From the IMG/VR virus record IMGVR_UViG_3300045243_000070, positions 1-64,000 of that record: a DNA stretch of 64,000 nucleotides; one strand, written 5' to 3'. A program made the translations under genes and the position numbers. The notes beneath the pieces are model-generated. The model had not been told where the DNA came from, made no database searches, and saw only the letters and a list, made by a program, of their open reading frames with translations. Positions 1 to 64,000 of the stretch are shown piece after piece (position 1 is the first letter of the stretch; each line of letters begins with the position of its first letter). This stretch comes from a virus.

Positions 1-298
1 TGTCGATGCGGGGGGCTGAGGACATGGAATTGTCCACCGGGGCCGTCACGACTAAGGTCTCGCCGAGAATGGTCTCGAAAGCCTTGCGAAGGGCTTCGCC
101 CTTGCTCGTCTGTCCGGGTTGCCAGTCACGGGGAAAGGTCTTCAGAACGGTAAGCAACGCTTCCGCTTTCTTGGACACTTTCGGGGCCGGAGCCTGTTTC
201 ACTTTCTTCGGGGCGACAACATCAGGTGTCACCTTGAGAATTTCTTTCCTCAACTCAACCTTATCATTCGCATTCATCTTCACGTTCCTTGTAAACAT
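1..298 (-). CDS. Conserved phage protein, partial (paralog of the next gene)
   Basis: The ATG at 298 follows a GGAGGCA ribosome site and a promoter at 335-363; the frame runs off the window edge, so only about 99 N-terminal residues are seen. It begins MFTRNVKMNANDKVELRKEI, closely matching the start of the protein at 419-940 (MFKRDVMMTDAEKAEMKAEI). Both then have a Lys/Pro/Val-rich linker and a helical segment ending in LGE(T/K)L. It is a tandem paralog; function unknown. Confidence 0.75.
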   Translation of the reverse strand, partial: MFTRNVKMNANDKVELRKEILKVTPDVVAPKKVKQAPAPKVSKKAEALLTVLKTFPRDWQPGQTSKGEALRKAFETILGETLVVTAPVDNSMSSAPRID

Positions 299-334
299 AC
301 TGCCTCCTGTTTTGTTTTGGTACTACTTGCCTAC

Positions 335-363
335 ATGTTAACAGATTGATTGTGATTTGTCAA
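335..363 (-). promoter_or_regulatory. Sigma-70-type promoter
   Basis: On the minus strand: TTGACA, 17 bp, TAACAT. It sits about 30 bp upstream of the start codon at 298. Confidence 0.7.
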
Positions 364-418
364 GAGAAAAAACTTGGGGCCGTCATCTTGACAGAACGGC
401 CCCAGATTTCGTTTGGCC

Positions 419-940
419 TTAGCCTTGCTGTCCGAAGGTTTTAAGGATGGTTTGGGCATCGAGTTTCTTCTGAAGGGTGTTCAAGAAGTGGTCGATTTCC
501 GAATCCATCGCCATCCTGCAATCAGCAGGGTGCATGTGCTTACCGTTCTGACCGTTCTCGTTCAAGCAATAGTCGCTGTAGTCGGTCATGACTAAGACAA
601 CCTTGCCCAGAGGATAACCGTGGTCGGTACTGTCCTCTTCGGGAACAATGGCGGTAAGCCGTTTCATGTCGTCCAGCTTGATACGGGGAAGGTCGGTCAT
701 GTGGGCAGAGACTGACAGCTTCTCGCCTAACATGGCTTCCGCTAACTCCCGCAGGTATTTCCGGCGGTCAGTGCTGAAGTCGACCTTTCCGTTTTCCAAA
801 ACTTTCAAGGTCGCCACAGCCTTAGGTGACAAAGTCACTTTCTTGGCTTTAGTGGGCGGGTTAACCGCCGTCACCTTGACAATTTCGGCCTTCATTTCCG
901 CTTTTTCAGCGTCCGTCATCATCACGTCTCTTTTAAACAT
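419..940 (-). CDS. Conserved phage protein, 173 aa (tandem paralog)
   Basis: The ATG at 940 follows GAGGCGTAGC. No catalytic motif is recognised. Residues 1-35 are charged and helical, followed by a Lys/Pro linker. A more hydrophobic C-terminal half contains KVVLVMTDYSDY, and then an HMHPADCRMAMDSEIDHF segment that could bind metal through its His/Cys residues. The N-terminal half is duplicated in the partial gene at 1-298. It has its own promoter (985-1013), which suggests early expression. Function unknown. Confidence 0.8.
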   Translation of the reverse strand: MFKRDVMMTDAEKAEMKAEIVKVTAVNPPTKAKKVTLSPKAVATLKVLENGKVDFSTDRRKYLRELAEAMLGEKLSVSAHMTDLPRIKLDDMKRLTAIVPEEDSTDHGYPLGKVVLVMTDYSDYCLNENGQNGKHMHPADCRMAMDSEIDHFLNTLQKKLDAQTILKTFGQQG

Positions 941-984
941 GCTACGCCTCCCTGAAAAAATTTACTGCCCTCAACTGTGACTAC

Positions 985-1013
985 ATTGTACCAGACGTTC
1001 GTCTAATTGTCAA
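985..1013 (-). promoter_or_regulatory. Sigma-70-type promoter with extended -10
   Basis: Minus strand: TTGACA, 17 bp ending TGG, TACAAT. The spacer contains an exact inverted repeat AGACG-TT-CGTCT (993-1004), a possible operator. It overlaps the stop codon of the small gene at 1010-1135. Confidence 0.85.
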
Positions 1014-1135
1014 GCACAAAGATAAAAAATTCCACATACCAATACTGTCAAACCTAAAGCACAAAGCCCTCCCAATATAACACTGCCCCAGCTTTCTTCT
1101 TTCGGCAGGAATTGTCCTAAGTAGAAGTGGCTCAT
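1010..1135 (-). CDS. Small membrane protein, 41 aa
   Basis: The ATG overlaps the stop of the preceding gene as ATGA, the usual coupling in this block. After about 16 polar residues there is one long hydrophobic segment (VILGGLCALGLTVLVCGIFY), so a single-pass inner-membrane peptide is likely. No homolog is recognised; small phage membrane peptides of this shape include lysis and superinfection-exclusion factors, but nothing here decides between them. Confidence 0.6.
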   Translation of the reverse strand: MSHFYLGQFLPKEESWGSVILGGLCALGLTVLVCGIFYLCA

Positions 1136-1311
1136 ATCTTCCTCAGTTCCTCAGGTTTGCAGTTCTCGTAAGTCACCGGGTTAGGCTCTTTGACGCTAGG
1201 TTTCGGCCCAACAAAGGCGACTTTAATCACATCCTTAGCTACAGCGTGAACAGTCCCAGCCATGTGCTTTTTAATATGCTCTACGTTGTCTCCAACTGTA
1301 AATTGTTCCAC
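1132..1311 (-). CDS. Hypothetical protein, 59 aa, GTG start
   Basis: GTG start after TAAGGATTAATTAC; begins MEQFTVGDNVEHIKKHMAGT. The pattern F-x-V-G-D-x-V, then a short beta segment VIKVAFVG, resembles small beta-barrel (KOW/SH3-like) phage proteins, but this is only a shape argument. It lies between two overlapping genes in one operon that starts at the promoter at 1890-1918. Confidence 0.55.
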   Translation of the reverse strand: MEQFTVGDNVEHIKKHMAGTVHAVAKDVIKVAFVGPKPSVKEPNPVTYENCKPEELRKI

Positions 1312-1315
1312 GTAA

Positions 1316-1531
1316 TTAATCCTTATAGTACTTTTTTACTGTCTTATTTTTATCAAAGAGGTCATTCTGGAGACCTTCAAACACTCTTTGATTTTTAGGG
1401 TTCTCAGACAACACCCAATTTAGGTAATTAATATTTCCTGCGAGTCTCCTCGCAGTTGAACGGTTATGCGTAGATTCTAAACACCTAGTAAGTTCCTCAA
1501 TTTTATTTATGATTTGTTGTTTTGTTTTCAT
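1316..1531 (-). CDS. Hypothetical helical protein, 71 aa
   Basis: Starts MKTKQQIINKIEELTRCLES; predicted to be two amphipathic helices, strongly basic at the C-terminus (KNKTVKKYYKD). The start overlaps the upstream stop by 4 bp (ATGA). No recognised domain. Confidence 0.65.
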   Translation of the reverse strand: MKTKQQIINKIEELTRCLESTHNRSTARRLAGNINYLNWVLSENPKNQRVFEGLQNDLFDKNKTVKKYYKD

Positions 1532-1851
1532 TTCGCAGGTACTTTGAATTCCTCGCCGTAAGCCCGACCCACCCCAGTGTATTTCATGTTACTATAGGCC
1601 ATCTCTGCGTCATACACCAACCTGCGTAAGGCGTACCGGGTCAATCGACCATTCTTGATAAAGTTCTCCCGCACCCAAGGCGTATCATAGATAAGGGTGA
1701 AGGTATTGCGGGGGTCGGTAATCAGCATCACGGCTTTTTTCTTGTCGATTTTGACCAGCTCGTAGGTAACCTTTTCATACTTCTCGGTAAACCCAATTTG
1801 TTCCTTGGTTACTACCTTGACGTGGTCTCCCAAATATCCGTTCTTTCTCAT
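1528..1851 (-). CDS. Hypothetical protein, 107 aa
   Basis: First gene of the operon downstream of the promoter at 1890-1918, with a GGGGGCAGGAC ribosome site. The N-terminus (GDHVKVVTKEQIGF, then YELVKIDKKKAVML) looks like a small beta-barrel; the C-terminal half is helical and basic (RYALRRLVYDAEMAYSNMKY). Function unknown. Confidence 0.7.
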   Translation of the reverse strand: MRKNGYLGDHVKVVTKEQIGFTEKYEKVTYELVKIDKKKAVMLITDPRNTFTLIYDTPWVRENFIKNGRLTRYALRRLVYDAEMAYSNMKYTGVGRAYGEEFKVPAK

Positions 1852-1889
1852 GTCCTGCCCCCTTTGTTGTTAATCTCTACTGTGACTAC

Positions 1890-1918
1890 ATTGTACCAGA
1901 GTCACAGTAGATTGTCAA
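1890..1918 (-). promoter_or_regulatory. Sigma-70-type promoter with overlapping inverted repeat
   Basis: Minus strand TTGACA, 17 bp, TGG-TACAAT. A perfect 11-bp inverted repeat, TCTACTGTGAC ... GTCACAGTAGA, flanks the -10 (1876-1911). The arms are separated by 14 bp that include the -10 element, as expected for a repressor site. Confidence 0.85.
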
Positions 1919-1927
1919 GAGAAATCT

Positions 1928-3304
1928 TTAGGCCCTTTTAGCTAGAATCTTCAGAGCCTGTTCGTATTCCTCTTTGCCAAACCTGTTGTCCGCAACTGAA
2001 GGTATCCAGTGTTTGCTCATCTCAGGGTCAGTGATAGGGTCGTCATCGAGGATAACATAGCTCTCGATTTTTTCACCTTTCCACTGCTCCAACCAAGCTT
2101 TTATTTCACGTTGACGTGGCTTCCAGCTCCAATTAGCTGGGTCTGGTTTTTTCAACCCGAATTTTTTCTTGAACCAATCTATTGGCGAGATTGTTTCTTT
2201 CGGTAGGCTGGTTGGGGTTATCCCCGCCTCACCACCCAAAGAACAGTCTAACGGGAGACCAATATATCTGGCGCACGATTCCCAGCCAGCATATCGGCGT
2301 GTGGTTGAGTAGACAATCTTTGCTCCCGTCTCTTCAACCAAAGCTTTGAGATATTTGACGCAATCGGGGTTTGCTTCGTCTTTATAAAAGACTGGCTCAG
2401 GAAATGTCTGGCGCTTGCGATGTTCATCCCATTTGTTGGTTTGCTTGTTCTGGCGCATAGTTTCAATACCGGGAAGGGAAGGCGTGTACTCCTCACCAGC
2501 ACGAACAAAGGGCGTGTACTTAACCCCTTGGCTATTGAACCCTTCGATATCTAATCCATCGTGGTCAAAGCCATAACGATTGTACCCGTTCCTGTCGAAA
2601 CCTCTTTTGTCATACCCATCTTTTTTAAATCCGTCCTTGTCATAACCCTCGCTGTCGTATCCGTCTTTGGCGAATCCGTCTCTATCGAATTCCCATTTGT
2701 CGTAACCTTCTTTGTCGTAGCCGTTCTTATCATAACCCTCGGCATCGTATTCAAAAAGTTCTGGTCTTTCTTTTTTAAGTTCTGAGACTTCAACGTAGCC
2801 GGGAAATTCTTCTTCCCTCAGAGCGGATTTTTCAATCCAATTTTCTGGCTCGGCACAAGGGTCACCAATTCTGCGCCCCTTGCTCTCCTCAACGATAGCC
2901 TTTCTCTCTTCGATAGCCTCTTGTTCCATCTGGGCATGCATTTCTTTTTCCGCAAGCCAAGCCTCTGAGCTTTGTGGTTCTTTAGACATGTTCAAAAGCA
3001 TTTGTTCTTGCGCTTTCCAAGCCTGTTCGTCAAAGTCATCACCAGCACCCGCACCAAAAGCCCCGTCCTCTGGCCCACGGCTATCAACCATAAGGCCAAG
3101 AGGATGTTCGTTGTGAGATTTTTCTTCTTCCTCTATTTCCCTAAATAGTTCTTCATAATCTTTTTCGGTCATGACGTTTTTAGGCTTCGCCGGATAGAAG
3201 TCATGGCTTACGTCAGCACCTACACCAACTCCACCGTTGTATCGGAAAGGGGTGTCAATTGTACCGTTGAAGTCTAAGAAGATTATCTTTAGTCCTTTTT
3301 TCAT
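1928..3304 (-). CDS. HAD-fold protein (SAK-type) with pentapeptide-repeat insert, 458 aa
   Basis: Residues 6-15 read KIIFLDFNGT, the HAD motif I with nucleophile D11 but Asn instead of the usual second Asp. Near the C-terminus are KIVYSTTRR (motif II), basic helix RQREIKAWL (motif III) and YVILDDDP (motif IV), the arrangement of HAD domains in phage RNA-repair ('Swiss army knife') proteins. Between them, residues 186-260 hold 15 tandem pentapeptides [YF]-D-x-x-G (2525-2749). The start overlaps the stop of the upstream gene (ATGA). A paralog without the repeats is at 5046-6029. Phosphatase function is inferred, and the Asn makes catalysis uncertain. Confidence 0.75.
   Translation of the reverse strand: MKKGLKIIFLDFNGTIDTPFRYNGGVGVGADVSHDFYPAKPKNVMTEKDYEELFREIEEEEKSHNEHPLGLMVDSRGPEDGAFGAGAGDDFDEQAWKAQEQMLLNMSKEPQSSEAWLAEKEMHAQMEQEAIEERKAIVEESKGRRIGDPCAEPENWIEKSALREEEFPGYVEVSELKKERPELFEYDAEGYDKNGYDKEGYDKWEFDRDGFAKDGYDSEGYDKDGFKKDGYDKRGFDRNGYNRYGFDHDGLDIEGFNSQGVKYTPFVRAGEEYTPSLPGIETMRQNKQTNKWDEHRKRQTFPEPVFYKDEANPDCVKYLKALVEETGAKIVYSTTRRYAGWESCARYIGLPLDCSLGGEAGITPTSLPKETISPIDWFKKKFGLKKPDPANWSWKPRQREIKAWLEQWKGEKIESYVILDDDPITDPEMSKHWIPSVADNRFGKEEYEQALKILAKRA
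2525..2749 (-). repeat. In-frame tandem pentapeptide (15-bp) repeats
   Basis: Fifteen consecutive five-residue units of the form Y/F-D-x-x-G (for example YDKNG, YDKEG, FDRDG), each 15 bp, inside the HAD gene. Units differ by several bases, so the array has diverged and is not a recent slippage product. The other HAD paralog lacks it. Confidence 0.9.
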
Positions 3305-4059
3305 ACCGCCACCCTCACTTTCGCATCGCCCATTTTGGTAACTTGAACCTGAAGCCTCTTAATGCTCTTAGCCTTTTGCATCATGGCTTTAGCCTTGACG
3401 GTCTTAAGGCGTAACTTAACGGCCTCGATAACATCTGTGTGAGGGACGTGCTCAAGCATGTACTTAAGCACCTTGCGGGTTACGTTGTTATTGTTAATGA
3501 TCTGGTGATAGTGGTGGTGGTCTGTGTATTCGTCCATGAATTTGACAGCACCTTTCAGCGCTATCAACATGGTTTCTTCGTTGCACAAATCACTGCGAAG
3601 AATTTCACCGATTGTGGAGCCCGTGAATCCATTCTCAACCCCGATTTTCATCTGATCTCTCAGGGTGAATGTTTGACCACGGTAATTGCGGTAAGGGTTG
3701 CACTTCAGCTGAGCCTCGACCTTTTCAAAGCGGTTAGCAAGTCGAGTCATCATGGGGATAAACTCAGGGGTAGCCTCACGGAGATTTCCTGCGTGAGCAA
3801 ACATCATGTCCATTTTGCCATCCAAGATAGTCTTGCGGATAACATCAGGCATGTTCACAAAGCCTTCAAGGTGTTCCCTGTGGTCAGTTTTGAAGACGTG
3901 GATAATCCCGTAGTGACCAACCATGTTGTTCCAGTCGATTGCGTTTCGACCTTCCCCTCGCTGGTCATACCAAGCGATAATGTCCTCATCCGTGAGAAAG
4001 ATAAAACCCTCATCCGGTTTCCCCTTATTGACATGGAACCAACTCGCCATTTCAGCCAT
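3301..4059 (-). CDS. Conserved phage protein paired with HAD gene, 252 aa
   Basis: Starts MAEMASWF; conserved blocks shared with 6026-6844 include FLTDxDxIA, HAGNLxEATPEFIP, DQMKIGVxxGFxGSxIG and a His-rich DHHHYHQIINN. Its stop overlaps the HAD start by 4 bp, as in the paralogous pair, so the two products probably work together. The C-terminus is Lys-rich. No known domain recognised; the His cluster could bind metal. Confidence 0.8.
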   Translation of the reverse strand: MAEMASWFHVNKGKPDEGFIFLTDEDIIAWYDQRGEGRNAIDWNNMVGHYGIIHVFKTDHREHLEGFVNMPDVIRKTILDGKMDMMFAHAGNLREATPEFIPMMTRLANRFEKVEAQLKCNPYRNYRGQTFTLRDQMKIGVENGFTGSTIGEILRSDLCNEETMLIALKGAVKFMDEYTDHHHYHQIINNNNVTRKVLKYMLEHVPHTDVIEAVKLRLKTVKAKAMMQKAKSIKRLQVQVTKMGDAKVRVAV

Positions 4060-4101
4060 CGTCTACCCCCTGACCTCTTTATTAATTTCCACTACTCAAC
4101 C

Positions 4102-4130
4102 ATTGTATCAAACTTCCAGCAGATTGTCAA
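4102..4130 (-). promoter_or_regulatory. Sigma-70-type promoter
   Basis: Minus strand TTGACA, 17 bp, TACAAT; about 40 bp upstream of the start at 4059, serving the two-gene HAD cassette. Confidence 0.8.
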
Positions 4131-4133
4131 CAG

Positions 4134-4460
4134 TTATTTTTTATTTTTAACTTCTTCTTGCTTTACCCGAATCTCTACAGTATAGGAGTCACCGTTGAAA
4201 TAAAGTGGGTATTCTCCCAGCAGTTCCTCGGATGGGTCAGTAGTGGCAACTTCAAAGTCACCGTTGTACAGGGCACTTCCAACATACGGCCTGTCACCAT
4301 TGCACACCATAACATCTGCCTCGATACCGCCTCCAAAATCTACTTGAAACAACTTAAGGATTTCATCACGGCCTAAGTCTTCAACGGGCTTTCCTTTATC
4401 CAGAAATTTCTGAACATCAGCGTATTCTTCTCGGCTGATATCGATAGTCCGTTTTTGCAT
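4134..4460 (-). CDS. Hypothetical acidic protein, 108 aa
   Basis: Starts MQKRTIDISREEYADVQKFL after GAGAGGCC. Residues 45-100 alternate short beta strands (IEADVMVCNGD, YPLYFNGDSYTVEIRV). Third gene of the operon that begins at 4974. No recognised domain. Confidence 0.65.
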   Translation of the reverse strand: MQKRTIDISREEYADVQKFLDKGKPVEDLGRDEILKLFQVDFGGGIEADVMVCNGDRPYVGSALYNGDFEVATTDPSEELLGEYPLYFNGDSYTVEIRVKQEEVKNKK

Positions 4461-4496
4461 TTAAAGGCCTCTCAGTTCAAAGATTTTTAAACTCAG

Positions 4497-4664
4497 CTAG
4501 ATGTGTCCGTCTTTTTTATCTCTATCGGCATGGTGTGACCAGTGTTTTTTGATGAAAGGCCACAACAAAGCACCGATGATTAAATCGAATACAACCATCA
4601 GAAATATTTCAAACATCCAATGTGCTGGGCTTCTCATCAAATCCCAGAAGGTTTCGTGTCCCAT
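4497..4664 (-). CDS. Small membrane protein, 55 aa
   Basis: Starts MGHETFWDLMRSPAHWMFEI; a hydrophobic span (IFLMVVFDLIIGALLWPFI) is followed by a basic His/Lys/Asp tail. The MGHET..DL..SPAHW opening, with a helix directly behind, suggests an amphipathic anchor preceding one transmembrane helix. It lies between two hypothetical genes in the same operon. Function unknown. Confidence 0.65.
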   Translation of the reverse strand: MGHETFWDLMRSPAHWMFEIFLMVVFDLIIGALLWPFIKKHWSHHADRDKKDGHI

Positions 4665-4665
4665 C

Positions 4666-4974
4666 TTAGTTTCCGGTAGGGACAGGGCCTACTTTAAAAG
4701 CTGGTGGAGTATTAGACGGTTGACAGCCGGGGCAAGTGTTTTCTTGGGTATCGTCTTCGTCAGTATCTTCCTCGAAGTCGAAACCTAAGGCCTCTAACAG
4801 CCCCTTATAATCGTCATCGGTTAGGTCGATACAAGAGTCTTCTTTCCAGTAGTCGAAGATACATCCGGCTAAGTCCCCGATATCTGGAATGACCCCGCAC
4901 CGCTCAAAATAATTCTGGGCATCCTTGCGGTATTTTTCAACGACTTTCGTAAAGACATTTGTTTTTTGAGCCAT
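4666..4974 (-). CDS. Hypothetical acidic protein, 102 aa
   Basis: The N-terminal half is helical (VFTKVVEKYRKDAQNYFERC). A very acidic stretch (DFEEDTDEDDTQ) and a CPGC near the C-terminus follow. First gene after the promoter at 5009-5037. No recognised domain. Confidence 0.7.
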   Translation of the reverse strand: MAQKTNVFTKVVEKYRKDAQNYFERCGVIPDIGDLAGCIFDYWKEDSCIDLTDDDYKGLLEALGFDFEEDTDEDDTQENTCPGCQPSNTPPAFKVGPVPTGN

Positions 4975-5008
4975 TGTGTGCCCCCTCGTTATTTCCTACA
5001 TTGAAATC

Positions 5009-5037
5009 ATTGTACCAGAAACTCAATCGATTGTCAA
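5009..5037 (-). promoter_or_regulatory. Sigma-70-type promoter with extended -10
   Basis: Minus strand TTGACA, 17 bp ending TGG, TACAAT; drives the operon 4974-4134. Confidence 0.85.
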
Positions 5038-5045
5038 GGCTTAAC

Positions 5046-6029
5046 TTATCCCTTGGACAATATTTTCAGGGCCTCGGTATATTCAGCTTTCTGAAAACCA
5101 TTCTTAGCGATAGACGAAACCCAGTGAAGTTTCATTTGATTATCCGTGATAGGGTCATCATCAAGGATAACATAGTTCAGAATCTTCACGCCAGACCATT
5201 GCAGAAACCAGCGCTTAATTTCCTGCTGGCGTTCTTTCCAAGCCATCGTCCCGTCAGTGTAAATAAGTTTCGTCTGTCCTTCACTTCTACCTCCAAACAA
5301 ACTGACTGGAACCTCAGGAGTCACGCCGAATTTACCACCTAAGGAGTACCGCTTTGGTAAGCCTAAGTAATTGGCGCACGATTCCCACCCACCAGACCTA
5401 CGTGTTGAGGAGTAAACAATCTTAGCCCCGGTCTTATCTAAAAGCTGTTTAAGAAATTTTACAGAGTTCTTATCCGGCCCATAGTTAATGGCAGTGTACT
5501 TGTACCCCTTCCCAATGTAACTGTCCCTGTAATAATCATCCTCGTAGTAATCGTGACCACGGAAAATGTTCGTGTCTTGCTCAACATCTTTCCACGTGTT
5601 AGTCCTGTCATCGTAGTATCGTACTTTGGAAGATACCTTGGCCTCAGCCCCTCCGTACTTGTGACCGTAAGGGTCTTGCCAATCCTCATTAACACGAGTC
5701 ACCGGAGCAACATAAAAGTCTTTTCCTACGTGCTCATAAAAATTATTAGGGTCGTTGCTCGGTTTCTTCGCAGTCCAGTTTTTGGTAAACCTCTGGAACA
5801 GCGAAGGCTTAACGGCCTTCTTTGCTTCCTTGGCCTGACGAACAAGTTCTCTCGCTCTTTCTATCGGCTTGATTTTCGGCGCAACCTTTACTGGTGCGGG
5901 TTTTACCTTGACCTTAGCGGGTTTGCCGTATGTCTCGACCTTCGTGTCCTTCCAGCTGGAACCGATAGGCTCATCCATTGTTCCAGTGAAGTCAACGAAG
6001 ACTATTTTCAGTGGTTTGTTCATGTTCAC
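5046..6029 (-). CDS. HAD-fold protein (SAK-type), 327 aa, paralog of 1928-3304
   Basis: Motif I is KIVFVDFTGT (residues 9-17): nucleophile D13, with Thr at the second-Asp position. Motif II is KIVYSSTRR, followed by GGWESCANYLGLP as in the paralog; motif IV is YVILDDDPITD. The central linker is Lys/Pro/Ala-rich and then Tyr/Asp-rich (YYEDDYYRDSYIGKGY), without pentapeptides. Its start overlaps the partner gene by 4 bp. Probably nucleic-acid end processing or a catalytically weakened version of it; this is inferred. Confidence 0.75.
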   Translation of the reverse strand: MNMNKPLKIVFVDFTGTMDEPIGSSWKDTKVETYGKPAKVKVKPAPVKVAPKIKPIERARELVRQAKEAKKAVKPSLFQRFTKNWTAKKPSNDPNNFYEHVGKDFYVAPVTRVNEDWQDPYGHKYGGAEAKVSSKVRYYDDRTNTWKDVEQDTNIFRGHDYYEDDYYRDSYIGKGYKYTAINYGPDKNSVKFLKQLLDKTGAKIVYSSTRRSGGWESCANYLGLPKRYSLGGKFGVTPEVPVSLFGGRSEGQTKLIYTDGTMAWKERQQEIKRWFLQWSGVKILNYVILDDDPITDNQMKLHWVSSIAKNGFQKAEYTEALKILSKG

Positions 6030-6844
6030 GCCGTCACTCGGATTTTAGCTTTTCCTCTTTTGATTATTTTTATCTTCATTTTCTTAACCCGCTCGATTTT
6101 CAGCTGAATTTTCTTAGCCTTGTCAGCCTCGATCTTTGCCTGCTCCATACGCAATTCTTTTGTGCTCGGTTGGGAGGGTAATTTCACCTGTACGAACCCC
6201 GTAAGCCGTTTTACGGCATTCTCTTGAACATCTGCGAAGGGTATGTTCTTTAGAATGTATTGCAAAATGTTTTTGGTGACAAAGCGATTGTTGATAATGT
6301 CGTGGTAGTGGTGATGGTTGGAATGTGAATCCATTAAATCCCTCGCACCAAGTAAGGCCACCATCATTGCCTCTTCCGTGCATCCTTCCTCACGTAAAAG
6401 GTTTCCAATTGAGGAGCCTTTGAAACCTCGCTTCACTCCGATTTTCATCTGGTCGAGGTTGCTGATAATCTTATCTTGGAAGTCCACGTAAGGGTTATCG
6501 GCAAGCTGAGCCTTGACGTTTCTGAACCTTGAGGCAAGGCGTTTCATTGTGGGGATGAATTCGGGAGTAGCTTCGTGTAGATTCCCGGCATGGGCGAACA
6601 ACATGTCCATCTTACCGTCAAAGATTTGTTTCTTAATGACGGGGGGCATTCCAACAAAACCCTCGTGGTGAGTCTGGTTCCGGTCTGGTATGTGGAAGAC
6701 CCTCATCAGTCCACCGTGGCCTACGAAGTCATTCCAGTTGATATTTTGACCACCCATCTCGTTCTCGTGATAGGCGATAACATCGTCATCCGTTAAGAAT
6801 ATGTATCCGTCAACTGTTCTGAACCAGCTTGCCATTTCTGACAT
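6026..6844 (-). CDS. Conserved phage protein paired with HAD gene, 272 aa
   Basis: Paralog of 3301-4059: shared MASWF start, FLTDDDVIA, AHAGNLHEATPEFIP, LDQMKIGV, SNHHHYHDIINN. The C-terminal 60 residues are a Lys/Glu helix ending in a basic tail. The ribosome site is TTAGGGGGTAGCAC. It forms the second copy of the two-gene cassette. Function unknown. Confidence 0.8.
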   Translation of the reverse strand: MSEMASWFRTVDGYIFLTDDDVIAYHENEMGGQNINWNDFVGHGGLMRVFHIPDRNQTHHEGFVGMPPVIKKQIFDGKMDMLFAHAGNLHEATPEFIPTMKRLASRFRNVKAQLADNPYVDFQDKIISNLDQMKIGVKRGFKGSSIGNLLREEGCTEEAMMVALLGARDLMDSHSNHHHYHDIINNRFVTKNILQYILKNIPFADVQENAVKRLTGFVQVKLPSQPSTKELRMEQAKIEADKAKKIQLKIERVKKMKIKIIKRGKAKIRVTA

Positions 6845-6890
6845 GTGCTACCCCCTAAGGTTTTTTTGTACTTCCCTCTACTGTGAAAAC

Positions 6891-6919
6891 ATTGTACCAG
6901 AAGACTGCTCGATTGTCAA
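6891..6919 (-). promoter_or_regulatory. Sigma-70-type promoter with extended -10
   Basis: Minus strand TTGACA, 17 bp ending TGG, TACAAT. The flanking CTACTGTGA matches one arm of the inverted repeat at 1876-1911, so the two promoters may share a regulator. Confidence 0.85.
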
Positions 6920-6928
6920 GAGAAAAAA

Positions 6929-7060
6929 TTAATCATTTCCGTGGATGAAATTGTACCAGCGTATTTGAAGCATTTGTTTGTTGACATTAACAGTCACCTT
7001 ACATAGCCAAAATAACACTACAAAGGCCTGTTTAGTCTGTGATATTGACCAGAGCTTCAT
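6929..7060 (-). CDS. Small conserved protein, 43 aa (paralog of 9552-9683)
   Basis: The ATG at 7060 follows a strong AGGAGGTTAC site. The product starts MKLWSISQTKQ and ends QMLQIRWYNFIHGND. The product at 9552-9683 starts MKLWTVAQTKQ and ends QMLQIKFYNFTHGDD. Equal length and conserved ends in two separate loci show this is a real gene. The middle is hydrophobic (AFVVLFWLCKVTV), possibly a membrane-associated helix. Confidence 0.75.
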   Translation of the reverse strand: MKLWSISQTKQAFVVLFWLCKVTVNVNKQMLQIRWYNFIHGND

Positions 7061-7068
7061 GTAACCTC

Positions 7069-7347
7069 CTAGATTGTAATTTCATGCAAAGAATCGGCCT
7101 CTATGTGTAAATTTGGAACCAGTGGCGTTATCCCATCTTTTAAAGCGCAGTAATAACCACGCCCATTTTGAGAAGGTCGTGAATCATGTTGTCTATCGTC
7201 CGAAACACTTTTAATATAAGCGTACATATTCCCAGTATATTCACCAAAATCTTCAAAAGCCATTTGTGGTGTAACATAACAATGAAACATATATTCTTGC
7301 CCACCGTATAATACAAGCTGACCGGGTTTAAATTTTGTCTCACTCAT
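7069..7347 (-). CDS. Hypothetical protein, 92 aa (paralog of next gene)
   Basis: N-terminus FKPGQLVLYGGQEYMFHCYVT parallels FKMGNKVTHRGRTYIFYCYTT in 7344-7577, and both contain RPSQN. It looks like a small beta-barrel fold; tandem duplication is likely. The start overlaps the upstream stop by 4 bp. Function unknown. Confidence 0.7.
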   Translation of the reverse strand: MSETKFKPGQLVLYGGQEYMFHCYVTPQMAFEDFGEYTGNMYAYIKSVSDDRQHDSRPSQNGRGYYCALKDGITPLVPNLHIEADSLHEITI

Positions 7348-7577
7348 GGGCTCACCATATCCAGTTCATCAAATCTCACCCAGTACAGGGGCTTATTGTT
7401 TTGTGAAGGCCTCGCACAAAAATCGGTAGGGGCATTTGTAGGTGAGTCAACATAATACCCTTTCCACTCAGTACCAAGTCCATCAATAACGCCCATTTCT
7501 TTTGTTGTATAGCAATAGAAAATATATGTTCTTCCCCTATGCGTTACCTTGTTTCCCATTTTAAAAAAGGTACTCAT
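7344..7577 (-). CDS. Hypothetical protein, 77 aa
   Basis: Paralog of 7069-7347 (shared FK.G..V...G..Y.F.CY.T and RPSQN). Coupled to its neighbours through ATGA overlaps on both sides. Confidence 0.7.
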   Translation of the reverse strand: MSTFFKMGNKVTHRGRTYIFYCYTTKEMGVIDGLGTEWKGYYVDSPTNAPTDFCARPSQNNKPLYWVRFDELDMVSP

Positions 7578-7735
7578 GGATTTTTCCTTAATCCGTCAAG
7601 AAATATATTCGCATTACGCTCATTGGTGAAATAGGCAACAATGGTTCCCTTGGTGGCAGTGGGAGAATAAAACGCAACTACTTTCCAAGGCATAGGGTCG
7701 CCAGCCTCGTATTTAACTTCGTGCCTGATGTACAT
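7574..7735 (-). CDS. Hypothetical protein, 53 aa
   Basis: The ATG follows AAGGGGGATTA. Sequence MYIRHEVKYEAGDPMPWKVV, then AFYSPTATKGTIVAYFTNER and a basic end. Beta-rich; ATGA overlap with the next gene. No recognised domain. Confidence 0.65.
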   Translation of the reverse strand: MYIRHEVKYEAGDPMPWKVVAFYSPTATKGTIVAYFTNERNANIFLDGLRKNP

Positions 7736-7744
7736 TAATCCCCC

Positions 7745-8356
7745 TTAAGGTAGGCCACAACCAAAGCATGAGCTGTTGCTCGTAATCCCCGCTAAGATTC
7801 CAGACGATGAGTAAATGGTTCCAGAAATACTGTAGCCGGGAGCAATATACATGGGAGCCCAGCCAATAAGGACATAAGACCCGCTGATGTAAGCCCTCAC
7901 GTAAACAAAGTAGTTCCCAGCGCTAGGAATTGTGATAGTGTCCGACCCACCAGACCCTGACGCAATCGGCCCGATACCAACATCCTGATACACGTTTCCA
8001 GTATCGGGGTAAGGGTATAAAGCTATTTGGTAATTGGCTGTTGTCGCACCGCCATTTGTCAGGTTAAAAGACACGGGAGGATTAACACCGCTTGAAATTG
8101 TGTGTGTACCTACCGGGTAGGCAATCGTTGACGTAGATGTTGGGGTAGGTGTGTTTGTTTTTGTTGGCGTACTCGTTACCGTTTTGGTAGCGGTATTGGT
8201 AGGTGTTGCCGTATTAACAGCCGTGTAAGTGAATGTCGGGGTATCAGTTACACTTGGAATTGAGGGGGATGTTGGGGGCATTGTTCCGCATGCAATGGGT
8301 AACATACTACCAAGGATTAACAGCACCAACCCAATTAAAGATTTGTTTTTCATCAC
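7745..8356 (-). CDS. Secreted lipoprotein with Thr/Pro linker, 203 aa
   Basis: A signal peptide (KNKSLIGLVLLILGSMLP) ends in lipobox LPIAC with Cys at residue 23. A Thr/Pro/Ser-rich linker (about residues 27-77) with repeated TxTPT units follows, then a Gly/Ser/Tyr-rich beta domain. Translation may start at the second Met. Its own promoter (8382-8410) suggests early production. Phage lipoproteins often modify the infected cell surface or block superinfection; that role is inferred. Confidence 0.75.
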   Translation of the reverse strand: MMKNKSLIGLVLLILGSMLPIACGTMPPTSPSIPSVTDTPTFTYTAVNTATPTNTATKTVTSTPTKTNTPTPTSTSTIAYPVGTHTISSGVNPPVSFNLTNGGATTANYQIALYPYPDTGNVYQDVGIGPIASGSGGSDTITIPSAGNYFVYVRAYISGSYVLIGWAPMYIAPGYSISGTIYSSSGILAGITSNSSCFGCGLP

Positions 8357-8381
8357 GCCCTCCTGAATTTATCTATACCCT

Positions 8382-8410
8382 ACTGTACCATACCCCCAAG
8401 GAATTGTCAA
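8382..8410 (-). promoter_or_regulatory. Sigma-70-type promoter with extended -10
   Basis: Minus strand TTGACA, 17 bp ending TGG, TACAGT; about 25 bp upstream of the lipoprotein start. Confidence 0.85.
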
Positions 8411-8823
8411 GAGAATAATTTTAAATTTAAATCGTGTTTAGAAAATGTCCTACCATTTTTTGAAAATGCATAAACATTTTGTAGAGCTCCCGCAATCCTT
8501 TTTACACCTCCGTGGTTATCTGAAACAATCTCTACGCAATCTGGAGCATATTCTGGATGATTTTCAATAAAACAAGCTACCCCATAGCCCGAATATTCGA
8601 TCATTGGAGGGGTTTCGTAGTTATCCAAAGCCCCCGCTATAGACGCAATCAAAGGGTCTATAAAGCCATTTTCAATACCCATATCATGGTCAAGATATAG
8701 AATATCAAAAGGCCCCATACCTATAAGCGCTTTAATCCCATCATCAGGTCTGCGACAAATAACATCAGCACGTATATCCCGCATGTCGTCAATAAGTAAA
8801 TACTTAGGAAGTGTCTTTATCAC
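8407..8823 (-). CDS. Receiver-like domain protein (cyclic-phosphate-processing REC type)
   Basis: GTG start at 8823, just after the upstream stop, is preferred over an in-frame ATG at 8859 that lies inside the upstream gene. The product begins VIKTLPKYLLIDDMRD. The pattern LLIDD ... FDILYLDHDMG fits the small phage receiver domains associated with RNA/cyclic-phosphate enzymes: an acidic pair after strand 1 and LDHD after strand 3. About 138 aa. The family call is by motif only. Confidence 0.55.
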   Translation of the reverse strand: MIKTLPKYLLIDDMRDIRADVICRRPDDGIKALIGMGPFDILYLDHDMGIENGFIDPLIASIAGALDNYETPPMIEYSGYGVACFIENHPEYAPDCVEIVSDNHGGVKRIAGALQNVYAFSKNGRTFSKHDLNLKLFS

Positions 8824-8825
8824 TA

Positions 8826-9266
8826 TCAAGCCTTTTCTTTGGTCATGTAATTTGGGCATTCAAGCTGTGCCAAACTCAAAGCCCGGTCAAAGTCCAGCTT
8901 ATGGCGCATAGGCAAGCGCTTAAACCTCTGCCATGCCTTATCACTGCCTCCGCATACTTTAAAGCCGTGGTCGTCCATTGCTTTCTTCCACGCCCTGTAG
9001 TGGTCAAGCATGTTCTCTGTGATGCTCTCAAGCGTGTTCTTGAACGTGAATTTTAATAGGTCTTCCGTGGTCTTGTCAAGCTTAATCTTCTCAACACGCT
9101 CGGCCTTAGTTTGCATGCGCTTGGTCAATGTCATGATGTTCTGGACTAAGTAAAGACCAGCCGATGCCTCGGTAGTAAACCCACCCATGATGCTCTTACC
9201 GTCATATTGAATTTCCCAACACGGCTCAGAAAATTTGATTGTAAAATGCTCGTCTATTTTTATCAT
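8826..9266 (-). CDS. Hypothetical protein, 146 aa
   Basis: ATG after GGGGGCATC. Residues 1-45 are beta-rich (FTIKFSEPCWEIQYDGKSI); the rest is helical and Lys-rich (MLDHYRAWKKAMDDHGF). No recognised domain. It abuts the receiver-like gene. Confidence 0.7.
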   Translation of the reverse strand: MIKIDEHFTIKFSEPCWEIQYDGKSIMGGFTTEASAGLYLVQNIMTLTKRMQTKAERVEKIKLDKTTEDLLKFTFKNTLESITENMLDHYRAWKKAMDDHGFKVCGGSDKAWQRFKRLPMRHKLDFDRALSLAQLECPNYMTKEKA

Positions 9267-9550
9267 GATGCCCCCTTAATTATTCTCAATAGATGTCCAC
9301 ACATTAATTTATCGTGTTTAAAAGCTCTGACCAAAGGCCAATAAAAACCGGGGTATTGATTGCCCGATGCTTGATATATTACTTGACCAATACACCCACA
9401 TGATTTCCATGTGCCACACTTTTTTTCGTTGTCGTATTCTCCCCCATAACAAAATTCTACAAAATCACCCTCTTTAATGGCAGTCCCACTCACGTCAAAG
9501 ATTCCTATTTCAATGCCTTTGAATTTTGAAATTATTTCATCGAGCGTCAT
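9263..9550 (-). CDS. Hypothetical protein, 95 aa, YopX-like features
   Basis: The ATG at 9550 has GGGGACGA 8 bp upstream; an earlier in-frame ATG (9565) lacks a ribosome site. GIFDVSGTAIKEGDFVEF followed by a beta-rich segment recalls YopX-type phage proteins (compare 43258-43623). The match is weak. Function unknown. Confidence 0.6.
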   Translation of the reverse strand: MTLDEIISKFKGIEIGIFDVSGTAIKEGDFVEFCYGGEYDNEKKCGTWKSCGCIGQVIYQASGNQYPGFYWPLVRAFKHDKLMCGHLLRIIKGAS

Positions 9551-9551
9551 T

Positions 9552-9683
9552 TTAATCGTCCCCATGTGTGAAATTGTAAAACTTTATTTGAAGCATTTGG
9601 ATGTGCTGGCGAATAATCACCCTTCCCAAAATCCAAAATATTTTAATCACCTGTTTTGTTTGTGCTACCGTCCAGAGTTTCAT
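9552..9683 (-). CDS. Small conserved protein, 43 aa (paralog of 6929-7060)
   Basis: MKLWTVAQTKQ ... QMLQIKFYNFTHGDD, same length as its paralog, with ribosome site AGAAGGT. An in-frame upstream ATG exists, but the paralog's start supports 9683. Confidence 0.75.
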   Translation of the reverse strand: MKLWTVAQTKQVIKIFWILGRVIIRQHIQMLQIKFYNFTHGDD

Positions 9684-9934
9684 ACCTTCTTTCCCCGCTT
9701 GAATTTTTCGTTCAAGGCCGAACAAAGCCACCTGTATTCCCTGATGCATTCCTTCCGGCCCCGCTCACCAAAAATTTGCATGTTCATTCCAATAATGCTA
9801 TCCCCATCTTTTGGTTTTATGCTCAGCCACACTTGCCCCGTTTTCCAAGGCTCATCACGTCTTTGCTTTTGGTCTTTACTCGGTGTCCAGTCCTCAATAA
9901 CTACACGGAAAGGCCCGTCAAATGGGCACTTCAT
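9680..9934 (-). CDS. Hypothetical protein, 84 aa
   Basis: Starts MKCPFDGPFRVVIEDWTPSK; basic C-terminus (LNEKFKRGKKV). Joined to both neighbours by 4-bp overlaps. No recognised domain. Confidence 0.65.
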   Translation of the reverse strand: MKCPFDGPFRVVIEDWTPSKDQKQRRDEPWKTGQVWLSIKPKDGDSIIGMNMQIFGERGRKECIREYRWLCSALNEKFKRGKKV

Positions 9935-10227
9935 GCTTTCACCTCGATGCTCGGACAGCCATAGGAATGCCCATGCTCAATGGGGTCAAGCGCACACAAA
10001 CATTTTGGTTCTTGCTCCTTGACCTCGATGCTCGGCTGTGGTGTTGGGATGAAATGCTTGAGGGTTTTGTTGATGCTCATATCCTTCAATGTTACTTCCT
10101 TATTGCCGGGGTATGTGATGCCCTCAATGACGCTCGTGCTGTAGTGCTCAAAACAGCGCTCAGCAATGCCTCTGTCATTCAATGGGAAGTCTCCCATGCC
10201 TTCGACTATGACGTTGAACCGTGCCAT
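9931..10227 (-). CDS. Hypothetical protein, 98 aa
   Basis: ATG at 10227 (MARFNVIVEGMGDFPL) with GGGGGAAGC upstream, preferred over an in-frame ATG at 10269 without a site. Two CxC/Cys-Pro motifs near the end (KCLCAL, YGCPSIEV). First gene after the promoter at 10260-10288. Confidence 0.7.
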   Translation of the reverse strand: MARFNVIVEGMGDFPLNDRGIAERCFEHYSTSVIEGITYPGNKEVTLKDMSINKTLKHFIPTPQPSIEVKEQEPKCLCALDPIEHGHSYGCPSIEVKA

Positions 10228-10259
10228 GCTTCCCCCTTTCGATGCTCGATGCTTGAACC

Positions 10260-10288
10260 ATACTACCATGCCTTGACGGAATTGTCAA
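10260..10288 (-). promoter_or_regulatory. Sigma-70-type promoter with extended -10
   Basis: Minus strand TTGACA, 17 bp ending TGG, TAGTAT. Confidence 0.85.
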
Positions 10289-10608
10289 GCAAAAACTTTC
10301 TCGTCCGCTGAAATAACAATACCCATTCGGGTTAATCTAGTGCTCTCCTCCTCGTTGTAAAGCTTTTCCATCTCTAACCTCGTTAAAAATTCCATGCTCT
10401 TGACCTCAACATACCCCTCAACGAAACCATGCTCATTCATGAAGTCATAGAGATATTCTTTTTCGGTGTACCCAAGGCCCAACTCTTTTTCTACTCGTTG
10501 GTAAATGCACCTATGGATTTCTTCCCCGAATTGTCGAGGGTAAACTACTCCGCTATTCAAGTCTTTCACTGCTGGAATGTACCGCTTACCTTTCACTTTG
10601 ATGCCCAT
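10285..10608 (-). CDS. Conserved phage protein, 107 aa (paralog of 13409-13786)
   Basis: Shares YIPAVKDLNSGVVYP ... RV ... GFVEGYVEVKSMEFLTRLE with the protein at 13409-13786 (YIPAVKHKESGKVYM ... RV ... GFVSLNTGDYFTRKA). The ribosome site is AAGGGGGAATC. Function unknown; two diverged copies in the same arm. Confidence 0.75.
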   Translation of the reverse strand: MGIKVKGKRYIPAVKDLNSGVVYPRQFGEEIHRCIYQRVEKELGLGYTEKEYLYDFMNEHGFVEGYVEVKSMEFLTRLEMEKLYNEEESTRLTRMGIVISADEKVFA

Positions 10609-10623
10609 ATGATTCCCCCTTAG

Positions 10624-10663
10624 ATTAAAAATCGTTCAAGCAATGCCCCAAAGAATGCAATTT
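10624..10663. repeat. Dispersed intergenic repeat, copy a
   Basis: On the minus strand TTGCATTCTTTGGGGC followed by TTGAACGATTTTTA, placed just before a ribosome site. Related copies occur at about 14044-14082, 18812-18848 and 19221-19257, with half-copies elsewhere. Confidence 0.6.
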
Positions 10664-10667
10664 CAGC

Positions 10668-10871
10668 CTATACTAGAAACCGCTCTTTCCAGTCCCCGTC
10701 AATGAATTCGTGCACAACCCGCTCTTGAACGTCTAAAATTTGTTTGTATTCATTGCTATAGGAAAACGCTTGTTTCTTTGCCAGCTCAAGGCTATCGCAT
10801 TGGAACCTTAAATCATTCAAGCCCCCTTCAGGATAATAATCCCCGAAAACAAACACTAAAAATCTTGGCAT
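10668..10871 (-). CDS. Hypothetical protein, 67 aa
   Basis: Sequence MPRFLVFVFGDYYPEGGLND, then a helix and VVHEFIDGDWKERFLV. Alternating beta-alpha pattern; ribosome site GGGGGTAGGGT. A half-copy of the dispersed repeat (TTGAACGATTTTAAA, 10891-10910) lies just upstream. Confidence 0.65.
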   Translation of the reverse strand: MPRFLVFVFGDYYPEGGLNDLRFQCDSLELAKKQAFSYSNEYKQILDVQERVVHEFIDGDWKERFLV

Positions 10872-10919
10872 ACCCTACCCCCTCAGCTTAAATTTAAAAT
10901 CGTTCAAGCAAACACCCTC

Positions 10920-11123
10920 TTAATCAAATAATCGACCTATGGGCACTCTTATCACGGCTTGAGGCACAAAGGCTATAGGCTCGTCTATCCCTTCAAGCTT
11001 GACAGGCAAAGCCCCTCTTTCAAACATGCCGTACACTTCACGAGGGTTTAAAACTATTCCCTCCTTACCCTTAAACTCCCCTACCATAACCCGCACCTTG
11101 TGGCCTATGGTCAAAATTTCCAT
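10920..11123 (-). CDS. KOW-motif-like small protein, 67 aa
   Basis: GHKVRVMVGEFKGKEGIVLN fits a KOW/SH3-like beta-barrel (hydrophobic-V-x-x-G-x-(F/Y)-x-G-x-x-G). Such motifs bind RNA or ribosomal/transcription partners. The rest is beta-rich. The family call rests on this motif only. Confidence 0.65.
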   Translation of the reverse strand: MEILTIGHKVRVMVGEFKGKEGIVLNPREVYGMFERGALPVKLEGIDEPIAFVPQAVIRVPIGRLFD

Positions 11124-11214
11124 CCCTTGCCCCCTAGCTTCGATGATTTTACTACCCCGGCCCTGCTACCCTTGGGTAAATAATCGGCCCAAGGATAGCC
11201 CTTTAAATGCAAAA

Positions 11215-11934
11215 CTAGGCCGTTTGGCGTACCACAAAACCGCTATCATCGTATCGTGCTTTTCCTTTAGCGTACAAGGCCACAATTGCCCCCTGATACC
11301 CTTCGAGGAAACGCATATCTGTTTTGTCCCCGTCAATGACTGGACGGCCTAAAAACTCTTTGGGGTAGTCTTTACCACCAAAAACTACTGCAACATTAAT
11401 CCCATTTTCAAGCGCAAGCTTTACCTCGTTTTCATTCTTTTCAGAACGGGAAAATGTCACATGGTAATTTTTAATATTGTTTTTGGCATTCAAGGCCTTT
11501 TTAATGTCTTTGGTATAATCGTAAAATTGCACGTTAGGAAATTGCTCAAAAACATTTTTCCCGTCATAAGGCTTGAAGTTTTCCCACCTTATGTCACTAG
11601 TGCCATTTAAGCGGACAAAAGCCCTTTTGCCTTCTTTGGTGGCCTTGCGCTCTAAAGCCTCAATTTCCTTTTTCATGGTTTCAAAAAAGAGGGGTTTATT
11701 CTCAAAAAAGAAATTGGTTTTTCTTAAACGGCCTTTAATCACTGGAGCCATAACACCCCGCCCCGCTGAAAATAGGCACGTCTTAACGCAACCATTGGAA
11801 GCAAAAGGGCAAACGTTACCGTGCCCTCCTGCCTTGTGAGGGGTCAAATAAAGAATTGACCCCGTCCAGTCTACTGTTTCAGACTTTTTTGTCTTATTAT
11901 TCTTAACCGCTTGCGAAAGAACCGTGTTTGTCAT
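11215..11934 (-). CDS. GP88-family phage protein, 239 aa
   Basis: Residues 12-55 carry the family signature: N-N-K-T-K-K-S, SILYLTPHKAGG, then NVCPFASNGCVKTC and LFSAGRG. The spaced cysteines (C-x6-C-x3-C) suggest a metal or Fe-S site. The C-terminal half has alternating beta-alpha units ending VVFGGKDYP ... VIDGDKTDMRF. GP88 proteins are widespread in phages and of unknown function. Two tandem promoters (11967-11995, 12040-12068) lie upstream. Confidence 0.8.
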   Translation of the reverse strand: MTNTVLSQAVKNNKTKKSETVDWTGSILYLTPHKAGGHGNVCPFASNGCVKTCLFSAGRGVMAPVIKGRLRKTNFFFENKPLFFETMKKEIEALERKATKEGKRAFVRLNGTSDIRWENFKPYDGKNVFEQFPNVQFYDYTKDIKKALNAKNNIKNYHVTFSRSEKNENEVKLALENGINVAVVFGGKDYPKEFLGRPVIDGDKTDMRFLEGYQGAIVALYAKGKARYDDSGFVVRQTA

Positions 11935-11966
11935 ATCAAGCCCCCTTGATGTTTAACTACTCTTGA

Positions 11967-11995
11967 ATATTAACAGACAGTCAAGGAATAGTCAA
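11967..11995 (-). promoter_or_regulatory. Sigma-70-type promoter
   Basis: Minus strand TTGACT, 17 bp, TAATAT; proximal of two tandem promoters for the GP88 gene. Confidence 0.6.
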
Positions 11996-12039
11996 TAGGA
12001 AAATAATTTATTTTACGTGATAAAATAAACCAACCTATT

Positions 12040-12068
12040 AGAATACCATACTTTCCCGGTTTTGTCAA
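12040..12068 (-). promoter_or_regulatory. Sigma-70-type promoter
   Basis: Minus strand TTGACA, 17 bp, TATTCT; distal promoter for the GP88 gene. Confidence 0.65.
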
Positions 12069-12086
12069 GCGTTAAATAAAATAAAA

Positions 12087-12117
12087 AAGCCGTACCTTGG
12101 GGGCAAGGCACGGCTTA
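12087..12117 (-). terminator. Intrinsic terminator
   Basis: Stem AAGCCGT-CCTTG / CAAGG-ACGGCTT followed on the minus strand by a run of T. It ends the unit of gene 12145-12504. Confidence 0.85.
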
Positions 12118-12144
12118 ACCTGCTGAAAAAGAGAAGTTAGAGAA

Positions 12145-12504
12145 TCAAATAAACGGTTTCCAGCCGTCCTCCTTAGCCAGTTTTCCAATTATGGCGTTAT
12201 AGACTTGCGCCTTGCTGGAATAATACTCGTAATTTTCTTCCCCCGGCCTAAAATTCTCCCATTGGTTAATGGGGGCAAGCCTAAGAATTTCCTCTTTTAA
12301 GCCCCCGCCCTCGTAATAATCAATAAAGCCCTGAAGATTATAATGGGCAATAAAACCACTAGCGAGGGAAAGGAAATTGTACCCTGTTTTATTAAGCTGG
12401 TTAATGTCCTTGCAAGCCTTAACCACGTTGTTAACAATCAAGGCCTGCTTTTGCTTACTTAACGGCTCAATGCCTTTTCTCTTCACTTCGTTTAAAGCTT
12501 CCAT
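12145..12504 (-). CDS. Hypothetical protein, 119 aa
   Basis: Starts MEALNEVKRKGIEPLSKQKQ; helical, with YNFLSLASGFIAHYNLQGFI in the middle. Monocistronic, with two upstream promoters and a terminator. It sits a few kb from the ArdC-like gene. Family not recognised. Confidence 0.7.
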   Translation of the reverse strand: MEALNEVKRKGIEPLSKQKQALIVNNVVKACKDINQLNKTGYNFLSLASGFIAHYNLQGFIDYYEGGGLKEEILRLAPINQWENFRPGEENYEYYSSKAQVYNAIIGKLAKEDGWKPFI

Positions 12505-12541
12505 GCTCTGCCCCCTTGATGCTTATATGCTCAACGGATTA

Positions 12542-12570
12542 ATGCTACCATGCCTCTATGGTATTGTCAA
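12542..12570 (-). promoter_or_regulatory. Sigma-70-type promoter with extended -10
   Basis: Minus strand TTGACA, 17 bp ending TGG, TAGCAT. Confidence 0.85.
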
Positions 12571-12606
12571 GTATAAAAATATGGTGCTTGAATGAATTAA
12601 CCCCTC

Positions 12607-12635
12607 AGTATACCAAAAAAGTTTTTACTTGTCAA
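12607..12635 (-). promoter_or_regulatory. Sigma-70-type promoter with extended -10
   Basis: Minus strand TTGACA, 17 bp ending TGG, TATACT; second promoter for 12145-12504, immediately after the preceding gene. Confidence 0.85.
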
Positions 12636-12643
12636 GTAAAAAA

Positions 12644-12868
12644 TTAAGGTAGGGGAAAGAAACCAATTGCCTTTAAAAGCAATTTAATATTATAAAGGGC
12701 TTGCTCTTGCGTGAAACCTATTTCACTGACACCTTGCCCCGGCACGTCAAGCAAAAAGGGCATATCATCATTGAAAGGCTGGTAAACAATTGACCCTTGA
12801 TAGGCATTAAAGCCCAAAGACCCTTGAATATAATTTGTTAGTGAACCGTTGACATAATAGTTTTCCAT
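12644..12868 (-). CDS. Hypothetical protein, 74 aa
   Basis: MENYYVNGSLTNYIQGSLGF then a beta-rich stretch and a helix QALYNIKLLLKAIGF. The start has only AAGGC one base upstream, unlike neighbours. A late-promoter-like TTAAATTTTAGC (12876-12887, minus) lies 8 bp upstream. Expression timing may therefore differ from nearby genes. Confidence 0.5.
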   Translation of the reverse strand: MENYYVNGSLTNYIQGSLGFNAYQGSIVYQPFNDDMPFLLDVPGQGVSEIGFTQEQALYNIKLLLKAIGFFPLP

Positions 12869-12934
12869 GCCTTAGGCTAAAATTTAATTGTTTTGGCAGG
12901 GGTAGGATAGCGGACTGGTTAAAATGACACAAAA

Positions 12935-12968
12935 AAAGCCCCTTAGAATGTAAATCCAAGGGGCTTTA
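12935..12968 (-). terminator. Intrinsic terminator
   Basis: Stem AAAGCCCCTTgg / ccAAGGGGCTTT with T7 on the minus strand; it follows gene 12986-13276. Confidence 0.85.
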
Positions 12969-12985
12969 AACGGCCTTTAATGCTT

Positions 12986-13276
12986 TTACTTCTTAGCCTT
13001 GACCGTTACCTTATTGAAAAGCGCAACATTAATATAAGGGTCAAGCTTTTCACCAAAAACGGGTTTCAATGTTTCCAGTGAAACCGTTTCCCGTCTTTGG
13101 GGTTGAACCATGACGAGGAATGACCCCGTATTGATTTCAGTTTTCCCCATGCTTTCAAAGAAGTCTTTCAATTCACCCTCTTCTTTTTCAAGCAAAGACT
13201 TTTGGTCTTTGATTAACTTAAGCCTTTTGGCCTTTTCGTTAATCGTCTCAATTTCTTTTCGTGCTTTTGTCGGCAT
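12986..13276 (-). CDS. Helical coiled-coil protein, 96 aa
   Basis: Residues 5-45 form a Lys/Glu coiled coil (EIETINEKAKRLKLIKDQKS), then INTGSFLVMVQPQRRETVSL and a C-terminal beta-rich segment. Monocistronic between a promoter (13379-13407) and terminator. Function unknown. Confidence 0.7.
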   Translation of the reverse strand: MPTKARKEIETINEKAKRLKLIKDQKSLLEKEEGELKDFFESMGKTEINTGSFLVMVQPQRRETVSLETLKPVFGEKLDPYINVALFNKVTVKAKK

Positions 13277-13378
13277 AATGCCCCCTTTAAAATTTTAGCG
13301 GAAAAAGAGTCTTTAAGGTTATTTTGCCTTAACACTAACTAGCGCTTTTACCCTCTTGCGCTTTCCCCGCTTTAAAAT

Positions 13379-13407
13379 ATACTACCAAAAAATCCCTTCC
13401 CTGTCAA
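13379..13407 (-). promoter_or_regulatory. Sigma-70-type promoter with extended -10
   Basis: Minus strand TTGACA, 17 bp ending TGG, TAGTAT. Confidence 0.85.
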
Positions 13408-13408
13408 G

Positions 13409-13786
13409 TTAAAAATTATCTGGACATAACCCCTTTCTTTGTAAAGTAAATGTTTCGCCTAAATGATAACCCCCATGATATTCGACCCCTTTTTGTTTTA
13501 AATGCTTGTCAAGCGCTTTCCTTGTGAAATAGTCCCCGGTATTTAGAGAAACAAAACCCTCAATTAGTTTGCATTCTTCACTGTCATAATCCCTTTCATT
13601 GTAAGGGATTTTAAAGATATCCGCAACCCTGATAAAAACATCATGGTGCGTTCTGTCTTCAGGCAAAGCCATGTAAACTTTACCGCTTTCCTTATGCTTG
13701 ACGGCTGGAATATACCCCTCTTTAATTCTTTGCTTGACTAAAATAGCCTCTAAGCTTTCAAACCTTCTTAATTTTAATATTGTCAT
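13409..13786 (-). CDS. Conserved phage protein, 125 aa (paralog of 10285-10608)
   Basis: YIPAVKHKESGKVYM, GFVSLNTGDYFTRKALDKHL align with the paralog. The N-terminus is longer by about 18 residues (FESLEAILVKQRIKEG). Ribosome site AAGGGGCATTAA. Function unknown. Confidence 0.75.
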   Translation of the reverse strand: MTILKLRRFESLEAILVKQRIKEGYIPAVKHKESGKVYMALPEDRTHHDVFIRVADIFKIPYNERDYDSEECKLIEGFVSLNTGDYFTRKALDKHLKQKGVEYHGGYHLGETFTLQRKGLCPDNF

Positions 13787-13796
13787 TTAATGCCCC

Positions 13797-14027
13797 TTAT
13801 CTTACATCAAAAACAATGGCTTTACTTACTGGGTTTTGGTATGGCTTGCCATTGTAAGCGTATTCAACCGGGTTTCCGTGCTTGTCCGTTTCCATAATTT
13901 CGGGTTTTTCTGCGTTTCTGTTTTGGCTTCCCCCCTCATCAGCGTCATGCCACATGATAAGCACTTCCATATCATCAGAAACCCCGTCAAGGTTATTAAT
14001 CATTTTTTTAAAATCGCCTAGTTTCAT
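13797..14027 (-). CDS. Hypothetical protein, 76 aa
   Basis: MKLGDFKKMINNLDGVSDDM then EVLIMWHDADEGGSQN and KAIVFDVR. The layout (short helix, D-x-E-V-x-I strand, terminal I/V-F-D strand) is common in small phage proteins of unknown role. Confidence 0.65.
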   Translation of the reverse strand: MKLGDFKKMINNLDGVSDDMEVLIMWHDADEGGSQNRNAEKPEIMETDKHGNPVEYAYNGKPYQNPVSKAIVFDVR

Positions 14028-14043
14028 CTTATGCCCCCTTGAA

Positions 14044-14082
14044 TTAAAAATCGTTCAACTAACAGCCCTTTAAATGTAATTT
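14044..14082. repeat. Dispersed intergenic repeat, copy c
   Basis: Minus strand: TTACATTTAAAGGGC ... TTGAACGATTTTTAATT, the same composite seen at 10624-10663, again just upstream of a ribosome site. Confidence 0.55.
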
Positions 14083-14090
14083 CGACCCTT

Positions 14091-15323
14091 TTAAGCTTTG
14101 ACCCCCTCAACGAATTGCGCCCTTGTGATAACCGTTTCCTTGACCCCTTTAAATTCATTATGAGCCTTAACAGTAGCCTTGACAATTAAGCCGTCAACGT
14201 CCTGCGCTCCTTCGTTAAATCCAAAACCAAAAGACGTTGAAAACCATGAAAGAGAATTGCCCTTTTCATCTTTAAATTTTAATAATGCGCTCTTGCCATA
14301 ATCGCCTTCGATGAAACGGACATATACGAGTTTAGCCTTGACATTTACAAGCTTGTCCTTAATGCCCCCTAAAAATTCGCTAGTGATGGAAGGCTTTTCA
14401 ATCTTAACAAAATCAGGGGTTAAATTATTAGCTTTCATGTAAGCCCAAACACTGGAAACGACAAGCCCCATATAACGGCTTTCAACGGCTTGACCCTTTA
14501 ACAGTGTTTTAATGTTTTGCTCATATTCCCCGGTAGGGTTAATGCTTGCGCCCCATGAAATGACGTTTAAAGCGGTTTCCCTGTCTTGCCCGTTTGGTGT
14601 GATAACCTTGTCCTCTATTTTCCGGTAGTCTTCACCCTTTAGGCCCCGGTAATTCACTTGCTCCCAAACTAGGCCCCCCGTTGAGGGTAGGCCGTTCTCA
14701 TCGCTTTTCGCCTTGCTCCTGTAAAATCCGCTCTTGCGAATAACAGCGCTAGAAAGGGACAGTATGTCAAGCAATGAGGGCAAACAATGCGCCCCATGAC
14801 TGGAAGAATCCCCGCCCCCTATGTTTCCCCCTGCGGTTTCTAAAAATTCGGCAATTTGAGCAAGAAATTCGGGGTTATGGTTAAAGCCCATAAAATCTTT
14901 TAAACAGCTTGAACCTACTTGGATGATAGCCCCTATTTCATCCTTTAATAAAAACGTGCTATTTCTAACCCGGTTAATTTTGCAATGGTCACATAAGCAA
15001 AGCCTAGTCAACCAATCGGCAGGGACAGGGTTGTCCATGTCAAAACGCCTTATGATGTTTCCCCCTTCCCTATGGTCAAGGCTTGCGACAAAGGAATAAC
15101 CATTAATAAAAGGGGCTTTCCCGTCAATGGAACCACAAACAACGTTTAAAACCTTTTCAATGCTTGACCCGTCCGGCAATTGCTCAAAGAAGGTTAGAAC
15201 GTCCCGCCCCGTTTCAATCAAGGTAATTTCTGGACAACCTATTTTAACCGCTTTCCTGTTAAGCTTTTCGACTTGCTTTTTAAAATCATCCCATTTATAA
15301 ACAGGGATTTTAAAGTCTTTCAT
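14091..15323 (-). CDS. Conserved protein with zinc-binding motif, 410 aa
   Basis: About residues 107-147 hold CLCDHCKINRVRNSTF and then GSSCLKDFMG, a four-cysteine zinc-ribbon pattern (C-x2-C ... C). Downstream is a Ser/Gly linker (GGGDSSSHGAHC), a helical region, and a C-terminal beta-rich domain (KAKLVYVRFIEGDYG, SLSWFSTS) that could be an OB-like fold. Large single gene with its own strong promoter, in the ArdC neighbourhood. Function unknown. Confidence 0.75.
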   Translation of the reverse strand: MKDFKIPVYKWDDFKKQVEKLNRKAVKIGCPEITLIETGRDVLTFFEQLPDGSSIEKVLNVVCGSIDGKAPFINGYSFVASLDHREGGNIIRRFDMDNPVPADWLTRLCLCDHCKINRVRNSTFLLKDEIGAIIQVGSSCLKDFMGFNHNPEFLAQIAEFLETAGGNIGGGDSSSHGAHCLPSLLDILSLSSAVIRKSGFYRSKAKSDENGLPSTGGLVWEQVNYRGLKGEDYRKIEDKVITPNGQDRETALNVISWGASINPTGEYEQNIKTLLKGQAVESRYMGLVVSSVWAYMKANNLTPDFVKIEKPSITSEFLGGIKDKLVNVKAKLVYVRFIEGDYGKSALLKFKDEKGNSLSWFSTSFGFGFNEGAQDVDGLIVKATVKAHNEFKGVKETVITRAQFVEGVKA

Positions 15324-15357
15324 GTCTTGCCCCCTAGCTGGTTTTCACTACTCTTTT

Positions 15358-15386
15358 ATAATAGCAAAAAAGGGGGATAGTGTCAA
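15358..15386 (-). promoter_or_regulatory. Sigma-70-type promoter
   Basis: Minus strand TTGACA, 17 bp ending TGC, TATTAT (extended -10). Confidence 0.85.
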
Positions 15387-15725
15387 TGCTTGCCCCTAGT
15401 ATTTAACGGCTTAATGCTTTTAGGTAGTTTATAACCATTTTGTAGGAATCTACATTATTGTAGAATGCCTTCCATAACGAAAAAAATTTCCCCTAGTGTA
15501 ATTTTGACCCTTAAAAACAGTCTAGATAAGCGCCCCCTAAAAACCCGCCAAACTTTGGGAGCATAGAAAACCGTTTGGCCTATTTTTACATTCTATAGGC
15601 CTTTAATTGAAAGATTTTTTATCATAGGGCAATCTTATAAAAAACTTTTTATCTTTTAGTTAAGGCCCTGTTATGTGTAAGAAATAACAACCCCGGCCCT
15701 CTCAAAATTTTTTATAAAAACTTTC
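15387..15725 (-). ncRNA. Possible non-coding transcript
   Basis: The promoter at 15726-15754 fires into about 340 bp with no credible reading frame before the next promoter. The stretch is AT-rich with short inverted repeats and contains the palindrome at 15449-15464. An untranslated RNA or a long leader reading through to 15323 are both possible. Confidence 0.3.
15449..15464. promoter_or_regulatory. Palindromic operator-like site 1
   Basis: TCTACA-TTAT-TGTAGA, a perfect 6-bp inverted repeat with 4-bp spacer, preceded by ATTTTGTAGGAA. Two further copies with the same outer bases at 18995 and 19816. Confidence 0.65.
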
Positions 15726-15754
15726 ATCATATCATAAAAAATCTTTTTTGTCAA
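15726..15754 (-). promoter_or_regulatory. Sigma-70-type promoter
   Basis: Minus strand TTGACA, 17 bp ending TGA, TATGAT. No gene follows for 400 bp. Confidence 0.75.
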
Positions 15755-16065
15755 GTAAAATAAATTTCACGACAAAAAAACTTTGCATTTAAACTCGATT
15801 TGAGCCCATGATTTTTTATAAAAAGGTTTTTTGTTAGCCTGCAATAAAAGGCCCTTTTACACTGCCCCGTTTTTGCATTCTTTGGGGCTTTTTCTGCACG
15901 GTTTTTTCTTTCGCATAAGGGCAATATGCGCCCACCCCCTGCCGTGGTACGCTCTGAGGGGCAGGGTAGGGACAAGTAAAAGAGGTTAAAAGAGTCTAAA
16001 AAGCGAATCTAGGGGGATAAATAGGGGCTTGTGGGACAGTAAAGGCATGAAAAAAGGGGAAATAA

Positions 16066-16099
16066 AAAAGCCCCTACCTTTGGGGAAAGGAGGGGCTTT
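16066..16099 (-). terminator. Intrinsic terminator
   Basis: AAGCCCCT ... AGGGGCTT stem with T6 on the minus strand, just beyond gene 16123-16578. Confidence 0.85.
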
Positions 16100-16122
16100 A
16101 ACTACTTGAAAGGGGTTTTTGT

Positions 16123-16578
16123 TTAAGCGTTAACCTCTTCCACGTTCAAAGCTTCTTTCAAGGCCTTGACCCCTTCTTGAAAATACTTAATCATATCGAG
16201 CCGATTGTTTTGAGCGCTTGAACCGTTGCGCCCCTTTGCCATTTCATCGAAAAGAGTTTTGATTCTCGTTTCCATGTATTCAATGGCTCCCAAAGAGTTT
16301 TGAAGGCCTTGGGGGGCTTCTACGTCAAAATCAATTGTTATTTCCAAGGCTTCAAGCAAGCGCCTAACTTTGCTTTGATGTCTTTGGGTTGACGTTGAAT
16401 AGCGGTAAGAATTGAAAAACACTTTCCCGCCTATAACCTTGACGAATTCCCACCAATTGTAGGAAAGAGCGGTTTTTGTTTCAGGGTTAAATGTTACGTT
16501 AACCCCTTTGTAAATCCCCGCCCTTTTCATAAACTTCAAAGCGGTTTTTTCCTTCACTACTTCAAGAATTTGATTCAT
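16123..16578 (-). CDS. Hypothetical protein, 151 aa
   Basis: ATG at 16578 (MNQILEVVKEKTALKFMKRA) with AAGGGGGCAGAAA, preferred over a longer frame opening at 16626. Helical protein with FNPETKTALSYNWWEFVKVI in the middle. No recognised domain. Confidence 0.7.
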   Translation of the reverse strand: MNQILEVVKEKTALKFMKRAGIYKGVNVTFNPETKTALSYNWWEFVKVIGGKVFFNSYRYSTSTQRHQSKVRRLLEALEITIDFDVEAPQGLQNSLGAIEYMETRIKTLFDEMAKGRNGSSAQNNRLDMIKYFQEGVKALKEALNVEEVNA

Positions 16579-16717
16579 TTTCTGCCCCCTTAAATTTATT
16601 TTCTTCCACCAAAAAAACCCTCTCAAAAAACTCTACGTCTATATCTGATATCATGCCCCCTTCTTTAGCGCTTGTCAAGCGTTCTTCATTTAATTTTTTT
16701 AGTCTTTCCCGTACCAT
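16562..16717 (-). CDS. Small charged protein, 51 aa
   Basis: ATG after AAGGGGGTTTAAC; MVRERLKKLNEERLTSAKEG then ISDIDVEFFERVFLVEENKF. The end overlaps the next start by 17 bp, allowing coupled translation. Confidence 0.55.
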   Translation of the reverse strand: MVRERLKKLNEERLTSAKEGGMISDIDVEFFERVFLVEENKFKGAENESNS

Positions 16718-16718
16718 G

Positions 16719-16958
16719 TTAAACCCCCTTAGCTTGTTTTAATAGTTTACGATGTCCACCCTCAATTTTCAAGCGCTTTAATACTTCCCCATAGGGATGA
16801 GCCCCGCAAGTAGTCCAATCAATTTCAGCATTGCAAGCCCACAAAATTTCAGGCTCAATAAGGATAACGGAAATTACCCCTTCATTTTTTACGATAATTA
16901 GCCCCTGCCCGTCACTATCTTTCCAGAATGAGATTGTTATACCTTCTTTGGCTTGCAT
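16719..16958 (-). CDS. Hypothetical protein, 79 aa
   Basis: Beta-rich N-terminus (GITISFWKDSDGQGLIIVKN) and a basic helix at the C-terminus (RLKIEGGHRKLLKQAKGV). Ribosome site GAGGGGGCAAGAC. Function unknown. Confidence 0.65.
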   Translation of the reverse strand: MQAKEGITISFWKDSDGQGLIIVKNEGVISVILIEPEILWACNAEIDWTTCGAHPYGEVLKRLKIEGGHRKLLKQAKGV

Positions 16959-16972
16959 GTCTTGCCCCCTCG

Positions 16973-17002
16973 AAAAAATGCCCCCTAGCGTTAACTAGGG
17001 GG
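16973..17002 (-). terminator. Intrinsic terminator
   Basis: Stem CCCCCTAG / CTAGGGGG (loop CGTTAA) with T6 on the minus strand, after gene 17017-17271. Confidence 0.8.
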
Positions 17003-17016
17003 ATTAAACCGTGCCT

Positions 17017-17271
17017 TTAGTAGTCCTCTAAGCTGTCTAGCTTGTCATCCTGAAGGCTTTCAATATAGCTTTCCCTCTCGTTTTCAATGTCTTCAGACAA
17101 TAAAACCTCATCCATCTCTTCTGATAACCGCTCGTTTTCTTTTTCCTCCTGCAAGCATTCGGCGCAAAGAATCGAACCGTCAAGGGCTAACTTTCCTTCA
17201 CCCTCTTTCAATTCGATAAAACAATCTCCGCATTCTAACAGCGGGTTTTTCTCTTTAACTTGGTTTGACAT
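17017..17271 (-). CDS. Zinc-ribbon acidic protein, 84 aa
   Basis: CGDC at about residue 14 and CAEC at about residue 37 form a C-x2-C ... C-x2-C zinc ribbon. The C-terminal half is extremely acidic (Glu/Asp-rich helix). It may bind a protein or nucleic-acid partner; own promoter and terminator. Confidence 0.75.
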   Translation of the reverse strand: MSNQVKEKNPLLECGDCFIELKEGEGKLALDGSILCAECLQEEKENERLSEEMDEVLLSEDIENERESYIESLQDDKLDSLEDY

Positions 17272-17304
17272 ATCACACCCCCAAAAGTTTTTAACTACAC
17301 TGAT

Positions 17305-17332
17305 ATATTATCAATTAGAAAAAGATTGTCAA
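17305..17332 (-). promoter_or_regulatory. Sigma-70-type promoter, 16-bp spacer
   Basis: Minus strand TTGACA, 16 bp, TAATAT. Confidence 0.7.
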
Positions 17333-17497
17333 GCGTTTAAAAACATTTATTTAATTTATTTTAGAGGTAGGCTGGAAGGGGTAGCCTTTGAGCATTTACA
17401 CGTTTTAAAAGGGGTCAATTTTGCATTCTTTGGGGGTTTATTTCGCCCCTGTAGACTCCACACATAGGGCCAATAAAGGCCTCGTAAAGAGGATTAA
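17333..17497. other. Intergenic gap with repeat half-copy
   Basis: Contains TTTGCATTCTTTGGGGG (17420-17437), a half-copy of the dispersed repeat. No gene seen. Confidence 0.5.
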
Positions 17498-17533
17498 AAA
17501 AAAGGCCCATTCTGTGTAAGAATGAGCCTTTTA
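17498..17533 (-). terminator. Intrinsic terminator
   Basis: AAAAGGC-CATTCT / AGAATG-GCCTTTT stem with T8 on the minus strand; ends the ArdC operon. Confidence 0.85.
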
Positions 17534-17546
17534 AATCGACTAGGTT

Positions 17547-18416
17547 TTAAACTGGTACGGCTCCCCCTTCTGGAACAGGGGTTTTTATTTCCCCTGCCGA
17601 TTGTAACAGCATGTTAACCGCTTTTTGGGCTTGTGAGCAAGCCTTGTAAAGCGTGTCCTCCTTTTCCTTCATCCCTTTGCACCATGACGTTATATAGGCC
17701 GTGTGTTGCGTGTCATAGTGAAAGCCCACATAAGCGGACAGGAAAGCCCCTCCCATTTCCGCAACTAATTCTTCAAAAGGCCTTTCCGCTTTATAATCAG
17801 TAAAGCTAGGACGGTTTAAACGCTCTTTCGCCCCTGTCCAGTGAATCAATTCATGAAAAACTGTTGAATAATAACCTTCATCAGTTTTCCACAACGATTT
17901 TTTTGGCACTTCAATGTGAGAGGCATCATTTTTACAAAAAGCAGGGGTTTGTGTAGTTGCGCCATTTTCGATGATCTTAGCCCCTGATAAGAGGATAATT
18001 TTATCCCCTAACACGTTTGGTTTTAATTCCCTTTTGACAATTTCATGGGGTTTCAAACCGTCTACTTGGTCAAGGGAGAAAACTACCGAAGTTTTCATGA
18101 GGGGAAATTTTTCCTTTTTCCCGTCTTTCATTCTTTCCAACATTTGGAAATAAGAAACACAAAAACCCTTAGCCCCCTTTTTAACCTGCCCCCCTGCCTC
18201 GGTTGCTTGTTTGTAGGTTACGAATTGCCCTGTAGTTAATCCGCTACCCTGCAAACCATAAGCAAGGCCTATCACGTTCATTCCCTGATAAGGCCTTTTG
18301 CTTTTCCAATTCATAACCTGCTGGTAAAACCAAGGCATTTCCCAAGGCAAAGACCCTTTTTCCATGTCTTTTAAAACCTTGTCCGCTAATTCCTGCATTT
18401 TCGGTGTTAATCTCAT
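17547..18416 (-). CDS. ardC: ArdC-like antirestriction protein
   Basis: 289 aa. Residues 1-120 match the N-terminal ssDNA-binding domain of ArdC (W-x-x-P-W, RPYQGMNVIGL, FVTYKQATEAGGQVKKGAKG). Residues 188-192 are HELIH, a zincin metallopeptidase site, followed by an Asn-Arg-Pro segment and EELVAEMG with the likely third ligand. ArdC proteins protect incoming DNA from type I restriction; the domains are complete and the catalytic residues present. Last gene of an operon with two very small genes. Confidence 0.9.
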   Translation of the reverse strand: MRLTPKMQELADKVLKDMEKGSLPWEMPWFYQQVMNWKSKRPYQGMNVIGLAYGLQGSGLTTGQFVTYKQATEAGGQVKKGAKGFCVSYFQMLERMKDGKKEKFPLMKTSVVFSLDQVDGLKPHEIVKRELKPNVLGDKIILLSGAKIIENGATTQTPAFCKNDASHIEVPKKSLWKTDEGYYSTVFHELIHWTGAKERLNRPSFTDYKAERPFEELVAEMGGAFLSAYVGFHYDTQHTAYITSWCKGMKEKEDTLYKACSQAQKAVNMLLQSAGEIKTPVPEGGAVPV

Positions 18417-18428
18417 AACCTGCCCCCT

Positions 18429-18497
18429 TTAAAATTTTTCAAAAGCTAACAGCCCAACACCAAACAACAAAACCACTATAACAAAAACAATTTCCAC
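18429..18497 (-). CDS. Transmembrane microprotein, 22 aa, GTG start
   Basis: GTG after AAAAGGGGGCTTGAC; MEIVFVIVVLLFGVGLLAFE then KF. Almost entirely one membrane helix. It sits between a 57-aa gene and ardC with proper ribosome-site spacing. Tentative because of its size. Confidence 0.45.
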   Translation of the reverse strand: MEIVFVIVVLLFGVGLLAFEKF

Positions 18498-18498
18498 G

Positions 18499-18672
18499 TC
18501 AAGCCCCCTTTTCTAATTGTTTAATAATACCGTTTTCAACGGCTTTCACTACCCTTTCACCTATGACACGTCTTTCGGCTTGAAAGGCTCGTAAAACCTC
18601 AATAGGTAAAGGGCTCTTTTCATTCTTGACCCTTTTGACTCTCATTTTTAACAGCTCTTGAAATACGCTCAT
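18499..18672 (-). CDS. Small basic helical protein, 57 aa
   Basis: ATG after AAGGGGGCTTT; MSVFQELLKMRVKRVKNEKS then a second helix ending IIKQLEKGA. Rich in Arg/Lys; first gene after the promoter at 18707-18734. Confidence 0.65.
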   Translation of the reverse strand: MSVFQELLKMRVKRVKNEKSPLPIEVLRAFQAERRVIGERVVKAVENGIIKQLEKGA

Positions 18673-18706
18673 AAAGCCCCCTTCAAAACTTATTCCCTAC
18701 ACTTCA

Positions 18707-18734
18707 ATTTTATCAAGCCCTAAAAGATTGTCAA
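18707..18734 (-). promoter_or_regulatory. Sigma-70-type promoter, 16-bp spacer
   Basis: Minus strand TTGACA, 16 bp, TAAAAT. Confidence 0.7.
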
Positions 18735-18811
18735 CAAAAAAATTAAATTATTTTAGGGCTTTAAATATAGGCCTTTTAAAATATAAGGGTTTTTAGCCTA
18801 TTTCCCCCATT

Positions 18812-18848
18812 CTTGCATTTAAAGGCCTATTCCTTGAACGATTATTTA
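18812..18848. repeat. Dispersed intergenic repeat, copy g
   Basis: Plus strand CTTGCATTTAAAGGCC ... TTGAACGATTATTT; opposite orientation to copies a and c. Confidence 0.6.
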
Positions 18849-18994
18849 TTTAAGCCCCTATCGTATTAAGGCTTAGAGTTTTAAACATACTATTTTTCAA
18901 TTTCAGACTAAAAACTTTTGATTAAATTTTTTAGCTTGACAATTTCAAAAAACTCTGAAGGGCTTTTTACCTCTATCCTACAATTTTGTCTGAT

Positions 18995-19010
18995 TCTACA
19001 AAACTGTAGA
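18995..19010. promoter_or_regulatory. Palindromic operator-like site 2
   Basis: TCTACA-AAAC-TGTAGA; preceded by AATTTTGTCTGAT, matching the upstream flank of site 1. Confidence 0.65.
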
Positions 19011-19220
19011 CTATTCGGCGGATGACCTGCTTTTGCATTCTTTGGGCCTTTCCTTTGATCGAACACCTTTCCCTTATCATCTATCGTTAGTCCTCATTGT
19101 CACTTAAATTAGCCCCTATTATATGCAAACATTTTAGGTGCCTTAAAACGCCATATATTGCAAAAAATAAAACAAAATAATTCGCTCAATTATCTTTTGT
19201 ATGCCATTGACAGGCCCTAA

Positions 19221-19257
19221 TTTTGATTCTAAGGCCCTTTACTTGAACGATTATTTT
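19221..19257. repeat. Dispersed intergenic repeat, copy i
   Basis: Plus strand TTTTGATTCTAAGGCCC ... TTGAACGATTATTT, nearly the same composite as 18812-18848. Confidence 0.6.
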
Positions 19258-19303
19258 TATAGGCTATTAAAACAAGCAAGCCCAAACCCCTATAAAAACA
19301 AAA

Positions 19304-19336
19304 AGCCCCATACTACCCGAGGGGTAGCAGGGGCTA
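19304..19336 (-). terminator. Intrinsic terminator
   Basis: AGCCCC-CTACCC / GGGTAG-GGGGCT stem followed by T-rich sequence on the minus strand. Confidence 0.8.
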
Positions 19337-19363
19337 GGCCTATACTAGGGGTAGTGTAGGGTT

Positions 19364-19564
19364 TTAGGAGTATTTAACGTTAATCATCATATTATGGAAA
19401 CCCAGCAAAGCCCTTTTAAAATTGTCATAAAGATAGGACTGCTCAATTTCCCCCTTCCGGTTGACTACTTCAACCCAATATCCCCTAGTCCTGTCAGGGT
19501 TGAGAATTTTAGTATAGGTAATAGCCTTATTCCTGATAACCGCCTCCCTATAGGCTAGGACCAT
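19364..19564 (-). CDS. Hypothetical protein, 66 aa
   Basis: MVLAYREAVIRNKAITYTKI, then GYWVEVVNRKGEIEQSYLYD and a helix. The start overlaps the stop of an upstream membrane peptide. Function unknown. Confidence 0.65.
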   Translation of the reverse strand: MVLAYREAVIRNKAITYTKILNPDRTRGYWVEVVNRKGEIEQSYLYDNFKRALLGFHNMMINVKYS

Positions 19565-19565
19565 A

Positions 19566-19640
19566 TCACACCACCATCAAGAGAACGATATACAACCCGG
19601 CCACTACAAACCCCGCCTTGACTCCTAGTGATACCCTCAT
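19566..19640 (-). CDS. Transmembrane microprotein, 24 aa
   Basis: ATG at 19640 with AAGGGGGATGCAC upstream; MRVSLGVKAGFVVAGLYIVL then LMVV, one basic-tailed helix. An ATG two codons earlier is less well spaced. Translationally coupled to 19364-19564 (TGATATG). Confidence 0.45.
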   Translation of the reverse strand: MRVSLGVKAGFVVAGLYIVLLMVV

Positions 19641-19677
19641 GTGCATCCCCCTTGGTGTGTCTTACTGCCTACATAGA

Positions 19678-19706
19678 GATAATAACATAAGGGTTTTTAT
19701 TGTCAA
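19678..19706 (-). promoter_or_regulatory. Weak sigma-70-type promoter
   Basis: Minus strand TTGACA, 17 bp, ATTATC (or 18 bp, TTATCT). Confidence 0.5.
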
Positions 19707-19743
19707 CAATAAAAATAAAATAAATTAATAAATATTTATATAG

Positions 19744-19772
19744 TTGACAATTCTAGGGGATATGGTAGTATA
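19744..19772 (+). promoter_or_regulatory. Plus-strand promoter candidate
   Basis: TTGACA, 16 bp, TAGTAT (19766-19771), followed by operator-like site 3 about 45 bp downstream. Confidence 0.55.
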
Positions 19773-19815
19773 TGGGCAGGGGGAAACTATGCGATTATAA
19801 AGGGAATATTAAACA

Positions 19816-19831
19816 TCTACAATTTTGTAGA
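19816..19831. promoter_or_regulatory. Palindromic operator-like site 3
   Basis: TCTACA-ATTT-TGTAGA; read on the minus strand it is preceded by ATTTTGGTATAGT, so this copy is inverted relative to sites 1 and 2. Confidence 0.65.
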
Positions 19832-20014
19832 ACTATACCAAAATGTTTGGGTCCCATCGGTCCTAGACAAGGTGGAGCACGAAGCCTTCGAGGAGGTGCG
19901 GAATCTTATGGATGTTATAAGAATGATGAAGAGAAGGAAAGCACAGAAAAAGGAGTCCCTTTTGGGTCCTACTTCTGGGGCTCCCTTAAAATTTTAAAAA
20001 TGCATCATATTTTC

Positions 20015-20043
20015 TTGACATAGGGACTCCAGCGTGGTATACT
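20015..20043 (+). promoter_or_regulatory. Sigma-70-type promoter with extended -10
   Basis: TTGACA, 17 bp ending TGG, TATACT; 28 bp upstream of the first HNH gene. Confidence 0.85.
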
Positions 20044-20070
20044 TACAGTAATACTTACCGAGGAGTTTGT

Positions 20071-20535
20071 ATGAGAGAGATAAAGCTGACCCAGGGAGAA
20101 GTGGCCCTGATTGATGATATTGATTTTGAATTAGTCAGTGGATATAAGTGGCACTGTTATAAAGGGGCCTACACAAAATATGCAATTTCTGGGTGTAGAA
20201 AAAATAAAGTTTATATGCACAGGTTAGTGGCAGGCGCTACTGACCCTAAAACAGACGTTGACCATAAAAATTCGGACGGCTTGTGCAATTTAAGGTCTAA
20301 TCTAAGAATAATTACTCATCAACAAAATACATTTAATAAAAGGCTGTCTAAGTCAAATACTTCGGGATTTAAGGGGGTGTGTTTTGATAAGGAGAAAGGA
20401 AAGTGGAAATCTAAAATTAAATTGAATGGAGTAGACATTCATATTGGTTATTTTAAAGATAAAGAGGATGCTGCAAAAGCCTACGATTTAAAAGCGAAAG
20501 AATTGTTCGGGGAGTTTGCAAGAACTAATTTTTAA
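20071..20535 (+). CDS. HNH-AP2 homing endonuclease 1, 154 aa
   Basis: The HNH core is VYMHRLV ... TDVDHKNSDGLCNLRSNLRI (residues about 49-88). The C-terminus is an AP2 DNA-binding domain (SGFKGVCFDKEKGKWKSKI ... HIGYFKDKEDAAKAYDLKA). Free-standing homing endonucleases of this type are common in large phages. Ribosome site GAGGAG; own plus-strand promoter against the minus-strand surroundings. Confidence 0.9.
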   Translation: MREIKLTQGEVALIDDIDFELVSGYKWHCYKGAYTKYAISGCRKNKVYMHRLVAGATDPKTDVDHKNSDGLCNLRSNLRIITHQQNTFNKRLSKSNTSGFKGVCFDKEKGKWKSKIKLNGVDIHIGYFKDKEDAAKAYDLKAKELFGEFARTNF

Positions 20536-20671
20536 GCTATTCTCCTGGCTTACAATTATCTAGGAATTTACCTAGAACGTAACCCATATCGTCAGGTATA
20601 TATTCCGCCGAGGAACTGTCCGATAAATCCGTGCTGTCGACTAACCCATAGGGTTCGTTTAAGGAGTTGTC

Positions 20672-21163
20672 TTGAAATATATTATTACTTCCAACGGGGA
20701 TCGGGTCCTTGTCAGCGACCGGGACTACCCCAAGGTTGTCAATCTCTGCTGGTCCACACTCAAGTCCAAGAACCATGGCCTTAAATACGCTAGGCGTACA
20801 TTCCCCGGTGGACGCCACGTCTTCATGCACCGGTTTATACTCAACGTCGGTCCTGGGGTAACCATTGATCATAGAAACCGAAATGGTATTGATAATCGTC
20901 GCTCCAATCTGCGTCGGTGTAGCCACTCTCAAAACCTCTTTAATTCAAAATTAAGAACCAATAATAAATCCGGGTTCAAGGGGGTCTCCTGGAACAAATT
21001 CCATAAAGCCTGGATGGTTAAAATCCGCTTTGAAAATAACCACATACATCTAGGCTATTTTCACAATAAAATCAAGGGTGCCATTGAATATGACCGTAAT
21101 GCCAAAAGGCTTTTCGGTAAATTCGCACGGCTTAACTTTCCTCGGCGCAAGACCCCTCAATAA
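20672..21163 (+). CDS. HNH-AP2 homing endonuclease 2, 163 aa, TTG start
   Basis: TTG at 20672 has AAGGAG upstream. HNH core VFMHRFILNV ... TIDHRNRNGIDNRRSNLRRC, AP2 domain SGFKGVSWNKFHKAWMVKIR. Same architecture as the preceding gene but clearly diverged, so this is an old tandem pair or two separate arrivals. Confidence 0.9.
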   Translation: MKYIITSNGDRVLVSDRDYPKVVNLCWSTLKSKNHGLKYARRTFPGGRHVFMHRFILNVGPGVTIDHRNRNGIDNRRSNLRRCSHSQNLFNSKLRTNNKSGFKGVSWNKFHKAWMVKIRFENNHIHLGYFHNKIKGAIEYDRNAKRLFGKFARLNFPRRKTPQ

Positions 21164-21381
21164 ACGCCATTTACAGCACTCATGTTTATTGTCACCGATC
21201 TTATACTATAAAGAATTTCTACCTCACCTTTGTCGTTATAAAAGACGTCATTAATTTTAAAATAACTTATTCTGTCTTGTTTCCTAAGGTTGTATAGGTA
21301 ATTTTCATATATAGCCCAGTGATAATCGAGTTCGGAATATAATTCGGCGTTCAAGGTGTTCCTTTTCCACAATTCCAGCAT
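21157..21381 (-). CDS. Hypothetical protein, 74 aa
   Basis: MLELWKRNTLNAELYSELDY, then a helix and VFYNDKGEVEILYSIRSVTI. Overlaps the zinc-ribbon gene 21351-21512 by 31 bp in another frame. End of the 21-46 kb minus-strand run. Confidence 0.55.
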   Translation of the reverse strand: MLELWKRNTLNAELYSELDYHWAIYENYLYNLRKQDRISYFKINDVFYNDKGEVEILYSIRSVTINMSAVNGVY

Positions 21382-21512
21382 TTCTTATGTTTACCCTTAT
21401 TTTTATAGTGACAGCCCCAGCACATCCAACCCGCACCCAAGAATATCTTGGCTAATATTCCGGCATTACGGCTTATAAGCTTTTGTTTTTTAGTGGCTTG
21501 CCTTATTCCCAC
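21351..21512 (-). CDS. Zinc-ribbon protein, 53 aa, GTG start
   Basis: TAAGTG junction with the upstream gene and AGAGGA ribosome site. A basic N-terminal helix, then CWGC ... CWNC, a C-x2-C/C-x2-C zinc ribbon in the last 25 residues. Confidence 0.6.
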   Translation of the reverse strand: MGIRQATKKQKLISRNAGILAKIFLGAGWMCWGCHYKNKGKHKKCWNCGKGTP

Positions 21513-21767
21513 TTAAGTGGTCCTCTTTTCTTGCAGGAATTTATAATATTCTGCCCTCTCAACTGCTTGTTCCGCTAAGCCCCCCAAATCAATACAGCAG
21601 GCAGCTAATTTTGAAGCTAAGGCCCACTCTTTTTTACCGGCTGTTTCCCTAAGAAAGTCCCAAGATAGCCCATAGGACGCAATTATCTTATCCTCGGGGC
21701 CGTTGGGGTATTTAAGGGCCATTAATCGCTTTTCAAGTTCGTTGTCGTCTGAAGGTTCGGCGGTCAA
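21513..21767 (-). CDS. Hypothetical protein, 84 aa, TTG start
   Basis: TTG overlaps the upstream stop (TTGA) with AAGAGGCC ahead. Helical; LASKLAACCIDLGGLAEQAV in the middle. No recognised domain. Confidence 0.6.
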   Translation of the reverse strand: MTAEPSDDNELEKRLMALKYPNGPEDKIIASYGLSWDFLRETAGKKEWALASKLAACCIDLGGLAEQAVERAEYYKFLQEKRTT

Positions 21768-21919
21768 GATGGCCTCTTTTTTTCGAATATTCCCATCCCA
21801 TCAATTCGGGCTTTTAATTCTTCGTTTGTTTCCCCAGGGAGGCGGGTAATGTCGAACACCTCAGCGCCAGGACGGTCAAATAAATACCATTCCAATAATT
21901 TCTGGTCTTCAGCGTTCAC
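21764..21919 (-). CDS. Hypothetical acidic protein, 51 aa, GTG start
   Basis: GTG at 21919 with GAAAGAGGGAATTCA upstream is preferred over an ATG at 21985 inside the previous gene. VNAEDQKLLEWYLFDRPGAE then LPGETNEELKARIDGMGIF, resembling a helix-rich adaptor. Function unknown. Confidence 0.55.
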   Translation of the reverse strand: MNAEDQKLLEWYLFDRPGAEVFDITRLPGETNEELKARIDGMGIFEKKRPS

Positions 21920-22088
21920 TGAATTCCCTCTTTCGTGGTTCCCATAAGCTCCAAAATGGGTTCGGGCAATAATAGCCGGGTCCAAGGGGAGCGTATTCCA
22001 GGTATTTCGAGTGCAGGTGGCTGGATTTAACCAGCTTGCAGACCCGGCAAGTTAAAGAGCGTTTTCTTTTAATAATTTTCGGCTTCAA
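21909..22088 (-). CDS. Zinc-knuckle protein, 59 aa, TTG start
   Basis: TTG at 22088 overlaps the upstream stop (CTCTTGA), ribosome site AAAAGAGG. LTCRVCKLVKSSHLHSKYLE and later GPGYYC resemble the C-terminal FTCALCGRLKRNHLL ... SWFC of the upstream protein, suggesting duplication. Confidence 0.55.
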   Translation of the reverse strand: MKPKIIKRKRSLTCRVCKLVKSSHLHSKYLEYAPLGPGYYCPNPFWSLWEPRKREFSER

Positions 22089-22489
22089 GAGAGCCTCTTT
22101 TCCGTGAATATTCCACCCGTCAGGCTGTCTTCCTGAATTGTTCCCCGGCAAAACCAGGAAACTCCATTTTTATTAAGTGGATTTCCAATTAATAAATGAT
22201 TTCTTTTTAATCTCCCGCAAAGGGCGCAGGTAAAATCCCTGGTTAAGCTCTCATTCAGGGCATTTAATAAATAATCTGCCTGAAATACCGATAAATGGCC
22301 CACAATAAAATTCCCAGAGTCAGCTACAACCCAGGCTGTCTTGCTCCTGCACTTGCCGGGGGCGTATTTTCTCCCGCTCTTTTTATGTCTGGCCTCACGA
22401 ACAGCCATTTCAGCTGGCGTAAGGGGAATAAAATGCTCGTCACTCCGGTATTTCCTGAACGGAGGCTTGAATAATGGGTTAAATGGCAC
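22085..22489 (-). CDS. Zinc-binding hypothetical protein, 134 aa, GTG start
   Basis: GT/GC-rich N-terminus with basic KSGRKYAPGKCRSKT; C-terminal CALC ... C site as above. GTG start after AAGGGAATTGA. Function unknown. Confidence 0.65.
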   Translation of the reverse strand: MPFNPLFKPPFRKYRSDEHFIPLTPAEMAVREARHKKSGRKYAPGKCRSKTAWVVADSGNFIVGHLSVFQADYLLNALNESLTRDFTCALCGRLKRNHLLIGNPLNKNGVSWFCRGTIQEDSLTGGIFTEKRLS

Positions 22490-22940
22490 TCAATTCCCTT
22501 TTATTTATTTTTTGGAGCTGGGCTTTCAAGGTGGCCTCAAAATATGCCTTGGTTATTCCCACCCATTCTTTTTCGCTGCCCTCAGACCTATTTAATTGGT
22601 CTATCCCAAAAGAGGAATTGAAGGTGATGCTGAAATAATCCTGGGCCGGGGTTATGTCACCTTCCTGTTTTTGGAATATGGTGCATTCCAAGACGCCTTC
22701 ACATCTGGCCCCGGTGATGTGGACCCAGCGCCTGCCCTGGGAGTCCCGATAATACTTCCCAAGGTAGCTTTTTTCGAGAACCTTCTTGGCCTGGACATCG
22801 GCAATATTGCAGAACTTGTACATTTCACTGTAAAGCTTCTGGTTGGACTTGTAGTCCTTCAGGTATTTCTTCCGAATAGCCTTATATTTCGTGGCATCTT
22901 CCGGTGATAGGTATTTTAAAGGCACTTTGTCAATTTGCAT
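22479..22940 (-). CDS. Hypothetical protein, 153 aa
   Basis: ATG at 22940 (MQIDKVPLKYLSPEDATKYK) with GAAAGGAAAGCA; the longer frame lies inside the upstream gene. Tyr/Lys-rich helix, then a beta-rich segment (RRWVHITGARCEGVLECTIF). No recognised domain. Confidence 0.7.
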   Translation of the reverse strand: MQIDKVPLKYLSPEDATKYKAIRKKYLKDYKSNQKLYSEMYKFCNIADVQAKKVLEKSYLGKYYRDSQGRRWVHITGARCEGVLECTIFQKQEGDITPAQDYFSITFNSSFGIDQLNRSEGSEKEWVGITKAYFEATLKAQLQKINKRELSAI

Positions 22941-23418
22941 TGCTTTCCTTCTTTCTGCCCATTTCGTTTTTAAGCCCGATCTCTGTACGGTAGAAGCTAC
23001 GAGCCATTTGACCCACAATCGCCCACGTAGGACGAACCTTGTCCCTAAATTCGGCCTGTAGGGTACGTTCTGTCCACAGTCCAATAGGCCCTTGAGTCAC
23101 TTCGATCAATCCACACAGGTGTGGTATCTCCTCAGGCTTAATAATGCCTTTTGGGGCCACAAACCAGAACTGGTTACTTATTGCCATCGCCATGCGCCTC
23201 TTAAGTGGCTTTTTCAGCTCTGAAAGCCAGTCCGCTCTGGACACCTTCACCTCGTAAGAGTGGGCAATCAGGCCATCAGCTGTAGAACAACTCAAAGCCC
23301 ACAGGTCAATCTTTCTACCCTCACCCTTATACCCTACACTTCTCATTTCAGTAACGCAAGCCCAGTGAGATGCTGGGTGAAGTGATTTCAAAGCTCTGAT
23401 TATTTCTTGAGAAGTCAC
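22930..23418 (-). CDS. PD-(D/E)XK nuclease-like protein, 162 aa
   Basis: GTG start. KIDLWALSCS ... AHSYEVKVSRADWLSELKKP shows the D ... E-x-K core; FWFVAPKGII follows, as in MmcB-like/phage nuclease-fold proteins. Probably metal-dependent DNA cleavage in repair or recombination; inferred from the fold motif. Confidence 0.7.
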   Translation of the reverse strand: MTSQEIIRALKSLHPASHWACVTEMRSVGYKGEGRKIDLWALSCSTADGLIAHSYEVKVSRADWLSELKKPLKRRMAMAISNQFWFVAPKGIIKPEEIPHLCGLIEVTQGPIGLWTERTLQAEFRDKVRPTWAIVGQMARSFYRTEIGLKNEMGRKKESNAN

Positions 23419-23432
23419 TCTTGCTGGTTCCT

Positions 23433-23801
23433 TTAAAATCTAGCGGTTACGGATAATTTCTTCCCATCAAATTCTGGGAACAACACATCTAGTCCGAGAC
23501 ACACGGATAAAGAGCATCCGGCGCTCAGAGCGAACCTGCCGAGATTAGGTGGGCCATCTAGCCAAGTGAACATTTCAGGTAAACATCCACCAGCCACGAT
23601 TACGATTCTCATAGCGTCTGGCTTTATAGCGTTTTCGTTTAAGGTTCCATTGGATTTACCATCCCTATAAACTATGAGATAAGCTCCATAGCCTACAAGA
23701 GAAAACCCAGTGGCTGCTTTAAGACTCATTGGGATTTCATCGGCCTTTAAATAGGTAGGGGACAGAAGTAGGATTAAAGCCAGCAGAACCTTTTTAATCA
23801 T
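23433..23801 (-). CDS. Membrane or secreted protein, 122 aa
   Basis: Residues 1-20 form a signal peptide (MIKKVLLALILLLSPTYLKA). Two more hydrophobic segments follow (MRIVIVAGGCLP, FALSAGCSLSVCLGLDVLF). Gly/Cys-rich. Function unknown. Confidence 0.65.
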   Translation of the reverse strand: MIKKVLLALILLLSPTYLKADEIPMSLKAATGFSLVGYGAYLIVYRDGKSNGTLNENAIKPDAMRIVIVAGGCLPEMFTWLDGPPNLGRFALSAGCSLSVCLGLDVLFPEFDGKKLSVTARF

Positions 23802-23983
23802 TTTGATTCCTCAGTGGCCCAGATGAGATAGAACCAATCCTCATCACCCATGACAATTTTTATGTCTTTGGCGCTACACGAGATTTCATTTAACCTTGAC
23901 ACAAGGGAAGCTTGCGTCAAAAACTTTTCGGAATGCCAGACGAGGCATAGTGCCAACATGTAAATTGAGACCCATTTCTTCAT
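23798..23983 (-). CDS. Small membrane-anchored protein, 61 aa
   Basis: MKKWVSIYMLALCLVWHSEK is a short signal or anchor; the rest is soluble (IKIVMGDEDWFYLIWATEES). ATGA overlap with 23433-23801, so the two may act together. Confidence 0.6.
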   Translation of the reverse strand: MKKWVSIYMLALCLVWHSEKFLTQASLVSRLNEISCSAKDIKIVMGDEDWFYLIWATEESK

Positions 23984-24222
23984 TTTGATTTCCTCTTTCT
24001 TTTTTTATCTAAAGGTTTCCAAGCATCACTGTGAACCAATCTCGACCCTGGAAAATACAGCGGTAATTTTCCATAAGCCTTTTCGTACCTATACTGAAAA
24101 GCTTTTAGCAGAAGCCACACATCGTGTGTAACCTTTTTATTCTCAGCGAACTGAGATTGGTGATACATCGCACACATGGTTGCGAAAGCGTCACAAATAA
24201 CTTTTTGTTGGTCAATCTTCAT
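23980..24222 (-). CDS. Hypothetical basic protein, 80 aa
   Basis: ATG at 24222 with GAGAGGAACCTT, avoiding a long overlap with the upstream gene. MKIDQQKVICDAFATMCAMY; basic tail KPLDKKRKRKSK. Function unknown. Confidence 0.6.
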   Translation of the reverse strand: MKIDQQKVICDAFATMCAMYHQSQFAENKKVTHDVWLLLKAFQYRYEKAYGKLPLYFPGSRLVHSDAWKPLDKKRKRKSK

Positions 24223-24589
24223 AAGGTTCCTCTCCACACTTACTACACATCGCATACCAATCTCCAGGGCCAGCGGGAGTATCCGGTTCTTTTTTAGATA
24301 TAATCTTCCCACCACATCCTTTGACACTACATATTATAATGTTAGGGCTGATAGTATTTAACCTAACCTCAGATATTTTTTTGCCCTTGAACCCACTCTT
24401 AGCCTGTCTACAATCTTCCCCTTTATCACAAATACAGTAATTATCTTTTGATAATTTTATAAACTCAACTTTCATAAACCCATCCTCACATTTTTCACAG
24501 TCCGTTGGGTAATAGAAGTCATAGCTGTCATCGTCATCCCAATAATCTTCGCTCCGAAAATCATCGGACTCTCTATACCCATCACCCAT
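24212..24589 (-). CDS. Cys-rich protein with shared zinc module, 125 aa
   Basis: Acidic Tyr/Asp N-terminus, then module CEKCEDGFMKVEFIKLSKDN-YCIC, which recurs in the next two genes. A second ribbon (CSVKGCGG ... CSKCG) follows. First of three adjacent genes sharing the module. Confidence 0.7.
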   Translation of the reverse strand: MGDGYRESDDFRSEDYWDDDDSYDFYYPTDCEKCEDGFMKVEFIKLSKDNYCICDKGEDCRQAKSGFKGKKISEVRLNTISPNIIICSVKGCGGKIISKKEPDTPAGPGDWYAMCSKCGEEPYED

Positions 24590-24923
24590 TCAACTTCTCC
24601 TTGAGCCTGTCTCGAAGCTTATTTCCTTCCAAGCAAGTACAGTAATTATCCTTCGATTCTTTCAAAAAGTCAAGCTTTAAAATGCCCTCACTACACTTTA
24701 CGCAAATCCCCCCAAGTCTGGCAGATAATGAATCTATGATAAAGGCTGAATGGAAAGGTTCCAACATCGTTTCCATCATTCTACGTTGAATTTCATCCCT
24801 ATGTCTTGAAAACCTGTAGTATATACTTTCTTTTCCTTCCTGAGCTGCCCAGTCAATTTTTGGAAGTTCCCAATCAACAATCCTTTGATTTGCTAAGTCG
24901 GCCCAATCGCCTTTCATACTCAT
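24582..24923 (-). CDS. Cys-rich protein with shared zinc module, 113 aa
   Basis: Helical N-terminal 75 residues, then module CVKCSEGILKLDFLKESKDN-YCTC at the C-terminus. The body is unlike its neighbours, so the module has been combined with different domains. Confidence 0.7.
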   Translation of the reverse strand: MSMKGDWADLANQRIVDWELPKIDWAAQEGKESIYYRFSRHRDEIQRRMMETMLEPFHSAFIIDSLSARLGGICVKCSEGILKLDFLKESKDNYCTCLEGNKLRDRLKEKLNG

Positions 24924-25564
24924 TTAGAGCCAACTTTCTGCTGTTTTCTCAGCTTTTTACCTTCATCACATTTGCAGTAGTTGTCTTTTGATTCATTAAT
25001 ATATTCCATCTTCAATAAGCCCTCACTACACTTTGTGCAAGGGCCTGGGTCTGAGTATCTTGAACCAAACCCGTTGAAATCATCTACCGTCCCATAACTC
25101 ATAGGTCTCCCGTACATGACGCTGAGGTCATACTGCCCCCTAGCTATGTATTGGTTAAATTGGGAAGAAAATAACATTGTCGGCCCATGTGTAAACTCAT
25201 ATCGTGTTCCTGGGTGTGAGCATATTACGGAGCCTACGTGTCTAAATGATTGGACCGTACTACCACAAACATGGCAGAGAGATTGAACAATGTCCATTGA
25301 GTCTGGGTCTGTAGTTTTTTCTACTAAAAATTTTACATTTAGTGGTTTTTGGTATGGGGAGGAGAAGCCTTGCAAAAAATCAATACACTCACGCATTCCC
25401 CTCGTTGTTCCAGCTGCAGTGTAGATGAAAAAAGTAGTTGAGTTAGATAAGCCCAATAATCCGTTTGGATTATCTACAAAATGAATGTCGGTAGGATTAA
25501 ATCTGTACATCTTACAGACTTGAAAGAAGACATCCATGTTGGGACATATTAAAATTTGTGTCAT
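24920..25564 (-). CDS. Cys-rich protein with shared zinc module, 214 aa
   Basis: Residues 1-100: alternating beta/alpha segments (MTQILICPNMDVFFQVCKMY, TTFFIYTAAGTTRG). LCHVCG ... C in the middle, and the module CTKCSEGLLKMEYINESKDN-YCKC at the C-terminus. Function unknown. Confidence 0.7.
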   Translation of the reverse strand: MTQILICPNMDVFFQVCKMYRFNPTDIHFVDNPNGLLGLSNSTTFFIYTAAGTTRGMRECIDFLQGFSSPYQKPLNVKFLVEKTTDPDSMDIVQSLCHVCGSTVQSFRHVGSVICSHPGTRYEFTHGPTMLFSSQFNQYIARGQYDLSVMYGRPMSYGTVDDFNGFGSRYSDPGPCTKCSEGLLKMEYINESKDNYCKCDEGKKLRKQQKVGSK

Positions 25565-26112
25565 TGTTTAAATCCTCTAAAAGTCAGACTTATTCTTTCT
25601 CCACATAAAAAGCTTGCTTTCGGAATCCTATGAAGGTGGGTTTCTTGCATTCCCGCACCCATTAATAACAAGCTTCCAGACTCTAATTTCTGTTTTTCGA
25701 TTTTGGTTTTGTCATCGTTAGGACAAAACCATATTTCCCGCTCAGTGCCGAGGCTGATAACAGCTATAGGCTTATTGTCGTCTATTTCAGGTGAATCGTC
25801 CGCATGCCAACCTAGTTGGTCACGATTGTTCAGGTATAGATTTAAGAAGCAAATGTCAAAATGAACTCTCACGGAGTTAAAAAGCTCACCGAATATGAAA
25901 TCAATTGACGGAATTGAAATGGATGGCATGTAAGTACGTATTCCAACACCTTTACCATAAGTATATGGGAAGTTTCCAGCTCGATTGATGTAATACTCTG
26001 AACGAGGAGTGAACTCGTGTCTTTTCCATTGAAGATTAATTCTCAAATCTTCAAATAACCCAGTTGGGTCTTGTATAAATTTAGACGTGTATTTTACGGG
26101 TGCGTTTACCAT
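25561..26112 (-). CDS. AlkB-like 2OG-Fe(II) dioxygenase, 183 aa
   Basis: ATG at 26112 chosen to limit overlap with the upstream gene. FLNLYLNNRDQLGWHADDSP gives the N-x-Y ... H-x-D pair, followed by IAVISLGTEREIWF, HLHRIPKA (distal His) and RISLTFR (2OG-binding Arg). All catalytic residues of the AlkB family are present. AlkB removes alkyl groups from DNA or RNA; substrate not determinable here. Confidence 0.85.
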   Translation of the reverse strand: MVNAPVKYTSKFIQDPTGLFEDLRINLQWKRHEFTPRSEYYINRAGNFPYTYGKGVGIRTYMPSISIPSIDFIFGELFNSVRVHFDICFLNLYLNNRDQLGWHADDSPEIDDNKPIAVISLGTEREIWFCPNDDKTKIEKQKLESGSLLLMGAGMQETHLHRIPKASFLCGERISLTFRGFKQ

Positions 26113-26374
26113 TTTTCTTAACTCTTTTTCTGTTATACTTCCCAATCATTTTTCTAACCCAATTCTCTGAAACACCTTTAGGTATTTCTATCCGAATCAT
26201 TTTTTCAGTAGGTGTTATATCCACGGCGCACTTTAGAGTCAATATACCTGTCTTCTTATTCTCCACAGCTTCCGCACCTTTGACATCTACCTTAAAACCA
26301 TGTCTAAGGAACCAAGCATAGTCTTTGGAGTTTTTAGCTTTCTCATAGTCAGACTCCAGATAAGCTTTCATCAT
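26081..26374 (-). CDS. Hypothetical basic protein, 97 aa
   Basis: MMKAYLESDYEKAKNSKDYA; then beta segments (GILTLKCAVDITPTEKMIRI) and an Arg/Lys-rich C-terminus likely to bind nucleic acid. Confidence 0.6.
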   Translation of the reverse strand: MMKAYLESDYEKAKNSKDYAWFLRHGFKVDVKGAEAVENKKTGILTLKCAVDITPTEKMIRIEIPKGVSENWVRKMIGKYNRKRVKKNGKRTRKIHV

Positions 26375-26589
26375 TTTATGTTCATCTCCCTAAGTCTGGA
26401 CGCACAATTGTGGGTATCTCCAAAAGCCCAATCAAATAAACGACCTAGCCATCCGATGTCAGCGTTACACCTCTGGCAGTGGTGGCTCGGATATTTTGGT
26501 AGATCAAATCCTAGCTTTAAATAACACGGAGTGCAATACGTGTTCATTGGGGATGTTGGTCTTCCACACTTAATACATTCTTGTCTCAT
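26371..26589 (-). CDS. Double zinc-ribbon protein, 72 aa
   Basis: CIKCGRPT ... CTPC and CQRCNADI ... C, two C-x2-C pairs each with a downstream partner, in 72 residues. Confidence 0.7.
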   Translation of the reverse strand: MRQECIKCGRPTSPMNTYCTPCYLKLGFDLPKYPSHHCQRCNADIGWLGRLFDWAFGDTHNCASRLREMNIK

Positions 26590-26849
26590 ACTGCCCTCAT
26601 GTACTGTACCATCTGTGGGTCCTCTTTAGACTCAATACCAGAACCTTTACACTCATCGCATACTTCTTCTCTGTCGCAGTTCTTACCACATGCCGTATCT
26701 GTGCAGTCGGGGGCATGGACTTTAATCTTTTTCGACCCCTTACATCTGGAGCAATAAACTTGGTACGAACCCATACCCCAAGTTGCGTACATTTGGTATG
26801 TTGTAGATGACGATGCCGTACCAGATGTTGTTCCCAAAAATGTTGACAT
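26586..26849 (-). CDS. DnaJ-type zinc finger protein, 87 aa
   Basis: CSRCKGSKKI ... CDECKGSGIE matches the C-x2-C-x-G-x-G repeats of DnaJ cysteine-rich domains, with an additional Cys cluster (CTDTACGKNC) between. Likely a zinc-stabilised protein-binding module. Confidence 0.7.
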   Translation of the reverse strand: MSTFLGTTSGTASSSTTYQMYATWGMGSYQVYCSRCKGSKKIKVHAPDCTDTACGKNCDREEVCDECKGSGIESKEDPQMVQYMRAV

Positions 26850-26857
26850 ATTTTCCT

Positions 26858-27109
26858 CTAAAAAAGAAACTTTGGTTCAGTCATAACGGGGGTGTACTCC
26901 GCTTCACGGTATCTTGCAGCCCTAAGAGTGATTCTCCCGGTTGAAAGTAGTTCCTCGCAACTGTGGCAAAGTAGATGACCAAAATCAGTCATCGAAACAG
27001 CCTTATTAAAACACGCATGCCCAACCGGGGTTTCACCAATATACCTATTTTGGTCAATGAGCCCATCGCATCTGCACATTTGGTTTACTGGGAATATTTT
27101 TAGCTTCAT
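26858..27109 (-). CDS. Zinc-binding protein, 83 aa
   Basis: CRCDG ... C ... CHSCEELL: paired cysteines typical of a small treble-clef or ribbon. Overlaps the upstream gene by one base. Confidence 0.6.
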   Translation of the reverse strand: MKLKIFPVNQMCRCDGLIDQNRYIGETPVGHACFNKAVSMTDFGHLLCHSCEELLSTGRITLRAARYREAEYTPVMTEPKFLF

Positions 27110-27321
27110 TAAACCTCGATTGTTTCAAAATACTTTCTATCGTCTTCGTCCCATTCATTTCTGTAGATTACTTCTGCTTCCTCGCTTCCAGCCAAGTAAG
27201 CTCTTTTAAAACACTTATGGTGATAGTAAGCATCCCACTCAAAACTGAAAGACCACTTATCGTGATCCCCGTCTTGGTGGCAAAACCAACACCCTCCTTG
27301 GCTTGGGAAAGATTTAGCCAT
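27109..27321 (-). CDS. Zinc-binding acidic protein, 70 aa
   Basis: CWFCHQDGDHDKWSF ... YYHHKCFKRAY: C-x2-C and H/C ligands, then an acidic tail. LIM- or treble-clef-like. Confidence 0.6.
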   Translation of the reverse strand: MAKSFPSQGGCWFCHQDGDHDKWSFSFEWDAYYHHKCFKRAYLAGSEEAEVIYRNEWDEDDRKYFETIEV

Positions 27322-27323
27322 TA

Positions 27324-27500
27324 CTAAGCCTTTTTCTTGCTTGGTGGGACTAAGTAGAACACGTTATTGTGGTCCCTCATGTGAGTTTCCACAATCTCCT
27401 TAGTATCTTCCATCGTTGGTTGGGCGATACCAAAATTTTGTTTACAAACCGTGCAGCTGAGTAGTGTGTAATCTCCTTTTGGATTTACCTTATCTTCCAT
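27324..27500 (-). CDS. C2H2-like zinc finger protein, 58 aa
   Basis: SCTVCKQNF ... HMRDH gives C-x2-C-x20-H-x3-H. ATG is followed by MEDKVNPKGDYTLLSCTVCK. Basic tail PPSKKKA. Confidence 0.65.
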   Translation of the reverse strand: MEDKVNPKGDYTLLSCTVCKQNFGIAQPTMEDTKEIVETHMRDHNNVFYLVPPSKKKA

Positions 27501-27501
27501 T

Positions 27502-27807
27502 TTATACCCACTTAACTTTTATTTTAAAGCCTTTTGCCTTTTCAATCAACTTGGTCAGAGCGTTTGGCGATGGGGCTATTACTTCTTTCTCCTCATCAAA
27601 CGTAGTAGTCGGCCCACCATTCTCTTTGTACTTGGCTACCAGGAGGGTGATAGACTCCTGCATTCTTTTTTCCGTGAACCCAAGGTCACACATCTTTCTG
27701 ACAACCATCCCATAAGAGAAGCACACATCATTTGGAGAATCCAAATTTTGAAGCATAAGGTAAATAGCTTTTAGGTTGTCTATCTTTTTGAACTGCTCTT
27801 CGTTCAT
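27502..27807 (-). CDS. Hypothetical helical protein, 101 aa
   Basis: MNEEQFKKIDNLKAIYLMLQ; continuous helices and a basic C-terminus (KGFKIKVKWV). No recognised domain. Confidence 0.6.
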   Translation of the reverse strand: MNEEQFKKIDNLKAIYLMLQNLDSPNDVCFSYGMVVRKMCDLGFTEKRMQESITLLVAKYKENGGPTTTFDEEKEVIAPSPNALTKLIEKAKGFKIKVKWV

Positions 27808-28172
27808 TTGTAAACCACCTTGATTTTAAGCTTCTTTAGGAAGTTGGAAATCTTCGATGTTTTTGGTTGAGTATCTTCTTTACCATCTTCGGTTATTTTT
27901 TCATCTCCAGTAATTCCCCAAGCCTTAATAAGGTCTTTACTATTTGATATTCTTTCGGCTTCTCGTAACTTATCTCTCAGGGATTTAAATTTTTCCCAAA
28001 TAGCTTTTTTCTCAACATCTGTGAAACAATGAGACTTGGGCCACGTGTCTATGTATTTCTCACCATTGGCTATCCACAACTCCTGACCGCTTTTAATGTG
28101 TTTTATAGTATGCTCGTCTAATCTCCACTTTGACGTGTCGTTTAATTCCGACAGTATGAACTTAGCTAACAT
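27804..28172 (-). CDS. Hypothetical protein, 122 aa
   Basis: MLAKFILSELNDTSKWRLDE; Trp/Lys-rich helices; terminal KLKIKVVYK resembles the end of the neighbouring protein. Function unknown. Confidence 0.6.
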   Translation of the reverse strand: MLAKFILSELNDTSKWRLDEHTIKHIKSGQELWIANGEKYIDTWPKSHCFTDVEKKAIWEKFKSLRDKLREAERISNSKDLIKAWGITGDEKITEDGKEDTQPKTSKISNFLKKLKIKVVYK

Positions 28173-28335
28173 TTTGTCTCCTCATATACTCAGAAAATTC
28201 TTTATCGGTCATGACAACCCAGTTTAAAATTTCTAGGTGAGCCATCAACAAGAATTTTATTTGATCTGAGCTCACTGTTTTTAATTGAGCTTCGTTTCTA
28301 CGAATCATTTCCCTTATTTCAAGTTCGCTTTTCAT
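28162..28335 (-). CDS. Small helical protein, 57 aa
   Basis: MKSELEIREMIRRNEAQLKT then QIKFLLMAHLEILNWVVMTD. One long helix with a Met/Leu face, like subunits of small oligomeric regulators. Overlaps the next gene by 11 bp. Confidence 0.6.
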   Translation of the reverse strand: MKSELEIREMIRRNEAQLKTVSSDQIKFLLMAHLEILNWVVMTDKEFSEYMRRQNVS

Positions 28336-28525
28336 CTCTTGGAACCTTTACCTCGACCTTGCACTTTGCTATGCCCAAGGCTATGTCCCTTAAAGTTTCG
28401 ACAGCGTATTCCCAATTTGGGACAGCGCCTCTGTGTTCACATAAAACCATACACAGACCAGCCAGCTTTCCAGCGGTCTCCATGTTTCGTCCTTCAATCT
28501 CTTTTTTACTAATTTTAGTTTTCAT
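28319..28525 (-). CDS. Hypothetical protein, 68 aa
   Basis: MKTKISKKEIEGRNMETAGK; helical, then KCKVEVKVPRDEKRT. No recognised domain. Confidence 0.6.
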   Translation of the reverse strand: MKTKISKKEIEGRNMETAGKLAGLCMVLCEHRGAVPNWEYAVETLRDIALGIAKCKVEVKVPRDEKRT

Positions 28526-28880
28526 CTTCTTTCATTTCCACACTATATCCAACCAAGTTTTGTTTTTCATATGTGTAAACACTTTCACCAATAGTGATTA
28601 TTAGCTCCGACTCAGTGTCTACGAGTGTGTATTTCCTGAATTGAGTAGCGTCCAAGCCGGAAGCGTGAACAGTTAGGACTTTGGAGTATGTTTTCGGTGT
28701 TTCGGTAGGTGTGGGCTCAGGTGTAGCTTCTGGCTCTTGGGGTTGCGACTTTGGAAGTGCTTGCTCCTGAGAATTGCCGTCATCGTCATGATACTTGTGG
28801 TGATTCTCATTGTTGCCACATCCCTGCGACACTATTCCTATAAGCATCAGCAAACAAACGAGCATTACATTCTTTTTCAT
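28515..28880 (-). CDS. Lipoprotein, 121 aa
   Basis: ATG at 28880: signal peptide MKKNVMLVCLLMLIGIVSQG followed by Cys of the lipobox. Then His/Asp-rich and Pro/Glu-rich linkers (EPEATPEPTPTETPKT) and a small beta domain (KVLTVHASGL ... ELIITIGESVYTY). Second phage-encoded lipoprotein in the window. Confidence 0.75.
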   Translation of the reverse strand: MKKNVMLVCLLMLIGIVSQGCGNNENHHKYHDDDGNSQEQALPKSQPQEPEATPEPTPTETPKTYSKVLTVHASGLDATQFRKYTLVDTESELIITIGESVYTYEKQNLVGYSVEMKEDEN

Positions 28881-29094
28881 GAGTCTCCCTTTTATGTCCA
28901 AATCCACAAATACAGCACCTAATCATCCCTCCGGTATCGTATTTGTGGTAACTGAAACTACCTTCTTGTCCACAACCAAAACAATGATCGAAAAACAATT
29001 TTCCATACATTGGGCCACATTCAACGCAAGTTTCCCAAGGAGTAACACAATGGTAGCACTCTAGCTGTCCAAAACAATCCCTAGTAACTCTCAT
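28807..29094 (-). CDS. Cys-rich zinc protein, 95 aa
   Basis: CYHC, CVEC, CFGC, CCIC pairs spread over 75 residues: at least two zinc sites. Overlaps the lipoprotein start by 74 bp. Confidence 0.65.
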   Translation of the reverse strand: MRVTRDCFGQLECYHCVTPWETCVECGPMYGKLFFDHCFGCGQEGSFSYHKYDTGGMIRCCICGFGHKRETHEKECNARLFADAYRNSVAGMWQQ

Positions 29095-29315
29095 AGAACA
29101 TCCTCTTTAATTTCGTCCCAAAAAAGACCTATCCCTAGAAATACTCCGAGCAATACACAGAACCAAACGGACAAAGCGTTGTTGGTCCCATAGTCTCTAT
29201 CCAATGAAGACAGCATACCATCAACCACCCCCAATGTCAAGGAGAAAAACAATAAAATAAACACACGAAATTGATACCAGCCCCGGTCTGAAAAAGAAGG
29301 GTTTCTTCTAGGCAT
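29091..29315 (-). CDS. Two-helix membrane protein, 74 aa
   Basis: FRVFILLFFSLTLGVVDGML and LSVWFCVLLGVFLGIGLFW are two transmembrane helices with a short charged loop. An internal promoter-like element is at 29212-29240. Confidence 0.65.
   Translation of the reverse strand: MPRRNPSFSDRGWYQFRVFILLFFSLTLGVVDGMLSSLDRDYGTNNALSVWFCVLLGVFLGIGLFWDEIKEDVL
29212..29240 (-). promoter_or_regulatory. Internal promoter candidate
   Basis: Minus strand TTGACA, 17 bp ending TGG, TATGCT inside the coding sequence of the membrane protein. Matches the early-arm consensus. Confidence 0.45.
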
Positions 29316-29451
29316 TTTGACCCTCTAGTTTAGGCGATTCAATAAGTCTTTGGATATCATCATCCAGGTCTTGAACCCGAATGATGACTCCACAAGACTC
29401 ACCCTTTTCATTATGTGTTTGTAATACTCCTACCCTGTCATTTGCGTCCAT
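29308..29451 (-). CDS. Small acidic protein, 47 aa
   Basis: ATG after GAGGGGTT; MDANDRVGVLQTHNEKGESC then GVIIRVQDLDDDIQRLIESP. Beta strand pair and helix. Overlaps the next start by 8 bp. Confidence 0.55.
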   Translation of the reverse strand: MDANDRVGVLQTHNEKGESCGVIIRVQDLDDDIQRLIESPKLEGQNA

Positions 29452-29457
29452 AACCCC

Positions 29458-29757
29458 TCATTTACATAAATCGTTATACTTCCACTCGTACTCTTTCAGT
29501 CTCTTTATCTCTTCCCTTAACTTTTCTATGTCATCGACCTCTTGAACCGGAGGAGGTTCAACCTCTTCATCACAATCAGAACATACCCATCCGATATCTA
29601 CCCACTTATCACTGTCTTTTACAAACTCGTGGAATCTGGCTTGGTGTGAACACTTTTCTTCGGGAAGCACAAGCCTATGGTCACCACCAATGGCGTGATT
29701 TTTATGATTGTAAGGTTCGTGGCAAAAATCACAAATAATTATTTTTTCAGAACTCAT
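29458..29757 (-). CDS. Zinc-ribbon coiled-coil protein, 99 aa
   Basis: CDFCHEPY ... C ... CSDCDEE then Pro linker and a helical C-terminus (DIEKLREEIKRLKEYEWKYN). Zinc domain plus coiled coil. Confidence 0.65.
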   Translation of the reverse strand: MSSEKIIICDFCHEPYNHKNHAIGGDHRLVLPEEKCSHQARFHEFVKDSDKWVDIGWVCSDCDEEVEPPPVQEVDDIEKLREEIKRLKEYEWKYNDLCK

Positions 29758-30152
29758 CGTTTTGAAACTCTCTGTCTATTAAAAATAACCGCCATCATGT
29801 GACGCAGCTCTTTTACTGGTGAGGATTTCTTATCTTTTTGAACTCTCTCTGCTGTCCAGTACTTATCATTTTCGTGTCTCCCATACCAAGGAACGGCATG
29901 TTCGTGGTAACACTCCATGAGCCCGCCAAATTCAAAACACTCCCCATCTTGAAACTCATCTCTAATCCAAACACAGGCTTCTTTACATATAGCGTGTTGC
30001 TTATAACTGGAGAACTCTCCGTCCCAAACCCCAGAACACACAACGTACTTTTCACCGGGGTTAATTACAACCCCACACTCACAACATCTATGTGATTTCC
30101 TGGCGGTTGGGGTATCCATTTTATATATTTCTGGTACGGAGCAATCAGTCAT
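29754..30152 (-). CDS. Conserved zinc-binding phage protein, 132 aa
   Basis: SHRCCECGVVINPGEKYVVC ... GEFSSYKQHAIC: the C-x2-C ... G-E-x-Y ... H-x2-C pattern is common in phage proteins of unknown role. C-terminus basic. Confidence 0.65.
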   Translation of the reverse strand: MTDCSVPEIYKMDTPTARKSHRCCECGVVINPGEKYVVCSGVWDGEFSSYKQHAICKEACVWIRDEFQDGECFEFGGLMECYHEHAVPWYGRHENDKYWTAERVQKDKKSSPVKELRHMMAVIFNRQRVSKR

Positions 30153-30155
30153 TTC

Positions 30156-30653
30156 TTACCTCACACTGAATAAACAAGCATCGGCATCTTCGGGGAATGG
30201 GAACCCAAGACTGGCACAACCCATCCACCCCTTACGTATTTTTCTAGCCAAATCCCAGCTGAGCTTTCTAGCATGACCGTTACTCAGGTCTCTACGATTC
30301 CACATCAACATTTTCGCAGAGTCGAAAGTCTTCACATCAGCCAGACTTGCTGGTTCCACGATGACATTATCGTAGGGGGCCATTCGACCAACGCAAAGAA
30401 CGTAGTCGGCCCCAGCTTTGAACGAAGCTTCAACACTTTCGTTAGTCCTGTGGATACCCTTAGCCATGATTATTTTGTCGGTCATACCTCTAGCCATGCG
30501 AAGGGTTTCCAACGACCCTCCCCACGGCTCTTCGGTATGAATCGAAATCCAATCACCCTGTTCGATGGCTTTCTTAATGAGCTCTTCCATCGGGAGCCAA
30601 GATATGACACCCTCCCACGGGGATTTCTTTTTCGCTTCAGCTATGCGTATCAT
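30156..30653 (-). CDS. TrpC-like (indole-glycerol-phosphate synthase family) protein, 165 aa
   Basis: ISIHTEEPWGGSLETL, DKIIMAKGI, ASFKAGADYVLCVG, MLMWNRRDL and GCASLGFPFPEDADACL follow the order of TIM-barrel motifs in TrpC (LTD..F.GS, KDFI, A..AGAD..L, NNR.L, SGI ... DA.L.G). It is about 90 residues shorter than TrpC, so the barrel is truncated. Active-site Lys (KGI) is present; activity uncertain. Confidence 0.6.
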   Translation of the reverse strand: MIRIAEAKKKSPWEGVISWLPMEELIKKAIEQGDWISIHTEEPWGGSLETLRMARGMTDKIIMAKGIHRTNESVEASFKAGADYVLCVGRMAPYDNVIVEPASLADVKTFDSAKMLMWNRRDLSNGHARKLSWDLARKIRKGWMGCASLGFPFPEDADACLFSVR

Positions 30654-31090
30654 TAGTCGATACTGTAAATTGATTCGAGTGCATGACCATACTTTGTGGT
30701 CAAACGAATTCGGTCAGCTTGGGTAAGTAATCCCATACGGTCTGGGGATAGGTTATCAAAGATATCGTGAATCTTGACTTCTCTGGCATCGTGGTTACGC
30801 TTCACTCTGCCGTAATACTGGTCTCTTGATTCGTCTTTCTTATAGGTCATCGCCTCTACGCCTTCGACCACACGCTCTGGAAATCCAGCACTTCTAAGAT
30901 TATCGATAGTAACTGAGGTGTCTTCCACAACGTCATGGAGTACAGCGATAGCCATAAGATAGGGGTCTTTGAAGGTAGCCATTACACGCAAGGGGTGAAG
31001 GATGTAGGGCATGCCAGACTTGTCCATCTGTCCCTGATGGGCCTGTACAGAAACTTCAACCGCTTTACCTACCATTTCCCATTGGTTCAT
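30653..31090 (-). CDS. SpoT/MESH1-like HD hydrolase, 145 aa
   Basis: ATG at 31090 overlaps the upstream stop. AHQGQMDKSGMPYILHPLRV, AIAVLHDVVEDT, GFPERVVEGVEAMT reproduce the RelA/SpoT N-terminal hydrolase: H ... HD ... D metal site. Length fits the stand-alone MESH1 type ((p)ppGpp or NADPH phosphohydrolase). All signature residues are present. Likely lowers alarmone levels in the infected cell; inferred. Confidence 0.85.
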   Translation of the reverse strand: MNQWEMVGKAVEVSVQAHQGQMDKSGMPYILHPLRVMATFKDPYLMAIAVLHDVVEDTSVTIDNLRSAGFPERVVEGVEAMTYKKDESRDQYYGRVKRNHDAREVKIHDIFDNLSPDRMGLLTQADRIRLTTKYGHALESIYSID

Positions 31091-31410
31091 TGTTCGTTCT
31101 CCAGTCTTCGTCTTTCTAGCTCTACGAGTGTTTCGGCTATTTCCTCGACCGACCCGTTCTTTACGACAGCCTCTCCATTCACTTTGATGTGAGAAAAGTC
31201 CGTCTCTTTCAACCCGCATTTCTTAACCACTAGCGGTGTCACTATCACATTGTACCCAGAAGTGATGTACTTGTCAACAAGTTCTTTTACATTATCTGGA
31301 GGTATCTCGATTTTAATAAGAATTATATCCCCTTCAGGTTTTACGTCTGGGTCCTCAAAAAACACCATTATTAGGTTATGAGCCTCGGATAGCGCTATAT
31401 TCAACAACAT
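31087..31410 (-). CDS. Hypothetical protein, 107 aa
   Basis: MLLNIALSEAHNLIMVFFED; then beta-alpha units (DIILIKIEIPPDNVKELVDK, YNVIVTPLVV) and a C-terminal helix. No recognised domain. Confidence 0.6.
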   Translation of the reverse strand: MLLNIALSEAHNLIMVFFEDPDVKPEGDIILIKIEIPPDNVKELVDKYITSGYNVIVTPLVVKKCGLKETDFSHIKVNGEAVVKNGSVEEIAETLVELERRRLENEQ

Positions 31411-31606
31411 TGGTAGTCTCCTTGGCTAGATGTTCAGATAATACCCAATACTCTTTGCAATCACACCATTCCATCTTCCCAGTTTCTTTGTTAGGCCTTC
31501 TCCACATACACTGCCCAACTTTCCCACCATACACGTGAGGCCCTCTTCGATGACCGCACTCGCACCTGGGCCACGGAGGATTATGGACGTTATTTATACC
31601 CACCAT
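31376..31606 (-). CDS. Zinc-binding protein, 76 aa
   Basis: CECGHRRGPHVYGGKVGQCM ... WCDCKEYW: C-x-C, H and C-x-C ligands, typical of small phage zinc proteins. Start TAATG overlap. Confidence 0.65.
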   Translation of the reverse strand: MVGINNVHNPPWPRCECGHRRGPHVYGGKVGQCMWRRPNKETGKMEWCDCKEYWVLSEHLAKETTNVVEYSAIRGS

Positions 31607-31812
31607 TACTTATTGTCCTTTTTATATCCCCAAATAAGTCTTTGTAGGTTAGTCGGTTCGTTACTATCAACTAACTTACAAAAACTTACCCAAACAAAAA
31701 TACCGAATAAAAAATAATTAACGTGGTCCCAACATAAAAATAAGGCTAAGGACATTAAAGCGATAGCTTGAGCTATATTAAACTTTTTGGTGAACTTATA
31801 CGGTTTTCCCAC
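31606..31812 (-). CDS. Small membrane protein, 68 aa, GTG start
   Basis: Two hydrophobic helices (IAQAIALMSLALFLCWDHV and FLFGIFVWVSFCKLV) flanked by basic residues; GTG start. Confidence 0.6.
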   Translation of the reverse strand: MGKPYKFTKKFNIAQAIALMSLALFLCWDHVNYFLFGIFVWVSFCKLVDSNEPTNLQRLIWGYKKDNK

Positions 31813-31962
31813 TTAAGCCCCCAGTAACTGTTCGAGAAGGATTGTGTAGGTGTACCCACACTCATCGCACTCATAAACTATCGAATCTATAGTTTTTTCT
31901 TTGAATACCATCAAAACCTTGTTGCAGTAACACTTCTCATACAAATCTTCGAGAGACCTCAT
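31813..31962 (-). CDS. Zinc-ribbon protein, 49 aa
   Basis: CYCNKVLMVF ... CDECGYTY: C-x-C and C-x2-C. MRSLEDLYEKCYCNKVLMVF. Ends just before the next gene's GTG. Confidence 0.65.
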   Translation of the reverse strand: MRSLEDLYEKCYCNKVLMVFKEKTIDSIVYECDECGYTYTILLEQLLGA

Positions 31963-32067
31963 CTATATTTCCCCTTTCCCGCTAGGTCGTTTTGAGTGTT
32001 TCTGTCGTCCCCTCACCGAGGAGATGAATTTCTTTATAACTGTCCAACACAGTAGGCATGTCAGCAT
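31963..32067 (-). CDS. Very small basic protein, 34 aa
   Basis: ATG with GAGGTATTA; MLTCLLCWTVIKKFISSVRG then RQKHSKRPSGKGEI. Abuts the next gene's start exactly. Basic tail could bind nucleic acid. Tentative. Confidence 0.4.
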   Translation of the reverse strand: MLTCLLCWTVIKKFISSVRGRQKHSKRPSGKGEI

Positions 32068-32074
32068 TAATACC

Positions 32075-32344
32075 TCAACCCTTTAGAGCGTCTAGACAAC
32101 CTTTTATTTGAGCCTTTGTAAGCTTAGTCTTGTTGATGTAGGCCATCTCCATTACAGGTAAGCCCTTCATTCGACCCGTCTCATGGATTCCAATTATTTC
32201 ACCTGTCATGATGTTGCAGTTTGAGCCAACATCCCGAATACCGCCTACCCTACAGCCCAATGATTTTTTTCCAATGGGTGTCGACCAGACGCATTTACTG
32301 CAATTGGTCGGCCCCTTCTTAGCTTGCTCTAGAACGCTTTTCAT
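32075..32344 (-). CDS. Cys-rich hypothetical protein, 89 aa, possibly leaderless
   Basis: ATG at 32344 (MKSVLEQAKKGPTNCSKCVW). NCSKC ... GCRVGG ... NCN suggests a metal site. The promoter at 32354-32382 puts the expected transcript start at about 32347, so the start codon would lie at the 5' end of the mRNA. A GTG three codons earlier is less likely. Confidence 0.65.
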   Translation of the reverse strand: MKSVLEQAKKGPTNCSKCVWSTPIGKKSLGCRVGGIRDVGSNCNIMTGEIIGIHETGRMKGLPVMEMAYINKTKLTKAQIKGCLDALKG

Positions 32345-32353
32345 ATCTTTCAC

Positions 32354-32382
32354 AGTGTACCATACCCTTAACCATTTGTCAA
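32354..32382 (-). promoter_or_regulatory. Sigma-70-type promoter with extended -10
   Basis: Minus strand TTGACA, 17 bp ending TGG, TACACT; overlaps the end of gene 32379-32738 and abuts the next start codon. Confidence 0.75.
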
Positions 32383-32738
32383 CTCTTTTTATTCAGTATC
32401 CCCGTCAGTTTCTTAATGTTCCCGTACTTCATAATAAGCTTAGGCCGAACCCCTTGGATAGGACCATACTTGATAATAGCTTCAATTTCTGGGCTTAATT
32501 TTACTGGTTCGGGTTCAACTTTTACCTCTTCCAATACTACTTCCTCTGGGGCCTTAGGCTTTTTATTAGCTATCCGTTTCAGCCTTTCTCTTCTTTTCTT
32601 ATCTTCCACCCTTCTTTGCTCTAATGAGACCACTCTTTGGCATTCCCTACAGTGAGTTGGGATTGACATCGCAAAGTTGTAGTACTCAAATTCGTTTCCA
32701 CAGCCATCGCACGTTTTCTTTTCCATGTTGTCGTACAT
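32379..32738 (-). CDS. Zinc-ribbon protein with charged helix, 119 aa
   Basis: CDGCGNEFEYYNF ... HCREC at the N-terminus; a long Arg/Lys/Glu helix and Pro/Val/Glu linker; C-terminal helix (EAIIKYGPIQGVRPKLIMKY). Adjacent to the sigma factor gene. Confidence 0.65.
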   Translation of the reverse strand: MYDNMEKKTCDGCGNEFEYYNFAMSIPTHCRECQRVVSLEQRRVEDKKRRERLKRIANKKPKAPEEVVLEEVKVEPEPVKLSPEIEAIIKYGPIQGVRPKLIMKYGNIKKLTGILNKKS

Positions 32739-32770
32739 TAACTACTCTTTTCAATACCTTAATTTAACCC

Positions 32771-33658
32771 TTAAAAATTATCAACCTTTAGGTAGTCGTG
32801 GAACTCTTCTTCTTTATGGTATGCCCTAATCTTATCGTAGGCCTCAAGTTTCCAATTATGGACGGTCTGGACACTGACACCGTATTTTTTTGCAAGGGCA
32901 CGACCACTATAAGCCACTCCGTCTTTAAGGCCGAAAAGACTTGCCAGTACCGTCCCGTAATGTGATTTTTCCAAAATCTTTCTGACCTTTGTTTTGAGTT
33001 TCTTCTCACCATCAGAATTTTCAATCTCACGTAATGGGGACTCAGTACAAAGACCATGATCGTATCTCGGAAAAGACTCTCCGCTACCATCAACATTAGC
33101 GATGGTAATATCGCAATACATAGTGTTTGTTTTTAAGAGGATTGATTCGAGAGGGTGACCTTTGTACTTTTTACCAAACATTTTATGAATATCCTGTTCG
33201 GTCAGTCTTCCCTTTTCGTTCTCAATACTTTTCAACTTGTTTTTAAAGCTGTTTGCGACTCCAGATAGGTTTGCCGGAGTTCTAATAAGAGTCGAGTTAC
33301 TGTTTAGGGCATATATAATCTGTCTCTTAATCCAGAAATAGGCGTAAGTGCTGAACCGGATTTTTCTTTTGTATCTCCATTTGGTGGCAGCTTTCATAAG
33401 ACCGACATTACCATCTGAGATTAAGTCTTCGTAACTAATCCCCTTATTTTGATACTTACTAGCCACATGTACGACCAGTCCGAGGTTTGCGGTAACCAAA
33501 TCTTCTATAGCCTTTTTATCTCCTCTCTCTATTTTTTTACCTAGAGATTTCTCTTCTTCGTGGCTAATTCGACTGAACCTAGAAATATCCCGTAGATATA
33601 GCTTTATATTTGATATTTTATATTTGACATGTGGTTCATTGCTTGAAATATCGTTCAT
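32771..33658 (-). CDS. Sigma-70-family RNA polymerase sigma factor, 295 aa
   Basis: Region 1.2-like VKYKISNIKLYLRDISRFS; region 2 LVTANLGLVVHVASKYQNKG, SYEDLISDGNVGLMKAATKW, FSTYAYFWIKRQI; region 3 with an unusual long insert; region 4 helix-turn-helix SGRALAKKYGVSVQTVHNWK. Region 2.1-2.4 and region 4 are both complete. It is the obvious candidate to redirect host polymerase to middle or late promoters, for example the GTTAAATTTTAGCTAT motif; that link is inferred. Confidence 0.9.
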   Translation of the reverse strand: MNDISSNEPHVKYKISNIKLYLRDISRFSRISHEEEKSLGKKIERGDKKAIEDLVTANLGLVVHVASKYQNKGISYEDLISDGNVGLMKAATKWRYKRKIRFSTYAYFWIKRQIIYALNSNSTLIRTPANLSGVANSFKNKLKSIENEKGRLTEQDIHKMFGKKYKGHPLESILLKTNTMYCDITIANVDGSGESFPRYDHGLCTESPLREIENSDGEKKLKTKVRKILEKSHYGTVLASLFGLKDGVAYSGRALAKKYGVSVQTVHNWKLEAYDKIRAYHKEEEFHDYLKVDNF

Positions 33659-33698
33659 GTAATTCCTTTTGTTTAATTTGGTGGTTCATCATAAGCCT

Positions 33699-33884
33699 TT
33701 AATCTAGTTTTCCTTTAGCTAAATCAATTACGAAATTCAATGTCATTAATGTATTTTTGCACTCTAAAGCATCTTCAAAATTTTCTCTCCCGGCATACTC
33801 TTCCATGCACTTTTGAGTAACCTTTATTTCTTGTTCAAGCTCCTCTATTAGCTTCTTCGTAGGCTTAAGCTTAGGTGTTTTCAT
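33699..33884 (-). CDS. Small UVR-like helical protein, 61 aa
   Basis: KCMEEYAGRENFEDALECKN matches the UVR helical hairpin pattern (M ... NFE.A ... L). MKTPKLKPTKKLIEELEQEI. UVR motifs mediate protein contacts in UvrB/ClpC-type proteins. Motif evidence only. Confidence 0.55.
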   Translation of the reverse strand: MKTPKLKPTKKLIEELEQEIKVTQKCMEEYAGRENFEDALECKNTLMTLNFVIDLAKGKLD

Positions 33885-34251
33885 TTATTTCAACCCCATC
33901 CGGCCCACACGTCACAGCGTATACAGAAGCTGGGCCTTCATAGTCGTTCCACTTGGTTGGGCCACTATCCCCCACAGTTATGTCGAAAGCGTGTTCCATG
34001 TCATCTTGATGGTCAAACAGGAAGAATCCGAAACCATTAATGAAGATTGTTTCATTCTCTGGGTATCGAAGATATGGCGCTGCTTGGTGATATTCGGCGA
34101 TTGAGTTTGGGAACTCCCCAGACTTGTGGCCTAAGGAGACGTACATCCCGAACTTACCGAGCTTCTTACAAAGAGCACAGAGGCTTTGAGCCCCACCCGT
34201 ATCCAAAATAGCATAAACTTCTGAGATTGGAACTGATTTAGCATCGTTCAT
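33871..34251 (-). CDS. Conserved phage protein, 126 aa
   Basis: Starts MNDAKSVPISEVYAILDTGG; CALCKKLG, then beta-rich with FINGFGFFLFDHQDDMEHAF. Acidic C-terminus. No recognised domain. Confidence 0.65.
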   Translation of the reverse strand: MNDAKSVPISEVYAILDTGGAQSLCALCKKLGKFGMYVSLGHKSGEFPNSIAEYHQAAPYLRYPENETIFINGFGFFLFDHQDDMEHAFDITVGDSGPTKWNDYEGPASVYAVTCGPDGVEINENT

Positions 34252-34466
34252 TTTATTTCCACCTTACTTTGAGTTTCAATCCAGACGTGAGCCCCACACT
34301 TTAATGGGGAACAAGGCTGATATACAATTTTGCTCGGCCCTAACATCTTAACCTCATTAGCGTAAGTGTTACTTTTGTAGGTCTTCACAGTTATGACTGG
34401 TAGAGAAGACCCAGTTTTTCTGTTTTTCTTTATGTTATGCTGATTGACGTGGATGATGGTTTTCAT
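34248..34466 (-). CDS. Conserved small phage protein, 72 aa
   Basis: I-x-V-N-Q-H-x-I-K-K-N opening, PVITVKTYKSNTYANEV, GPSKIVYQP and CGAHVWIET are conserved in small proteins of many large phages. Function unknown. Confidence 0.75.
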   Translation of the reverse strand: MKTIIHVNQHNIKKNRKTGSSLPVITVKTYKSNTYANEVKMLGPSKIVYQPCSPLKCGAHVWIETQSKVEIK

Positions 34467-34630
34467 ATGTCATCAGCTCTTTGTTGGTGACAATCATCAC
34501 ATAAATTCATTGGGATGTCCTCCCCATTGATTTCAAGAGCGAAAGGACAACATGTGTATTTTACTGTTTCATTCTTCTCACCGCAGTCATCACATGTCAA
34601 TAGATTGGGATTTCCAACTTCTTCTGTCAT
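34463..34630 (-). CDS. Zinc-binding small protein, 55 aa
   Basis: CDDCGEKNETVKYTC-C ... LCDDCHQQRADDI, C-x2-C/C-x2-C with an EI-x-G segment; a widespread phage zinc protein type. ATG after an AAGG-rich leader. Confidence 0.7.
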   Translation of the reverse strand: MTEEVGNPNLLTCDDCGEKNETVKYTCCPFALEINGEDIPMNLCDDCHQQRADDI

Positions 34631-34736
34631 TCTTCACCTTTTTCTTTTTATTTGGCACGACCTTGGGGCTGGGATTGAACCCCCAGACAACACGTCTCTT
34701 TTTAGGTTTTCCCAGCCTTATCTTTTCGGTCTTCAA
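34590..34736 (-). CDS. Small basic conserved phage protein, 48 aa, TTG start
   Basis: TTG at 34736 with AAGGAATAAAAG; KKRRVVWGFNPSPKVVPNKK is the R-V-V-W-G-x-N-P motif of very small basic phage proteins, usually ending in a basic Lys/Arg tail. Overlaps the next gene by 41 bp. Function unknown; the motif makes a real gene likely. Confidence 0.65.
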   Translation of the reverse strand: MKTEKIRLGKPKKRRVVWGFNPSPKVVPNKKKKVKNDRRSWKSQSIDM

Positions 34737-34739
34737 CTT

Positions 34740-35849
34740 TTATTCCTTGTAGTGCTCCAAGAACTTGTTGGATACAACCTTGAAGGACACACGGCCCTTC
34801 ATGTAGTCGCTGTATTTCTCCACGAGCGGACGGAACACAATCCCCTCTCTTGGAGTTCCGTTGGCATAGGAGCCATCAGCCATAGCCAGCATTTCATCAA
34901 ACTTGCGTCCAGTGAAGTCGAAATTGGAGTCAATAATCTCGACAGTCTGTAACCCCAATTCTTTGGTGAAGGAAATGAACTCATCAAAGTTAAGATGTCT
35001 GCGTTCAGAGATGTTGAACACATTGAACACAAAGAAGTCAACCTCCTTCAAGCCCATCTTGTTGCCTTGGATGCCAGGACCGCAGATTTCACCTTGGACG
35101 GCGTAATTTCCTTTGGCCTTAAGCTTATCAAGGATGTTGTATTTCTGTTCCATTTGGAAGTACACGTTTGGCTTATCCCCCTCAATTGGAGCCTTGAGAG
35201 ACAGTTTGCGTGAGCAGACGTGTTGTTCACCATCCGTCAGTCCATCCGGCAAGAAGTTGATGTAGGTTGCTGAGGTTCCATCCATCTTGACGGAAGCGTA
35301 ACCCTTGACCCCATTAAGCTCTTCCAGAATTCGTGAGCAGTTTTGAAGACGTTCTTCGTCCGTAACTGACACGTATTTGGTGGGGAAGTTACCCTTAATC
35401 TTTCCATGTAGGTTGGCGGGAATAGGTTTCTCATACTTGGTAACACCAATGAGGGTGGTGATGTCATCACCGACCAGCATTCCTGCGAACCCAACGGTTC
35501 CAGTCGATAAACCTTCAATCCCAGGTTCTTTTTTTAAATCTGTCAGCTGGATGATAAGCCCCTGAGAGAGTTGTTTCTTCAGGCGAATGGTGCGGACACG
35601 GAAGTGACTCTTCCGTAAAAATTCGGACCACGGGGCTTCTGGAACTACAGTATCAATGGCAATAAAACATACTAGGTCTCCAACCTTATGCAATTCTTTC
35701 TGAACAACCACCTGCCATTCATTGTCTTCCATTTTAGCCAGTTCTATCTTATCAGCATCGGGTATTGGGCTAAGGGATTTAATTTTTTGAATAGTGGCTA
35801 AATTTTTAACCACCTCTACTGTTTCTACAGTCTCTGAAACTTCACTCAT
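34740..35849 (-). CDS. RNA ligase (DRB0094/Rnl5-type), 369 aa
   Basis: K188 in YASVKMDGTSATY is the nucleotidyl-transfer lysine of motif I (K-x-D-G); REGIVFRP (motif IV) and GRVSFKVVSNKFL (motif V) are near the C-terminus. N-terminal 1-130 is an OB-like domain as in the Deinococcus-type ligases. Seals RNA nicks with ATP; in phages it repairs host- or self-cleaved tRNAs. Second RNA ligase of the operon. Confidence 0.85.
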   Translation of the reverse strand: MSEVSETVETVEVVKNLATIQKIKSLSPIPDADKIELAKMEDNEWQVVVQKELHKVGDLVCFIAIDTVVPEAPWSEFLRKSHFRVRTIRLKKQLSQGLIIQLTDLKKEPGIEGLSTGTVGFAGMLVGDDITTLIGVTKYEKPIPANLHGKIKGNFPTKYVSVTDEERLQNCSRILEELNGVKGYASVKMDGTSATYINFLPDGLTDGEQHVCSRKLSLKAPIEGDKPNVYFQMEQKYNILDKLKAKGNYAVQGEICGPGIQGNKMGLKEVDFFVFNVFNISERRHLNFDEFISFTKELGLQTVEIIDSNFDFTGRKFDEMLAMADGSYANGTPREGIVFRPLVEKYSDYMKGRVSFKVVSNKFLEHYKE

Positions 35850-36226
35850 TGTAAATACTCCTTTGCTTTTTGTAATAATTCAACGCTATCTCTAAATAAA
35901 CCTAATCCAGAATTACACCGATGGCATAAAATTCCACGAATATTCCCAGTCTTGTGGTCGTGGTCTATACAAGCTCTACCTTCAGTACCTTTTCCACGAA
36001 CCTCTCTTTTTAATGGGTAGCCACATATCCCGCATCTCCCACGAAAAGCTTGATATAAGGCCTCAAAATATTCCTCATCTATTCCATACTTTTTTAAATA
36101 ACCCCATTGTTTTTTATACTCACTTAAAGTTCCAGTTCGTATCATCCTACTTAAACAATGACATTTTCGACACCTTTTCCCCCATGTCATCGTGGAGCAA
36201 CCAAGGCATTTTTTCTTCTTACTCAA
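35846..36226 (-). CDS. Endonuclease VII-like HNH protein, 126 aa, TTG start
   Basis: CLGCSTMTWGKRCRKC zinc site; CGICGYPL ... ACIDHDHKTGNIRGILC-HRCN-SGLGLF is the recombination endonuclease VII/HNH core with its Cys zinc pair and catalytic DHDH. Overlaps its neighbours by 4 bp. Could act as Holliday-junction resolvase or homing enzyme. Confidence 0.85.
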   Translation of the reverse strand: MSKKKKCLGCSTMTWGKRCRKCHCLSRMIRTGTLSEYKKQWGYLKKYGIDEEYFEALYQAFRGRCGICGYPLKREVRGKGTEGRACIDHDHKTGNIRGILCHRCNSGLGLFRDSVELLQKAKEYLQ

Positions 36227-37101
36227 ATAAATGTTCCATCTCCAACGTCAATGACGTTTATTTTTTCCGTTCTGAGCATTTCAATAACACTCACCCGGTC
36301 ATCAAACCAAAATTTAATCTTGCTCTTATCCAAAAGCCTATCAATGAACTGCTTCTTCACGACAGTGTCTGGACGAGTGTCTTTAGACGGCCTCATGATG
36401 AACCTGTCTGGCTCGATATTATACTTATAAAGCCACTCTTCACGAACTTGACGATAATCCTCAGAGCACCCAGATACAATAATCAAGTCCAGCCCATTCG
36501 CTTGGTGACGAAGAACCGTTTCAATAATGTCAAGACGTGGTGCATCGTTAATGCTTTGACGAGAGAACTCGTCCCAATCCGGTTTCTTTCCAGTAGACTT
36601 ATCGACCAGATAACGTCTTTTACTGACATCACACAGAGTCCCATCAAGATCACTGACTACACAATTGTTGGTAGACCTCAATATGTTATACCTGAAAGCT
36701 GTGTTTAATATAGTGTCTTTACCAACAAAGCGTTTTCCAGAAAACTGTCTATCTAAATCCCTCTCAATACACTCTCTAACCGGGGTGTCTACTTTGACTT
36801 CCTCAAAGTCGGCATTGTACCTCTCAGCCAACACCTTGTAGGCGGTAGCATTTGACGGAGCTAAGTTCATATTATCAATGACCACGTTGTGGCCCTGGCT
36901 CAAGAGGTGTTCAACCATGAACTCATTGGCGAGGTGAATCATCTTCTCGTGTCTTGGGTCAAAATTCTCAAAATACATCATCTTGCGTAGACTGTCTTTG
37001 TTCACGCAAAACGTGTTTCGGTTTTCCTTCACGATCTTTTGAGCAATTGTGGACTTACCACTGCCTTGAAGACCTTGGAGCATCCAAATTTTTAATTTCA
37101 T
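36223..37101 (-). CDS. pseT: Polynucleotide 5'-kinase/3'-phosphatase, 292 aa
   Basis: P-loop GLQGSGKS at residues 10-17 (kinase); C-terminal HAD phosphatase beginning SDLDGTLCD (D151, D153), then VSGCSEDYRQVREEW and FWFDDR. Same order and length as T4 Pnk. Heals RNA (and DNA) ends by removing 3' phosphates and phosphorylating 5' OH, for ligases such as those encoded on either side. Confidence 0.9.
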   Translation of the reverse strand: MKLKIWMLQGLQGSGKSTIAQKIVKENRNTFCVNKDSLRKMMYFENFDPRHEKMIHLANEFMVEHLLSQGHNVVIDNMNLAPSNATAYKVLAERYNADFEEVKVDTPVRECIERDLDRQFSGKRFVGKDTILNTAFRYNILRSTNNCVVSDLDGTLCDVSKRRYLVDKSTGKKPDWDEFSRQSINDAPRLDIIETVLRHQANGLDLIIVSGCSEDYRQVREEWLYKYNIEPDRFIMRPSKDTRPDTVVKKQFIDRLLDKSKIKFWFDDRVSVIEMLRTEKINVIDVGDGTFI

Positions 37102-37118
37102 TTCTTCCTACCGATTTA

Positions 37119-37232
37119 TTATAGACAACAAATAGCTAAAAATATCAACCAACCCCAGCCTTCCTTACCATACCACGCCAGAAAAATAGCTCCGGCAGTC
37201 GCCAATAGTGCAATCCACCAAGACCCTTTCAT
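37119..37232 (-). CDS. Small membrane protein, 37 aa
   Basis: ATG after GGAGGACTC; MKGSWWIALLATAGAIFLAW and YGKEGWGWLIFLAICCL form two short hydrophobic segments. Between pnk and rnlA-like genes. Function unknown. Confidence 0.6.
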   Translation of the reverse strand: MKGSWWIALLATAGAIFLAWYGKEGWGWLIFLAICCL

Positions 37233-37241
37233 GAGTCCTCC

Positions 37242-38396
37242 TTAAGTATTTTTGCTCACCTTATGAATCATTTCCAGAAGAGAGTCATCCCGAAGCCCCA
37301 TCAAATACTCTTTCAAACTGTACAGACAGGTCTTGTTATCATAAAGAGCGAAGAGAGTGTTTGGAAAGGACTTTTTGTAAGCTTCGATAGCAAAAGCCTT
37401 CCGGTTAATTTTTACTTCCCAAGTCTGGTTATCTGCTGGCATTTCTCTCCAGTCCGCACGAATAGTATCCTCTACTTTTTGTAATCCGTCAAGTAGTTTC
37501 TGAATATGGGCTGTGTATTCTGGGAAATAGGCCAAAGTATCGTCCACTTTCCCCAACTTAATCACCTCTAAGAAGCCTTTCTCTGAAACAGAGGAAACCA
37601 TTTTAGACAAGGCTAGGTACGCAGGGTTCTTGCACTTGACACGCAAGTGGGAACCGTTGTTTTGTTCCTTTACAATCACATAACCCTCAAACGTAGGGTC
37701 TTTGGAGCTCATATCCTCAATCTCGGTCCATTCAGATACTGGAAATGTTTTGACCAAATCACACTTAAAAACATCTGCCATAGTTTGAAGCTCGTGTCTT
37801 GTTACTTCGCACAGGTTTTCGTTGCTACGAATAGTTAGAAGAGTTATTTTTGTTTCTTTGTATGGAGTAACTATTCTATTTTCTGGGCTAGTGAGCTCAA
37901 AAACATAGGTGCATCTTGGATTAAGTAATTTGTTTTCTATCAAATACTCTAACTTTGTCCCATTATCAACACCATCCATAAAAAGTTCCGCAAAGCTCTT
38001 AGAGGAACAGTTATTAACAGGCCCCTCGGCATAAATCATGTTTCTAGTGCTGAAATGCCACGAATTGGCAATACGGTCAAACCACATATTGACCATTGTT
38101 CCATCAAGTTTCTCTAAAACCAAACAACCGCTCAGGTCTTCTGGAAGTTTGTCGGCCCCGCCCTCCCCTAAGTTGAAGAAACGTGAGAACCCATAAGAAG
38201 CAATATCATAATTGTCTTTGTACAGAATAAGACCACGGCACTCCCTAACAATGGGGTCACCTTTGAACTTATAGCTGTCAATCATATCGTATGAAAATAT
38301 GAACTTGCCACCCAGCTCTTTGAAATTGATTCCAAGAGGGGCGCAAATTTCTTCGGGTGTCTTTCCAGACCGTAGAGCTTCTTGTATTTTTAACAT
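37242..38396 (-). CDS. rnlA: T4 RnlA-like RNA ligase, 384 aa
   Basis: ATG at 38396; a longer frame opening at a GTG (38411) overlaps the promoter. K96 in LVLEKLDGTMVNM is motif I (K-x-D-G); RECRG at about 51 and FEGYVIVKEQ (motif IV), HLRVKCKNPAYL (motif V) follow. Joins 5'-P and 3'-OH RNA ends. Pnk and ligase next to each other form the tRNA-repair pair known in T4. A promoter places the start codon at the transcript end. Confidence 0.85.
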   Translation of the reverse strand: MLKIQEALRSGKTPEEICAPLGINFKELGGKFIFSYDMIDSYKFKGDPIVRECRGLILYKDNYDIASYGFSRFFNLGEGGADKLPEDLSGCLVLEKLDGTMVNMWFDRIANSWHFSTRNMIYAEGPVNNCSSKSFAELFMDGVDNGTKLEYLIENKLLNPRCTYVFELTSPENRIVTPYKETKITLLTIRSNENLCEVTRHELQTMADVFKCDLVKTFPVSEWTEIEDMSSKDPTFEGYVIVKEQNNGSHLRVKCKNPAYLALSKMVSSVSEKGFLEVIKLGKVDDTLAYFPEYTAHIQKLLDGLQKVEDTIRADWREMPADNQTWEVKINRKAFAIEAYKKSFPNTLFALYDNKTCLYSLKEYLMGLRDDSLLEMIHKVSKNT

Positions 38397-38401
38397 GTTA
38401 T

Positions 38402-38430
38402 ATCCTACCACAAGATAGCTACGGTGTCAA
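38402..38430 (-). promoter_or_regulatory. Sigma-70-type promoter, immediately before start codon
   Basis: Minus strand TTGACA, 17 bp ending TGG, TAGGAT; AGGAT can also act as a ribosome site for transcripts reading through. Confidence 0.6.
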
Positions 38431-39563
38431 GCATTTTCTTTTCTAAGGTCTGTGCTAGAAACATGCTCGTATTTTCGTGGTTCCAGAACCCACTCCCCAG
38501 GCAAGACCGTATCTCCTGTACCCCACAGACCTAAGGCCTTGCCGTTACTTCTTGGGAAGATGTAAAAATAGTTTCTGTTACCAGTGAACATCGAGCAAAC
38601 ATACTCAATGGACCCAGCATACTTAGGGTTCAGGATTCTCTCGTAGGTGTCATAACCAATGATGAACTTTGCATCATGAAACAGTCTGGACTTCTCTACG
38701 AATGTCGGTGCATTGGTTATCAGCATAGGCATGCCATTTTGAACCAGTCTGTCTCTAATTGAGATAAAGTCAACCGCAGGCTTGTCAACGTTGGCAATAC
38801 TTATTTCTTGAATAACTTTGCAACCCCTACGAGCAACTATTTCCATCATCTCACGATGTCCGCTATGCGTGGGATTAAAGCTTCCTGGGAATATGGCTGT
38901 ACGGCTGTCCACGTAGTTTGAGAGGTCGAGGGTATCGGTTCCGACAAAACCTTGAAACTTTATTTCCCCACTTAAGATTTTACCAAGCTTCTCGTTCTCG
39001 AACCAATCGTATTCTATGGACTGCATTACAGGCGTATCCAACCTAACCTGTAATTCAAGGTCGTGACCATTGGCGAGTTCGTTTAGAATAAGATTAGTAG
39101 CTATCTCTTCTTCCCAAATTCTAACAACCTCTGCGTTTTGATCTTTCGTACCTTTAATCTTAAAACTCATGGTGTGGGTCATATTTTTAGTCTGAAGAGC
39201 GACATAGATAGCATGCTCACGTCCCTCACGCTCAGAAGGTACACGTTGTAGGCTTGCTGTACAGGCCACACCTATGACCTCATAGTCCCCATCACGAAGC
39301 TGGAGGGCTTTTTGATAAGCCACCATAGCTAATGACCGAGCCACTTCACCGCTCACCATCTTTTCGGGAACTTTTCCCAAAAGAGTGGAGGTTTCTTTAG
39401 TGCTGTATGGGACGTACCCAGCCAGCAAAGTATTGGACCCATTACCACGGTTGAGGAGAGCCTGGAAAACTCCAGACCCTCCACCAGTCGTGATTATGAC
39501 GGCCTTATGAGTAGCTAACCCATTAAGTGTGTCGACTACTTCTTCCTGAGTCCTGATACCCAT
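38427..39563 (-). CDS. CinA-like/NMN adenylyltransferase fusion, 378 aa
   Basis: Residues 1-165 resemble the CinA (NMN amidase) fold: TTGGGSGVFQALLNRG, SGEVARSLAMVAYQKAL, VIGVACTASL. The usual catalytic Ser-Cys-Thr-Gly is changed, so deamidase activity is doubtful. Residues 220-378 are a nucleotidylyltransferase: FPGSFNPTHSGH (H-x-G-H at 233-236) and SSTDLR near the end. Start overlaps the NadV stop, so the pair is co-expressed: NadV makes NMN, this enzyme would convert it to NAD+. Confidence 0.75.
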   Translation of the reverse strand: MGIRTQEEVVDTLNGLATHKAVIITTGGGSGVFQALLNRGNGSNTLLAGYVPYSTKETSTLLGKVPEKMVSGEVARSLAMVAYQKALQLRDGDYEVIGVACTASLQRVPSEREGREHAIYVALQTKNMTHTMSFKIKGTKDQNAEVVRIWEEEIATNLILNELANGHDLELQVRLDTPVMQSIEYDWFENEKLGKILSGEIKFQGFVGTDTLDLSNYVDSRTAIFPGSFNPTHSGHREMMEIVARRGCKVIQEISIANVDKPAVDFISIRDRLVQNGMPMLITNAPTFVEKSRLFHDAKFIIGYDTYERILNPKYAGSIEYVCSMFTGNRNYFYIFPRSNGKALGLWGTGDTVLPGEWVLEPRKYEHVSSTDLRKENA

Positions 39564-41077
39564 TAGAGACCTTTCTTAGTGACCAACCCGGCGATTTTGT
39601 GATACATCTGAGTCGAAATAGCGTCCCCATGAGCCGGGACAATAGTCATTAAGGTATTGATACGGGCTTTGAGTTCATCAAATGTAAGCCATTTGATATC
39701 CACGGGGCCTTTATCATAAACAACCTGCAACATGTTCTTATCGACTTCTGTTTCCGCAGGATAAACCTTAAGGCTCAAAGTGTCCTTATCGGCTGCGACT
39801 TTCATAATGCCGGGGAGCGAATACTTCCCCTTGTCGTCCGAAGGGCGCTTCATGATGTCAAGAGTCGCTCCAGTATTGTAGGTAATGTGGCTCAGCTTAG
39901 TAGCCATCGAGAGAGTATCCCGGTTTAGTTTCTGAAGCAACCCGGCTCCCATTCCGAAAGCGATATTCTCGGCGCTGAAGCCAGCCTTCTCAGCAGCGTC
40001 CAAGATTTTACCAATCTCGGTGATGGTGATTCCATCACCCTGAATGACCGCAGCGTTGTTGATAACTTTGTATCCCTTTTTATTGAGGACGGTTCCAAAA
40101 GCTTTCTCAGCAGCGTGTAGGCCTTGAAGAACACATTCCACGGGGTCGCCCGAATCTGGTCGAAGAACCCACAGGCCGAACTTCCCAGCAAACTTCTGGG
40201 CCACGGCTGGAACAATCTTATCCAAAAAGTTGGTGTAGTTGTAGCTATCACCAACGGTGGCGAAGATTCCAAGCTTATTGACCAGTTCGTTTTGTCCAAA
40301 CATCTGCATCATGCGTTCCACAGCTTCTTGTTCTGTGGCATAGCTTGTCATGACCGAGTGCTCAGTAGCTGGGATGCTGGTAGCTACGGGACGGCCCTCG
40401 TTCAGGTGGAACTGGGCGTAGTAAGCAGCCGACATAGTGTCCGACCCGCCGAAGTTAAGTAGGTGAGCAACACCGCCGATTACCGCTTGCTCTTGCGAGG
40501 TGCATCCACGATACCCAAAGTCGTGGAGACGGCTGTCGAGCTTCCAGAAGCTCTCAGGGTCAACCGTTTTTTGAAAAAATCCCTCGATGAGGGTTCTGGC
40601 GTGACGGCTGAGGGTAGCCACTGTCGTGGGATACCAAATCATCGTCAGCAAGGTCTCAAGATAGGTGCAAAGATGGGCGTAGGGGGCTTCCGCAGTGATT
40701 TGATAGATAGGAGTATGTGGGTAGATAACCGAACCCTCTTCGAGAGCTTCCACTTTGATTGGGAAGTAACCGTTGTTTTCTTTTATGAATTTCAAGAACA
40801 GGTTTTTGGGGAAGGGATATGGAGTGAAAGCAGCATTGTGGGTTTGGAAGAACTTGTCGGCTTCCTCGACTTCTTCCACAGTCCACTTATGATTCAAAAC
40901 GTTTTCAACGATGTAGCGGATTCCAAAAAACACGATGCGGTCATCGTCAATGCCGGGATAAGCTTTTCGTAGCTCCCCGTAGGCCACCATCTTTTCTGCA
41001 TTCGGGTACATCATGTAATGACCTGCCTTGTAGCTATCCGTCCGAACCGGGAATGGAATATCGTTGATGCTTTTCAT
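39563..41077 (-). CDS. nadV: Nicotinamide phosphoribosyltransferase (NAMPT), 504 aa
   Basis: TDSYKAGHYMMYPN at the N-terminus, YLETLLTMIWYPTTVA, HDFGYRGCTSQEQAVIGG, ATEHSVMTSY, GDSYNYTNF and LWVLRPDSGDP are NAMPT signature blocks, including the active-site His and PRPP-binding DSGDP. Makes NMN from nicotinamide and PRPP. Full family length. Forms the first step of an NAD+ rebuilding route with the downstream fusion enzyme. Confidence 0.9.
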   Translation of the reverse strand: MKSINDIPFPVRTDSYKAGHYMMYPNAEKMVAYGELRKAYPGIDDDRIVFFGIRYIVENVLNHKWTVEEVEEADKFFQTHNAAFTPYPFPKNLFLKFIKENNGYFPIKVEALEEGSVIYPHTPIYQITAEAPYAHLCTYLETLLTMIWYPTTVATLSRHARTLIEGFFQKTVDPESFWKLDSRLHDFGYRGCTSQEQAVIGGVAHLLNFGGSDTMSAAYYAQFHLNEGRPVATSIPATEHSVMTSYATEQEAVERMMQMFGQNELVNKLGIFATVGDSYNYTNFLDKIVPAVAQKFAGKFGLWVLRPDSGDPVECVLQGLHAAEKAFGTVLNKKGYKVINNAAVIQGDGITITEIGKILDAAEKAGFSAENIAFGMGAGLLQKLNRDTLSMATKLSHITYNTGATLDIMKRPSDDKGKYSLPGIMKVAADKDTLSLKVYPAETEVDKNMLQVVYDKGPVDIKWLTFDELKARINTLMTIVPAHGDAISTQMYHKIAGLVTKKGL

Positions 41078-41090
41078 CTTACTTCTCCTT

Positions 41091-41582
41091 TTATTTGTTT
41101 AGAAGCTCAACACAATTTAAAATAATCTGATTGTGGTCATCGTGAATCTCTTCTTTTGTGAAGTTCCAGACATCATCTACCTTCACCCAAAAAGCCCTCG
41201 TTGCATCGTCCCCGCCGTTTAACTCAAACATGTTATCAACTACGAAAACATGGGCAGTGGTTATCTTCCTATTCCCAACCGTTGTTCTGGATGGGTCATC
41301 AAAGTGAAGATACCCAATATACTTTGATGAAGTAACAGATAGGGATTTTCTCAATGAAACCCCAGCCTCTTCCTCCAACTCCCTATGAGCTGCCATGAGT
41401 GACGTTTCATCGTACTCGACAAACCCGCCGGGCAAAGCGTACTTCTTGTTATCCCCTCTTTCAATCATTGCGACCACAAGCCCGTGTGTTGGGTCTTTGC
41501 AGAAAACCACAGCATCTGCACAGACCATAATGACAGGGTACTTCTCACCGGGCTTGAACTCGTAGGTTATTAAATCTTTCAT
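41091..41582 (-). CDS. Nudix hydrolase, 163 aa
   Basis: GGFVEYDETSLMAAHRELEE-EAGV is a complete Nudix box (G-x5-E-x7-R-E-x2-E-E-x-G). MKDLITYEFKPGEKYPVIMV start. Adjacent to NadV, so substrates such as ADP-ribose or NAD derivatives fit the context, but the box alone does not fix it. Confidence 0.85.
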   Translation of the reverse strand: MKDLITYEFKPGEKYPVIMVCADAVVFCKDPTHGLVVAMIERGDNKKYALPGGFVEYDETSLMAAHRELEEEAGVSLRKSLSVTSSKYIGYLHFDDPSRTTVGNRKITTAHVFVVDNMFELNGGDDATRAFWVKVDDVWNFTKEEIHDDHNQIILNCVELLNK

Positions 41583-41848
41583 GGTTTTCCCTGTAAGTAT
41601 TTCAGTCGCTCAATGGCTTTGGAACGACTCTTAAAGTACATCAAATCAGTGTCTTTGTCAACGATATTCTTTAAAACCTTAATCTGTTCCTTTTTTGGAA
41701 GAGAATAAGCCCAGCGGTGTAAGGTCTCGAAGACTGCCCGATTAATAAACTCATTTCGGGAAATACCATATTGTTTAGACTTCCGGTTCAATTTCTTAAT
41801 GTCCTTATCACTTAATGTCAGGGAAATTCTTTCGCTTCGCTTGCTCAT
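41579..41848 (-). CDS. Ribbon-helix-helix DNA-binding protein, 89 aa
   Basis: RISLTLSDKDIKKLNRKSKQ and YGISRNEFINRAV fit the beta-helix-helix of CopG/Arc-type regulators. Possible operon regulator or repressor. Confidence 0.7.
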   Translation of the reverse strand: MSKRSERISLTLSDKDIKKLNRKSKQYGISRNEFINRAVFETLHRWAYSLPKKEQIKVLKNIVDKDTDLMYFKSRSKAIERLKYLQGKP

Positions 41849-42135
41849 TTATCTAACTTCCCTTTCTTCTTTGCATACCTCATGAATTTGACAACCTTTT
41901 TCTTTTTAGCGTCAATAAGACGGTCATTTACTACAATCATCGGTAATACGCCTTCGTCTTGAAGCATTTCAACTACGGCGAAAAGGTCGTTAAGCTCAAG
42001 AACTATCTTCTCTCTTACGGAAGGCATGCGCTTATATCGGTCTTCGATACCAAAGCTCAGGGCCTTGTGGCACTCTTTTGATACTTCTACACATTCTTCA
42101 GAAAGACGTAAAATGAGATGGTCTTGTTTGTTCAT
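41845..42135 (-). CDS. MazG-like NTP pyrophosphohydrolase, 96 aa
   Basis: LILRLSEECVEVSKECHKAL and VLELNDLFAVVEML give the E-E-x2-E ... E-x2-D metal-binding helices of the all-alpha NTP-PPase fold. Removes pyrophosphate from (d)NTPs; substrate not determinable. Confidence 0.65.
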   Translation of the reverse strand: MNKQDHLILRLSEECVEVSKECHKALSFGIEDRYKRMPSVREKIVLELNDLFAVVEMLQDEGVLPMIVVNDRLIDAKKKKVVKFMRYAKKKGKLDK

Positions 42136-42704
42136 AATCTATTTAACCACAATTTGTTAAAAATATCAAGATATTCTTTTTCAGCTTCTTCTGGGCTCAA
42201 TGGATTCACCGTTAGAAGTTCCCAATCAAGGTCGTAATCTTTGTCCTCCATGATAGAGCTGGATTTGGGCCAGTAGTTGGGGTATCTTGGCCCCATCAAG
42301 GCTTTGCTTTCGATATCCAGAGCAAGCCTATCATAGAACTTGACCTCTTCAAAATTCGGGATGTTAAGCCCAAACCTCAAAATTATGGTCTTCTCCATCC
42401 TGTCTTCCAGTACGTGGTAGTCTGGAAGAAGTGCCTTGAGAGGAGAAACAACGTCACTTAAATAAGCCTCACTAGCGTCATGAAGGAGACCTACCAACTT
42501 CAAAGGCCCGTCTTCTTGAATAAGCTTGCTAACGAGACTGCAGTGCTGGGCTACCGAATAAAACTTACGGCAAGCCCCGGTGAAACGACATATGTTAGAT
42601 AGCTGGTGAGCAATATCCGGCAGAAGAATATCTTCAACCGCTGGATTTTCTAAATCTAACAATATTCCAGAATAAGTCTGTATGCTTGTCTTTTCATTTT
42701 TCAA
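42132..42704 (-). CDS. HD-domain 5'-nucleotidase-type hydrolase (YfbR-like), 190 aa, TTG start
   Basis: TTG at 42704 is preferred over 42740, which falls in the promoter. DIAHQLSNICRFTGACRKFY, SVAQHCSLVS, GLLHDASEAYLSDVVSPLK show the H ... HD ... D site. Family enzymes cleave deoxynucleoside monophosphates. Predicted transcript start at about 42705, so possibly leaderless. Confidence 0.8.
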   Translation of the reverse strand: MKNEKTSIQTYSGILLDLENPAVEDILLPDIAHQLSNICRFTGACRKFYSVAQHCSLVSKLIQEDGPLKLVGLLHDASEAYLSDVVSPLKALLPDYHVLEDRMEKTIILRFGLNIPNFEEVKFYDRLALDIESKALMGPRYPNYWPKSSSIMEDKDYDLDWELLTVNPLSPEEAEKEYLDIFNKLWLNRL

Positions 42705-42711
42705 TTGATAT

Positions 42712-42740
42712 ATCCTATCACACTTAAGACTTAATGTCAA
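42712..42740 (-). promoter_or_regulatory. Sigma-70-type promoter, immediately before start codon
   Basis: Minus strand TTGACA, 17 bp ending TGA, TAGGAT; same layout as at 38402-38430. Confidence 0.55.
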
Positions 42741-42915
42741 CCTTTTTCTTCATTTGTTCAAAGGCCATGTCTAGCCATTTTTTGCATCTAGGGCATAAAT
42801 CGGTAAAATTCATGCAGTAATCTTGAGCAAGACCATCCAAGGGTTCAGTAACTATTTGATATCCACCTTTGTCCAACACCCTATTACAATTGTCGCAAAT
42901 TCTAACCTTGCTCAA
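42724..42915 (-). CDS. Zinc-ribbon protein, 63 aa, TTG start
   Basis: CDNCNRVLDKGGY ... CPRCKKWLDMAFEQ; C-x2-C pairs with basic C-terminal helix. TTG start overlaps the upstream stop. Confidence 0.65.
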   Translation of the reverse strand: MSKVRICDNCNRVLDKGGYQIVTEPLDGLAQDYCMNFTDLCPRCKKWLDMAFEQMKKKVDIKS

Positions 42916-43265
42916 CCTTTGATACTCAAAAACATGGTGTTCTTTACGAAGCCTTTGGGCACATCGCCGTTAAACATCTTGGCATCGCATGTGACCTCAT
43001 AATAAGGCTTGTCGTGCCACATTGGTTCATCTTTCCAAGTAATCTTTGGGTACTGGGGCCAAGGCCAAACGTAGGGTTTTTCATACCAGTCGTGCTCGTG
43101 TATGATTTTGGTCTCCTTGATGACCTCTTTACCAAAGATTCCTTCGAGAGCATCTTTCAGCTTCTTGGCCTCTTCGATGGTGAGGACAATCTCCCTTTCA
43201 CCTATTTTTACCACCACATTCTTTATGACCACTTCTTGGGCCACCACTTCGTTCTTTTTAGTCAC
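42912..43265 (-). CDS. Hypothetical protein, 117 aa, GTG start
   Basis: GTG at 43265 with AAAGGAGAAAAGCC; a longer frame runs into the upstream gene. KIGEREIVLTIEEAKKLKDA helix, then Trp/Pro/His-rich segment (YEKPYVWPWPQYPKITWKDE) and a beta end. No recognised domain. Confidence 0.65.
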   Translation of the reverse strand: MTKKNEVVAQEVVIKNVVVKIGEREIVLTIEEAKKLKDALEGIFGKEVIKETKIIHEHDWYEKPYVWPWPQYPKITWKDEPMWHDKPYYEVTCDAKMFNGDVPKGFVKNTMFLSIKG

Positions 43266-43623
43266 GGCTTTTCTCCTTTTCCAGTAAAACTGGGTTTTGC
43301 CACTTATTTCCAACTACTTCACAGTCTCTAAAAAATTCAGAGGGCCACTCAATGTATGGCAGTATCCTTCCATGCCTTTCAACATAAAAGGATGGTGCAT
43401 CATAAGAAACTAGCCCAGTATTGTCACGCTCTCCACACCCAGGACCTTTAATAATGTCATCCTCATAGATTCTTTTTCCGTTTTTATCTTTAAGCCCAGT
43501 ATATTGCATTATATTTTTACCAAAATTTGAACTTGAGCCGTCATCGCTCATAGTTATCTCATAGGATGGGTAAAACATGGTTTTGTTTGTATCATCCCAA
43601 ACTCTAAACCTTATCTCTCTCAT
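43258..43623 (-). CDS. YopX-family protein, 121 aa
   Basis: MREIRFRVWDDTNKTMFYPS, MQYTGLKDKNGKRIYEDDII-K and VVGNKWQNPVLL are the hallmark YopX segments. Widespread in phages of Firmicutes and other bacteria; function unknown. Confidence 0.85.
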   Translation of the reverse strand: MREIRFRVWDDTNKTMFYPSYEITMSDDGSSSNFGKNIMQYTGLKDKNGKRIYEDDIIKGPGCGERDNTGLVSYDAPSFYVERHGRILPYIEWPSEFFRDCEVVGNKWQNPVLLEKEKSRD

Positions 43624-43892
43624 GCAAGCCTTCCGGTGTTGCTCTTTTGTTTAAGACTATCAACCCTTGTTTTTTCTTTTTCCAAGTTCATAATGAGTCT
43701 TTTCAAATACCACTCTGCCTTTTTAAAGTCTTGGAGTTCGTCATCTTTCTTCCCCGCACGGGACAAATATTTGATGACATTGCCTTGAAGATAACCTTTC
43801 AACCCTTCTGGGGTTAACTTCGCCTCCATAAAGTCAATAACTTCGATTCCACCACTCTTATAGTGGTCTGGGTGGTTAACTAAATCTTTCAT
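43620..43892 (-). CDS. DUF3310-family protein, 90 aa
   Basis: ATG at 43892 with AAAAGGAATAATTGCC. VNHPDHYKSGGIEVIDFMEA, GNVIKYLSRAGKKDD, FKKAEWYLKRLI match the small phage family often seen beside nucleotide-metabolism genes. Function unknown. Confidence 0.85.
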   Translation of the reverse strand: MKDLVNHPDHYKSGGIEVIDFMEAKLTPEGLKGYLQGNVIKYLSRAGKKDDELQDFKKAEWYLKRLIMNLEKEKTRVDSLKQKSNTGRLA

Positions 43893-43897
43893 GGCAA

Positions 43898-44146
43898 TTA
43901 TTCCTTTTCTACGTCTCTTATAAAAATTATTTTTTCTACTGAGGACTTCCAATTACGTTTAAACTCGTCTAACTGTTCTTGAGTTAGACCCTTTTTCATA
44001 ACCAGAACAGCAGGTTCATTATCATCTTCAAAACAATAACAAATATCTCCAAGTGGATTTTCAGCCAAACACTCGACACAACCGGAACCGTTACTTCCCT
44101 TTGAGAAGTGGTAGTCCTTTTCGTGGTGACAGAACCCACACTTCAT
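43898..44146 (-). CDS. Zinc-binding protein, 82 aa
   Basis: CGFCHHEKDYHF ... CVEC ... CYCFEDDNE; two metal-binding pairs, helical acidic C-terminus. Confidence 0.65.
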   Translation of the reverse strand: MKCGFCHHEKDYHFSKGSNGSGCVECLAENPLGDICYCFEDDNEPAVLVMKKGLTQEQLDEFKRNWKSSVEKIIFIRDVEKE

Positions 44147-44487
44147 ATTGAATCAACTTTTTTCTCCGGCTTCTGTATGTACCACGAATGACCGCCGTAC
44201 CCGCTGAAGTAGATTCGACCATCAACGTGCCCGTGATTTCCACTAACTCCTCCATACTTAACATCAAACCCGCAGGAATACTCTTCGCCGATTACTTCAA
44301 AAAACGCCGAATCTTTTCCATTTTCTCGAAGGACTATATCTGTAATCTTGTTTTCTGGGCACTCATCAAGACCCATAGCTCGGTCCATTGAATCCCCGTG
44401 ATCTTTTAGTATTCCACCAATCCACGCTTCTTTACCTTCAACGAACTGGCTCCAAAGTGGGTAAGCCCTACCATTTACTGTTATCAA
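44143..44487 (-). CDS. Hypothetical protein, 114 aa, TTG start
   Basis: ITVNGRAYPLWSQFVEGKEA; beta-rich with Gly-rich loop (DVKYGGVSGNHGHVDGRI, YFSGYGGHSWYI). No recognised domain. Confidence 0.6.
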   Translation of the reverse strand: MITVNGRAYPLWSQFVEGKEAWIGGILKDHGDSMDRAMGLDECPENKITDIVLRENGKDSAFFEVIGEEYSCGFDVKYGGVSGNHGHVDGRIYFSGYGGHSWYIQKPEKKVDSI

Positions 44488-44495
44488 AAAACACC

Positions 44496-44681
44496 TCAGT
44501 TATTTATTTTGCTTCCCTTAATTTTCATAAGGTGCTCAGTCAGATGGTCGTTCTCTTCTTTTGAAAACTCGGAGTTTTCCACCTCTTGAAAAACAACTCC
44601 GTGAACGGCTGACATATGCTCCAACACATCAATTTCCTCTAAGAGTTCTTTGCACAGATTGCACTGGTGAGTAGCTTCCAT
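44496..44681 (-). CDS. C2H2-like zinc protein, 61 aa
   Basis: ATG at 44681 with AGAGGAGAACCT. CNLCKELLEEIDVLEHMSAV-H, C-x2-C ... H-x4-H, then acidic helix. DNA- or protein-binding finger. Confidence 0.65.
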   Translation of the reverse strand: MEATHQCNLCKELLEEIDVLEHMSAVHGVVFQEVENSEFSKEENDHLTEHLMKIKGSKINN

Positions 44682-44691
44682 AGGTTCTCCT

Positions 44692-45327
44692 CTATATTTC
44701 AAAGGTAACTGCCGGATTAACTGGTTTGTAGCGAACATCACAACTTGAGGCATTTAAAAACGTAGTGGTTTTTGAGTCATTAAACCATCCAAACTCCATC
44801 CGTCCATAACCTTCGTGTATGTGACCAAATACATTAAACCTTGGTTTAGCCTTAAGGCAACGGTTGAATAGTGACTCACTACCAACATACCCGTCTCTTT
44901 CTACTTTGTCAAGCACTTTTTTTGGCGGACCGTGGGTAATCAGCATATCCAAGTCTTCTGGTATCTTAGAAAATACCTCTACAAGGTCGTGGTCTGGCTT
45001 CATAAAGGCCCAACGTCCATATTCGGGAACCCAAGGGGAGCCATAAAATCTCTTTCCATCTATTTCAATAAACTCGTCTATAAGCAGAGTTGCATGGGTA
45101 AGTTCTTGTTTGCACATCTGGGGAAGTTCTTCACAAATGAAGTCATGGTTGCCTGGGACAAGCAGGATTTTTTTTGCCGGGAGGGTTCCAAGCCATATGT
45201 TGAATTTCATTAGCTCAACTAATGAGCCACCCATAGAAAAATCTCCGCAATGCAAAAGTACGTCACATTCTGGTATATGCAAACTTTCATGTTTATTGTG
45301 CGTGTCACTAATTGCGACAATCCTCAA
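44692..45327 (-). CDS. Metallophosphoesterase, 211 aa, TTG start
   Basis: AISDTHNKHESL (D-x-H), LLHCGDFS (GD), VPGNHDFI (GNH-D), ITHGPP and FGHIHEGYG supply all metallophosphoesterase motifs. Could act on nucleotides or nucleic acids. A related but shorter enzyme is at 52417-52941. Confidence 0.85.
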   Translation of the reverse strand: MRIVAISDTHNKHESLHIPECDVLLHCGDFSMGGSLVELMKFNIWLGTLPAKKILLVPGNHDFICEELPQMCKQELTHATLLIDEFIEIDGKRFYGSPWVPEYGRWAFMKPDHDLVEVFSKIPEDLDMLITHGPPKKVLDKVERDGYVGSESLFNRCLKAKPRFNVFGHIHEGYGRMEFGWFNDSKTTTFLNASSCDVRYKPVNPAVTFEI

Positions 45328-45866
45328 AGTCCGCTCCTATGCCTTACCAGCCTGTCTAGGTAGGCCATAAATTCTTGATATGTTTTATCCAACTTTGCAG
45401 AATTACAGAATCTACAGCAACTAACACAATTTCCTCTTACATATCCCTTAGAACTATCAACCCTATCAATACCATTATATTTAATCTCAACTCTTCTTTT
45501 TTCTGGTCCATAAGTATTGTCTGGCTCACACCCACAATAGTGACAGTTACCTTTTATTAGAGCCACAGTCTCATCTATTGCTAACGAGAAACTCTTTCCC
45601 CTAAGTTTGGCTTGGGCCTTTATGTTACCTGCCTTGGCTCTAAATGAAGCCAATTCTGGGGGATATTTTTTGTTTCCATGACCCCACGTAAAATTTAAAC
45701 ACCCGCAAGACTTTACAAGACCTCTAAGCAGATGAGAAGTCGTAACGTCTCTATTCATTCCGCAAACACACAGACACTTCCAAACAACACCTATTTTATC
45801 TCTTTTCTTTTTCATTACCAATAAACTACCAAATTTTAAACCTTCAAGTTTTGGGGAAACGCTCAT
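45324..45866 (-). CDS. HNH endonuclease, 180 aa
   Basis: N-terminal Cys pairs (CLCVCG, SCGCLNF); HNH core CHYCGCEPD ... IKYNGIDRVDSSKGYV-R ... CCRFCNSAKLDKTY. Phage homing-endonuclease type with GIDRVD catalytic region. Confidence 0.85.
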   Translation of the reverse strand: MSVSPKLEGLKFGSLLVMKKKRDKIGVVWKCLCVCGMNRDVTTSHLLRGLVKSCGCLNFTWGHGNKKYPPELASFRAKAGNIKAQAKLRGKSFSLAIDETVALIKGNCHYCGCEPDNTYGPEKRRVEIKYNGIDRVDSSKGYVRGNCVSCCRFCNSAKLDKTYQEFMAYLDRLVRHRSGL

Positions 45867-46033
45867 TTTTGTTTCTTTTTGGTATCAATCTTTTGGTTAA
45901 GCTTTGCGCCCTCTTTACGAGCCAATAAAGTTGCTTGTTCTTCCGTTATCAGCCCCTGATTAATTGCTTCAACCAGTAGGTCAACGGTTACGTTTATCTT
46001 TCTAATTTTTTTATTTAATATTTCTTTTTTCAT
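45863..46033 (-). CDS. Small basic helical protein, 56 aa
   Basis: ATG with AAATTT-rich leader; MKKEILNKKIRKINVTVDLL then VEAINQGLITEEQATLLARK. First (5'-most) gene of the minus-strand run, next to the RNA locus. Possibly DNA- or RNA-binding. Confidence 0.55.
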   Translation of the reverse strand: MKKEILNKKIRKINVTVDLLVEAINQGLITEEQATLLARKEGAKLNQKIDTKKKQK

Positions 46034-46228
46034 TTTAAATTTCTTTCTATAATGTTTTACGTCTAAACACCAAGTAAGAGTCCATCGGTTTGCACACCTA
46101 GACCAGGAGGTCCGACCCTCTTAAGTTCCCATAAACTGGACTTAGGCCCAGTCAGCGTCAGGTCTTGCAAGTTTCCCTCCGCTTTATGAGTCACCTACTT
46201 ACATACAGTGCTTAGACATCAAACATCT
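46034..46228 (-). ncRNA. Structured downstream part of RNA locus (candidate)
   Basis: No open frame. Paired segments visible on the minus strand: ACTGG / CCAGT hairpin (46135-46152), GGAGG / CCTCC (46176-46180 with 46106-46110) and GGTCCGACC (46109-46117). Probably the 3' part of the transcript started at 46407. Confidence 0.4.
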
Positions 46229-46229
46229 T

Positions 46230-46401
46230 AAGTCACCCAAAACTGGGGTGGGGCTACTGTAGTGCGTTGCCGGGTCTCATGAAAACCCAACCGTGGGACT
46301 CGAACCCACATCTCCAGCCTTTGTGCTGGTGTCCTACCATTAGACGAGAAATGCACTATGAGGCTGCTCCCGCTTTGACCAACCCCATTTTCCGGTGACT
46401 T
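46230..46401 (-). ncRNA. Structured RNA with embedded tRNA-like arms
   Basis: Promoter at 46414-46442. An outer helix of about 20 bp pairs 46379-46401 with 46230-46253 (AAGTCACC ... GGTGACTT; TGGGGT ... ACCCCA). An inner 6-bp stem TAGTGC/GCACTA (46353-46358, 46260-46265). Inside are a D-arm-like GTC-TAATGGTAG-GAC, an anticodon-like hairpin CCAGC-ACAAAG-GCTGG (6-nt loop) and a perfect T-arm GTGGG-TTCGAGT-CCCAC. A normal acceptor stem is missing, so this is not an ordinary tRNA. Confidence 0.65.
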
Positions 46402-46413
46402 ACTTATGGACAC

Positions 46414-46442
46414 AGTGTACTACAAAACAAACAACTTGTCAA
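46414..46442 (-). promoter_or_regulatory. Sigma-70-type promoter for RNA 2
   Basis: Minus strand TTGACA, 17 bp, TACACT. Confidence 0.8.
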
Positions 46443-46445
46443 GTA

Positions 46446-46561
46446 AAAAAAGAAACCTGGGGTGGGGATTGCAACCCACTAGTGGAGGGCTATCCCCCAC
46501 ACCTAACAACTGAACGCCCATGTGTGTCTTACCACACCGCCCAGGCTTTCCCTACTAAGGA
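46446..46561 (-). ncRNA. Small structured RNA with terminator-like 3' end
   Basis: From a promoter at 46568-46596. Closing stem AAGCCTGGG / CCCAGGTTT (46540-46548, 46453-46461), directly followed by TTTCTTTTTTT. Inside: GTGT-GGTAAG-ACAC (D-arm-like), a GC-rich hairpin GTGGGG ... CTCCAC, and GTGGG-TTGCAATC-CCCAC, like a T-arm but with G in place of the invariant C and one extra loop base. Resembles a tRNA but lacks a standard anticodon arm. Confidence 0.65.
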
Positions 46562-46567
46562 AATACA

Positions 46568-46596
46568 ACTATACTCCAAAACATTCTTTTTGTCAA
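46568..46596 (-). promoter_or_regulatory. Sigma-70-type promoter for RNA 1
   Basis: Minus strand TTGACA, 17 bp, TATAGT. Confidence 0.85.
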
Positions 46597-46618
46597 TACA
46601 AAAAACAGACAAAATCCC

Positions 46619-46629
46619 TAAATTTTAGC
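46619..46629 (+). promoter_or_regulatory. Late-promoter-like motif, copy 1
   Basis: TAAATTTTAGC, 11 of the 16 bases of the motif at 47495; 33 bp upstream of the protease start. Confidence 0.55.
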
Positions 46630-46661
46630 CTTTAAGAGGCTCAATTATCAAGGAGACCGTC

Positions 46662-47480
46662 TTGCCCAACCCAGAAACAAAAGAAGAATTTGAAAAGTTC
46701 GTAGATAGCAATCCCAATAAGGCCTGGAAATTTTACCTACCTTTTGGTGATGAGTATATTGAAAAATCTCTTACGTCAGAAAAACAAGACACTGACGAAA
46801 AGAGTTGGAAGATCGGTGGGATTGCTTCAAGCAACGAAGAAGATTTGGAAGCTGAAATTGTTGTTCCAGAAGGAATTGATGTCAGCTATTTTTTGAAGTG
46901 GGGTTGGTTCAACTCCGAACACAAAAAAGGCGCTGCATATAAAGTTGGGATTCCAACCAAAGCGATGTGTACGAGAAAAGGTCTTGAAGTTGAAGGATAT
47001 CTTTTAAAAGATATGCCCGAAGCGCAGGGCATTTATACCTTAATGAAGACGTTGAGAAAGGGAGATCACAGACGCTCAGTTGGTTTTTCCATCGAAGGAA
47101 AAACTGTCCTTCAACAAGGAAAAAGAATTCTTAAAAGCTTCCTCATCGACATTGCCATTACAGCCAACCCAGTCAACCCTACAACCTATGCCGACCTTGT
47201 GAAATCACTTAAAACATGCTCTACAGATAACTCACTGGAATCCATGTCTTACCTCTCTACCGATAAGGCTTTAGAGGCTGGATATGCTGTAGATGGTCAA
47301 ACCGGAGGGGACGCTTTGAGGACTCAAGACCTCGAAAGAAAGCTTAAAATCCTCACAAATAAGAGCTTTTCACCGGAAGATGCCTTGGAATACGTGAAGC
47401 TTAAGGCCGGGGTTACTGACGATGTAGCCAAGAAGATTCTAAAATATTCAGACCTTCTTAAGAAGCTGAAGGGTCAATAA
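46662..47480 (+). CDS. Prohead protease, 272 aa, TTG start
   Basis: TTG after AAGGAGACCGTC. KWGWFNSEHKKG contains a candidate catalytic His (87) and GDHRRSVGFSIEG the Ser (139), in the layout of HK97/herpes-type prohead proteases. First gene of the head block. Its C-terminal region (residues 202-233) closely matches residues 28-59 of the major capsid protein. Confidence 0.8.
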   Translation: MPNPETKEEFEKFVDSNPNKAWKFYLPFGDEYIEKSLTSEKQDTDEKSWKIGGIASSNEEDLEAEIVVPEGIDVSYFLKWGWFNSEHKKGAAYKVGIPTKAMCTRKGLEVEGYLLKDMPEAQGIYTLMKTLRKGDHRRSVGFSIEGKTVLQQGKRILKSFLIDIAITANPVNPTTYADLVKSLKTCSTDNSLESMSYLSTDKALEAGYAVDGQTGGDALRTQDLERKLKILTNKSFSPEDALEYVKLKAGVTDDVAKKILKYSDLLKKLKGQ

Positions 47481-47494
47481 CTTTTGCAAAGATT

Positions 47495-47510
47495 GTTAAA
47501 TTTTAGCTAT
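47495..47510 (+). promoter_or_regulatory. Late-promoter motif, copy 2
   Basis: GTTAAATTTTAGCTAT within GCAAAGATTGTTAAATTTTA-GCTAT (25 bp identical at 59155-59179). 84 bp upstream of the scaffold start. Confidence 0.65.
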
Positions 47511-47593
47511 TAGTGTTGAATAAATAAGTTTTGAAGAGCAATAAAGATTTACCGAAATTTAATTTTCGGAAAACCCGCAAGGAGCCGCAAAAA

Positions 47594-49102
47594 ATGTCAG
47601 ACCTCAAGAAAGTAATCAACGCTGCAGATTTGGACGCAGCTTTGCAGAACATCGAGAAATCTTTCTCGGAAACAAAAGTCACTCTTGAAAAGAGTGTCGA
47701 CAAACGTGCGATGGGCGGGGACCAAAAGGTCGAAACTGGAAACGAAGTTATTTCCGCTCCAGGCGATGACCGTACTGGACTTCCTAAGGTCGGAGCTGGA
47801 ACTCGTGAAGTTAGCAAACTCCAAGGTAACTGGGCAGAACGCTATCCGATGGATGCAGCTGCTCCCGGCGCTCTCGAAGCAGCCGTTGCCGATTCAGCAA
47901 AAGCACCTACTCGTGACAAAGAGCCTGTGAACAAGTCAGTTGAGCAATCAGCTGAACCAGGAAGCATGTCAAAGGCAGCTGATGCCGATCAATCTTCTGA
48001 ATCTTCAAAAATCGTGAAGGCTGCTGATGCTTCTTCATCTTACTCTTCAATGAGCAAAGCTGCTGATGCTTCAGACTCTTCATCTTCAAAATCTTCAAAG
48101 AAAAATCCTTTCGCCAAAGCAGTGGTTCCTGCAGAGAAGCCAGCTTCTGAAACAGCAGCCTCTGGAGCCCCACAGCTTAAGAAATCAATGAAGCTTATCG
48201 CCAGCGCCAAAAAGCACTTGGCAAAAGCCTACGAAGGTGGGTCTGACTCAGAGTTGGATATCGCTGGTGACCGTTTGGTCGAAGCGAAGACAACTATCAA
48301 CAAAGCCATCACAAGCGGTGAAGCTGTTCCTGCCGAGTTGGTCAAGAGCTTGAACAAAGCCTCCAAGTATTTTGGAAAAGCTTTGGCCTCCTTCGAGAAC
48401 GACAAAATCGAAGAGCATGTCAAGTCAGTTGAAAAAGCTGACAAGCACATGGCAAAAGCTTTGAACGCTTTCGACTTCAAATCAACTTCAGCTGCTCCGA
48501 TTGAGAAATCAGTCGCTGCTCCCGAAAAGAACGAAATCAAATTCAACCACAAAGACGGAAAAGTGGTTGCGGAAATGACAGAAGAACAGTACAAACAAGT
48601 TCAAAAAGCTTTGAACGAGAAAGGTATCTACAAATCATTCTTGGACACTCTTCCAAAAGAAGACAAAGCCACGATTGATGCGATGCCAGTCTTGAAGAGC
48701 TTGGTCGATGGGTTGAAAGATTCTCAGAACGCCCTTCGTGACAACTTGGTTGCCACTGCCCAAAAAGACAACGACTTCAAAAAAAGCGTAACTGAGGCTT
48801 TGAATCTCTTGGCGAAAGCCAGCAAGCAAAACACTGCGGAAGTGGAAAAGCTGAAAAGCGAACCCCAAGTCCGTAAGTCAATCTTGACAGAGGTTAAGTC
48901 ACCTCTCGAAGAGGTCAAAAAGCCCTCAATCGATGTCGCTCAGATGACAGAGATTCTCGAAAAGGGAATCCGAAAAGGAATCTGCAGCAACATGACACTC
49001 TTGGCCTGGGACGTTGACAAGGACATGATTGGCAAGGGACTTTTGGATGCCAAAGACGAGCTGAAGTATGTGAACCTATGTGAAAAGATTCAAAGAAGTT
49101 AA
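47594..49102 (+). CDS. Scaffold/prohead core protein, 502 aa
   Basis: ATG at 47594 with AAGGAGCCGCAAAAA; an in-frame TTG at 47531 is less likely. Highly Lys/Ala/Ser/Glu-rich; three Ser-x-x-KAADA repeats (about residues 125-165), then long helices and KA-rich segments (AKKHLAKAYEGG). Position between protease and capsid and its low-complexity helical nature fit a scaffold. Sequence itself does not prove it. Confidence 0.65.
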   Translation: MSDLKKVINAADLDAALQNIEKSFSETKVTLEKSVDKRAMGGDQKVETGNEVISAPGDDRTGLPKVGAGTREVSKLQGNWAERYPMDAAAPGALEAAVADSAKAPTRDKEPVNKSVEQSAEPGSMSKAADADQSSESSKIVKAADASSSYSSMSKAADASDSSSSKSSKKNPFAKAVVPAEKPASETAASGAPQLKKSMKLIASAKKHLAKAYEGGSDSELDIAGDRLVEAKTTINKAITSGEAVPAELVKSLNKASKYFGKALASFENDKIEEHVKSVEKADKHMAKALNAFDFKSTSAAPIEKSVAAPEKNEIKFNHKDGKVVAEMTEEQYKQVQKALNEKGIYKSFLDTLPKEDKATIDAMPVLKSLVDGLKDSQNALRDNLVATAQKDNDFKKSVTEALNLLAKASKQNTAEVEKLKSEPQVRKSILTEVKSPLEEVKKPSIDVAQMTEILEKGIRKGICSNMTLLAWDVDKDMIGKGLLDAKDELKYVNLCEKIQRS

Positions 49103-49174
49103 GCCGTAATAAGAAAGCAGAAACAAGCAGCAAAGGCTTCGATAACCAAGCAGCCTAATTTAAGGAGGATGTAA

Positions 49175-50602
49175 ATGTCAGCAATCAATTCGATGTTCAA
49201 AGGGATGGAAGAGGGTTTCGGTAACTCCTCAGCTTCCCACCTGGACGACCTTCGCAAAGCTTTGTCAGCTGGTTATCAAGTCAGCTCACAAACTGGCGGT
49301 GGCGCTCTCAGGGTTCAGAGCTTGGAATCAAGCCTGAAAGTTTTGACCAACACGGAGAAAAACTACGTGTTTTGGCAAGATGTTGAGAAGAAAGCTGCGT
49401 ACTCAACAGTTGAAGAGTACAACACTTTGACTCAATATGGTCCTGACACCGGAGGATTTAACTTTGAAGGTGTGTTGCCAGAACAAGACGACACTTCCTA
49501 CACACGTAACGTTGCTTTGACCAAGTTCCTTGGTACGACACGTAGCGTGTCTCACCCATTGACGCTGGTTCGTCCAGCTCACGGTGAAGTTATCGCTCTT
49601 GAAAACAAGAACGGTATCCTCTGGATTCTCCGCAGATTAGAATCAGCCTTCTTCTACGGCAATTCCACCTTGATGTTCGGTGGCGCAGAAGGTGCGGAAT
49701 TCAACGGTATGTCACAGCAAATCGCTTCAACCAACGTCATCGACTGCTTGGGTAACCCCTTGTCAGAAGAGTTGATTGAAGAAGGTGCAAACCTTGTTTC
49801 CGTCAACTTCGGAACTCCTACTCACCTGTTCTTGGCTAAACGTGCGATGGCTGACTTCGGTAAAACCGTGTTCAGCAAAGAGCGCTTCATGCCACAGCAA
49901 ACAACTGTCAATGCTAATGGGGAAGTTGGGTATTTCATCCAATCCATTAACACTCAGTCAGGTATCATCGGTCTCCGTCCAGACGTGTTCATCACGAACA
50001 CTCCTGTTGCGAACTTGTCAGCTGCGTTGTCACCCAACGCTCCTGCAGCTCCTTCAGCAGTCACCTCCGTGAAGGCTGCAACTGGTCTCGGAAACTTCTT
50101 CAAAGACGGCGCAGGGGTTTACTCCTACGGCGCTGCTCTTGGCAACAACTACGGGGAATCCACTGTGGTCGCTGCTTCCGCAACCGTCACCCTCTCAGCT
50201 GCTGAATTGACAGACTCTGTCAACGTCACTGTGACCAACGCTGCCTCAATCGGCGCTGTTCTTCCTCAGTACATCAGCATCTATCGTTCACAGCCAAACG
50301 GTTCAGTTCTTTACCGTATCGCCAGAACGCCTGTCACAACCCAAACCGCTTCAGTCGCTAACACCGCCTGGGTCGATGTGGACACTGTGATGGCTAACAC
50401 TTCGGAAGCTTATCTTGGTGAGATGTCAGACCAAGTCATCGCTTTCAAGCAACTGGCCCCGCTGTTGAAAATGGACTTGGCTGTGGTCGGTCCTGCCTTC
50501 CGCTGGATGATCTTGTTGTACGGTGTCTTGGTGCTTTATGCTCCTGCCAAGTGGTGCAAATATATTAATGTTGGCTCCAGCTCAGCAATCGCTCAAATCT
50601 AA
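49175..50602 (+). CDS. Major capsid protein, 475 aa
   Basis: Strong AAGGAGGATGTAA site. N-terminal helix and motif KALSAGYQVSSQTGGG, then HK97-like segments (EYNTLTQYGPDTGGFNFEGV, LGTTRSVSHPLTLVRP, IFITN) and a mid-insert (AAPSAVTSVKAATG ... SIYRSQPNGSVLYRI) like an extra surface domain. Followed by a strong terminator, fitting very high expression. Confidence 0.85.
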   Translation: MSAINSMFKGMEEGFGNSSASHLDDLRKALSAGYQVSSQTGGGALRVQSLESSLKVLTNTEKNYVFWQDVEKKAAYSTVEEYNTLTQYGPDTGGFNFEGVLPEQDDTSYTRNVALTKFLGTTRSVSHPLTLVRPAHGEVIALENKNGILWILRRLESAFFYGNSTLMFGGAEGAEFNGMSQQIASTNVIDCLGNPLSEELIEEGANLVSVNFGTPTHLFLAKRAMADFGKTVFSKERFMPQQTTVNANGEVGYFIQSINTQSGIIGLRPDVFITNTPVANLSAALSPNAPAAPSAVTSVKAATGLGNFFKDGAGVYSYGAALGNNYGESTVVAASATVTLSAAELTDSVNVTVTNAASIGAVLPQYISIYRSQPNGSVLYRIARTPVTTQTASVANTAWVDVDTVMANTSEAYLGEMSDQVIAFKQLAPLLKMDLAVVGPAFRWMILLYGVLVLYAPAKWCKYINVGSSSAIAQI

Positions 50603-50623
50603 CCGATAAGAGCTTATTAACCC

Positions 50624-50661
50624 TAAGCCGTCTTGAGAGAAATCTCTTGACGGCTTTTTTA
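50624..50661 (+). terminator. Strong intrinsic terminator
   Basis: AAGCCGTC-TTGAGAG / CTCTTGA-GACGGCTT with T6, after the capsid gene. Confidence 0.9.
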
Positions 50662-50681
50662 TTTTAAGGTATAATTTAAGC

Positions 50682-51179
50682 ATGACCAAAGTTTGCCATC
50701 GGTGTAAAATTGAAAAAGACGAGACAGAATTCCATATCCGAAAGGAAAGGAAGTCTGGTAGATTTGGAACCTGCAAGAAATGTAGAAATAGAGCCTATTG
50801 GTTGGCGGTAAAAAATAACCCGGAAAGAAAAAGAAAAGCTAATAAGTATTCAAACGATTGGGGTAGAAAAAATCCAAAGAGAGTTAATGAATGTTCTAAG
50901 CGATGGAATCATGCTAACCCAGACAAAGTGAATGCAGGATGTTCAAACTACAGAGCTAGAAAATTACAAGCAACCCCGCCCTGGTTAACTCAAGCTATGA
51001 AGACTGACATTCAATTCTTTTATACAATTAGAGAGCAGATGAAGAACCCATCCGCTTGGCACATAGACCATGTCGTGCCGTTAATGGGGGAAACAGCTCG
51101 TGGTTTGCACGTTCCCTGGAACCTTCAACTTCTTCCAGCCCCAGAGAACATGTCAAAACACAATAAACTTACTGCCTAG
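50682..51179 (+). CDS. HNH homing endonuclease, 165 aa
   Basis: N-terminal zinc pair CHRCKIEKDETEF ... CKKC; HNH core WHIDHVVPLMGETARGLHVP-WNLQLLP ... MSKHNK. Paralog of 61778-62377. ATG a short way beyond the capsid terminator, likely using its own TATAAT (50670). Confidence 0.85.
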   Translation: MTKVCHRCKIEKDETEFHIRKERKSGRFGTCKKCRNRAYWLAVKNNPERKRKANKYSNDWGRKNPKRVNECSKRWNHANPDKVNAGCSNYRARKLQATPPWLTQAMKTDIQFFYTIREQMKNPSAWHIDHVVPLMGETARGLHVPWNLQLLPAPENMSKHNKLTA

Positions 51180-51387
51180 TCTGCTTACCGTGGAAATAAC
51201 CTTCCTTCTTATGCTCTAATTCCACTTTTAGAGTCTCAACTTGAACCTTTTTCATCTCAAGGTCCATCTTTAAGCACTCGACACTAACCTTTTTAATCTC
51301 TGTTGAAGCATCAACTTCTCTGGTAAGGGCCTTAGTTCTTTCAATATCGGCCTTTGCCTGTTCATCTAACAGTTCATCTGATACCAT
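51169..51387 (-). CDS. Coiled-coil protein, 72 aa
   Basis: AGGAGGTAGTT ribosome site; MVSDELLDEQAKADIERTKA; one long Glu/Lys/Val helix. First of an accessory minus-strand island in the structural block. Confidence 0.6.
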   Translation of the reverse strand: MVSDELLDEQAKADIERTKALTREVDASTEIKKVSVECLKMDLEMKKVQVETLKVELEHKKEGYFHGKQTRQ

Positions 51388-51453
51388 AACTACCTCCTAA
51401 ATTTGTTTCCCGCTTTAAAGGCGGGTTCAACGTTTTCAGGTAGTCTATAACAG

Positions 51454-51624
51454 CTATTTTTTATCGTGGGTTATTGAGTAGTAAAACATATAAGACACAA
51501 TTGACAAGAGAGCAAACGCCCATATACCATAGCTGATATCTTGATAAGTACTAATCCATCTAATGGCTCCGAAAACCCATCCAGTCAATCCAGCAAAAAC
51601 AAACCAAATAAACACTTTGTTCAT
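51454..51624 (-). CDS. Two-helix membrane protein, 56 aa
   Basis: AGGAGAAGTTA then ATG; MNKVFIWFVFAGLTGWVFGA and DISYGIWAFALLSIVSYMFY are transmembrane helices. A membrane accessory protein. Confidence 0.65.
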   Translation of the reverse strand: MNKVFIWFVFAGLTGWVFGAIRWISTYQDISYGIWAFALLSIVSYMFYYSITHDKK

Positions 51625-51681
51625 TAACTTCTCCTTTTACTTTAATGATATAATTACTTCAGCATACGCCCCAAGCCTCTG

Positions 51682-51924
51682 CTACAAAGCAAGCTCAAAT
51701 CGGGGCGTTTTTATTTTACGCTTCTTGATAGCCTTTTCAGCCTTATCCGAAATCTTTGAGGCTCCGTTACACGAACCGCAACCACACTCAGATATGAACC
51801 AACCACAATCCATACAATGCTTTTCATACCCAGTACAGTAGTCCGTACCGCAATAGAGAAAAGCAAGGTAATTTGGGTAGAAATCATGCACCCAGTTATG
51901 GCAAGGTGTTTCTTTTAAGGGCAC
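51682..51924 (-). CDS. Cys-rich zinc protein, 80 aa
   Basis: CGTDYC ... CMDCGW ... CGCGSCNG followed by a basic helix (KAIKKRKIKTPR). At least two metal sites. Confidence 0.6.
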   Translation of the reverse strand: MPLKETPCHNWVHDFYPNYLAFLYCGTDYCTGYEKHCMDCGWFISECGCGSCNGASKISDKAEKAIKKRKIKTPRFELAL

Positions 51925-52046
51925 TCTTCATCCTCTGGTTCATAGATGTCGCACTTACATCCTTTGACCCTACAACCATTGGACCCAGGGTACTTCTTTG
52001 TAGGGCCGTGCTCCTCTTCTGTGTGAAGGCAAACAATGCGGGCCAT
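51915..52046 (-). CDS. Small Cys-rich protein, 43 aa
   Basis: MARIVCLHTEEEHGPTKKYP then CRVKGCKC and an acidic tail. Stop overlaps the next start by 10 bp. Confidence 0.55.
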   Translation of the reverse strand: MARIVCLHTEEEHGPTKKYPGSNGCRVKGCKCDIYEPEDEECP

Positions 52047-52210
52047 TAGTCGAACAAAGACCCAATTACAGCGCCTTCAATGGCCCCTTCAATTCCACCT
52101 TCCAAACCCCCAATAACCCCACCAATAATGGCTCCGGTGTGGTCATCGTCTTCGTCATCATCGTCCCGGCGCTTTTTCTCTTCTGGCTCTTCGTAGTTGT
52201 TTATCGACAT
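52046..52210 (-). CDS. Glycine-zipper protein, 54 aa
   Basis: ATG at 52210 with AAAAGGAGAATTAGT; MSINNYEEPEEKKRRDDDDE then GAIIGGVIGGLEGGIEGAIE. Glycine-zipper repeats form membrane-associated or oligomeric helices. Confidence 0.6.
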   Translation of the reverse strand: MSINNYEEPEEKKRRDDDDEDDDHTGAIIGGVIGGLEGGIEGAIEGAVIGSLFD

Positions 52211-52211
52211 A

Positions 52212-52424
52212 CTAATTCTCCTTTTTATTCTTTTCTTCATCGGCAACCCGTGCTTCCCAAATCTTCTCTAAAAACTTTGCAATTTTTAAAGTAGCTTCAT
52301 CATCAGTGCCCATAAGAAACCCTTGAGGCAGGACTACAGGCATATAATCGTAGGGATTTAAACCACTACCTATATACTTAGCTTCTATCAATTTTAATCG
52401 TTCTTCAGCATTAAGCTCAGTCAT
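52212..52424 (-). CDS. Hypothetical acidic protein, 70 aa
   Basis: MTELNAEERLKLIEAKYIGS then PVVLPQGFLMGTDDEATLKI and a charged helix. No recognised domain. Confidence 0.6.
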   Translation of the reverse strand: MTELNAEERLKLIEAKYIGSGLNPYDYMPVVLPQGFLMGTDDEATLKIAKFLEKIWEARVADEEKNKKEN

Positions 52425-52941
52425 ATTTACCCTCGTAAGCTATAGGGCTCAACTGCTTTACTACGTCTTCTGCCGAAATAGGAGCGTATTTTGCCTTATA
52501 CTGGGAGGCATCTACCCCTACATCCATAGACCTATCGTACCCCGGTAAGTTCCCGTGAGAGTGTCCATATAAGTGGTAAACCCCATGAAATTTGGAAGGC
52601 CAAACCCTGTGGGCATAATGACTCAGGAAGAAATGATCTCCATTAAAGGAAAGCATATTCACATCCTGTATGGAAGCCCATTTTAGCTTCTGAATCTTAT
52701 TGTTTTGGTCGTGGTTTCCTTTGATAAGGTGTTTGTCTCCATTGAGTCTGTCAAACACTGCTTTAGCGTCTTCAAGAGATTTTGTGAACCCGAAGTCTCC
52801 CAAGTGCCATACGGAATCTTTCGGCGTAACCACTTTATTCCAATTCTCGATTAGAAGCTCATCCATTCCAGGCCCAAGTATAGGTCTGTTCAGGAAGTCT
52901 TTGTAGTGGTAAAAATGGGTGTCTGAAATAAAGAAAATCAC
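52417..52941 (-). CDS. Metallophosphoesterase, 174 aa, GTG start
   Basis: FISDTHFYHYKDF, WHLGDFGF, IKGNHDQNNKI, LYGHSHGNLPG: all metallophosphoesterase motifs, compact type related to phage phosphodiesterases. Overlaps its neighbours. Confidence 0.85.
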   Translation of the reverse strand: MIFFISDTHFYHYKDFLNRPILGPGMDELLIENWNKVVTPKDSVWHLGDFGFTKSLEDAKAVFDRLNGDKHLIKGNHDQNNKIQKLKWASIQDVNMLSFNGDHFFLSHYAHRVWPSKFHGVYHLYGHSHGNLPGYDRSMDVGVDASQYKAKYAPISAEDVVKQLSPIAYEGKYD

Positions 52942-53132
52942 TTTTTTGTTTTTGATCTTTCCGCTAAATTAGTAACCATGTCGTGCACCTCATCTATGCA
53001 GTGTGAGCATCCTTCAAAACTTACTGTTTTTGACTTACCACCAAATCTAGGTTCCAACTTAAAATCTACCGACCCAACGAAGTCATTCTTTAAAAGCTTT
53101 GCTCCGCAAAAATCACAGTAGACTAGTTTCAT
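52938..53132 (-). CDS. Zinc-ribbon protein, 64 aa
   Basis: ATG at 53132 (MKLVYCDFCGAKLLKNDFVG) is preferred over an upstream GTG. CDFCG ... CSHC form a zinc ribbon. Confidence 0.65.
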   Translation of the reverse strand: MKLVYCDFCGAKLLKNDFVGSVDFKLEPRFGGKSKTVSFEGCSHCIDEVHDMVTNLAERSKTKK

Positions 53133-53553
53133 TGCAAGGTTCACCTTTCTCGATTTTTATAATCTCCTGGTCGATGTCGCAATAAGCATCACAAATACCA
53201 CACTGATACTGGTCATCCTCATGATCGTCATGAACTCCGCAGCTTTTTACTTTGGCAGCCAATCTGATTTTTAGTTCTTTCCATCGCTCCCCATCTTCGT
53301 TTTTCTGGCCCACAAGAACCGCAAGGTTAAACCTGAAGCACATAGCATCGGCTTCATCTGCAGATAGCCCATACTTAATAATACCGTCTGGGCACATTAC
53401 GTGATTACCTTCCATAATGGATTTAATAGACCCACTCGGTTTTAAGTGGTCAACCGTGTTTGGTTTATACGGTCCTTTTTCATTAATGAGTCTTACAAAC
53501 TCCCTATAAGTCTCAAGAGTTCCGGTTTGGTTTTTATTGTAGTAAAGGTCCAT
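53113..53553 (-). CDS. Hypothetical protein with zinc site, 146 aa
   Basis: MDLYYNKNQTGTLETYREFV, helical; CGVHDDHEDDQYQCGICDAY-C near the end is a Cys/His metal cluster. Confidence 0.6.
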   Translation of the reverse strand: MDLYYNKNQTGTLETYREFVRLINEKGPYKPNTVDHLKPSGSIKSIMEGNHVMCPDGIIKYGLSADEADAMCFRFNLAVLVGQKNEDGERWKELKIRLAAKVKSCGVHDDHEDDQYQCGICDAYCDIDQEIIKIEKGEPCNETSLL

Positions 53554-53999
53554 TATTTATGCCCTTCAATTGCTCTTAGGGCTTTTTCTCTCGACATCGC
53601 AGCTCTCGTTGCTGGATTATACTTCAATTCGTCACCAGACAACCACTTGTCAATTCCCAACTGCATTACAGCATCGAACTCACATTGAAGTTCGTGGTAG
53701 GCCTTTCGTATCCCATCGAGTTCGGCTGTCTCTGTTCCGATACCACCACAGATGCACTCACGACCACTTTCGAGGGGGCGACCAAGACAGACTCCGCACA
53801 TCTTGTTTGAATAGGATGTTGGGGGGCCTGGGCATCCCATATTTGGGCAATAAAATTCCAGTTCCCGTGTGTACTCGCCATTGGTATATAGGACGGCTCG
53901 TTCATCCATAGTCGTGCCACAAAATCTGCACTTGAAGTTTTCCATGAAGGAATCGGTTCCTACTCCAGGCAATCCTTTTTTGAAGTCTTCGTTTTTCAT
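53553..53999 (-). CDS. Zinc-binding protein, 148 aa
   Basis: ATG at 53999 with AGAAGAGACGAGGACT. CRFCGTTM ... CPNMGC and CGVCLGRPLESGRECIC; C-terminal helix. Function unknown. Confidence 0.6.
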   Translation of the reverse strand: MKNEDFKKGLPGVGTDSFMENFKCRFCGTTMDERAVLYTNGEYTRELEFYCPNMGCPGPPTSYSNKMCGVCLGRPLESGRECICGGIGTETAELDGIRKAYHELQCEFDAVMQLGIDKWLSGDELKYNPATRAAMSREKALRAIEGHK

Positions 54000-54205
54000 A
54001 GTCCTCGTCTCTTCTTTTCTTCCATCCAAGATACCCTGTCTTGGTAGACCCTGACTCCACATTTCTTGCATACCCCAGTTACCAACATCGAATCTTTCCC
54101 GCCAACCATTTTATCGACATAGTGTTTGCAGTCTTTGGTCAGTTTGTACCTTATTTTTTGGGGAATGGTGTACCTGGAAGCCTGTTCTTTTTTACGGTTA
54201 AGCAT
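53996..54205 (-). CDS. Basic zinc protein, 69 aa
   Basis: MLNRKKEQASRYTIPQKIRY ... VCKKCGVRVYQDRV; basic with one C-x2-C and a C/H partner. First gene of the island, divergent from the late promoter at 54281. Confidence 0.6.
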   Translation of the reverse strand: MLNRKKEQASRYTIPQKIRYKLTKDCKHYVDKMVGGKDSMLVTGVCKKCGVRVYQDRVSWMEEKKRRGL

Positions 54206-54280
54206 TCAATCTCCTCTTATTTAGCATGTCGTGTTTATACCTTATTTCTTGGACAAAGTCAACCTCTTTTTCGTAAAAAA

Positions 54281-54296
54281 GTTAAATTTTAGCTAT
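54281..54296 (+). promoter_or_regulatory. Late-promoter motif, copy 3
   Basis: GTTAAATTTTAGCTAT, identical over 16 bp to copies at 47495 and 59164; 53 bp before the connector start. Confidence 0.65.
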
Positions 54297-54348
54297 ATTA
54301 TAGGGATAACAATCTACAAAAATCACCTATTAGAAAGAGAGATTTAAG

Positions 54349-55173
54349 ATGCCTCCATTGGTTCCTTCCCCTGGAATTCCACAGCTTCCATTAATTCCGA
54401 CTGAAAAAGTCGCTCCAATTCCCAATGTCCAAAACTCTTCAATCATGACAGCTGCGGATTTGAAGAATCGATTCTTATATGGGATTAAGCTTACTCCACC
54501 AAACGGTGGGCCTCCCATGTCTGATGATGCTATTCAGTATCATATTGACGCAGCTACCTCAGCCGTAGAGAATTATCTTCAAATTGACATTCGCCCACGA
54601 TACTATCAGCAAGAACGTGCTGACTACATGCGCTCAGATTACACCAACTGGGGATATTTCAGATTGAAGCATGGCCCAATTCTTCAGTTCTATGAATTCT
54701 TAGTTATCTACCCAGATACGGGGTCTGTTGTAGCGCTACCACTTCAATGGCTTCAAACAGATGCTGTTGGTCAGTCAAACGTTGTTAACATTATCCCAGG
54801 TGTTGGTTCAATGGGTAGCTTTGTGATTGGGTACGGTAACAGCATCCTCCCTCTAGTCTTCTCAACAGCTGACTTTCTACCAGACCTATTTAAAATTTCT
54901 TATAAAGCTGGGTTCCCCGCCAATAAAGTCCCAGAAGCTTTCACCAGTGTTATTGGGAAGAAGGCCGTTATTGATATTCTTATCCAAGTCTCGAACAGCT
55001 ACCTTCAAGCTGGAGCTATTGAGCAACAAATAGGTGTTGATGGGAACTTTGAAAGGGTTACAACCATCCCGTTCATTTATGAAAAGCAAATCGAGCTTTA
55101 TCGTAAACAATATGCCGAAGAAATAAGTCAATTAAGAAGTATGTACCAAGGAATAAAAATGGTGGTGGCATAA
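54349..55173 (+). CDS. Head-tail connector/adaptor protein, 274 aa
   Basis: Pro-rich start, then TAADLKNRFLYGIKLTPPNG, IQYHIDAATSAVENYLQIDI and a beta-alpha C-terminal segment (AVIDILIQVSNSYL), the helix-loop shape of gp6/gp15-like adaptors. Structural role inferred from motifs and position after the capsid. Confidence 0.65.
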   Translation: MPPLVPSPGIPQLPLIPTEKVAPIPNVQNSSIMTAADLKNRFLYGIKLTPPNGGPPMSDDAIQYHIDAATSAVENYLQIDIRPRYYQQERADYMRSDYTNWGYFRLKHGPILQFYEFLVIYPDTGSVVALPLQWLQTDAVGQSNVVNIIPGVGSMGSFVIGYGNSILPLVFSTADFLPDLFKISYKAGFPANKVPEAFTSVIGKKAVIDILIQVSNSYLQAGAIEQQIGVDGNFERVTTIPFIYEKQIELYRKQYAEEISQLRSMYQGIKMVVA

Positions 55174-55707
55174 GTGGAAGCAACCGCCATAAAAAATTGT
55201 TCCGCTTGTGGGCTCGATAAACCCATAAATGATTTCAGAACGATAAATTCTTTAACTAGAGATAGAAAGTATCTTTCCTCAAAATGTCGGGGCTGTGAAA
55301 CAGAATACACTGCTAATTGGAAATCAAAAAATACAAAAAAACACCTAAATCAACTTTTCCGTTACAGACAAAAAAACTCTGAAACCTTCAAACTAGGTAT
55401 GAGTAGGTGGTACTATTCTAAGGCCGAAAGATTAAATTCTGAAAAAATAAAATCGATTAAAAAAATAGGGTGTATTTGCCCAGGTTGTGGATTTGACTAC
55501 TCTTCTTGCCCGGACAGGGCTTTAATGCTCATATTTGAAAAATCCCATGTTCACAGTTCTACTTGTTCTCTGAGAAAACAAAAGAAAAACAATAGATTTA
55601 ATATAGTAGATGACTTTTTTTGGTCTTGTCAGTACTGCAACAACGGTGTTCAGAGAAATAAGTGTGGTTCGTGGGAATCACCGAATAATTTCAAATCAAT
55701 CTGTTAA
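55174..55707 (+). CDS. HNH-type mobile endonuclease, 177 aa, GTG start
   Basis: Starts right after the previous stop (TAAGTG). CSACGLDKPINDF ... CRGCETEY zinc module, as in the other HNH genes; then CPGCGFDY ... SHVHSSTC, CQYCNN. The catalytic His pair is less clear than in the other HNH genes. A homing-endonuclease-like insertion in the neck cluster. Confidence 0.6.
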   Translation: MEATAIKNCSACGLDKPINDFRTINSLTRDRKYLSSKCRGCETEYTANWKSKNTKKHLNQLFRYRQKNSETFKLGMSRWYYSKAERLNSEKIKSIKKIGCICPGCGFDYSSCPDRALMLIFEKSHVHSSTCSLRKQKKNNRFNIVDDFFWSCQYCNNGVQRNKCGSWESPNNFKSIC

Positions 55708-55718
55708 GGTCGTTTTAA

Positions 55719-56678
55719 ATGCCTATCGCTCCAAGCCCAATCTATGTCTCTTTTAGTACAAACACGCTCGGACAAATGGTTGTTACTTGGTTTGCTGCTC
55801 CTGGGGCAGTAAGCTACAATGTCTACAGACGCTCAGACGTTTCTGACGGATTTGGAGCCCCTCTAAACTCATCTCCAGTGGTCAGCACATCTTTTATTGA
55901 TACAACGTTTGTTTCTGGTTCCGTTGTCTATTACACTATTACATCTGTAAATTCTTTTGGTGAATCTCTACCCTCACAGGCTCTTCAAGTCAATGACTTT
56001 TCTGGTCCGGTCCTTCCAAGGGTCGACTTCCATCAAACAAAGTTCAGTAGGTTTATTGAAGAAAAAGGATACCGTGTTCGCAGAGAATCTGCTCTGGCAT
56101 GCCCTTGTAATAAGGCTTCACAAAAAACAACGGATGCTTCTGACTTAAACTGTAGGTTATGTAAAGACAAGCACTATATCTATTTTCCCGCCGGGGAAAT
56201 GATAGCTCTGATTACAAACATGACTCAGGAGAATACTCTCGAACAGTCCGGTCAGTGGTTGGCTGGTATGTACAAGATAACTACTAAACCTACAGATCAG
56301 CTGGGGCTTTACGACAGACTTATTTTTATTGACGACAGTGTAAGCTTTACCGAAGCTCTTGTCAGGTCATCAACAAGCGACACGGATGAGCTTAGGTTCC
56401 CTGCGATAACTTTTGACCTCCCTATTGAAGACATAAATGGGGTTACTTACCTTTTGGAGACCGACTTCAGCTTGGACTCGGACGGAAATATTGTTTGGGG
56501 GTTGTCAAGTAAACAACCATCGCCTGGAACTTATTTTGGGGTTCGATATCAAACGCTCAGAAGAATCTTAGTCGTTGACTTCCCACACGTTACAAGGTCT
56601 TCTCCTATCGGAAACCCTCCCGTTCATCAACCAATGAGTTTGGCGGCTGTAGGCAAGCTCGAATTCTTCATGGAGTAG
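55719..56678 (+). CDS. Neck/virion protein with FN3 domain and Cys site, 319 aa
   Basis: Residues about 8-92 form a fibronectin type III domain (VSFSTNTLGQMVVTWFAAPG, YNVYRRSD, YYTITSVNSFGES). CPCNKASQKTTDASDLNCRL-C is a possible metal site near the middle, followed by a beta-rich C-terminal domain. Order (connector, this, tail completion) points to head closure. Confidence 0.65.
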   Translation: MPIAPSPIYVSFSTNTLGQMVVTWFAAPGAVSYNVYRRSDVSDGFGAPLNSSPVVSTSFIDTTFVSGSVVYYTITSVNSFGESLPSQALQVNDFSGPVLPRVDFHQTKFSRFIEEKGYRVRRESALACPCNKASQKTTDASDLNCRLCKDKHYIYFPAGEMIALITNMTQENTLEQSGQWLAGMYKITTKPTDQLGLYDRLIFIDDSVSFTEALVRSSTSDTDELRFPAITFDLPIEDINGVTYLLETDFSLDSDGNIVWGLSSKQPSPGTYFGVRYQTLRRILVVDFPHVTRSSPIGNPPVHQPMSLAAVGKLEFFME

Positions 56679-56682
56679 TAAA

Positions 56683-57309
56683 ATGTTAGATTTTCAAGCG
56701 GACATTTCGGGTTCGGGAGACCTCTGGGGAGGAGCTCTCGAAAACTATATTACTGAATCTATGGATGCAATTGCGGAAGCAGCCAGAGATGAATGGGTTC
56801 GTCTTGCCCAAGAATCTGATTTAACTGTAACCAAAGATGCTTACATCGAAGGTATCGGTGAAATCCAAGCGCCTTCGGAAACCGAAAGAAAAATAGAGTT
56901 GGAAGGTTGGCTTCCAAACGCTCTTGAAACAGGGATTGGTTCATTCGATATGAAGCCTGGACTTTTAAAGGGTAGAGACCACGTAGCTATTCCTATGAAA
57001 TATGGAGCCCCAGGTTCTACGAACAGTACTCCCCTTACTTCCCAAACATTTAACCGTGCCAAGAATTTAAAAAAAGGTGAGAGATTCAGCACGAAGATGG
57101 GACGTTCAAAGTACGAGGGTCTTAAGAGAGACAGTCAAACTAAAGATAGGGATTCGTTTGTTAAATTCAGAACGGTGTCTGTTAACTCACCCTCAAGCTC
57201 TTGGGTACACCCAGGGCTCACACCTCTGTTACTTGCGGAGCAGGTTCAATCTTTTATTGAGCAGAATATGCCTAACATCTTAGCTAAATTTAACCCAGAC
57301 CAAGGATAA
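56683..57309 (+). CDS. Tail completion/neck protein, 208 aa
   Basis: LENYITESMDAIAEAARDEW, GWLPNALETGIGSFDM, RDHVAIPMKYGAPG and SSSWVHPGLTPLLLAEQV match HK97 gp10-like neck proteins (mixed helix-beta, W-x-H-P-G near the end). Confidence 0.7.
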   Translation: MLDFQADISGSGDLWGGALENYITESMDAIAEAARDEWVRLAQESDLTVTKDAYIEGIGEIQAPSETERKIELEGWLPNALETGIGSFDMKPGLLKGRDHVAIPMKYGAPGSTNSTPLTSQTFNRAKNLKKGERFSTKMGRSKYEGLKRDSQTKDRDSFVKFRTVSVNSPSSSWVHPGLTPLLLAEQVQSFIEQNMPNILAKFNPDQG

Positions 57310-57313
57310 TATT

Positions 57314-57973
57314 ATGCCAGTCAGTTCCCCAGAAGTTACAATCGAAAATATCATACAAAATGGGTTTGCTGACATTGTGGCAAATGCTTCTACATACATT
57401 CCACTTATTTTGGCTAACTTCCCAACTGACTATCGCACAGACGCTATAGCCTACTTAACTGGACCTAATTTTAAAATAAATACTTTTTTTGGGTACGCCT
57501 ACGACACGTCAGAAATGCCAGTGTTTAATATAGTCTTGTCGAGCGAATCCGAGGGAACCGGAGCAAGCCGTCAAATGTATCTTGGAGACATCGTGGAAGC
57601 TGCTGACGACAATCCTAACACTCAAGACTACGAACAATTTGGAAGCATGTGGTCAGCATCTATCTCCGTTATTGTTCGTTGCCAAAAAGCCAGACAAACG
57701 ATAATTCTTTATGCTTTAACTAAGTGGTTGATGTTAAAAAATCGTGTCGCTTTAGAAACCGCTGGAATCATGGCTACAAAATTCAGTGGTAGCGACCTTG
57801 TTTATGACAAAACAAAAGAACCCACTTTTACTTTTGCAAGAACGTGGAAGATGGATTGTCTGGTATTTAATACCTACGACTTGGATATTACTTCTGACCC
57901 AACACTTCTAACCGTTGTCTCTGCATTTAATTCGGAGGTCAGAGGTCTTCCTCAGGAACAAGAAGAGTCTTAA
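57314..57973 (+). CDS. Tail terminator-like protein, 219 aa
   Basis: MPVSSPEVTIENIIQNGFAD, VSVIVRCQKARQTIILYALT and a beta-rich C-terminus. Position between neck protein and sheath suits the tail terminator; the sequence match is only a general fold impression. Confidence 0.55.
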   Translation: MPVSSPEVTIENIIQNGFADIVANASTYIPLILANFPTDYRTDAIAYLTGPNFKINTFFGYAYDTSEMPVFNIVLSSESEGTGASRQMYLGDIVEAADDNPNTQDYEQFGSMWSASISVIVRCQKARQTIILYALTKWLMLKNRVALETAGIMATKFSGSDLVYDKTKEPTFTFARTWKMDCLVFNTYDLDITSDPTLLTVVSAFNSEVRGLPQEQEES

Positions 57974-58689
57974 TCCCAGTGAGCTTTTCTTGCACGGAGC
58001 AAGAACTCATTGAGTTTGTCTGGGTCGTTAGTATGGTTTGGATTGGTTTCGTAAGCCTTAACCAATTCACCTTCAAGATGCTGAGCCCAATCAATAACCA
58101 TACCCTTACTGTATTCTCCTGACTTAAGAGCCCTTAACGCCTTAGCATAGTTAAACTCTTCATCATAATGAATATTAAGATTAGAGTCTAAATAATCGGG
58201 CATTATTTCAAACTGTTTTTGAACATTTATTGTTAAAGAATCATGTTTCAAAAGCTCAATTCCAAGTAACAATACACGAATATAAGCCACCGCATACTTC
58301 CAGGGTCGGTTGTCTTTATCTTCAAGAAACTTTTTTCGTTGGTTAATGGAGTACCCACGGAAAGCTTCAAGAACTCCCTTAGATGTCCACATGTATGGAA
58401 ATAATGATTTAAGCTCTTCACCCCAAGGAGTGGATTCCATAACTGGGCCGTGTAGGACTTCTAAAACCGTTGCATTTGATTTTAAGGCCATGAACAAGAA
58501 TTTGTTCAACTCATAGGCAGTGTCATCCGTGTCCCCCTCATTCCAAGAGACTTGATCGGCTTTGCCACCAAGCTTTAAGATTTCGGACGTGGGGGCAATA
58601 AATACTCCACGGTAATCATAGTCGCTTGTAGGAGTTTCCAGCCCGTGTGCTCTACTTCCAACTAGGGTCTTTAAAATCATTTTGTTCAT
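57970..58689 (-). CDS. Pol-beta-type nucleotidyltransferase, 239 aa
   Basis: TLVGSRAHGLETPTSDYDYR-GV is the G-S-x-x-x-G ... D-x-D signature of the COG3541-like nucleotidyltransferases. DDTAYELNKFLFMALKSNAT follows. Full length, minus strand, overlaps the tail terminator gene by 4 bp. Role unknown: related enzymes modify RNA or act in toxin modules. Confidence 0.8.
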   Translation of the reverse strand: MNKMILKTLVGSRAHGLETPTSDYDYRGVFIAPTSEILKLGGKADQVSWNEGDTDDTAYELNKFLFMALKSNATVLEVLHGPVMESTPWGEELKSLFPYMWTSKGVLEAFRGYSINQRKKFLEDKDNRPWKYAVAYIRVLLLGIELLKHDSLTINVQKQFEIMPDYLDSNLNIHYDEEFNYAKALRALKSGEYSKGMVIDWAQHLEGELVKAYETNPNHTNDPDKLNEFLLRARKAHWD

Positions 58690-58895
58690 GTATGTCCGTC
58701 CTTGTTAAATTCGACCTCTGAGATTATTAATACTTGAACTAAATCACCGTCTGAGTTATATTGCATAGGAAAAACGGAAACTATTTTTTCCCCGTTTTCA
58801 TATAGCCCAGTAATCGCCTCCTCTACTTGAGCCATCGTAACGTGGTATATTCCAGGTTTTTTGTTTACATAGTTATACTGAAGACTTTTACTCAT
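58686..58895 (-). CDS. Hypothetical protein, 69 aa
   Basis: ATG at 58895 with GTGAGGATTACG; MSKSLQYNYVNKKPGIYHVT then beta strands (EKIVSVFPMQYNSDGDLVQV). No recognised domain. Confidence 0.65.
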   Translation of the reverse strand: MSKSLQYNYVNKKPGIYHVTMAQVEEAITGLYENGEKIVSVFPMQYNSDGDLVQVLIISEVEFNKDGHT

Positions 58896-59133
58896 CGTAA
58901 TCCTCACTTTTTACTGCCCACACTCTCCCATATAATGGGATTGAGCTTTGGCAGGTAATTGCTGCATGGCACTCATCACAGTGTCCCTGTTTTCCGCTTA
59001 GGTCGGCAGCAATTCCTGTCGGAACATGGCTTTCCTCATAAGTTAACAATATGCTTTTTCCAGCCTTGGACTGGAATTCGGTTAATTTACCGCATTTTGG
59101 GCAAGTCACCATTACGCTGTCAAACATCCCCAT
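58888..59133 (-). CDS. Conserved zinc-ribbon phage protein, 81 aa
   Basis: MGMFDSVMVTCPKCGKLTEF opening and CDEC in the second half. A type of small phage protein with C-x2-C pairs. Function unknown. Confidence 0.75.
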   Translation of the reverse strand: MGMFDSVMVTCPKCGKLTEFQSKAGKSILLTYEESHVPTGIAADLSGKQGHCDECHAAITCQSSIPLYGRVWAVKSEDYDE

Positions 59134-59163
59134 TCATAAACTCCTTTAATTTAAGCAAAGATT

Positions 59164-59179
59164 GTTAAATTTTAGCTAT
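59164..59179 (+). promoter_or_regulatory. Late-promoter motif, copy 4
   Basis: GTTAAATTTTAGCTAT; identity to copy 2 extends to 25 bp. The start codon of the next gene is only 17 bp beyond the motif, so transcription must begin very close. Confidence 0.65.
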
Positions 59180-59195
59180 ATGTTGAGGTACAAAC

Positions 59196-59417
59196 ATGGC
59201 TAAATTGTCTCGATCAGATTCTACTCCAAAACCCACTAAGAATCAAGGAAAATTTTTGGTTAAAGCTTCGGTCTATGCCCGTCTAAAGAGCCTGACCGCC
59301 TTTGACACTCTTATTTTCCAACGCATGGCTGACAATAAGTACCCTGGAGCTTTGAAATCACTGGAAGATTGGGATGCTTTCAGAGCTGAATACCAAAATA
59401 GCGGTTCAACGAAATAA
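59196..59417 (+). CDS. Small basic structural-operon protein, 73 aa
   Basis: MAKLSRSDSTPKPTKNQGKF, basic N-terminus, helical middle (YARLKSLTAFDTLIFQRMAD). Directly before the sheath gene. Confidence 0.65.
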   Translation: MAKLSRSDSTPKPTKNQGKFLVKASVYARLKSLTAFDTLIFQRMADNKYPGALKSLEDWDAFRAEYQNSGSTK

Positions 59418-59443
59418 CAGTTTAAGATTATACAGGAGATAAC

Positions 59444-61300
59444 ATGGCACTTCAAGCATTTTTCAATGGAAAGGTTTATACCCAACCAAGTTCAGCCACT
59501 GAAATTAATTCCAGTGCGCTAAACCCACTTCAGCTTGGTTATTCGGGAATCGCTGCTGTTATCGGTTCTTGCGTCAGCGGTGAACCTTTTATCCCTCAAT
59601 TATTTACTTCCCCAGGTCAGTTAAAAGCTGCTCTCGGCTCAGGCCCAGCTTATGATGCTGCTCGTGTTTGCTTCACTCCAACAACTCAAATTGTTGAAGG
59701 TAACTCAGTTCGCCCTCAAATCGTGTATGTGGTTCGTGCGGACAATGCCACACAATCTTCATATACAGCTGCTGACTCAAATTCAGCTGACACTATCGTT
59801 TTTACTTCTACGGACTTTGGAGCTCAAACAAATTCAATCAGCGTTCAAGTTACTGGTGGCTCATTTCCAGTTCTAACCGACCCGGTTGTTGCTCCAACTG
59901 GTATTAATCCAGTCACGGTTGTTATTCAAAACAGCTACAATGATTCACTTGAAACGTATTCCAATATTGGACTTGGGGTATTGTTTGGCATCCAATATAC
60001 TGGGACAGGCACACCAGCGACAATGTCAATTAGCGCTACTAGCTTAACAACTACCATCACTGGTGGGCCTGGAAGCGAAGAGCTTACTGTTCCTTTCGCC
60101 ACCTACGGAACTGTTCAGCAAGTGGTTGATTATATCAACTCTCTTGGACTTCCTTACGATATCACAAACGTTGCTCCAAATGCTTCGACTTTCAACGCCG
60201 TTGATTTGGACCACTTCACAAACTTTGACGTGTTAACAGACGCTGTTGGAGTCTATGCTGTTACTACAGCTATCTTGTCCACTATCAACCCAGTTTCTGG
60301 AAACGTTCAAGTATCTTTAAGCTCCACAACAACTCAACGTCCACCAGCTAACATTTCAACTCCAGTCAATCTTTCTGGTGGAAGCACTACGAACCAATCC
60401 TCTTTCAACAACATTCAAGCAGCCTTGAGTGCGTTGACTTTAACAAGAATTAACTTTTTGTGCGGGTCTATGGATGCTGACCCTACCTTAACGTCAGTCG
60501 ATGCCGGAAGCTTGTTCGCAGCCTTCGTTCAAAACATGCAAGGAAAGAATGAGTGCAGAGCTCATCTTGGGCTAAGCGCAAACATTACCTTGGCTGTTGC
60601 CAAGGCTTATGCTGCTCAATTGAACTCACAGATGACAAACCTTTGGTTCCAAGGGCCTATCATGCCCAACGATCAGGGAGTTACAACCACGTATTCTCCT
60701 TGGATGCAAGCTGCTATGGCGACTGGAATGCAAGCCGGAATGCCAATTGGCTCTTCCTTCGTTCAAAAGTCATTCAACGTTCTTGGATACTCTTACAACA
60801 CTTCAACTGATGGTTTTGACATCATTAACAATGCTGATGCCATCATCTTGGACAGATTGTCTTTGGTTCGCTTCAACGGAGCCACATCAACCTGGAATTG
60901 TGTTCGTGCTCTTTCTTCTTACGTCAGCGACTCCAACTCCTTCAACATCGAACCTGGACTTCAATCAGCCGTAAACTATGCCGTGTACAACATCCGTCAG
61001 GACGTTGAACAAAAATTCCTTGGGGCAAGAACATTGTTCACAGAGGCTGGTTCGACTGCCGATTCTATCCAAAGAGAAGTTGTTGCTTATGGAGCGTTGC
61101 TGGAAGCAGCTAACGTTATCACAAAAGCAACGGTTCTTGTCAATAACCAAAAACAAACACTGCCTGCGTTGGTTATCGACAGCATAACAATTACGGACGA
61201 CACAGCCCGTCTTCGTTATGGTATTAGACCAATCGGTTCCTTGAACTTTATCTTCCACACAGTTTCATTAAACGCTAATTCACAAGTTGCCACAGCTTAA
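59444..61300 (+). CDS. Tail sheath protein, 618 aa
   Basis: GYSGIAAVIGSCVSGEPFIP, VYVVRADNATQ near the start, beta-rich central domain, and C-terminal sheath region (SYVSDSNSFNIEPGLQSAVN, VEQKFLGARTLFTEAGSTAD, RYGIRPIGSLNFIFHTVSL). Fits contractile-tail sheath proteins; establishes a myovirus. Confidence 0.9.
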   Translation: MALQAFFNGKVYTQPSSATEINSSALNPLQLGYSGIAAVIGSCVSGEPFIPQLFTSPGQLKAALGSGPAYDAARVCFTPTTQIVEGNSVRPQIVYVVRADNATQSSYTAADSNSADTIVFTSTDFGAQTNSISVQVTGGSFPVLTDPVVAPTGINPVTVVIQNSYNDSLETYSNIGLGVLFGIQYTGTGTPATMSISATSLTTTITGGPGSEELTVPFATYGTVQQVVDYINSLGLPYDITNVAPNASTFNAVDLDHFTNFDVLTDAVGVYAVTTAILSTINPVSGNVQVSLSSTTTQRPPANISTPVNLSGGSTTNQSSFNNIQAALSALTLTRINFLCGSMDADPTLTSVDAGSLFAAFVQNMQGKNECRAHLGLSANITLAVAKAYAAQLNSQMTNLWFQGPIMPNDQGVTTTYSPWMQAAMATGMQAGMPIGSSFVQKSFNVLGYSYNTSTDGFDIINNADAIILDRLSLVRFNGATSTWNCVRALSSYVSDSNSFNIEPGLQSAVNYAVYNIRQDVEQKFLGARTLFTEAGSTADSIQREVVAYGALLEAANVITKATVLVNNQKQTLPALVIDSITITDDTARLRYGIRPIGSLNFIFHTVSLNANSQVATA

Positions 61301-61318
61301 TTCAAATAGGAGTCTAAG

Positions 61319-61765
61319 ATGCCAAATCTAGTATATACAGGCGCAAGAGCCATCTTCAAACTGAAGGGCGAAAAAGTCGCCGTTGCTACGGGCGTTGATG
61401 TTGGTTCAAACATCGCTTACGACCCTGTCCGCACTCTCGATTTGCTAGAAGTGTACGAATTCGCTGAAGCTCAGTACAATGCTACTTTGTCCTGTACTAC
61501 GGTGAAAGTTATTGGCTCTTCCCCCACCCAATTGGGATTCTTCCCTAAGATCGACCTCATGTCAATCCTGCTTCAGCCCGAACTCGTGGCTGAACTCTAT
61601 GACAACGTTACTGGTCAGTTGGTTTGCGTTGCCGAAGGCGTTAAGCCCGAAAACAACACATTCAACGTGACTGCTGGCGCTGTCGTTGCTAACAACCTAA
61701 CCTTCGTTTGTAAGCGTGTCAAGGATGTTTCGGAAAGTAATCCTTCCGTTGGTCCGACTCAATAA
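61319..61765 (+). CDS. Tail tube protein, 148 aa
   Basis: MPNLVYTGARAIFKLKGEKV; beta-rich, 148 aa, immediately after the sheath, the standard gene order. VDVGSNIAYDPVRTLDLLEV is the tube-like strand pattern. Confidence 0.85.
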   Translation: MPNLVYTGARAIFKLKGEKVAVATGVDVGSNIAYDPVRTLDLLEVYEFAEAQYNATLSCTTVKVIGSSPTQLGFFPKIDLMSILLQPELVAELYDNVTGQLVCVAEGVKPENNTFNVTAGAVVANNLTFVCKRVKDVSESNPSVGPTQ

Positions 61766-61777
61766 TAGGCGGTTTGA

Positions 61778-62377
61778 GTGGAAACTAAGGTCTGTACTGG
61801 ATGCCACATCTCAAAAGACACAGGCTCTTTTTACAGAAACAAAGCTCGTTATGACGGCCTCAACAATTACTGCAAAACTTGTGATTCTTCCAGAATTAAT
61901 AAATTAAGGTCTAAAAATCCAGATAGGTTCAGCGAGGTTGGAAATAAGTCTTATCAAAAACATAAAAACTCTGTACTTAAGAAACAGAAGACTTACAGAG
62001 AGGAAAATGTTGAAAAAATAAGACTGAAGAATTCAAGATACTGGGTTGAAGACAAAGAAAGAATTTCAAAAAGAAACAAAGCCTGGAAGAAATCAAATCC
62101 AGACAAACTTACGGCTATGGCAGCTAAAAGAAGAGCTGCAGAATTGAGAGCCACACCGCCCTGGTTAACCCAAGAAATGAAGACGGATATCAACTTCTTC
62201 TATACAATCCGCTCATCAATGAAAAATCCCTCAGACTGGCATATCGACCACATAACCCCATTGCAAGGTAAGTTTGTAAGCGGGTTGCACATACCTTCAA
62301 ACCTACAGCTCCTCCCAAAGACAGATAACCTGTCCAAGACAAACAAGTTCACGCCGTTATCAATAAATTTTAAGTAA
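61778..62377 (+). CDS. HNH homing endonuclease, 199 aa, GTG start
   Basis: KVCTGCHISKDTGSFYRNKA ... CKTC zinc site; WHIDHITPLQGKFVSGLHIP-SNLQLLPKTDNLSKTNK core shared with 50682-51179. Inserted between tail tube and tail chaperone genes. Confidence 0.85.
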   Translation: METKVCTGCHISKDTGSFYRNKARYDGLNNYCKTCDSSRINKLRSKNPDRFSEVGNKSYQKHKNSVLKKQKTYREENVEKIRLKNSRYWVEDKERISKRNKAWKKSNPDKLTAMAAKRRAAELRATPPWLTQEMKTDINFFYTIRSSMKNPSDWHIDHITPLQGKFVSGLHIPSNLQLLPKTDNLSKTNKFTPLSINFK

Positions 62378-62389
62378 AGGAAGTTTATC

Positions 62390-62854
62390 ATGGATGAGAA
62401 AGAAATACTTTCCCCCACAAATACTGACACGCCATCTCCTACGAATGCGGAGCTTACCAACGTTCCAACGCCGAAGCCAGAGGAAGTCAAGAAATCTCCA
62501 GAACAACTTGTAAAAGAGTCTATTAAGGATTACGCATTCTTGTCATTCACCAATGGCGTATTAAAAGTAGAACACGCAGAGATGAAGTCATTCTTGACAC
62601 CCGTTCTCCTGAAGACTGGTAGTATAGTCAAAAGAGGGACTATACTTGCTAATCTAAATGGTGGGGCTGCCAACATTGACCAGCAAACCCAAGGCTTGAA
62701 TAGTAGTATTGCTACTGTTTTAGTTGGATTTGCTGAACCGCTGAAGGTCAATCTATTGGAAGTAGAGGATACCGATTTAATTATGGGTCTCTACGTTACA
62801 GTAGTAGCCTACAACGCCTTTTTTCGTAAAACCCCTCTCGGATTCGTACTCTAA
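62390..62854 (+). CDS. Tail assembly chaperone, first part, 154 aa
   Basis: RBS AAGGAAGTTTATC. Pro/Thr-rich start (SPTNTDTPSPTNAELTNVPT), a helix, and beta-rich DYAFLSFTNGVLKVEHAEMK. Ends at TAA 62852-62854. The +1/-2 frame that joins it to the next coding region is described as a separate feature. Confidence 0.75.
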   Translation: MDEKEILSPTNTDTPSPTNAELTNVPTPKPEEVKKSPEQLVKESIKDYAFLSFTNGVLKVEHAEMKSFLTPVLLKTGSIVKRGTILANLNGGAANIDQQTQGLNSSIATVLVGFAEPLKVNLLEVEDTDLIMGLYVTVVAYNAFFRKTPLGFVL

Positions 62855-63290
62855 GGCCAAAGAAGAACTCCACTCTATAAATTTTTGGTTCAGAAAGAAA
62901 TATAATTTAGCTCCAACAGACCCTAGATACTTGGAAATGACTCAGGAAGACATCCACACAGAATATTTTATGTATATTCTAGAGGAGAATCCTGGGTTCA
63001 AGCTAGAGGACTTGGATAGAACTTCTACTTCTGATGAAGAGTGGATGAAGGACCAACAAAGAGAGCATACCAACGAAGTTCTAAAGAAAGCTTTTGAAGG
63101 GAAATTAGACGAGCTTAAAAAAGCAGCCGAAGAACTTGGGAAGATAAAACCTTCTGGGTTGAGTCCTCTTGAAGCTGCAAGGAATAAAGTTAAAGTCTCT
63201 TTAAAGTCAAAATTTAATAAACAAATTAATCTCCCAGCTTCGTTAGGTGGGGATGATGAATTTGAAGAAATAATTAGAGAGACGAACTAA
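62808..63290 (+). CDS. Tail assembly chaperone, frameshift extension
   Basis: The frame 1 nt ahead of the upstream gene is open from 62808 to 63290 and has no start codon before 62931. It encodes EELHSINFWFRKKYNLAPTD-PRYLEMTQEDIHTEYF, a motif typical of tail assembly chaperone C-terminal parts. A shift within 62808-62852 would give a fusion of about 300 aa. Internal TTG at 62931 could give a separate short product. Confidence 0.7.
   Translation, partial: PTTPFFVKPLSDSYSKAKEELHSINFWFRKKYNLAPTDPRYLEMTQEDIHTEYFMYILEENPGFKLEDLDRTSTSDEEWMKDQQREHTNEVLKKAFEGKLDELKKAAEELGKIKPSGLSPLEAARNKVKVSLKSKFNKQINLPASLGGDDEFEEIIRETN
62819..62825 (+). other. Candidate -2/+1 frameshift slip site
   Basis: TTTTTTC in zero-frame codons TTT-TTT-CGT. 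A -2 slip moves reading to TTC-GTA-AAA, the frame of the extension. The new frame has TAG at 62802-62807 just upstream, so the shift must occur after it. Confidence 0.55.
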
Positions 63291-63308
63291 AATTAGTCTC
63301 TCTTTTTA
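63276..63308 (+). terminator. Intrinsic terminator
   Basis: Stem AGAGAGAC / GTCTCTCT then T5, overlapping the chaperone stop. May attenuate tape measure expression. Confidence 0.75.
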
Positions 63309-63323
63309 TTTACGGAGTTTTAG

Positions 63324-64000
63324 ATGCCAGATTTAAATTTAAATATTCATACACTTGGTTCAAAAGAAGCCATCAAGAGTGTCAAAGACATTAATAGTGT
63401 CATAAAAGACATGTCCAAACTGGCTAAGAACTCTGCGTTTGGTGATATGAATGCTAAGCAGGTTGGTAAGGCAGATAAGCTCCTTAAACAATTTAACACT
63501 ACTCAGATGCAGACCATAAAGCTTGCCAAAGAGTATGGGGCTCAGGTTAATGTTCTGAATAAAGCTCTTCAGCAAACCGAAGCCATCTACGGGAAGAGTA
63601 AACAAGGTAGAGAACAATTAAAGTCACTCACATCGATGAGAGACGAAGCTAGGCTTAATGCTCGTAGACTACAAGGCTCTGTTAACCGTGGGCGTGGAAT
63701 TGCTGGGGAGATTGCTGAATCGAGAGGTTCTTCAAATCCATCAGAAGGCCCTGGATTATTCGGCGGGGTTGCTAAAGGAGCGGGGCTTGGAGTCCTATCG
63801 ATGGGGGCAATTGGGTTCGTCATTGGAAAAGCTATTATGGCGGGTGTTCAACAATCCAATAAAAACCTTGCCTCCATTACTCAAATTGCAGGTTCCTCAA
63901 GAGGGGGCACTTCGGGACTTTTAAATGAGATAGCTACGTCTTTTGGCCCAGGTTCTATAACTGCCGAAGCTGCGTCTATGGGGTTTGGAAGTAAACAAAA
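63324..64000 (+). CDS. Tail tape measure protein, N-terminal part
   Basis: ATG after ACGGAGTTTTAG; the frame stays open to the window end (about 225 codons seen). Helical Lys/Ala/Gln-rich N-terminus (MPDLNLNIHTLGSKEAIKSV), then Gly-rich hydrophobic stretch (GLFGGVAKGAGLGVLSMGAI-GFVIGKAIM) typical of tape measure proteins. Position right after the chaperone is canonical. Confidence 0.8.
   Translation, partial: MPDLNLNIHTLGSKEAIKSVKDINSVIKDMSKLAKNSAFGDMNAKQVGKADKLLKQFNTTQMQTIKLAKEYGAQVNVLNKALQQTEAIYGKSKQGREQLKSLTSMRDEARLNARRLQGSVNRGRGIAGEIAESRGSSNPSEGPGLFGGVAKGAGLGVLSMGAIGFVIGKAIMAGVQQSNKNLASITQIAGSSRGGTSGLLNEIATSFGPGSITAEAASMGFGSKQ

What the first reader, a model, noticed from the sequence alone, without database searches (positions are those of the whole stretch)
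46230..46567. Phage RNA locus with tRNA-like arms but no acceptor stem
Two strong, separately promoted minus-strand units (RNA 1 about 46446-46561; RNA 2 from about 46407) produce structured RNAs. RNA 2 has a perfect T-arm, a D-arm-like element and an anticodon-like hairpin, all placed inside a 6-bp stem and a long outer helix of about 20 bp, so it cannot be an ordinary tRNA. RNA 1 has its own closing stem and a T-run. Large ornate phage RNAs such as GOLLD and ROOL sit near tRNAs, so a related class is possible; decoy tRNAs against anticodon nucleases would fit the RNA-repair genes nearby. Function is unproved.
Basis: partly seen in the sequence, partly recalled or inferred. Interest (0 to 1): 0.8.

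Follow-up and report, generated by a model that had tools for sequence, protein, structure and literature searches.

The report
Phage tRNA-like RNAs that cannot decode
A large virus of bacteria carries two or three compact RNA genes folded partly like transfer RNAs but unable to read codons (and, in one case, with no normal end for an amino acid), probably tRNA mimics of unknown function comparable to the long-unexplained stable RNAs C and D of phage T4.

Summary
The locus is real. In a 73-kb SPO1-like (Herelleviridae-like) phage record, 46,059-46,561 (minus) holds three compact noncoding RNA folds beside likely genuine sigma-70-type promoters. RNA 2 contains a tRNA D-arm, anticodon arm and T-arm (Rfam tRNA, 33.3 bits, gathering 29, model 10-63 of 71). 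There is no normal acceptor stem: a 10-bp hairpin follows the T-arm, and the whole sits in a 6-bp stem and an outer helix of about 19 bp (0 of 1000 flank shuffles fold as well). Both have 6-nt anticodon loops, so neither should decode. RNA 3, downstream, is strongly structured but not tRNA-like. GOLLD, ROOL and tmRNA are not found. No ortholog turned up in about 50 related phage records, so the unusual parts lack covariation support; only the tRNA-like arms covary with three other short-loop RNAs. Best reading: tRNA-derived, non-decoding stable RNAs, comparable in kind to T4 RNA C and D, most likely tRNA mimics or decoys. Structure is moderately supported; function is inference.

The parts
46568..46596 (-). 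promoter-like site of RNA 1 (TTGACA-17-TATAGT)
   Evidence: 11 of 12 matches; one of 31 strong minus-strand sites
46453..46548 (-). RNA 1: class-II-like tRNA-like cloverleaf. AAGCCUGGG/CCCAGGUUU acceptor-like stem, D-arm-like GUGUG/CACAC, anticodon-like arm with 6-nt loop, long variable arm, T-arm-like hairpin with 8-nt loop
   Evidence: only ARAGORN hit in the window at 95% of threshold, 'tRNA-?(SeC|Leu)(ca)'; 2 of 2000 shuffles reach that level; acceptor helix mean pair probability 0.92
46443..46452 (-). U-rich tract after RNA 1 (possible terminator)
   Evidence: sequence CUUUUUUU directly after the closing stem; not scored as a classical terminator
46414..46442 (-). promoter-like site of RNA 2 (TTGACA-17-TACACT)
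   Evidence: 10 of 12 matches; same hexamers as the site at 32382
46229..46402 (-). RNA 2: tRNA-like core inside a long outer helix
   Evidence: z -4.45; with the core fixed, 0 of 1000 flank shuffles fold as well
46293..46345 (-). tRNA core of RNA 2: D-arm, anticodon arm with 6-nt loop ACAAAG, T-arm with UUCGAGU loop
   Evidence: Rfam RF00005 33.3 bits, model 10-63 of 71; arms covary with L004, L105 and L104
46269..46291 (-). hairpin GUUGGGUUUU-CAU-GAGACCCGGC that follows the T-arm where the acceptor 3' strand should be
   Evidence: mean pair probability 0.92
46260..46358 (-). closing stem UAGUGC/GCACUA around the tRNA core; possible displaced acceptor stem
   Evidence: mean pair probability 0.61
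46059..46219 (-). RNA 3: 14-bp outer helix with multibranched interior, no tRNA features, probably co-transcribed with RNA 2
   Evidence: z -4.0, 1 of 1000 shuffles; most helices have pair probability above 0.9; no Rfam match; no promoter-like site of its own

Best explanation
RNA 1 and RNA 2 are stable phage RNAs derived from tRNAs that have lost decoding. They are transcribed leftwards from sigma-70-type, probably early, promoters. Each keeps much of the tRNA scaffold (D-arm, anticodon arm, T-arm) but has a 6-nt anticodon loop. In RNA 2 the acceptor arm is replaced by a hairpin beside the T-arm, and the ends are buried in a long helix, so it should not be charged or enter the ribosome as a tRNA. 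Most likely, by inference, they act as tRNA mimics: folded bodies that occupy or mislead a factor recognising tRNA shape, such as a tRNA-cleaving host defence or a tRNA-processing or modifying enzyme, in a phage that also carries tRNA-repair genes. Shown by computation: the folds, the tRNA homology of the arms, the lost decoding geometry and the promoter matches. Inferred: transcription, stability, three-dimensional folding and the decoy role.
For: Rfam tRNA match above gathering covering D- to T-arm only. RNA 1 is the best ARAGORN candidate in 64 kb and 2 of 2000 shuffles score as well. The two tRNA signals come from different programs and lie about 107 nt apart. The outer structure of RNA 2 beats all 1000 flank shuffles. 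The arms covary with three other short-loop RNAs: 98% of cells paired, 7 cells changed on both sides, 0 of 500 shuffles reach the covariation score. Promoters belong to a strand-biased genome-wide series. The ORFs tested over the locus have no PHROG match. RNA-repair genes are present. T4 RNA C and D are a precedent for stable phage RNAs of unknown function (PMC9697503), and RNA C carries a perfect T-arm.
Against: No ortholog of RNA 1 or RNA 2 in about 50 SPO1-like records, so the outer helix, displaced stem and inserted hairpin have no covariation support. RNA 1 has an ordinary folding energy (z -1.75) and a weak, G-U-rich anticodon stem. No transcript data. The 6-nt loops lack a normal anticodon, which weakens a decoy role against anticodon nucleases that read the anticodon.
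Confidence: 0.5

Rival explanations
1. Decaying remnants of a phage tRNA cluster (pseudo-tRNAs) with no present function.
For: No intact tRNA gene in the window or in the rest of the 73-kb record; both anticodon loops are broken; other Herelleviridae-like phages carry annotated pseudo-tRNAs, for example Enterococcus phage EF1.
Against: All 14 arm pairs of RNA 2 are intact; its outer structure is far beyond chance; strong promoter matches sit just upstream of both units. Decay should not add a long helix.
Confidence: 0.25
2. A structured 5' leader or processing element of the leftward operon (45863-46033, HNH endonuclease-like 45324-45866, and on), in which RNA 2 and RNA 3 are cut out by RNase III, RNase P or RNase Z, or control expression.
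For: RNA 2 and RNA 3 lie directly upstream of leftward genes with no terminator-like site between RNA 3 and those genes; long outer helices are typical RNase III substrates (general knowledge).
Against: RNA 1 has its own promoter match and ends in a U-tract; tRNA features are not needed for a leader; no known riboswitch or T-box match.
Confidence: 0.15
3. Real but unusual tRNAs, such as frameshift-suppressing tRNAs with shortened anticodon loops; RNA 2 would mature through its displaced acceptor stem UAGUGC/GCACUA after removal of the inserted hairpin.
For: Related short-loop RNAs in L105 and L004 keep 7-bp acceptor stems and lie in tRNA arrays.
Against: RNA 2 has no acceptor next to its T-arm and no encoded CCA; neither loop offers a usual anticodon; ARAGORN rejects both at its default threshold.
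Confidence: 0.07
4. A member or relative of the large ornate RNAs GOLLD or ROOL, or of tmRNA.
For: Phage location and elaborate folding; GOLLD and ROOL are often near tRNA islands (PMC12286853).
Against: No match to any such family at gathering or at E up to 10; units are 100-190 nt; ARAGORN finds no tmRNA at default settings.
Confidence: 0.02

Closest known systems
Phage T4 stable RNAs C and D (species 1 and 2 RNA)
   Same: Noncoding phage RNAs of 119-139 nt; RNA C has a perfect T-arm in a non-tRNA fold; function unknown (PMC9697503)
   Different: T4 RNAs sit in a cluster with eight real tRNAs and are late (PMC9697503); no sequence match; RNA 2 here also keeps the D- and anticodon arms and adds a long outer helix
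Short-loop tRNA-like RNAs in Alicyclobacillus phage KKP_3916 (L004:1494-1563) and IMG/VR contig L105:7218-7287
   Same: Same D-, anticodon and T-arm pattern with a 6-nt anticodon loop (AYANAR) closed by CCNGC/GCNGG
   Different: They keep a normal 7-bp acceptor stem and lie in tRNA arrays; no inserted hairpin. L105 has a possible 9-bp outer helix, not tested against relatives
Ordinary phage tRNAs that evade tRNA-cleaving defences (T5 and others; PMC10264068, PMC11555353)
   Same: tRNA scaffold, possible link to tRNA-targeting defence and repair
   Different: Those are functional, chargeable tRNAs; these should not decode
GOLLD and ROOL
   Same: Structured phage noncoding RNAs of unknown function
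   Different: Much larger, different fold, no Rfam match here

Membership tests
tRNA (Rfam RF00005) | 7-bp acceptor stem joined directly to the T-arm | tested here: not met
   RNA 2: Rfam match stops at model position 63 and a hairpin follows the T-arm. RNA 1 has a stem in the right place but scores below ARAGORN's default threshold
tRNA (Rfam RF00005) | 7-nt anticodon loop with a three-base anticodon | tested here: not met
   6-nt loops in RNA 1 (UUCAGU) and RNA 2 (ACAAAG)
tRNA (Rfam RF00005) | D-arm, T-arm and anticodon stem | tested here: met
   RNA 2: all 14 pairs form, and the anticodon and T stems covary with three other sequences
tmRNA | tRNA-like domain plus tag reading frame | tested here: not met
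   cmscan and default ARAGORN negative
GOLLD / ROOL | match to the covariance model | tested here: not met
   no hit at gathering or at E up to 10
T4 RNA C/D-like stable RNAs | discrete stable transcript during infection | not testable with these tools
   no transcriptome for this phage
T4 RNA C/D-like stable RNAs | location within a phage tRNA cluster | tested here: not met
   no tRNA in the 73-kb record, which may be incomplete

The most novel reading that the evidence does not exclude
RNA 2 is a topologically circularly permuted, end-capped tRNA mimic. Its order is D-arm, anticodon arm, T-arm, then a hairpin standing for both acceptor strands (GUUGGGU/ACCCGGC) closed by a short loop, with the 5' and 3' ends leaving between acceptor and D-arm through a long outer helix. 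It would present a tRNA-shaped body with no chargeable end, a kind of viral decoy that I have not seen described. One unpaired G between T-arm and hairpin, and the lack of orthologs, keep this speculative.
Probability: 0.15. Interest if true: 0.75.

Novelty: new variant of a known kind. Interest (0 to 1): 0.5.

Why it matters
Phages carry tRNAs, tRNA-repair enzymes and a few stable RNAs, such as T4 RNA C and D, whose function is still unknown (PMC9697503). A compact locus with two independently promoted, non-decoding tRNA-like RNAs in a phage with a set of RNA-repair genes gives a clean system for asking whether phages make tRNA mimics against tRNA-targeting defences. It also shows that default tRNA finders miss such RNAs.

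Tried and rejected
GOLLD, ROOL, tmRNA, riboswitch or ribozyme identity: no Rfam match. Orthologs via prohead protease, major capsid protein and covariance models of RNA 2 and RNA 1 over about 50 SPO1-like records: none. The one significant RNA 2 model hit (L095) was an ordinary tRNA-Arg, so that model scores up to about 36 bits on plain tRNAs, and only L004 and L105 (44 bits) stand above that. BLAST hits in Erythrobacter, Vibrio, Microbacterium and inovirus records looked like ordinary tRNAs. A T-arm-like motif at 34680 (minus) lies in a short reading frame after the RNA ligase gene (frame read by eye) and was dropped. ARAGORN hits to permuted tmRNAs and tRNA-Pyl at low thresholds are artefacts of lowering the cut-off. 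Two pattern scans for RNA 2-specific sequence found nothing. Paper searches for non-decoding phage tRNA-like RNAs found none; the library is only part of the literature.

Full report
Setting. The window lies in a 72,981-base IMG/VR virus record. The major capsid protein is 45% identical to that of Bacillus phages of the SPO1 type, and head protease and tail sheath match phage families, so this is a Herelleviridae-like phage. Minus-strand genes run leftwards from about 46,033 and structural genes start rightwards at 46,662. The 630 bases between contain the finding.

Observation. The minus strand carries two promoter matches, TTGACA-17-TATAGT and TTGACA-17-TACACT, each just upstream of a compact fold. 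Across the window 31 strong promoter matches lie on the minus strand and 5 on the plus; shuffled windows give 8-18 in all, so these promoters are probably part of a real series. Its outer structure is not a by-product of the tRNA core: with the core fixed, none of 1000 flank shuffles folds as well. Pair probabilities are 0.90-0.98 for the outer helix, 1.00 for the T-arm, 0.96 for the anticodon arm, 0.92 for the inserted hairpin, 0.61 for the closing stem and 0.54 for the D-arm.

tRNA homology. The only Rfam match in 64 kb is tRNA, 33.3 bits, covering D-arm to T-arm and stopping before the acceptor. ARAGORN draws it with an 8-bp acceptor stem, D-arm, long variable arm, T-arm and a two-base anticodon. 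RNA 1 and RNA 2 therefore share a 6-nt anticodon loop and lie next to each other. RNA 1's folding energy alone is ordinary (z -1.75), so its case rests on the tRNA layout.

Relatives. No ortholog was found. Protease and capsid searches of IMG/VR gave capsids of at most 48% identity, and covariance models of RNA 2 and RNA 1 found nothing specific in about 50 records. These models were built from one sequence each, and records very close to the window may be hidden by the tools, so the absence is weak evidence. A pattern for the short anticodon loop found RNAs in two IMG/VR contigs and a Chloroflexi assembly contig (L104 and L106 carry the same sequence); one in Alicyclobacillus phage KKP_3916 had come from BLAST. 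L105 and L004 keep a normal acceptor stem (read). Aligned with these, the three arms of RNA 2 pair in 98% of cells, with compensatory changes at four pairs. The search pattern fixed part of the anticodon stem, but not the third pair of that stem nor the T-stem, where the changes occur. This supports the tRNA-like arms, not the unusual outer parts.

Mechanism. The sequence shows loss of decoding (6-nt loops, no usual anticodon) and, for RNA 2, loss of a chargeable end. Retained D- and T-arms suggest that the tRNA elbow could still form. The same genome encodes two RNA ligases, a PNKP-like kinase-phosphatase and an RlaP-like protein, which suggests tRNA damage as a threat. I therefore favour tRNA mimicry, but the target is unknown and nothing has been tested at the bench. 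Work on T5 and T6 shows that phage tRNAs can replace or distract tRNA-cleaving defences (PMC11555353, PMC13096335); those are real tRNAs.

Comparison. The nearest known kind is the pair of stable RNAs C and D of phage T4, function unknown (PMC9697503). T4 RNA C has a perfect T-arm in a larger fold. The window RNAs are not sequence relatives. In tRNA arrays of Alicyclobacillus phage KKP_3916, Enterococcus phage VRE9_4 and two IMG/VR contigs I also saw oversize RNAs of 114-139 nt with a tRNA acceptor stem and T-arm, so odd tRNA-like RNAs may be common in such phages; of these only the Alicyclobacillus one is clearly more stable than shuffles (z -3.9; the others z -2.3, 0.2 and -1.3).

Verdict. 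A real locus with an unusual product: non-decoding tRNA-like RNAs, a new variant of a known kind. Structure moderately supported, function unproved.

Noticed in passing
window 46059-46219 (-): Third compact RNA (RNA 3) after RNA 2: 14-bp outer helix, multibranched, z -4.0, no Rfam match, no tRNA features.
   Followed up: partly
L004:1719-1840, L111:715-828, L112:1169-1291, L113:449-587: Oversize tRNA-like RNAs (114-139 nt) in phage tRNA arrays: 7-bp acceptor stem joined to a T-arm, the rest replaced; L004, L112 and L113 examples are not called by ARAGORN.
   Followed up: partly
L004:1494-1563 (Alicyclobacillus phage KKP_3916, 11612-11681): Unannotated tRNA-like gene with a 6-nt anticodon loop; ARAGORN calls it tRNA-??? 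(ag).
   Followed up: partly
window 1-46651 (-): Strongly strand-biased series of TTGACA-17-TAnnnT promoter matches, likely early promoters.
   Followed up: no
window 34740-38411 and 57970-58689: RNA-repair set: two RNA ligases, PNKP-like kinase-phosphatase, RlaP.
   Followed up: no
window 18417-20070, 15324-16122, 9566-10284: Long stretches without convincing ORFs, some with stable folds.
   Followed up: no
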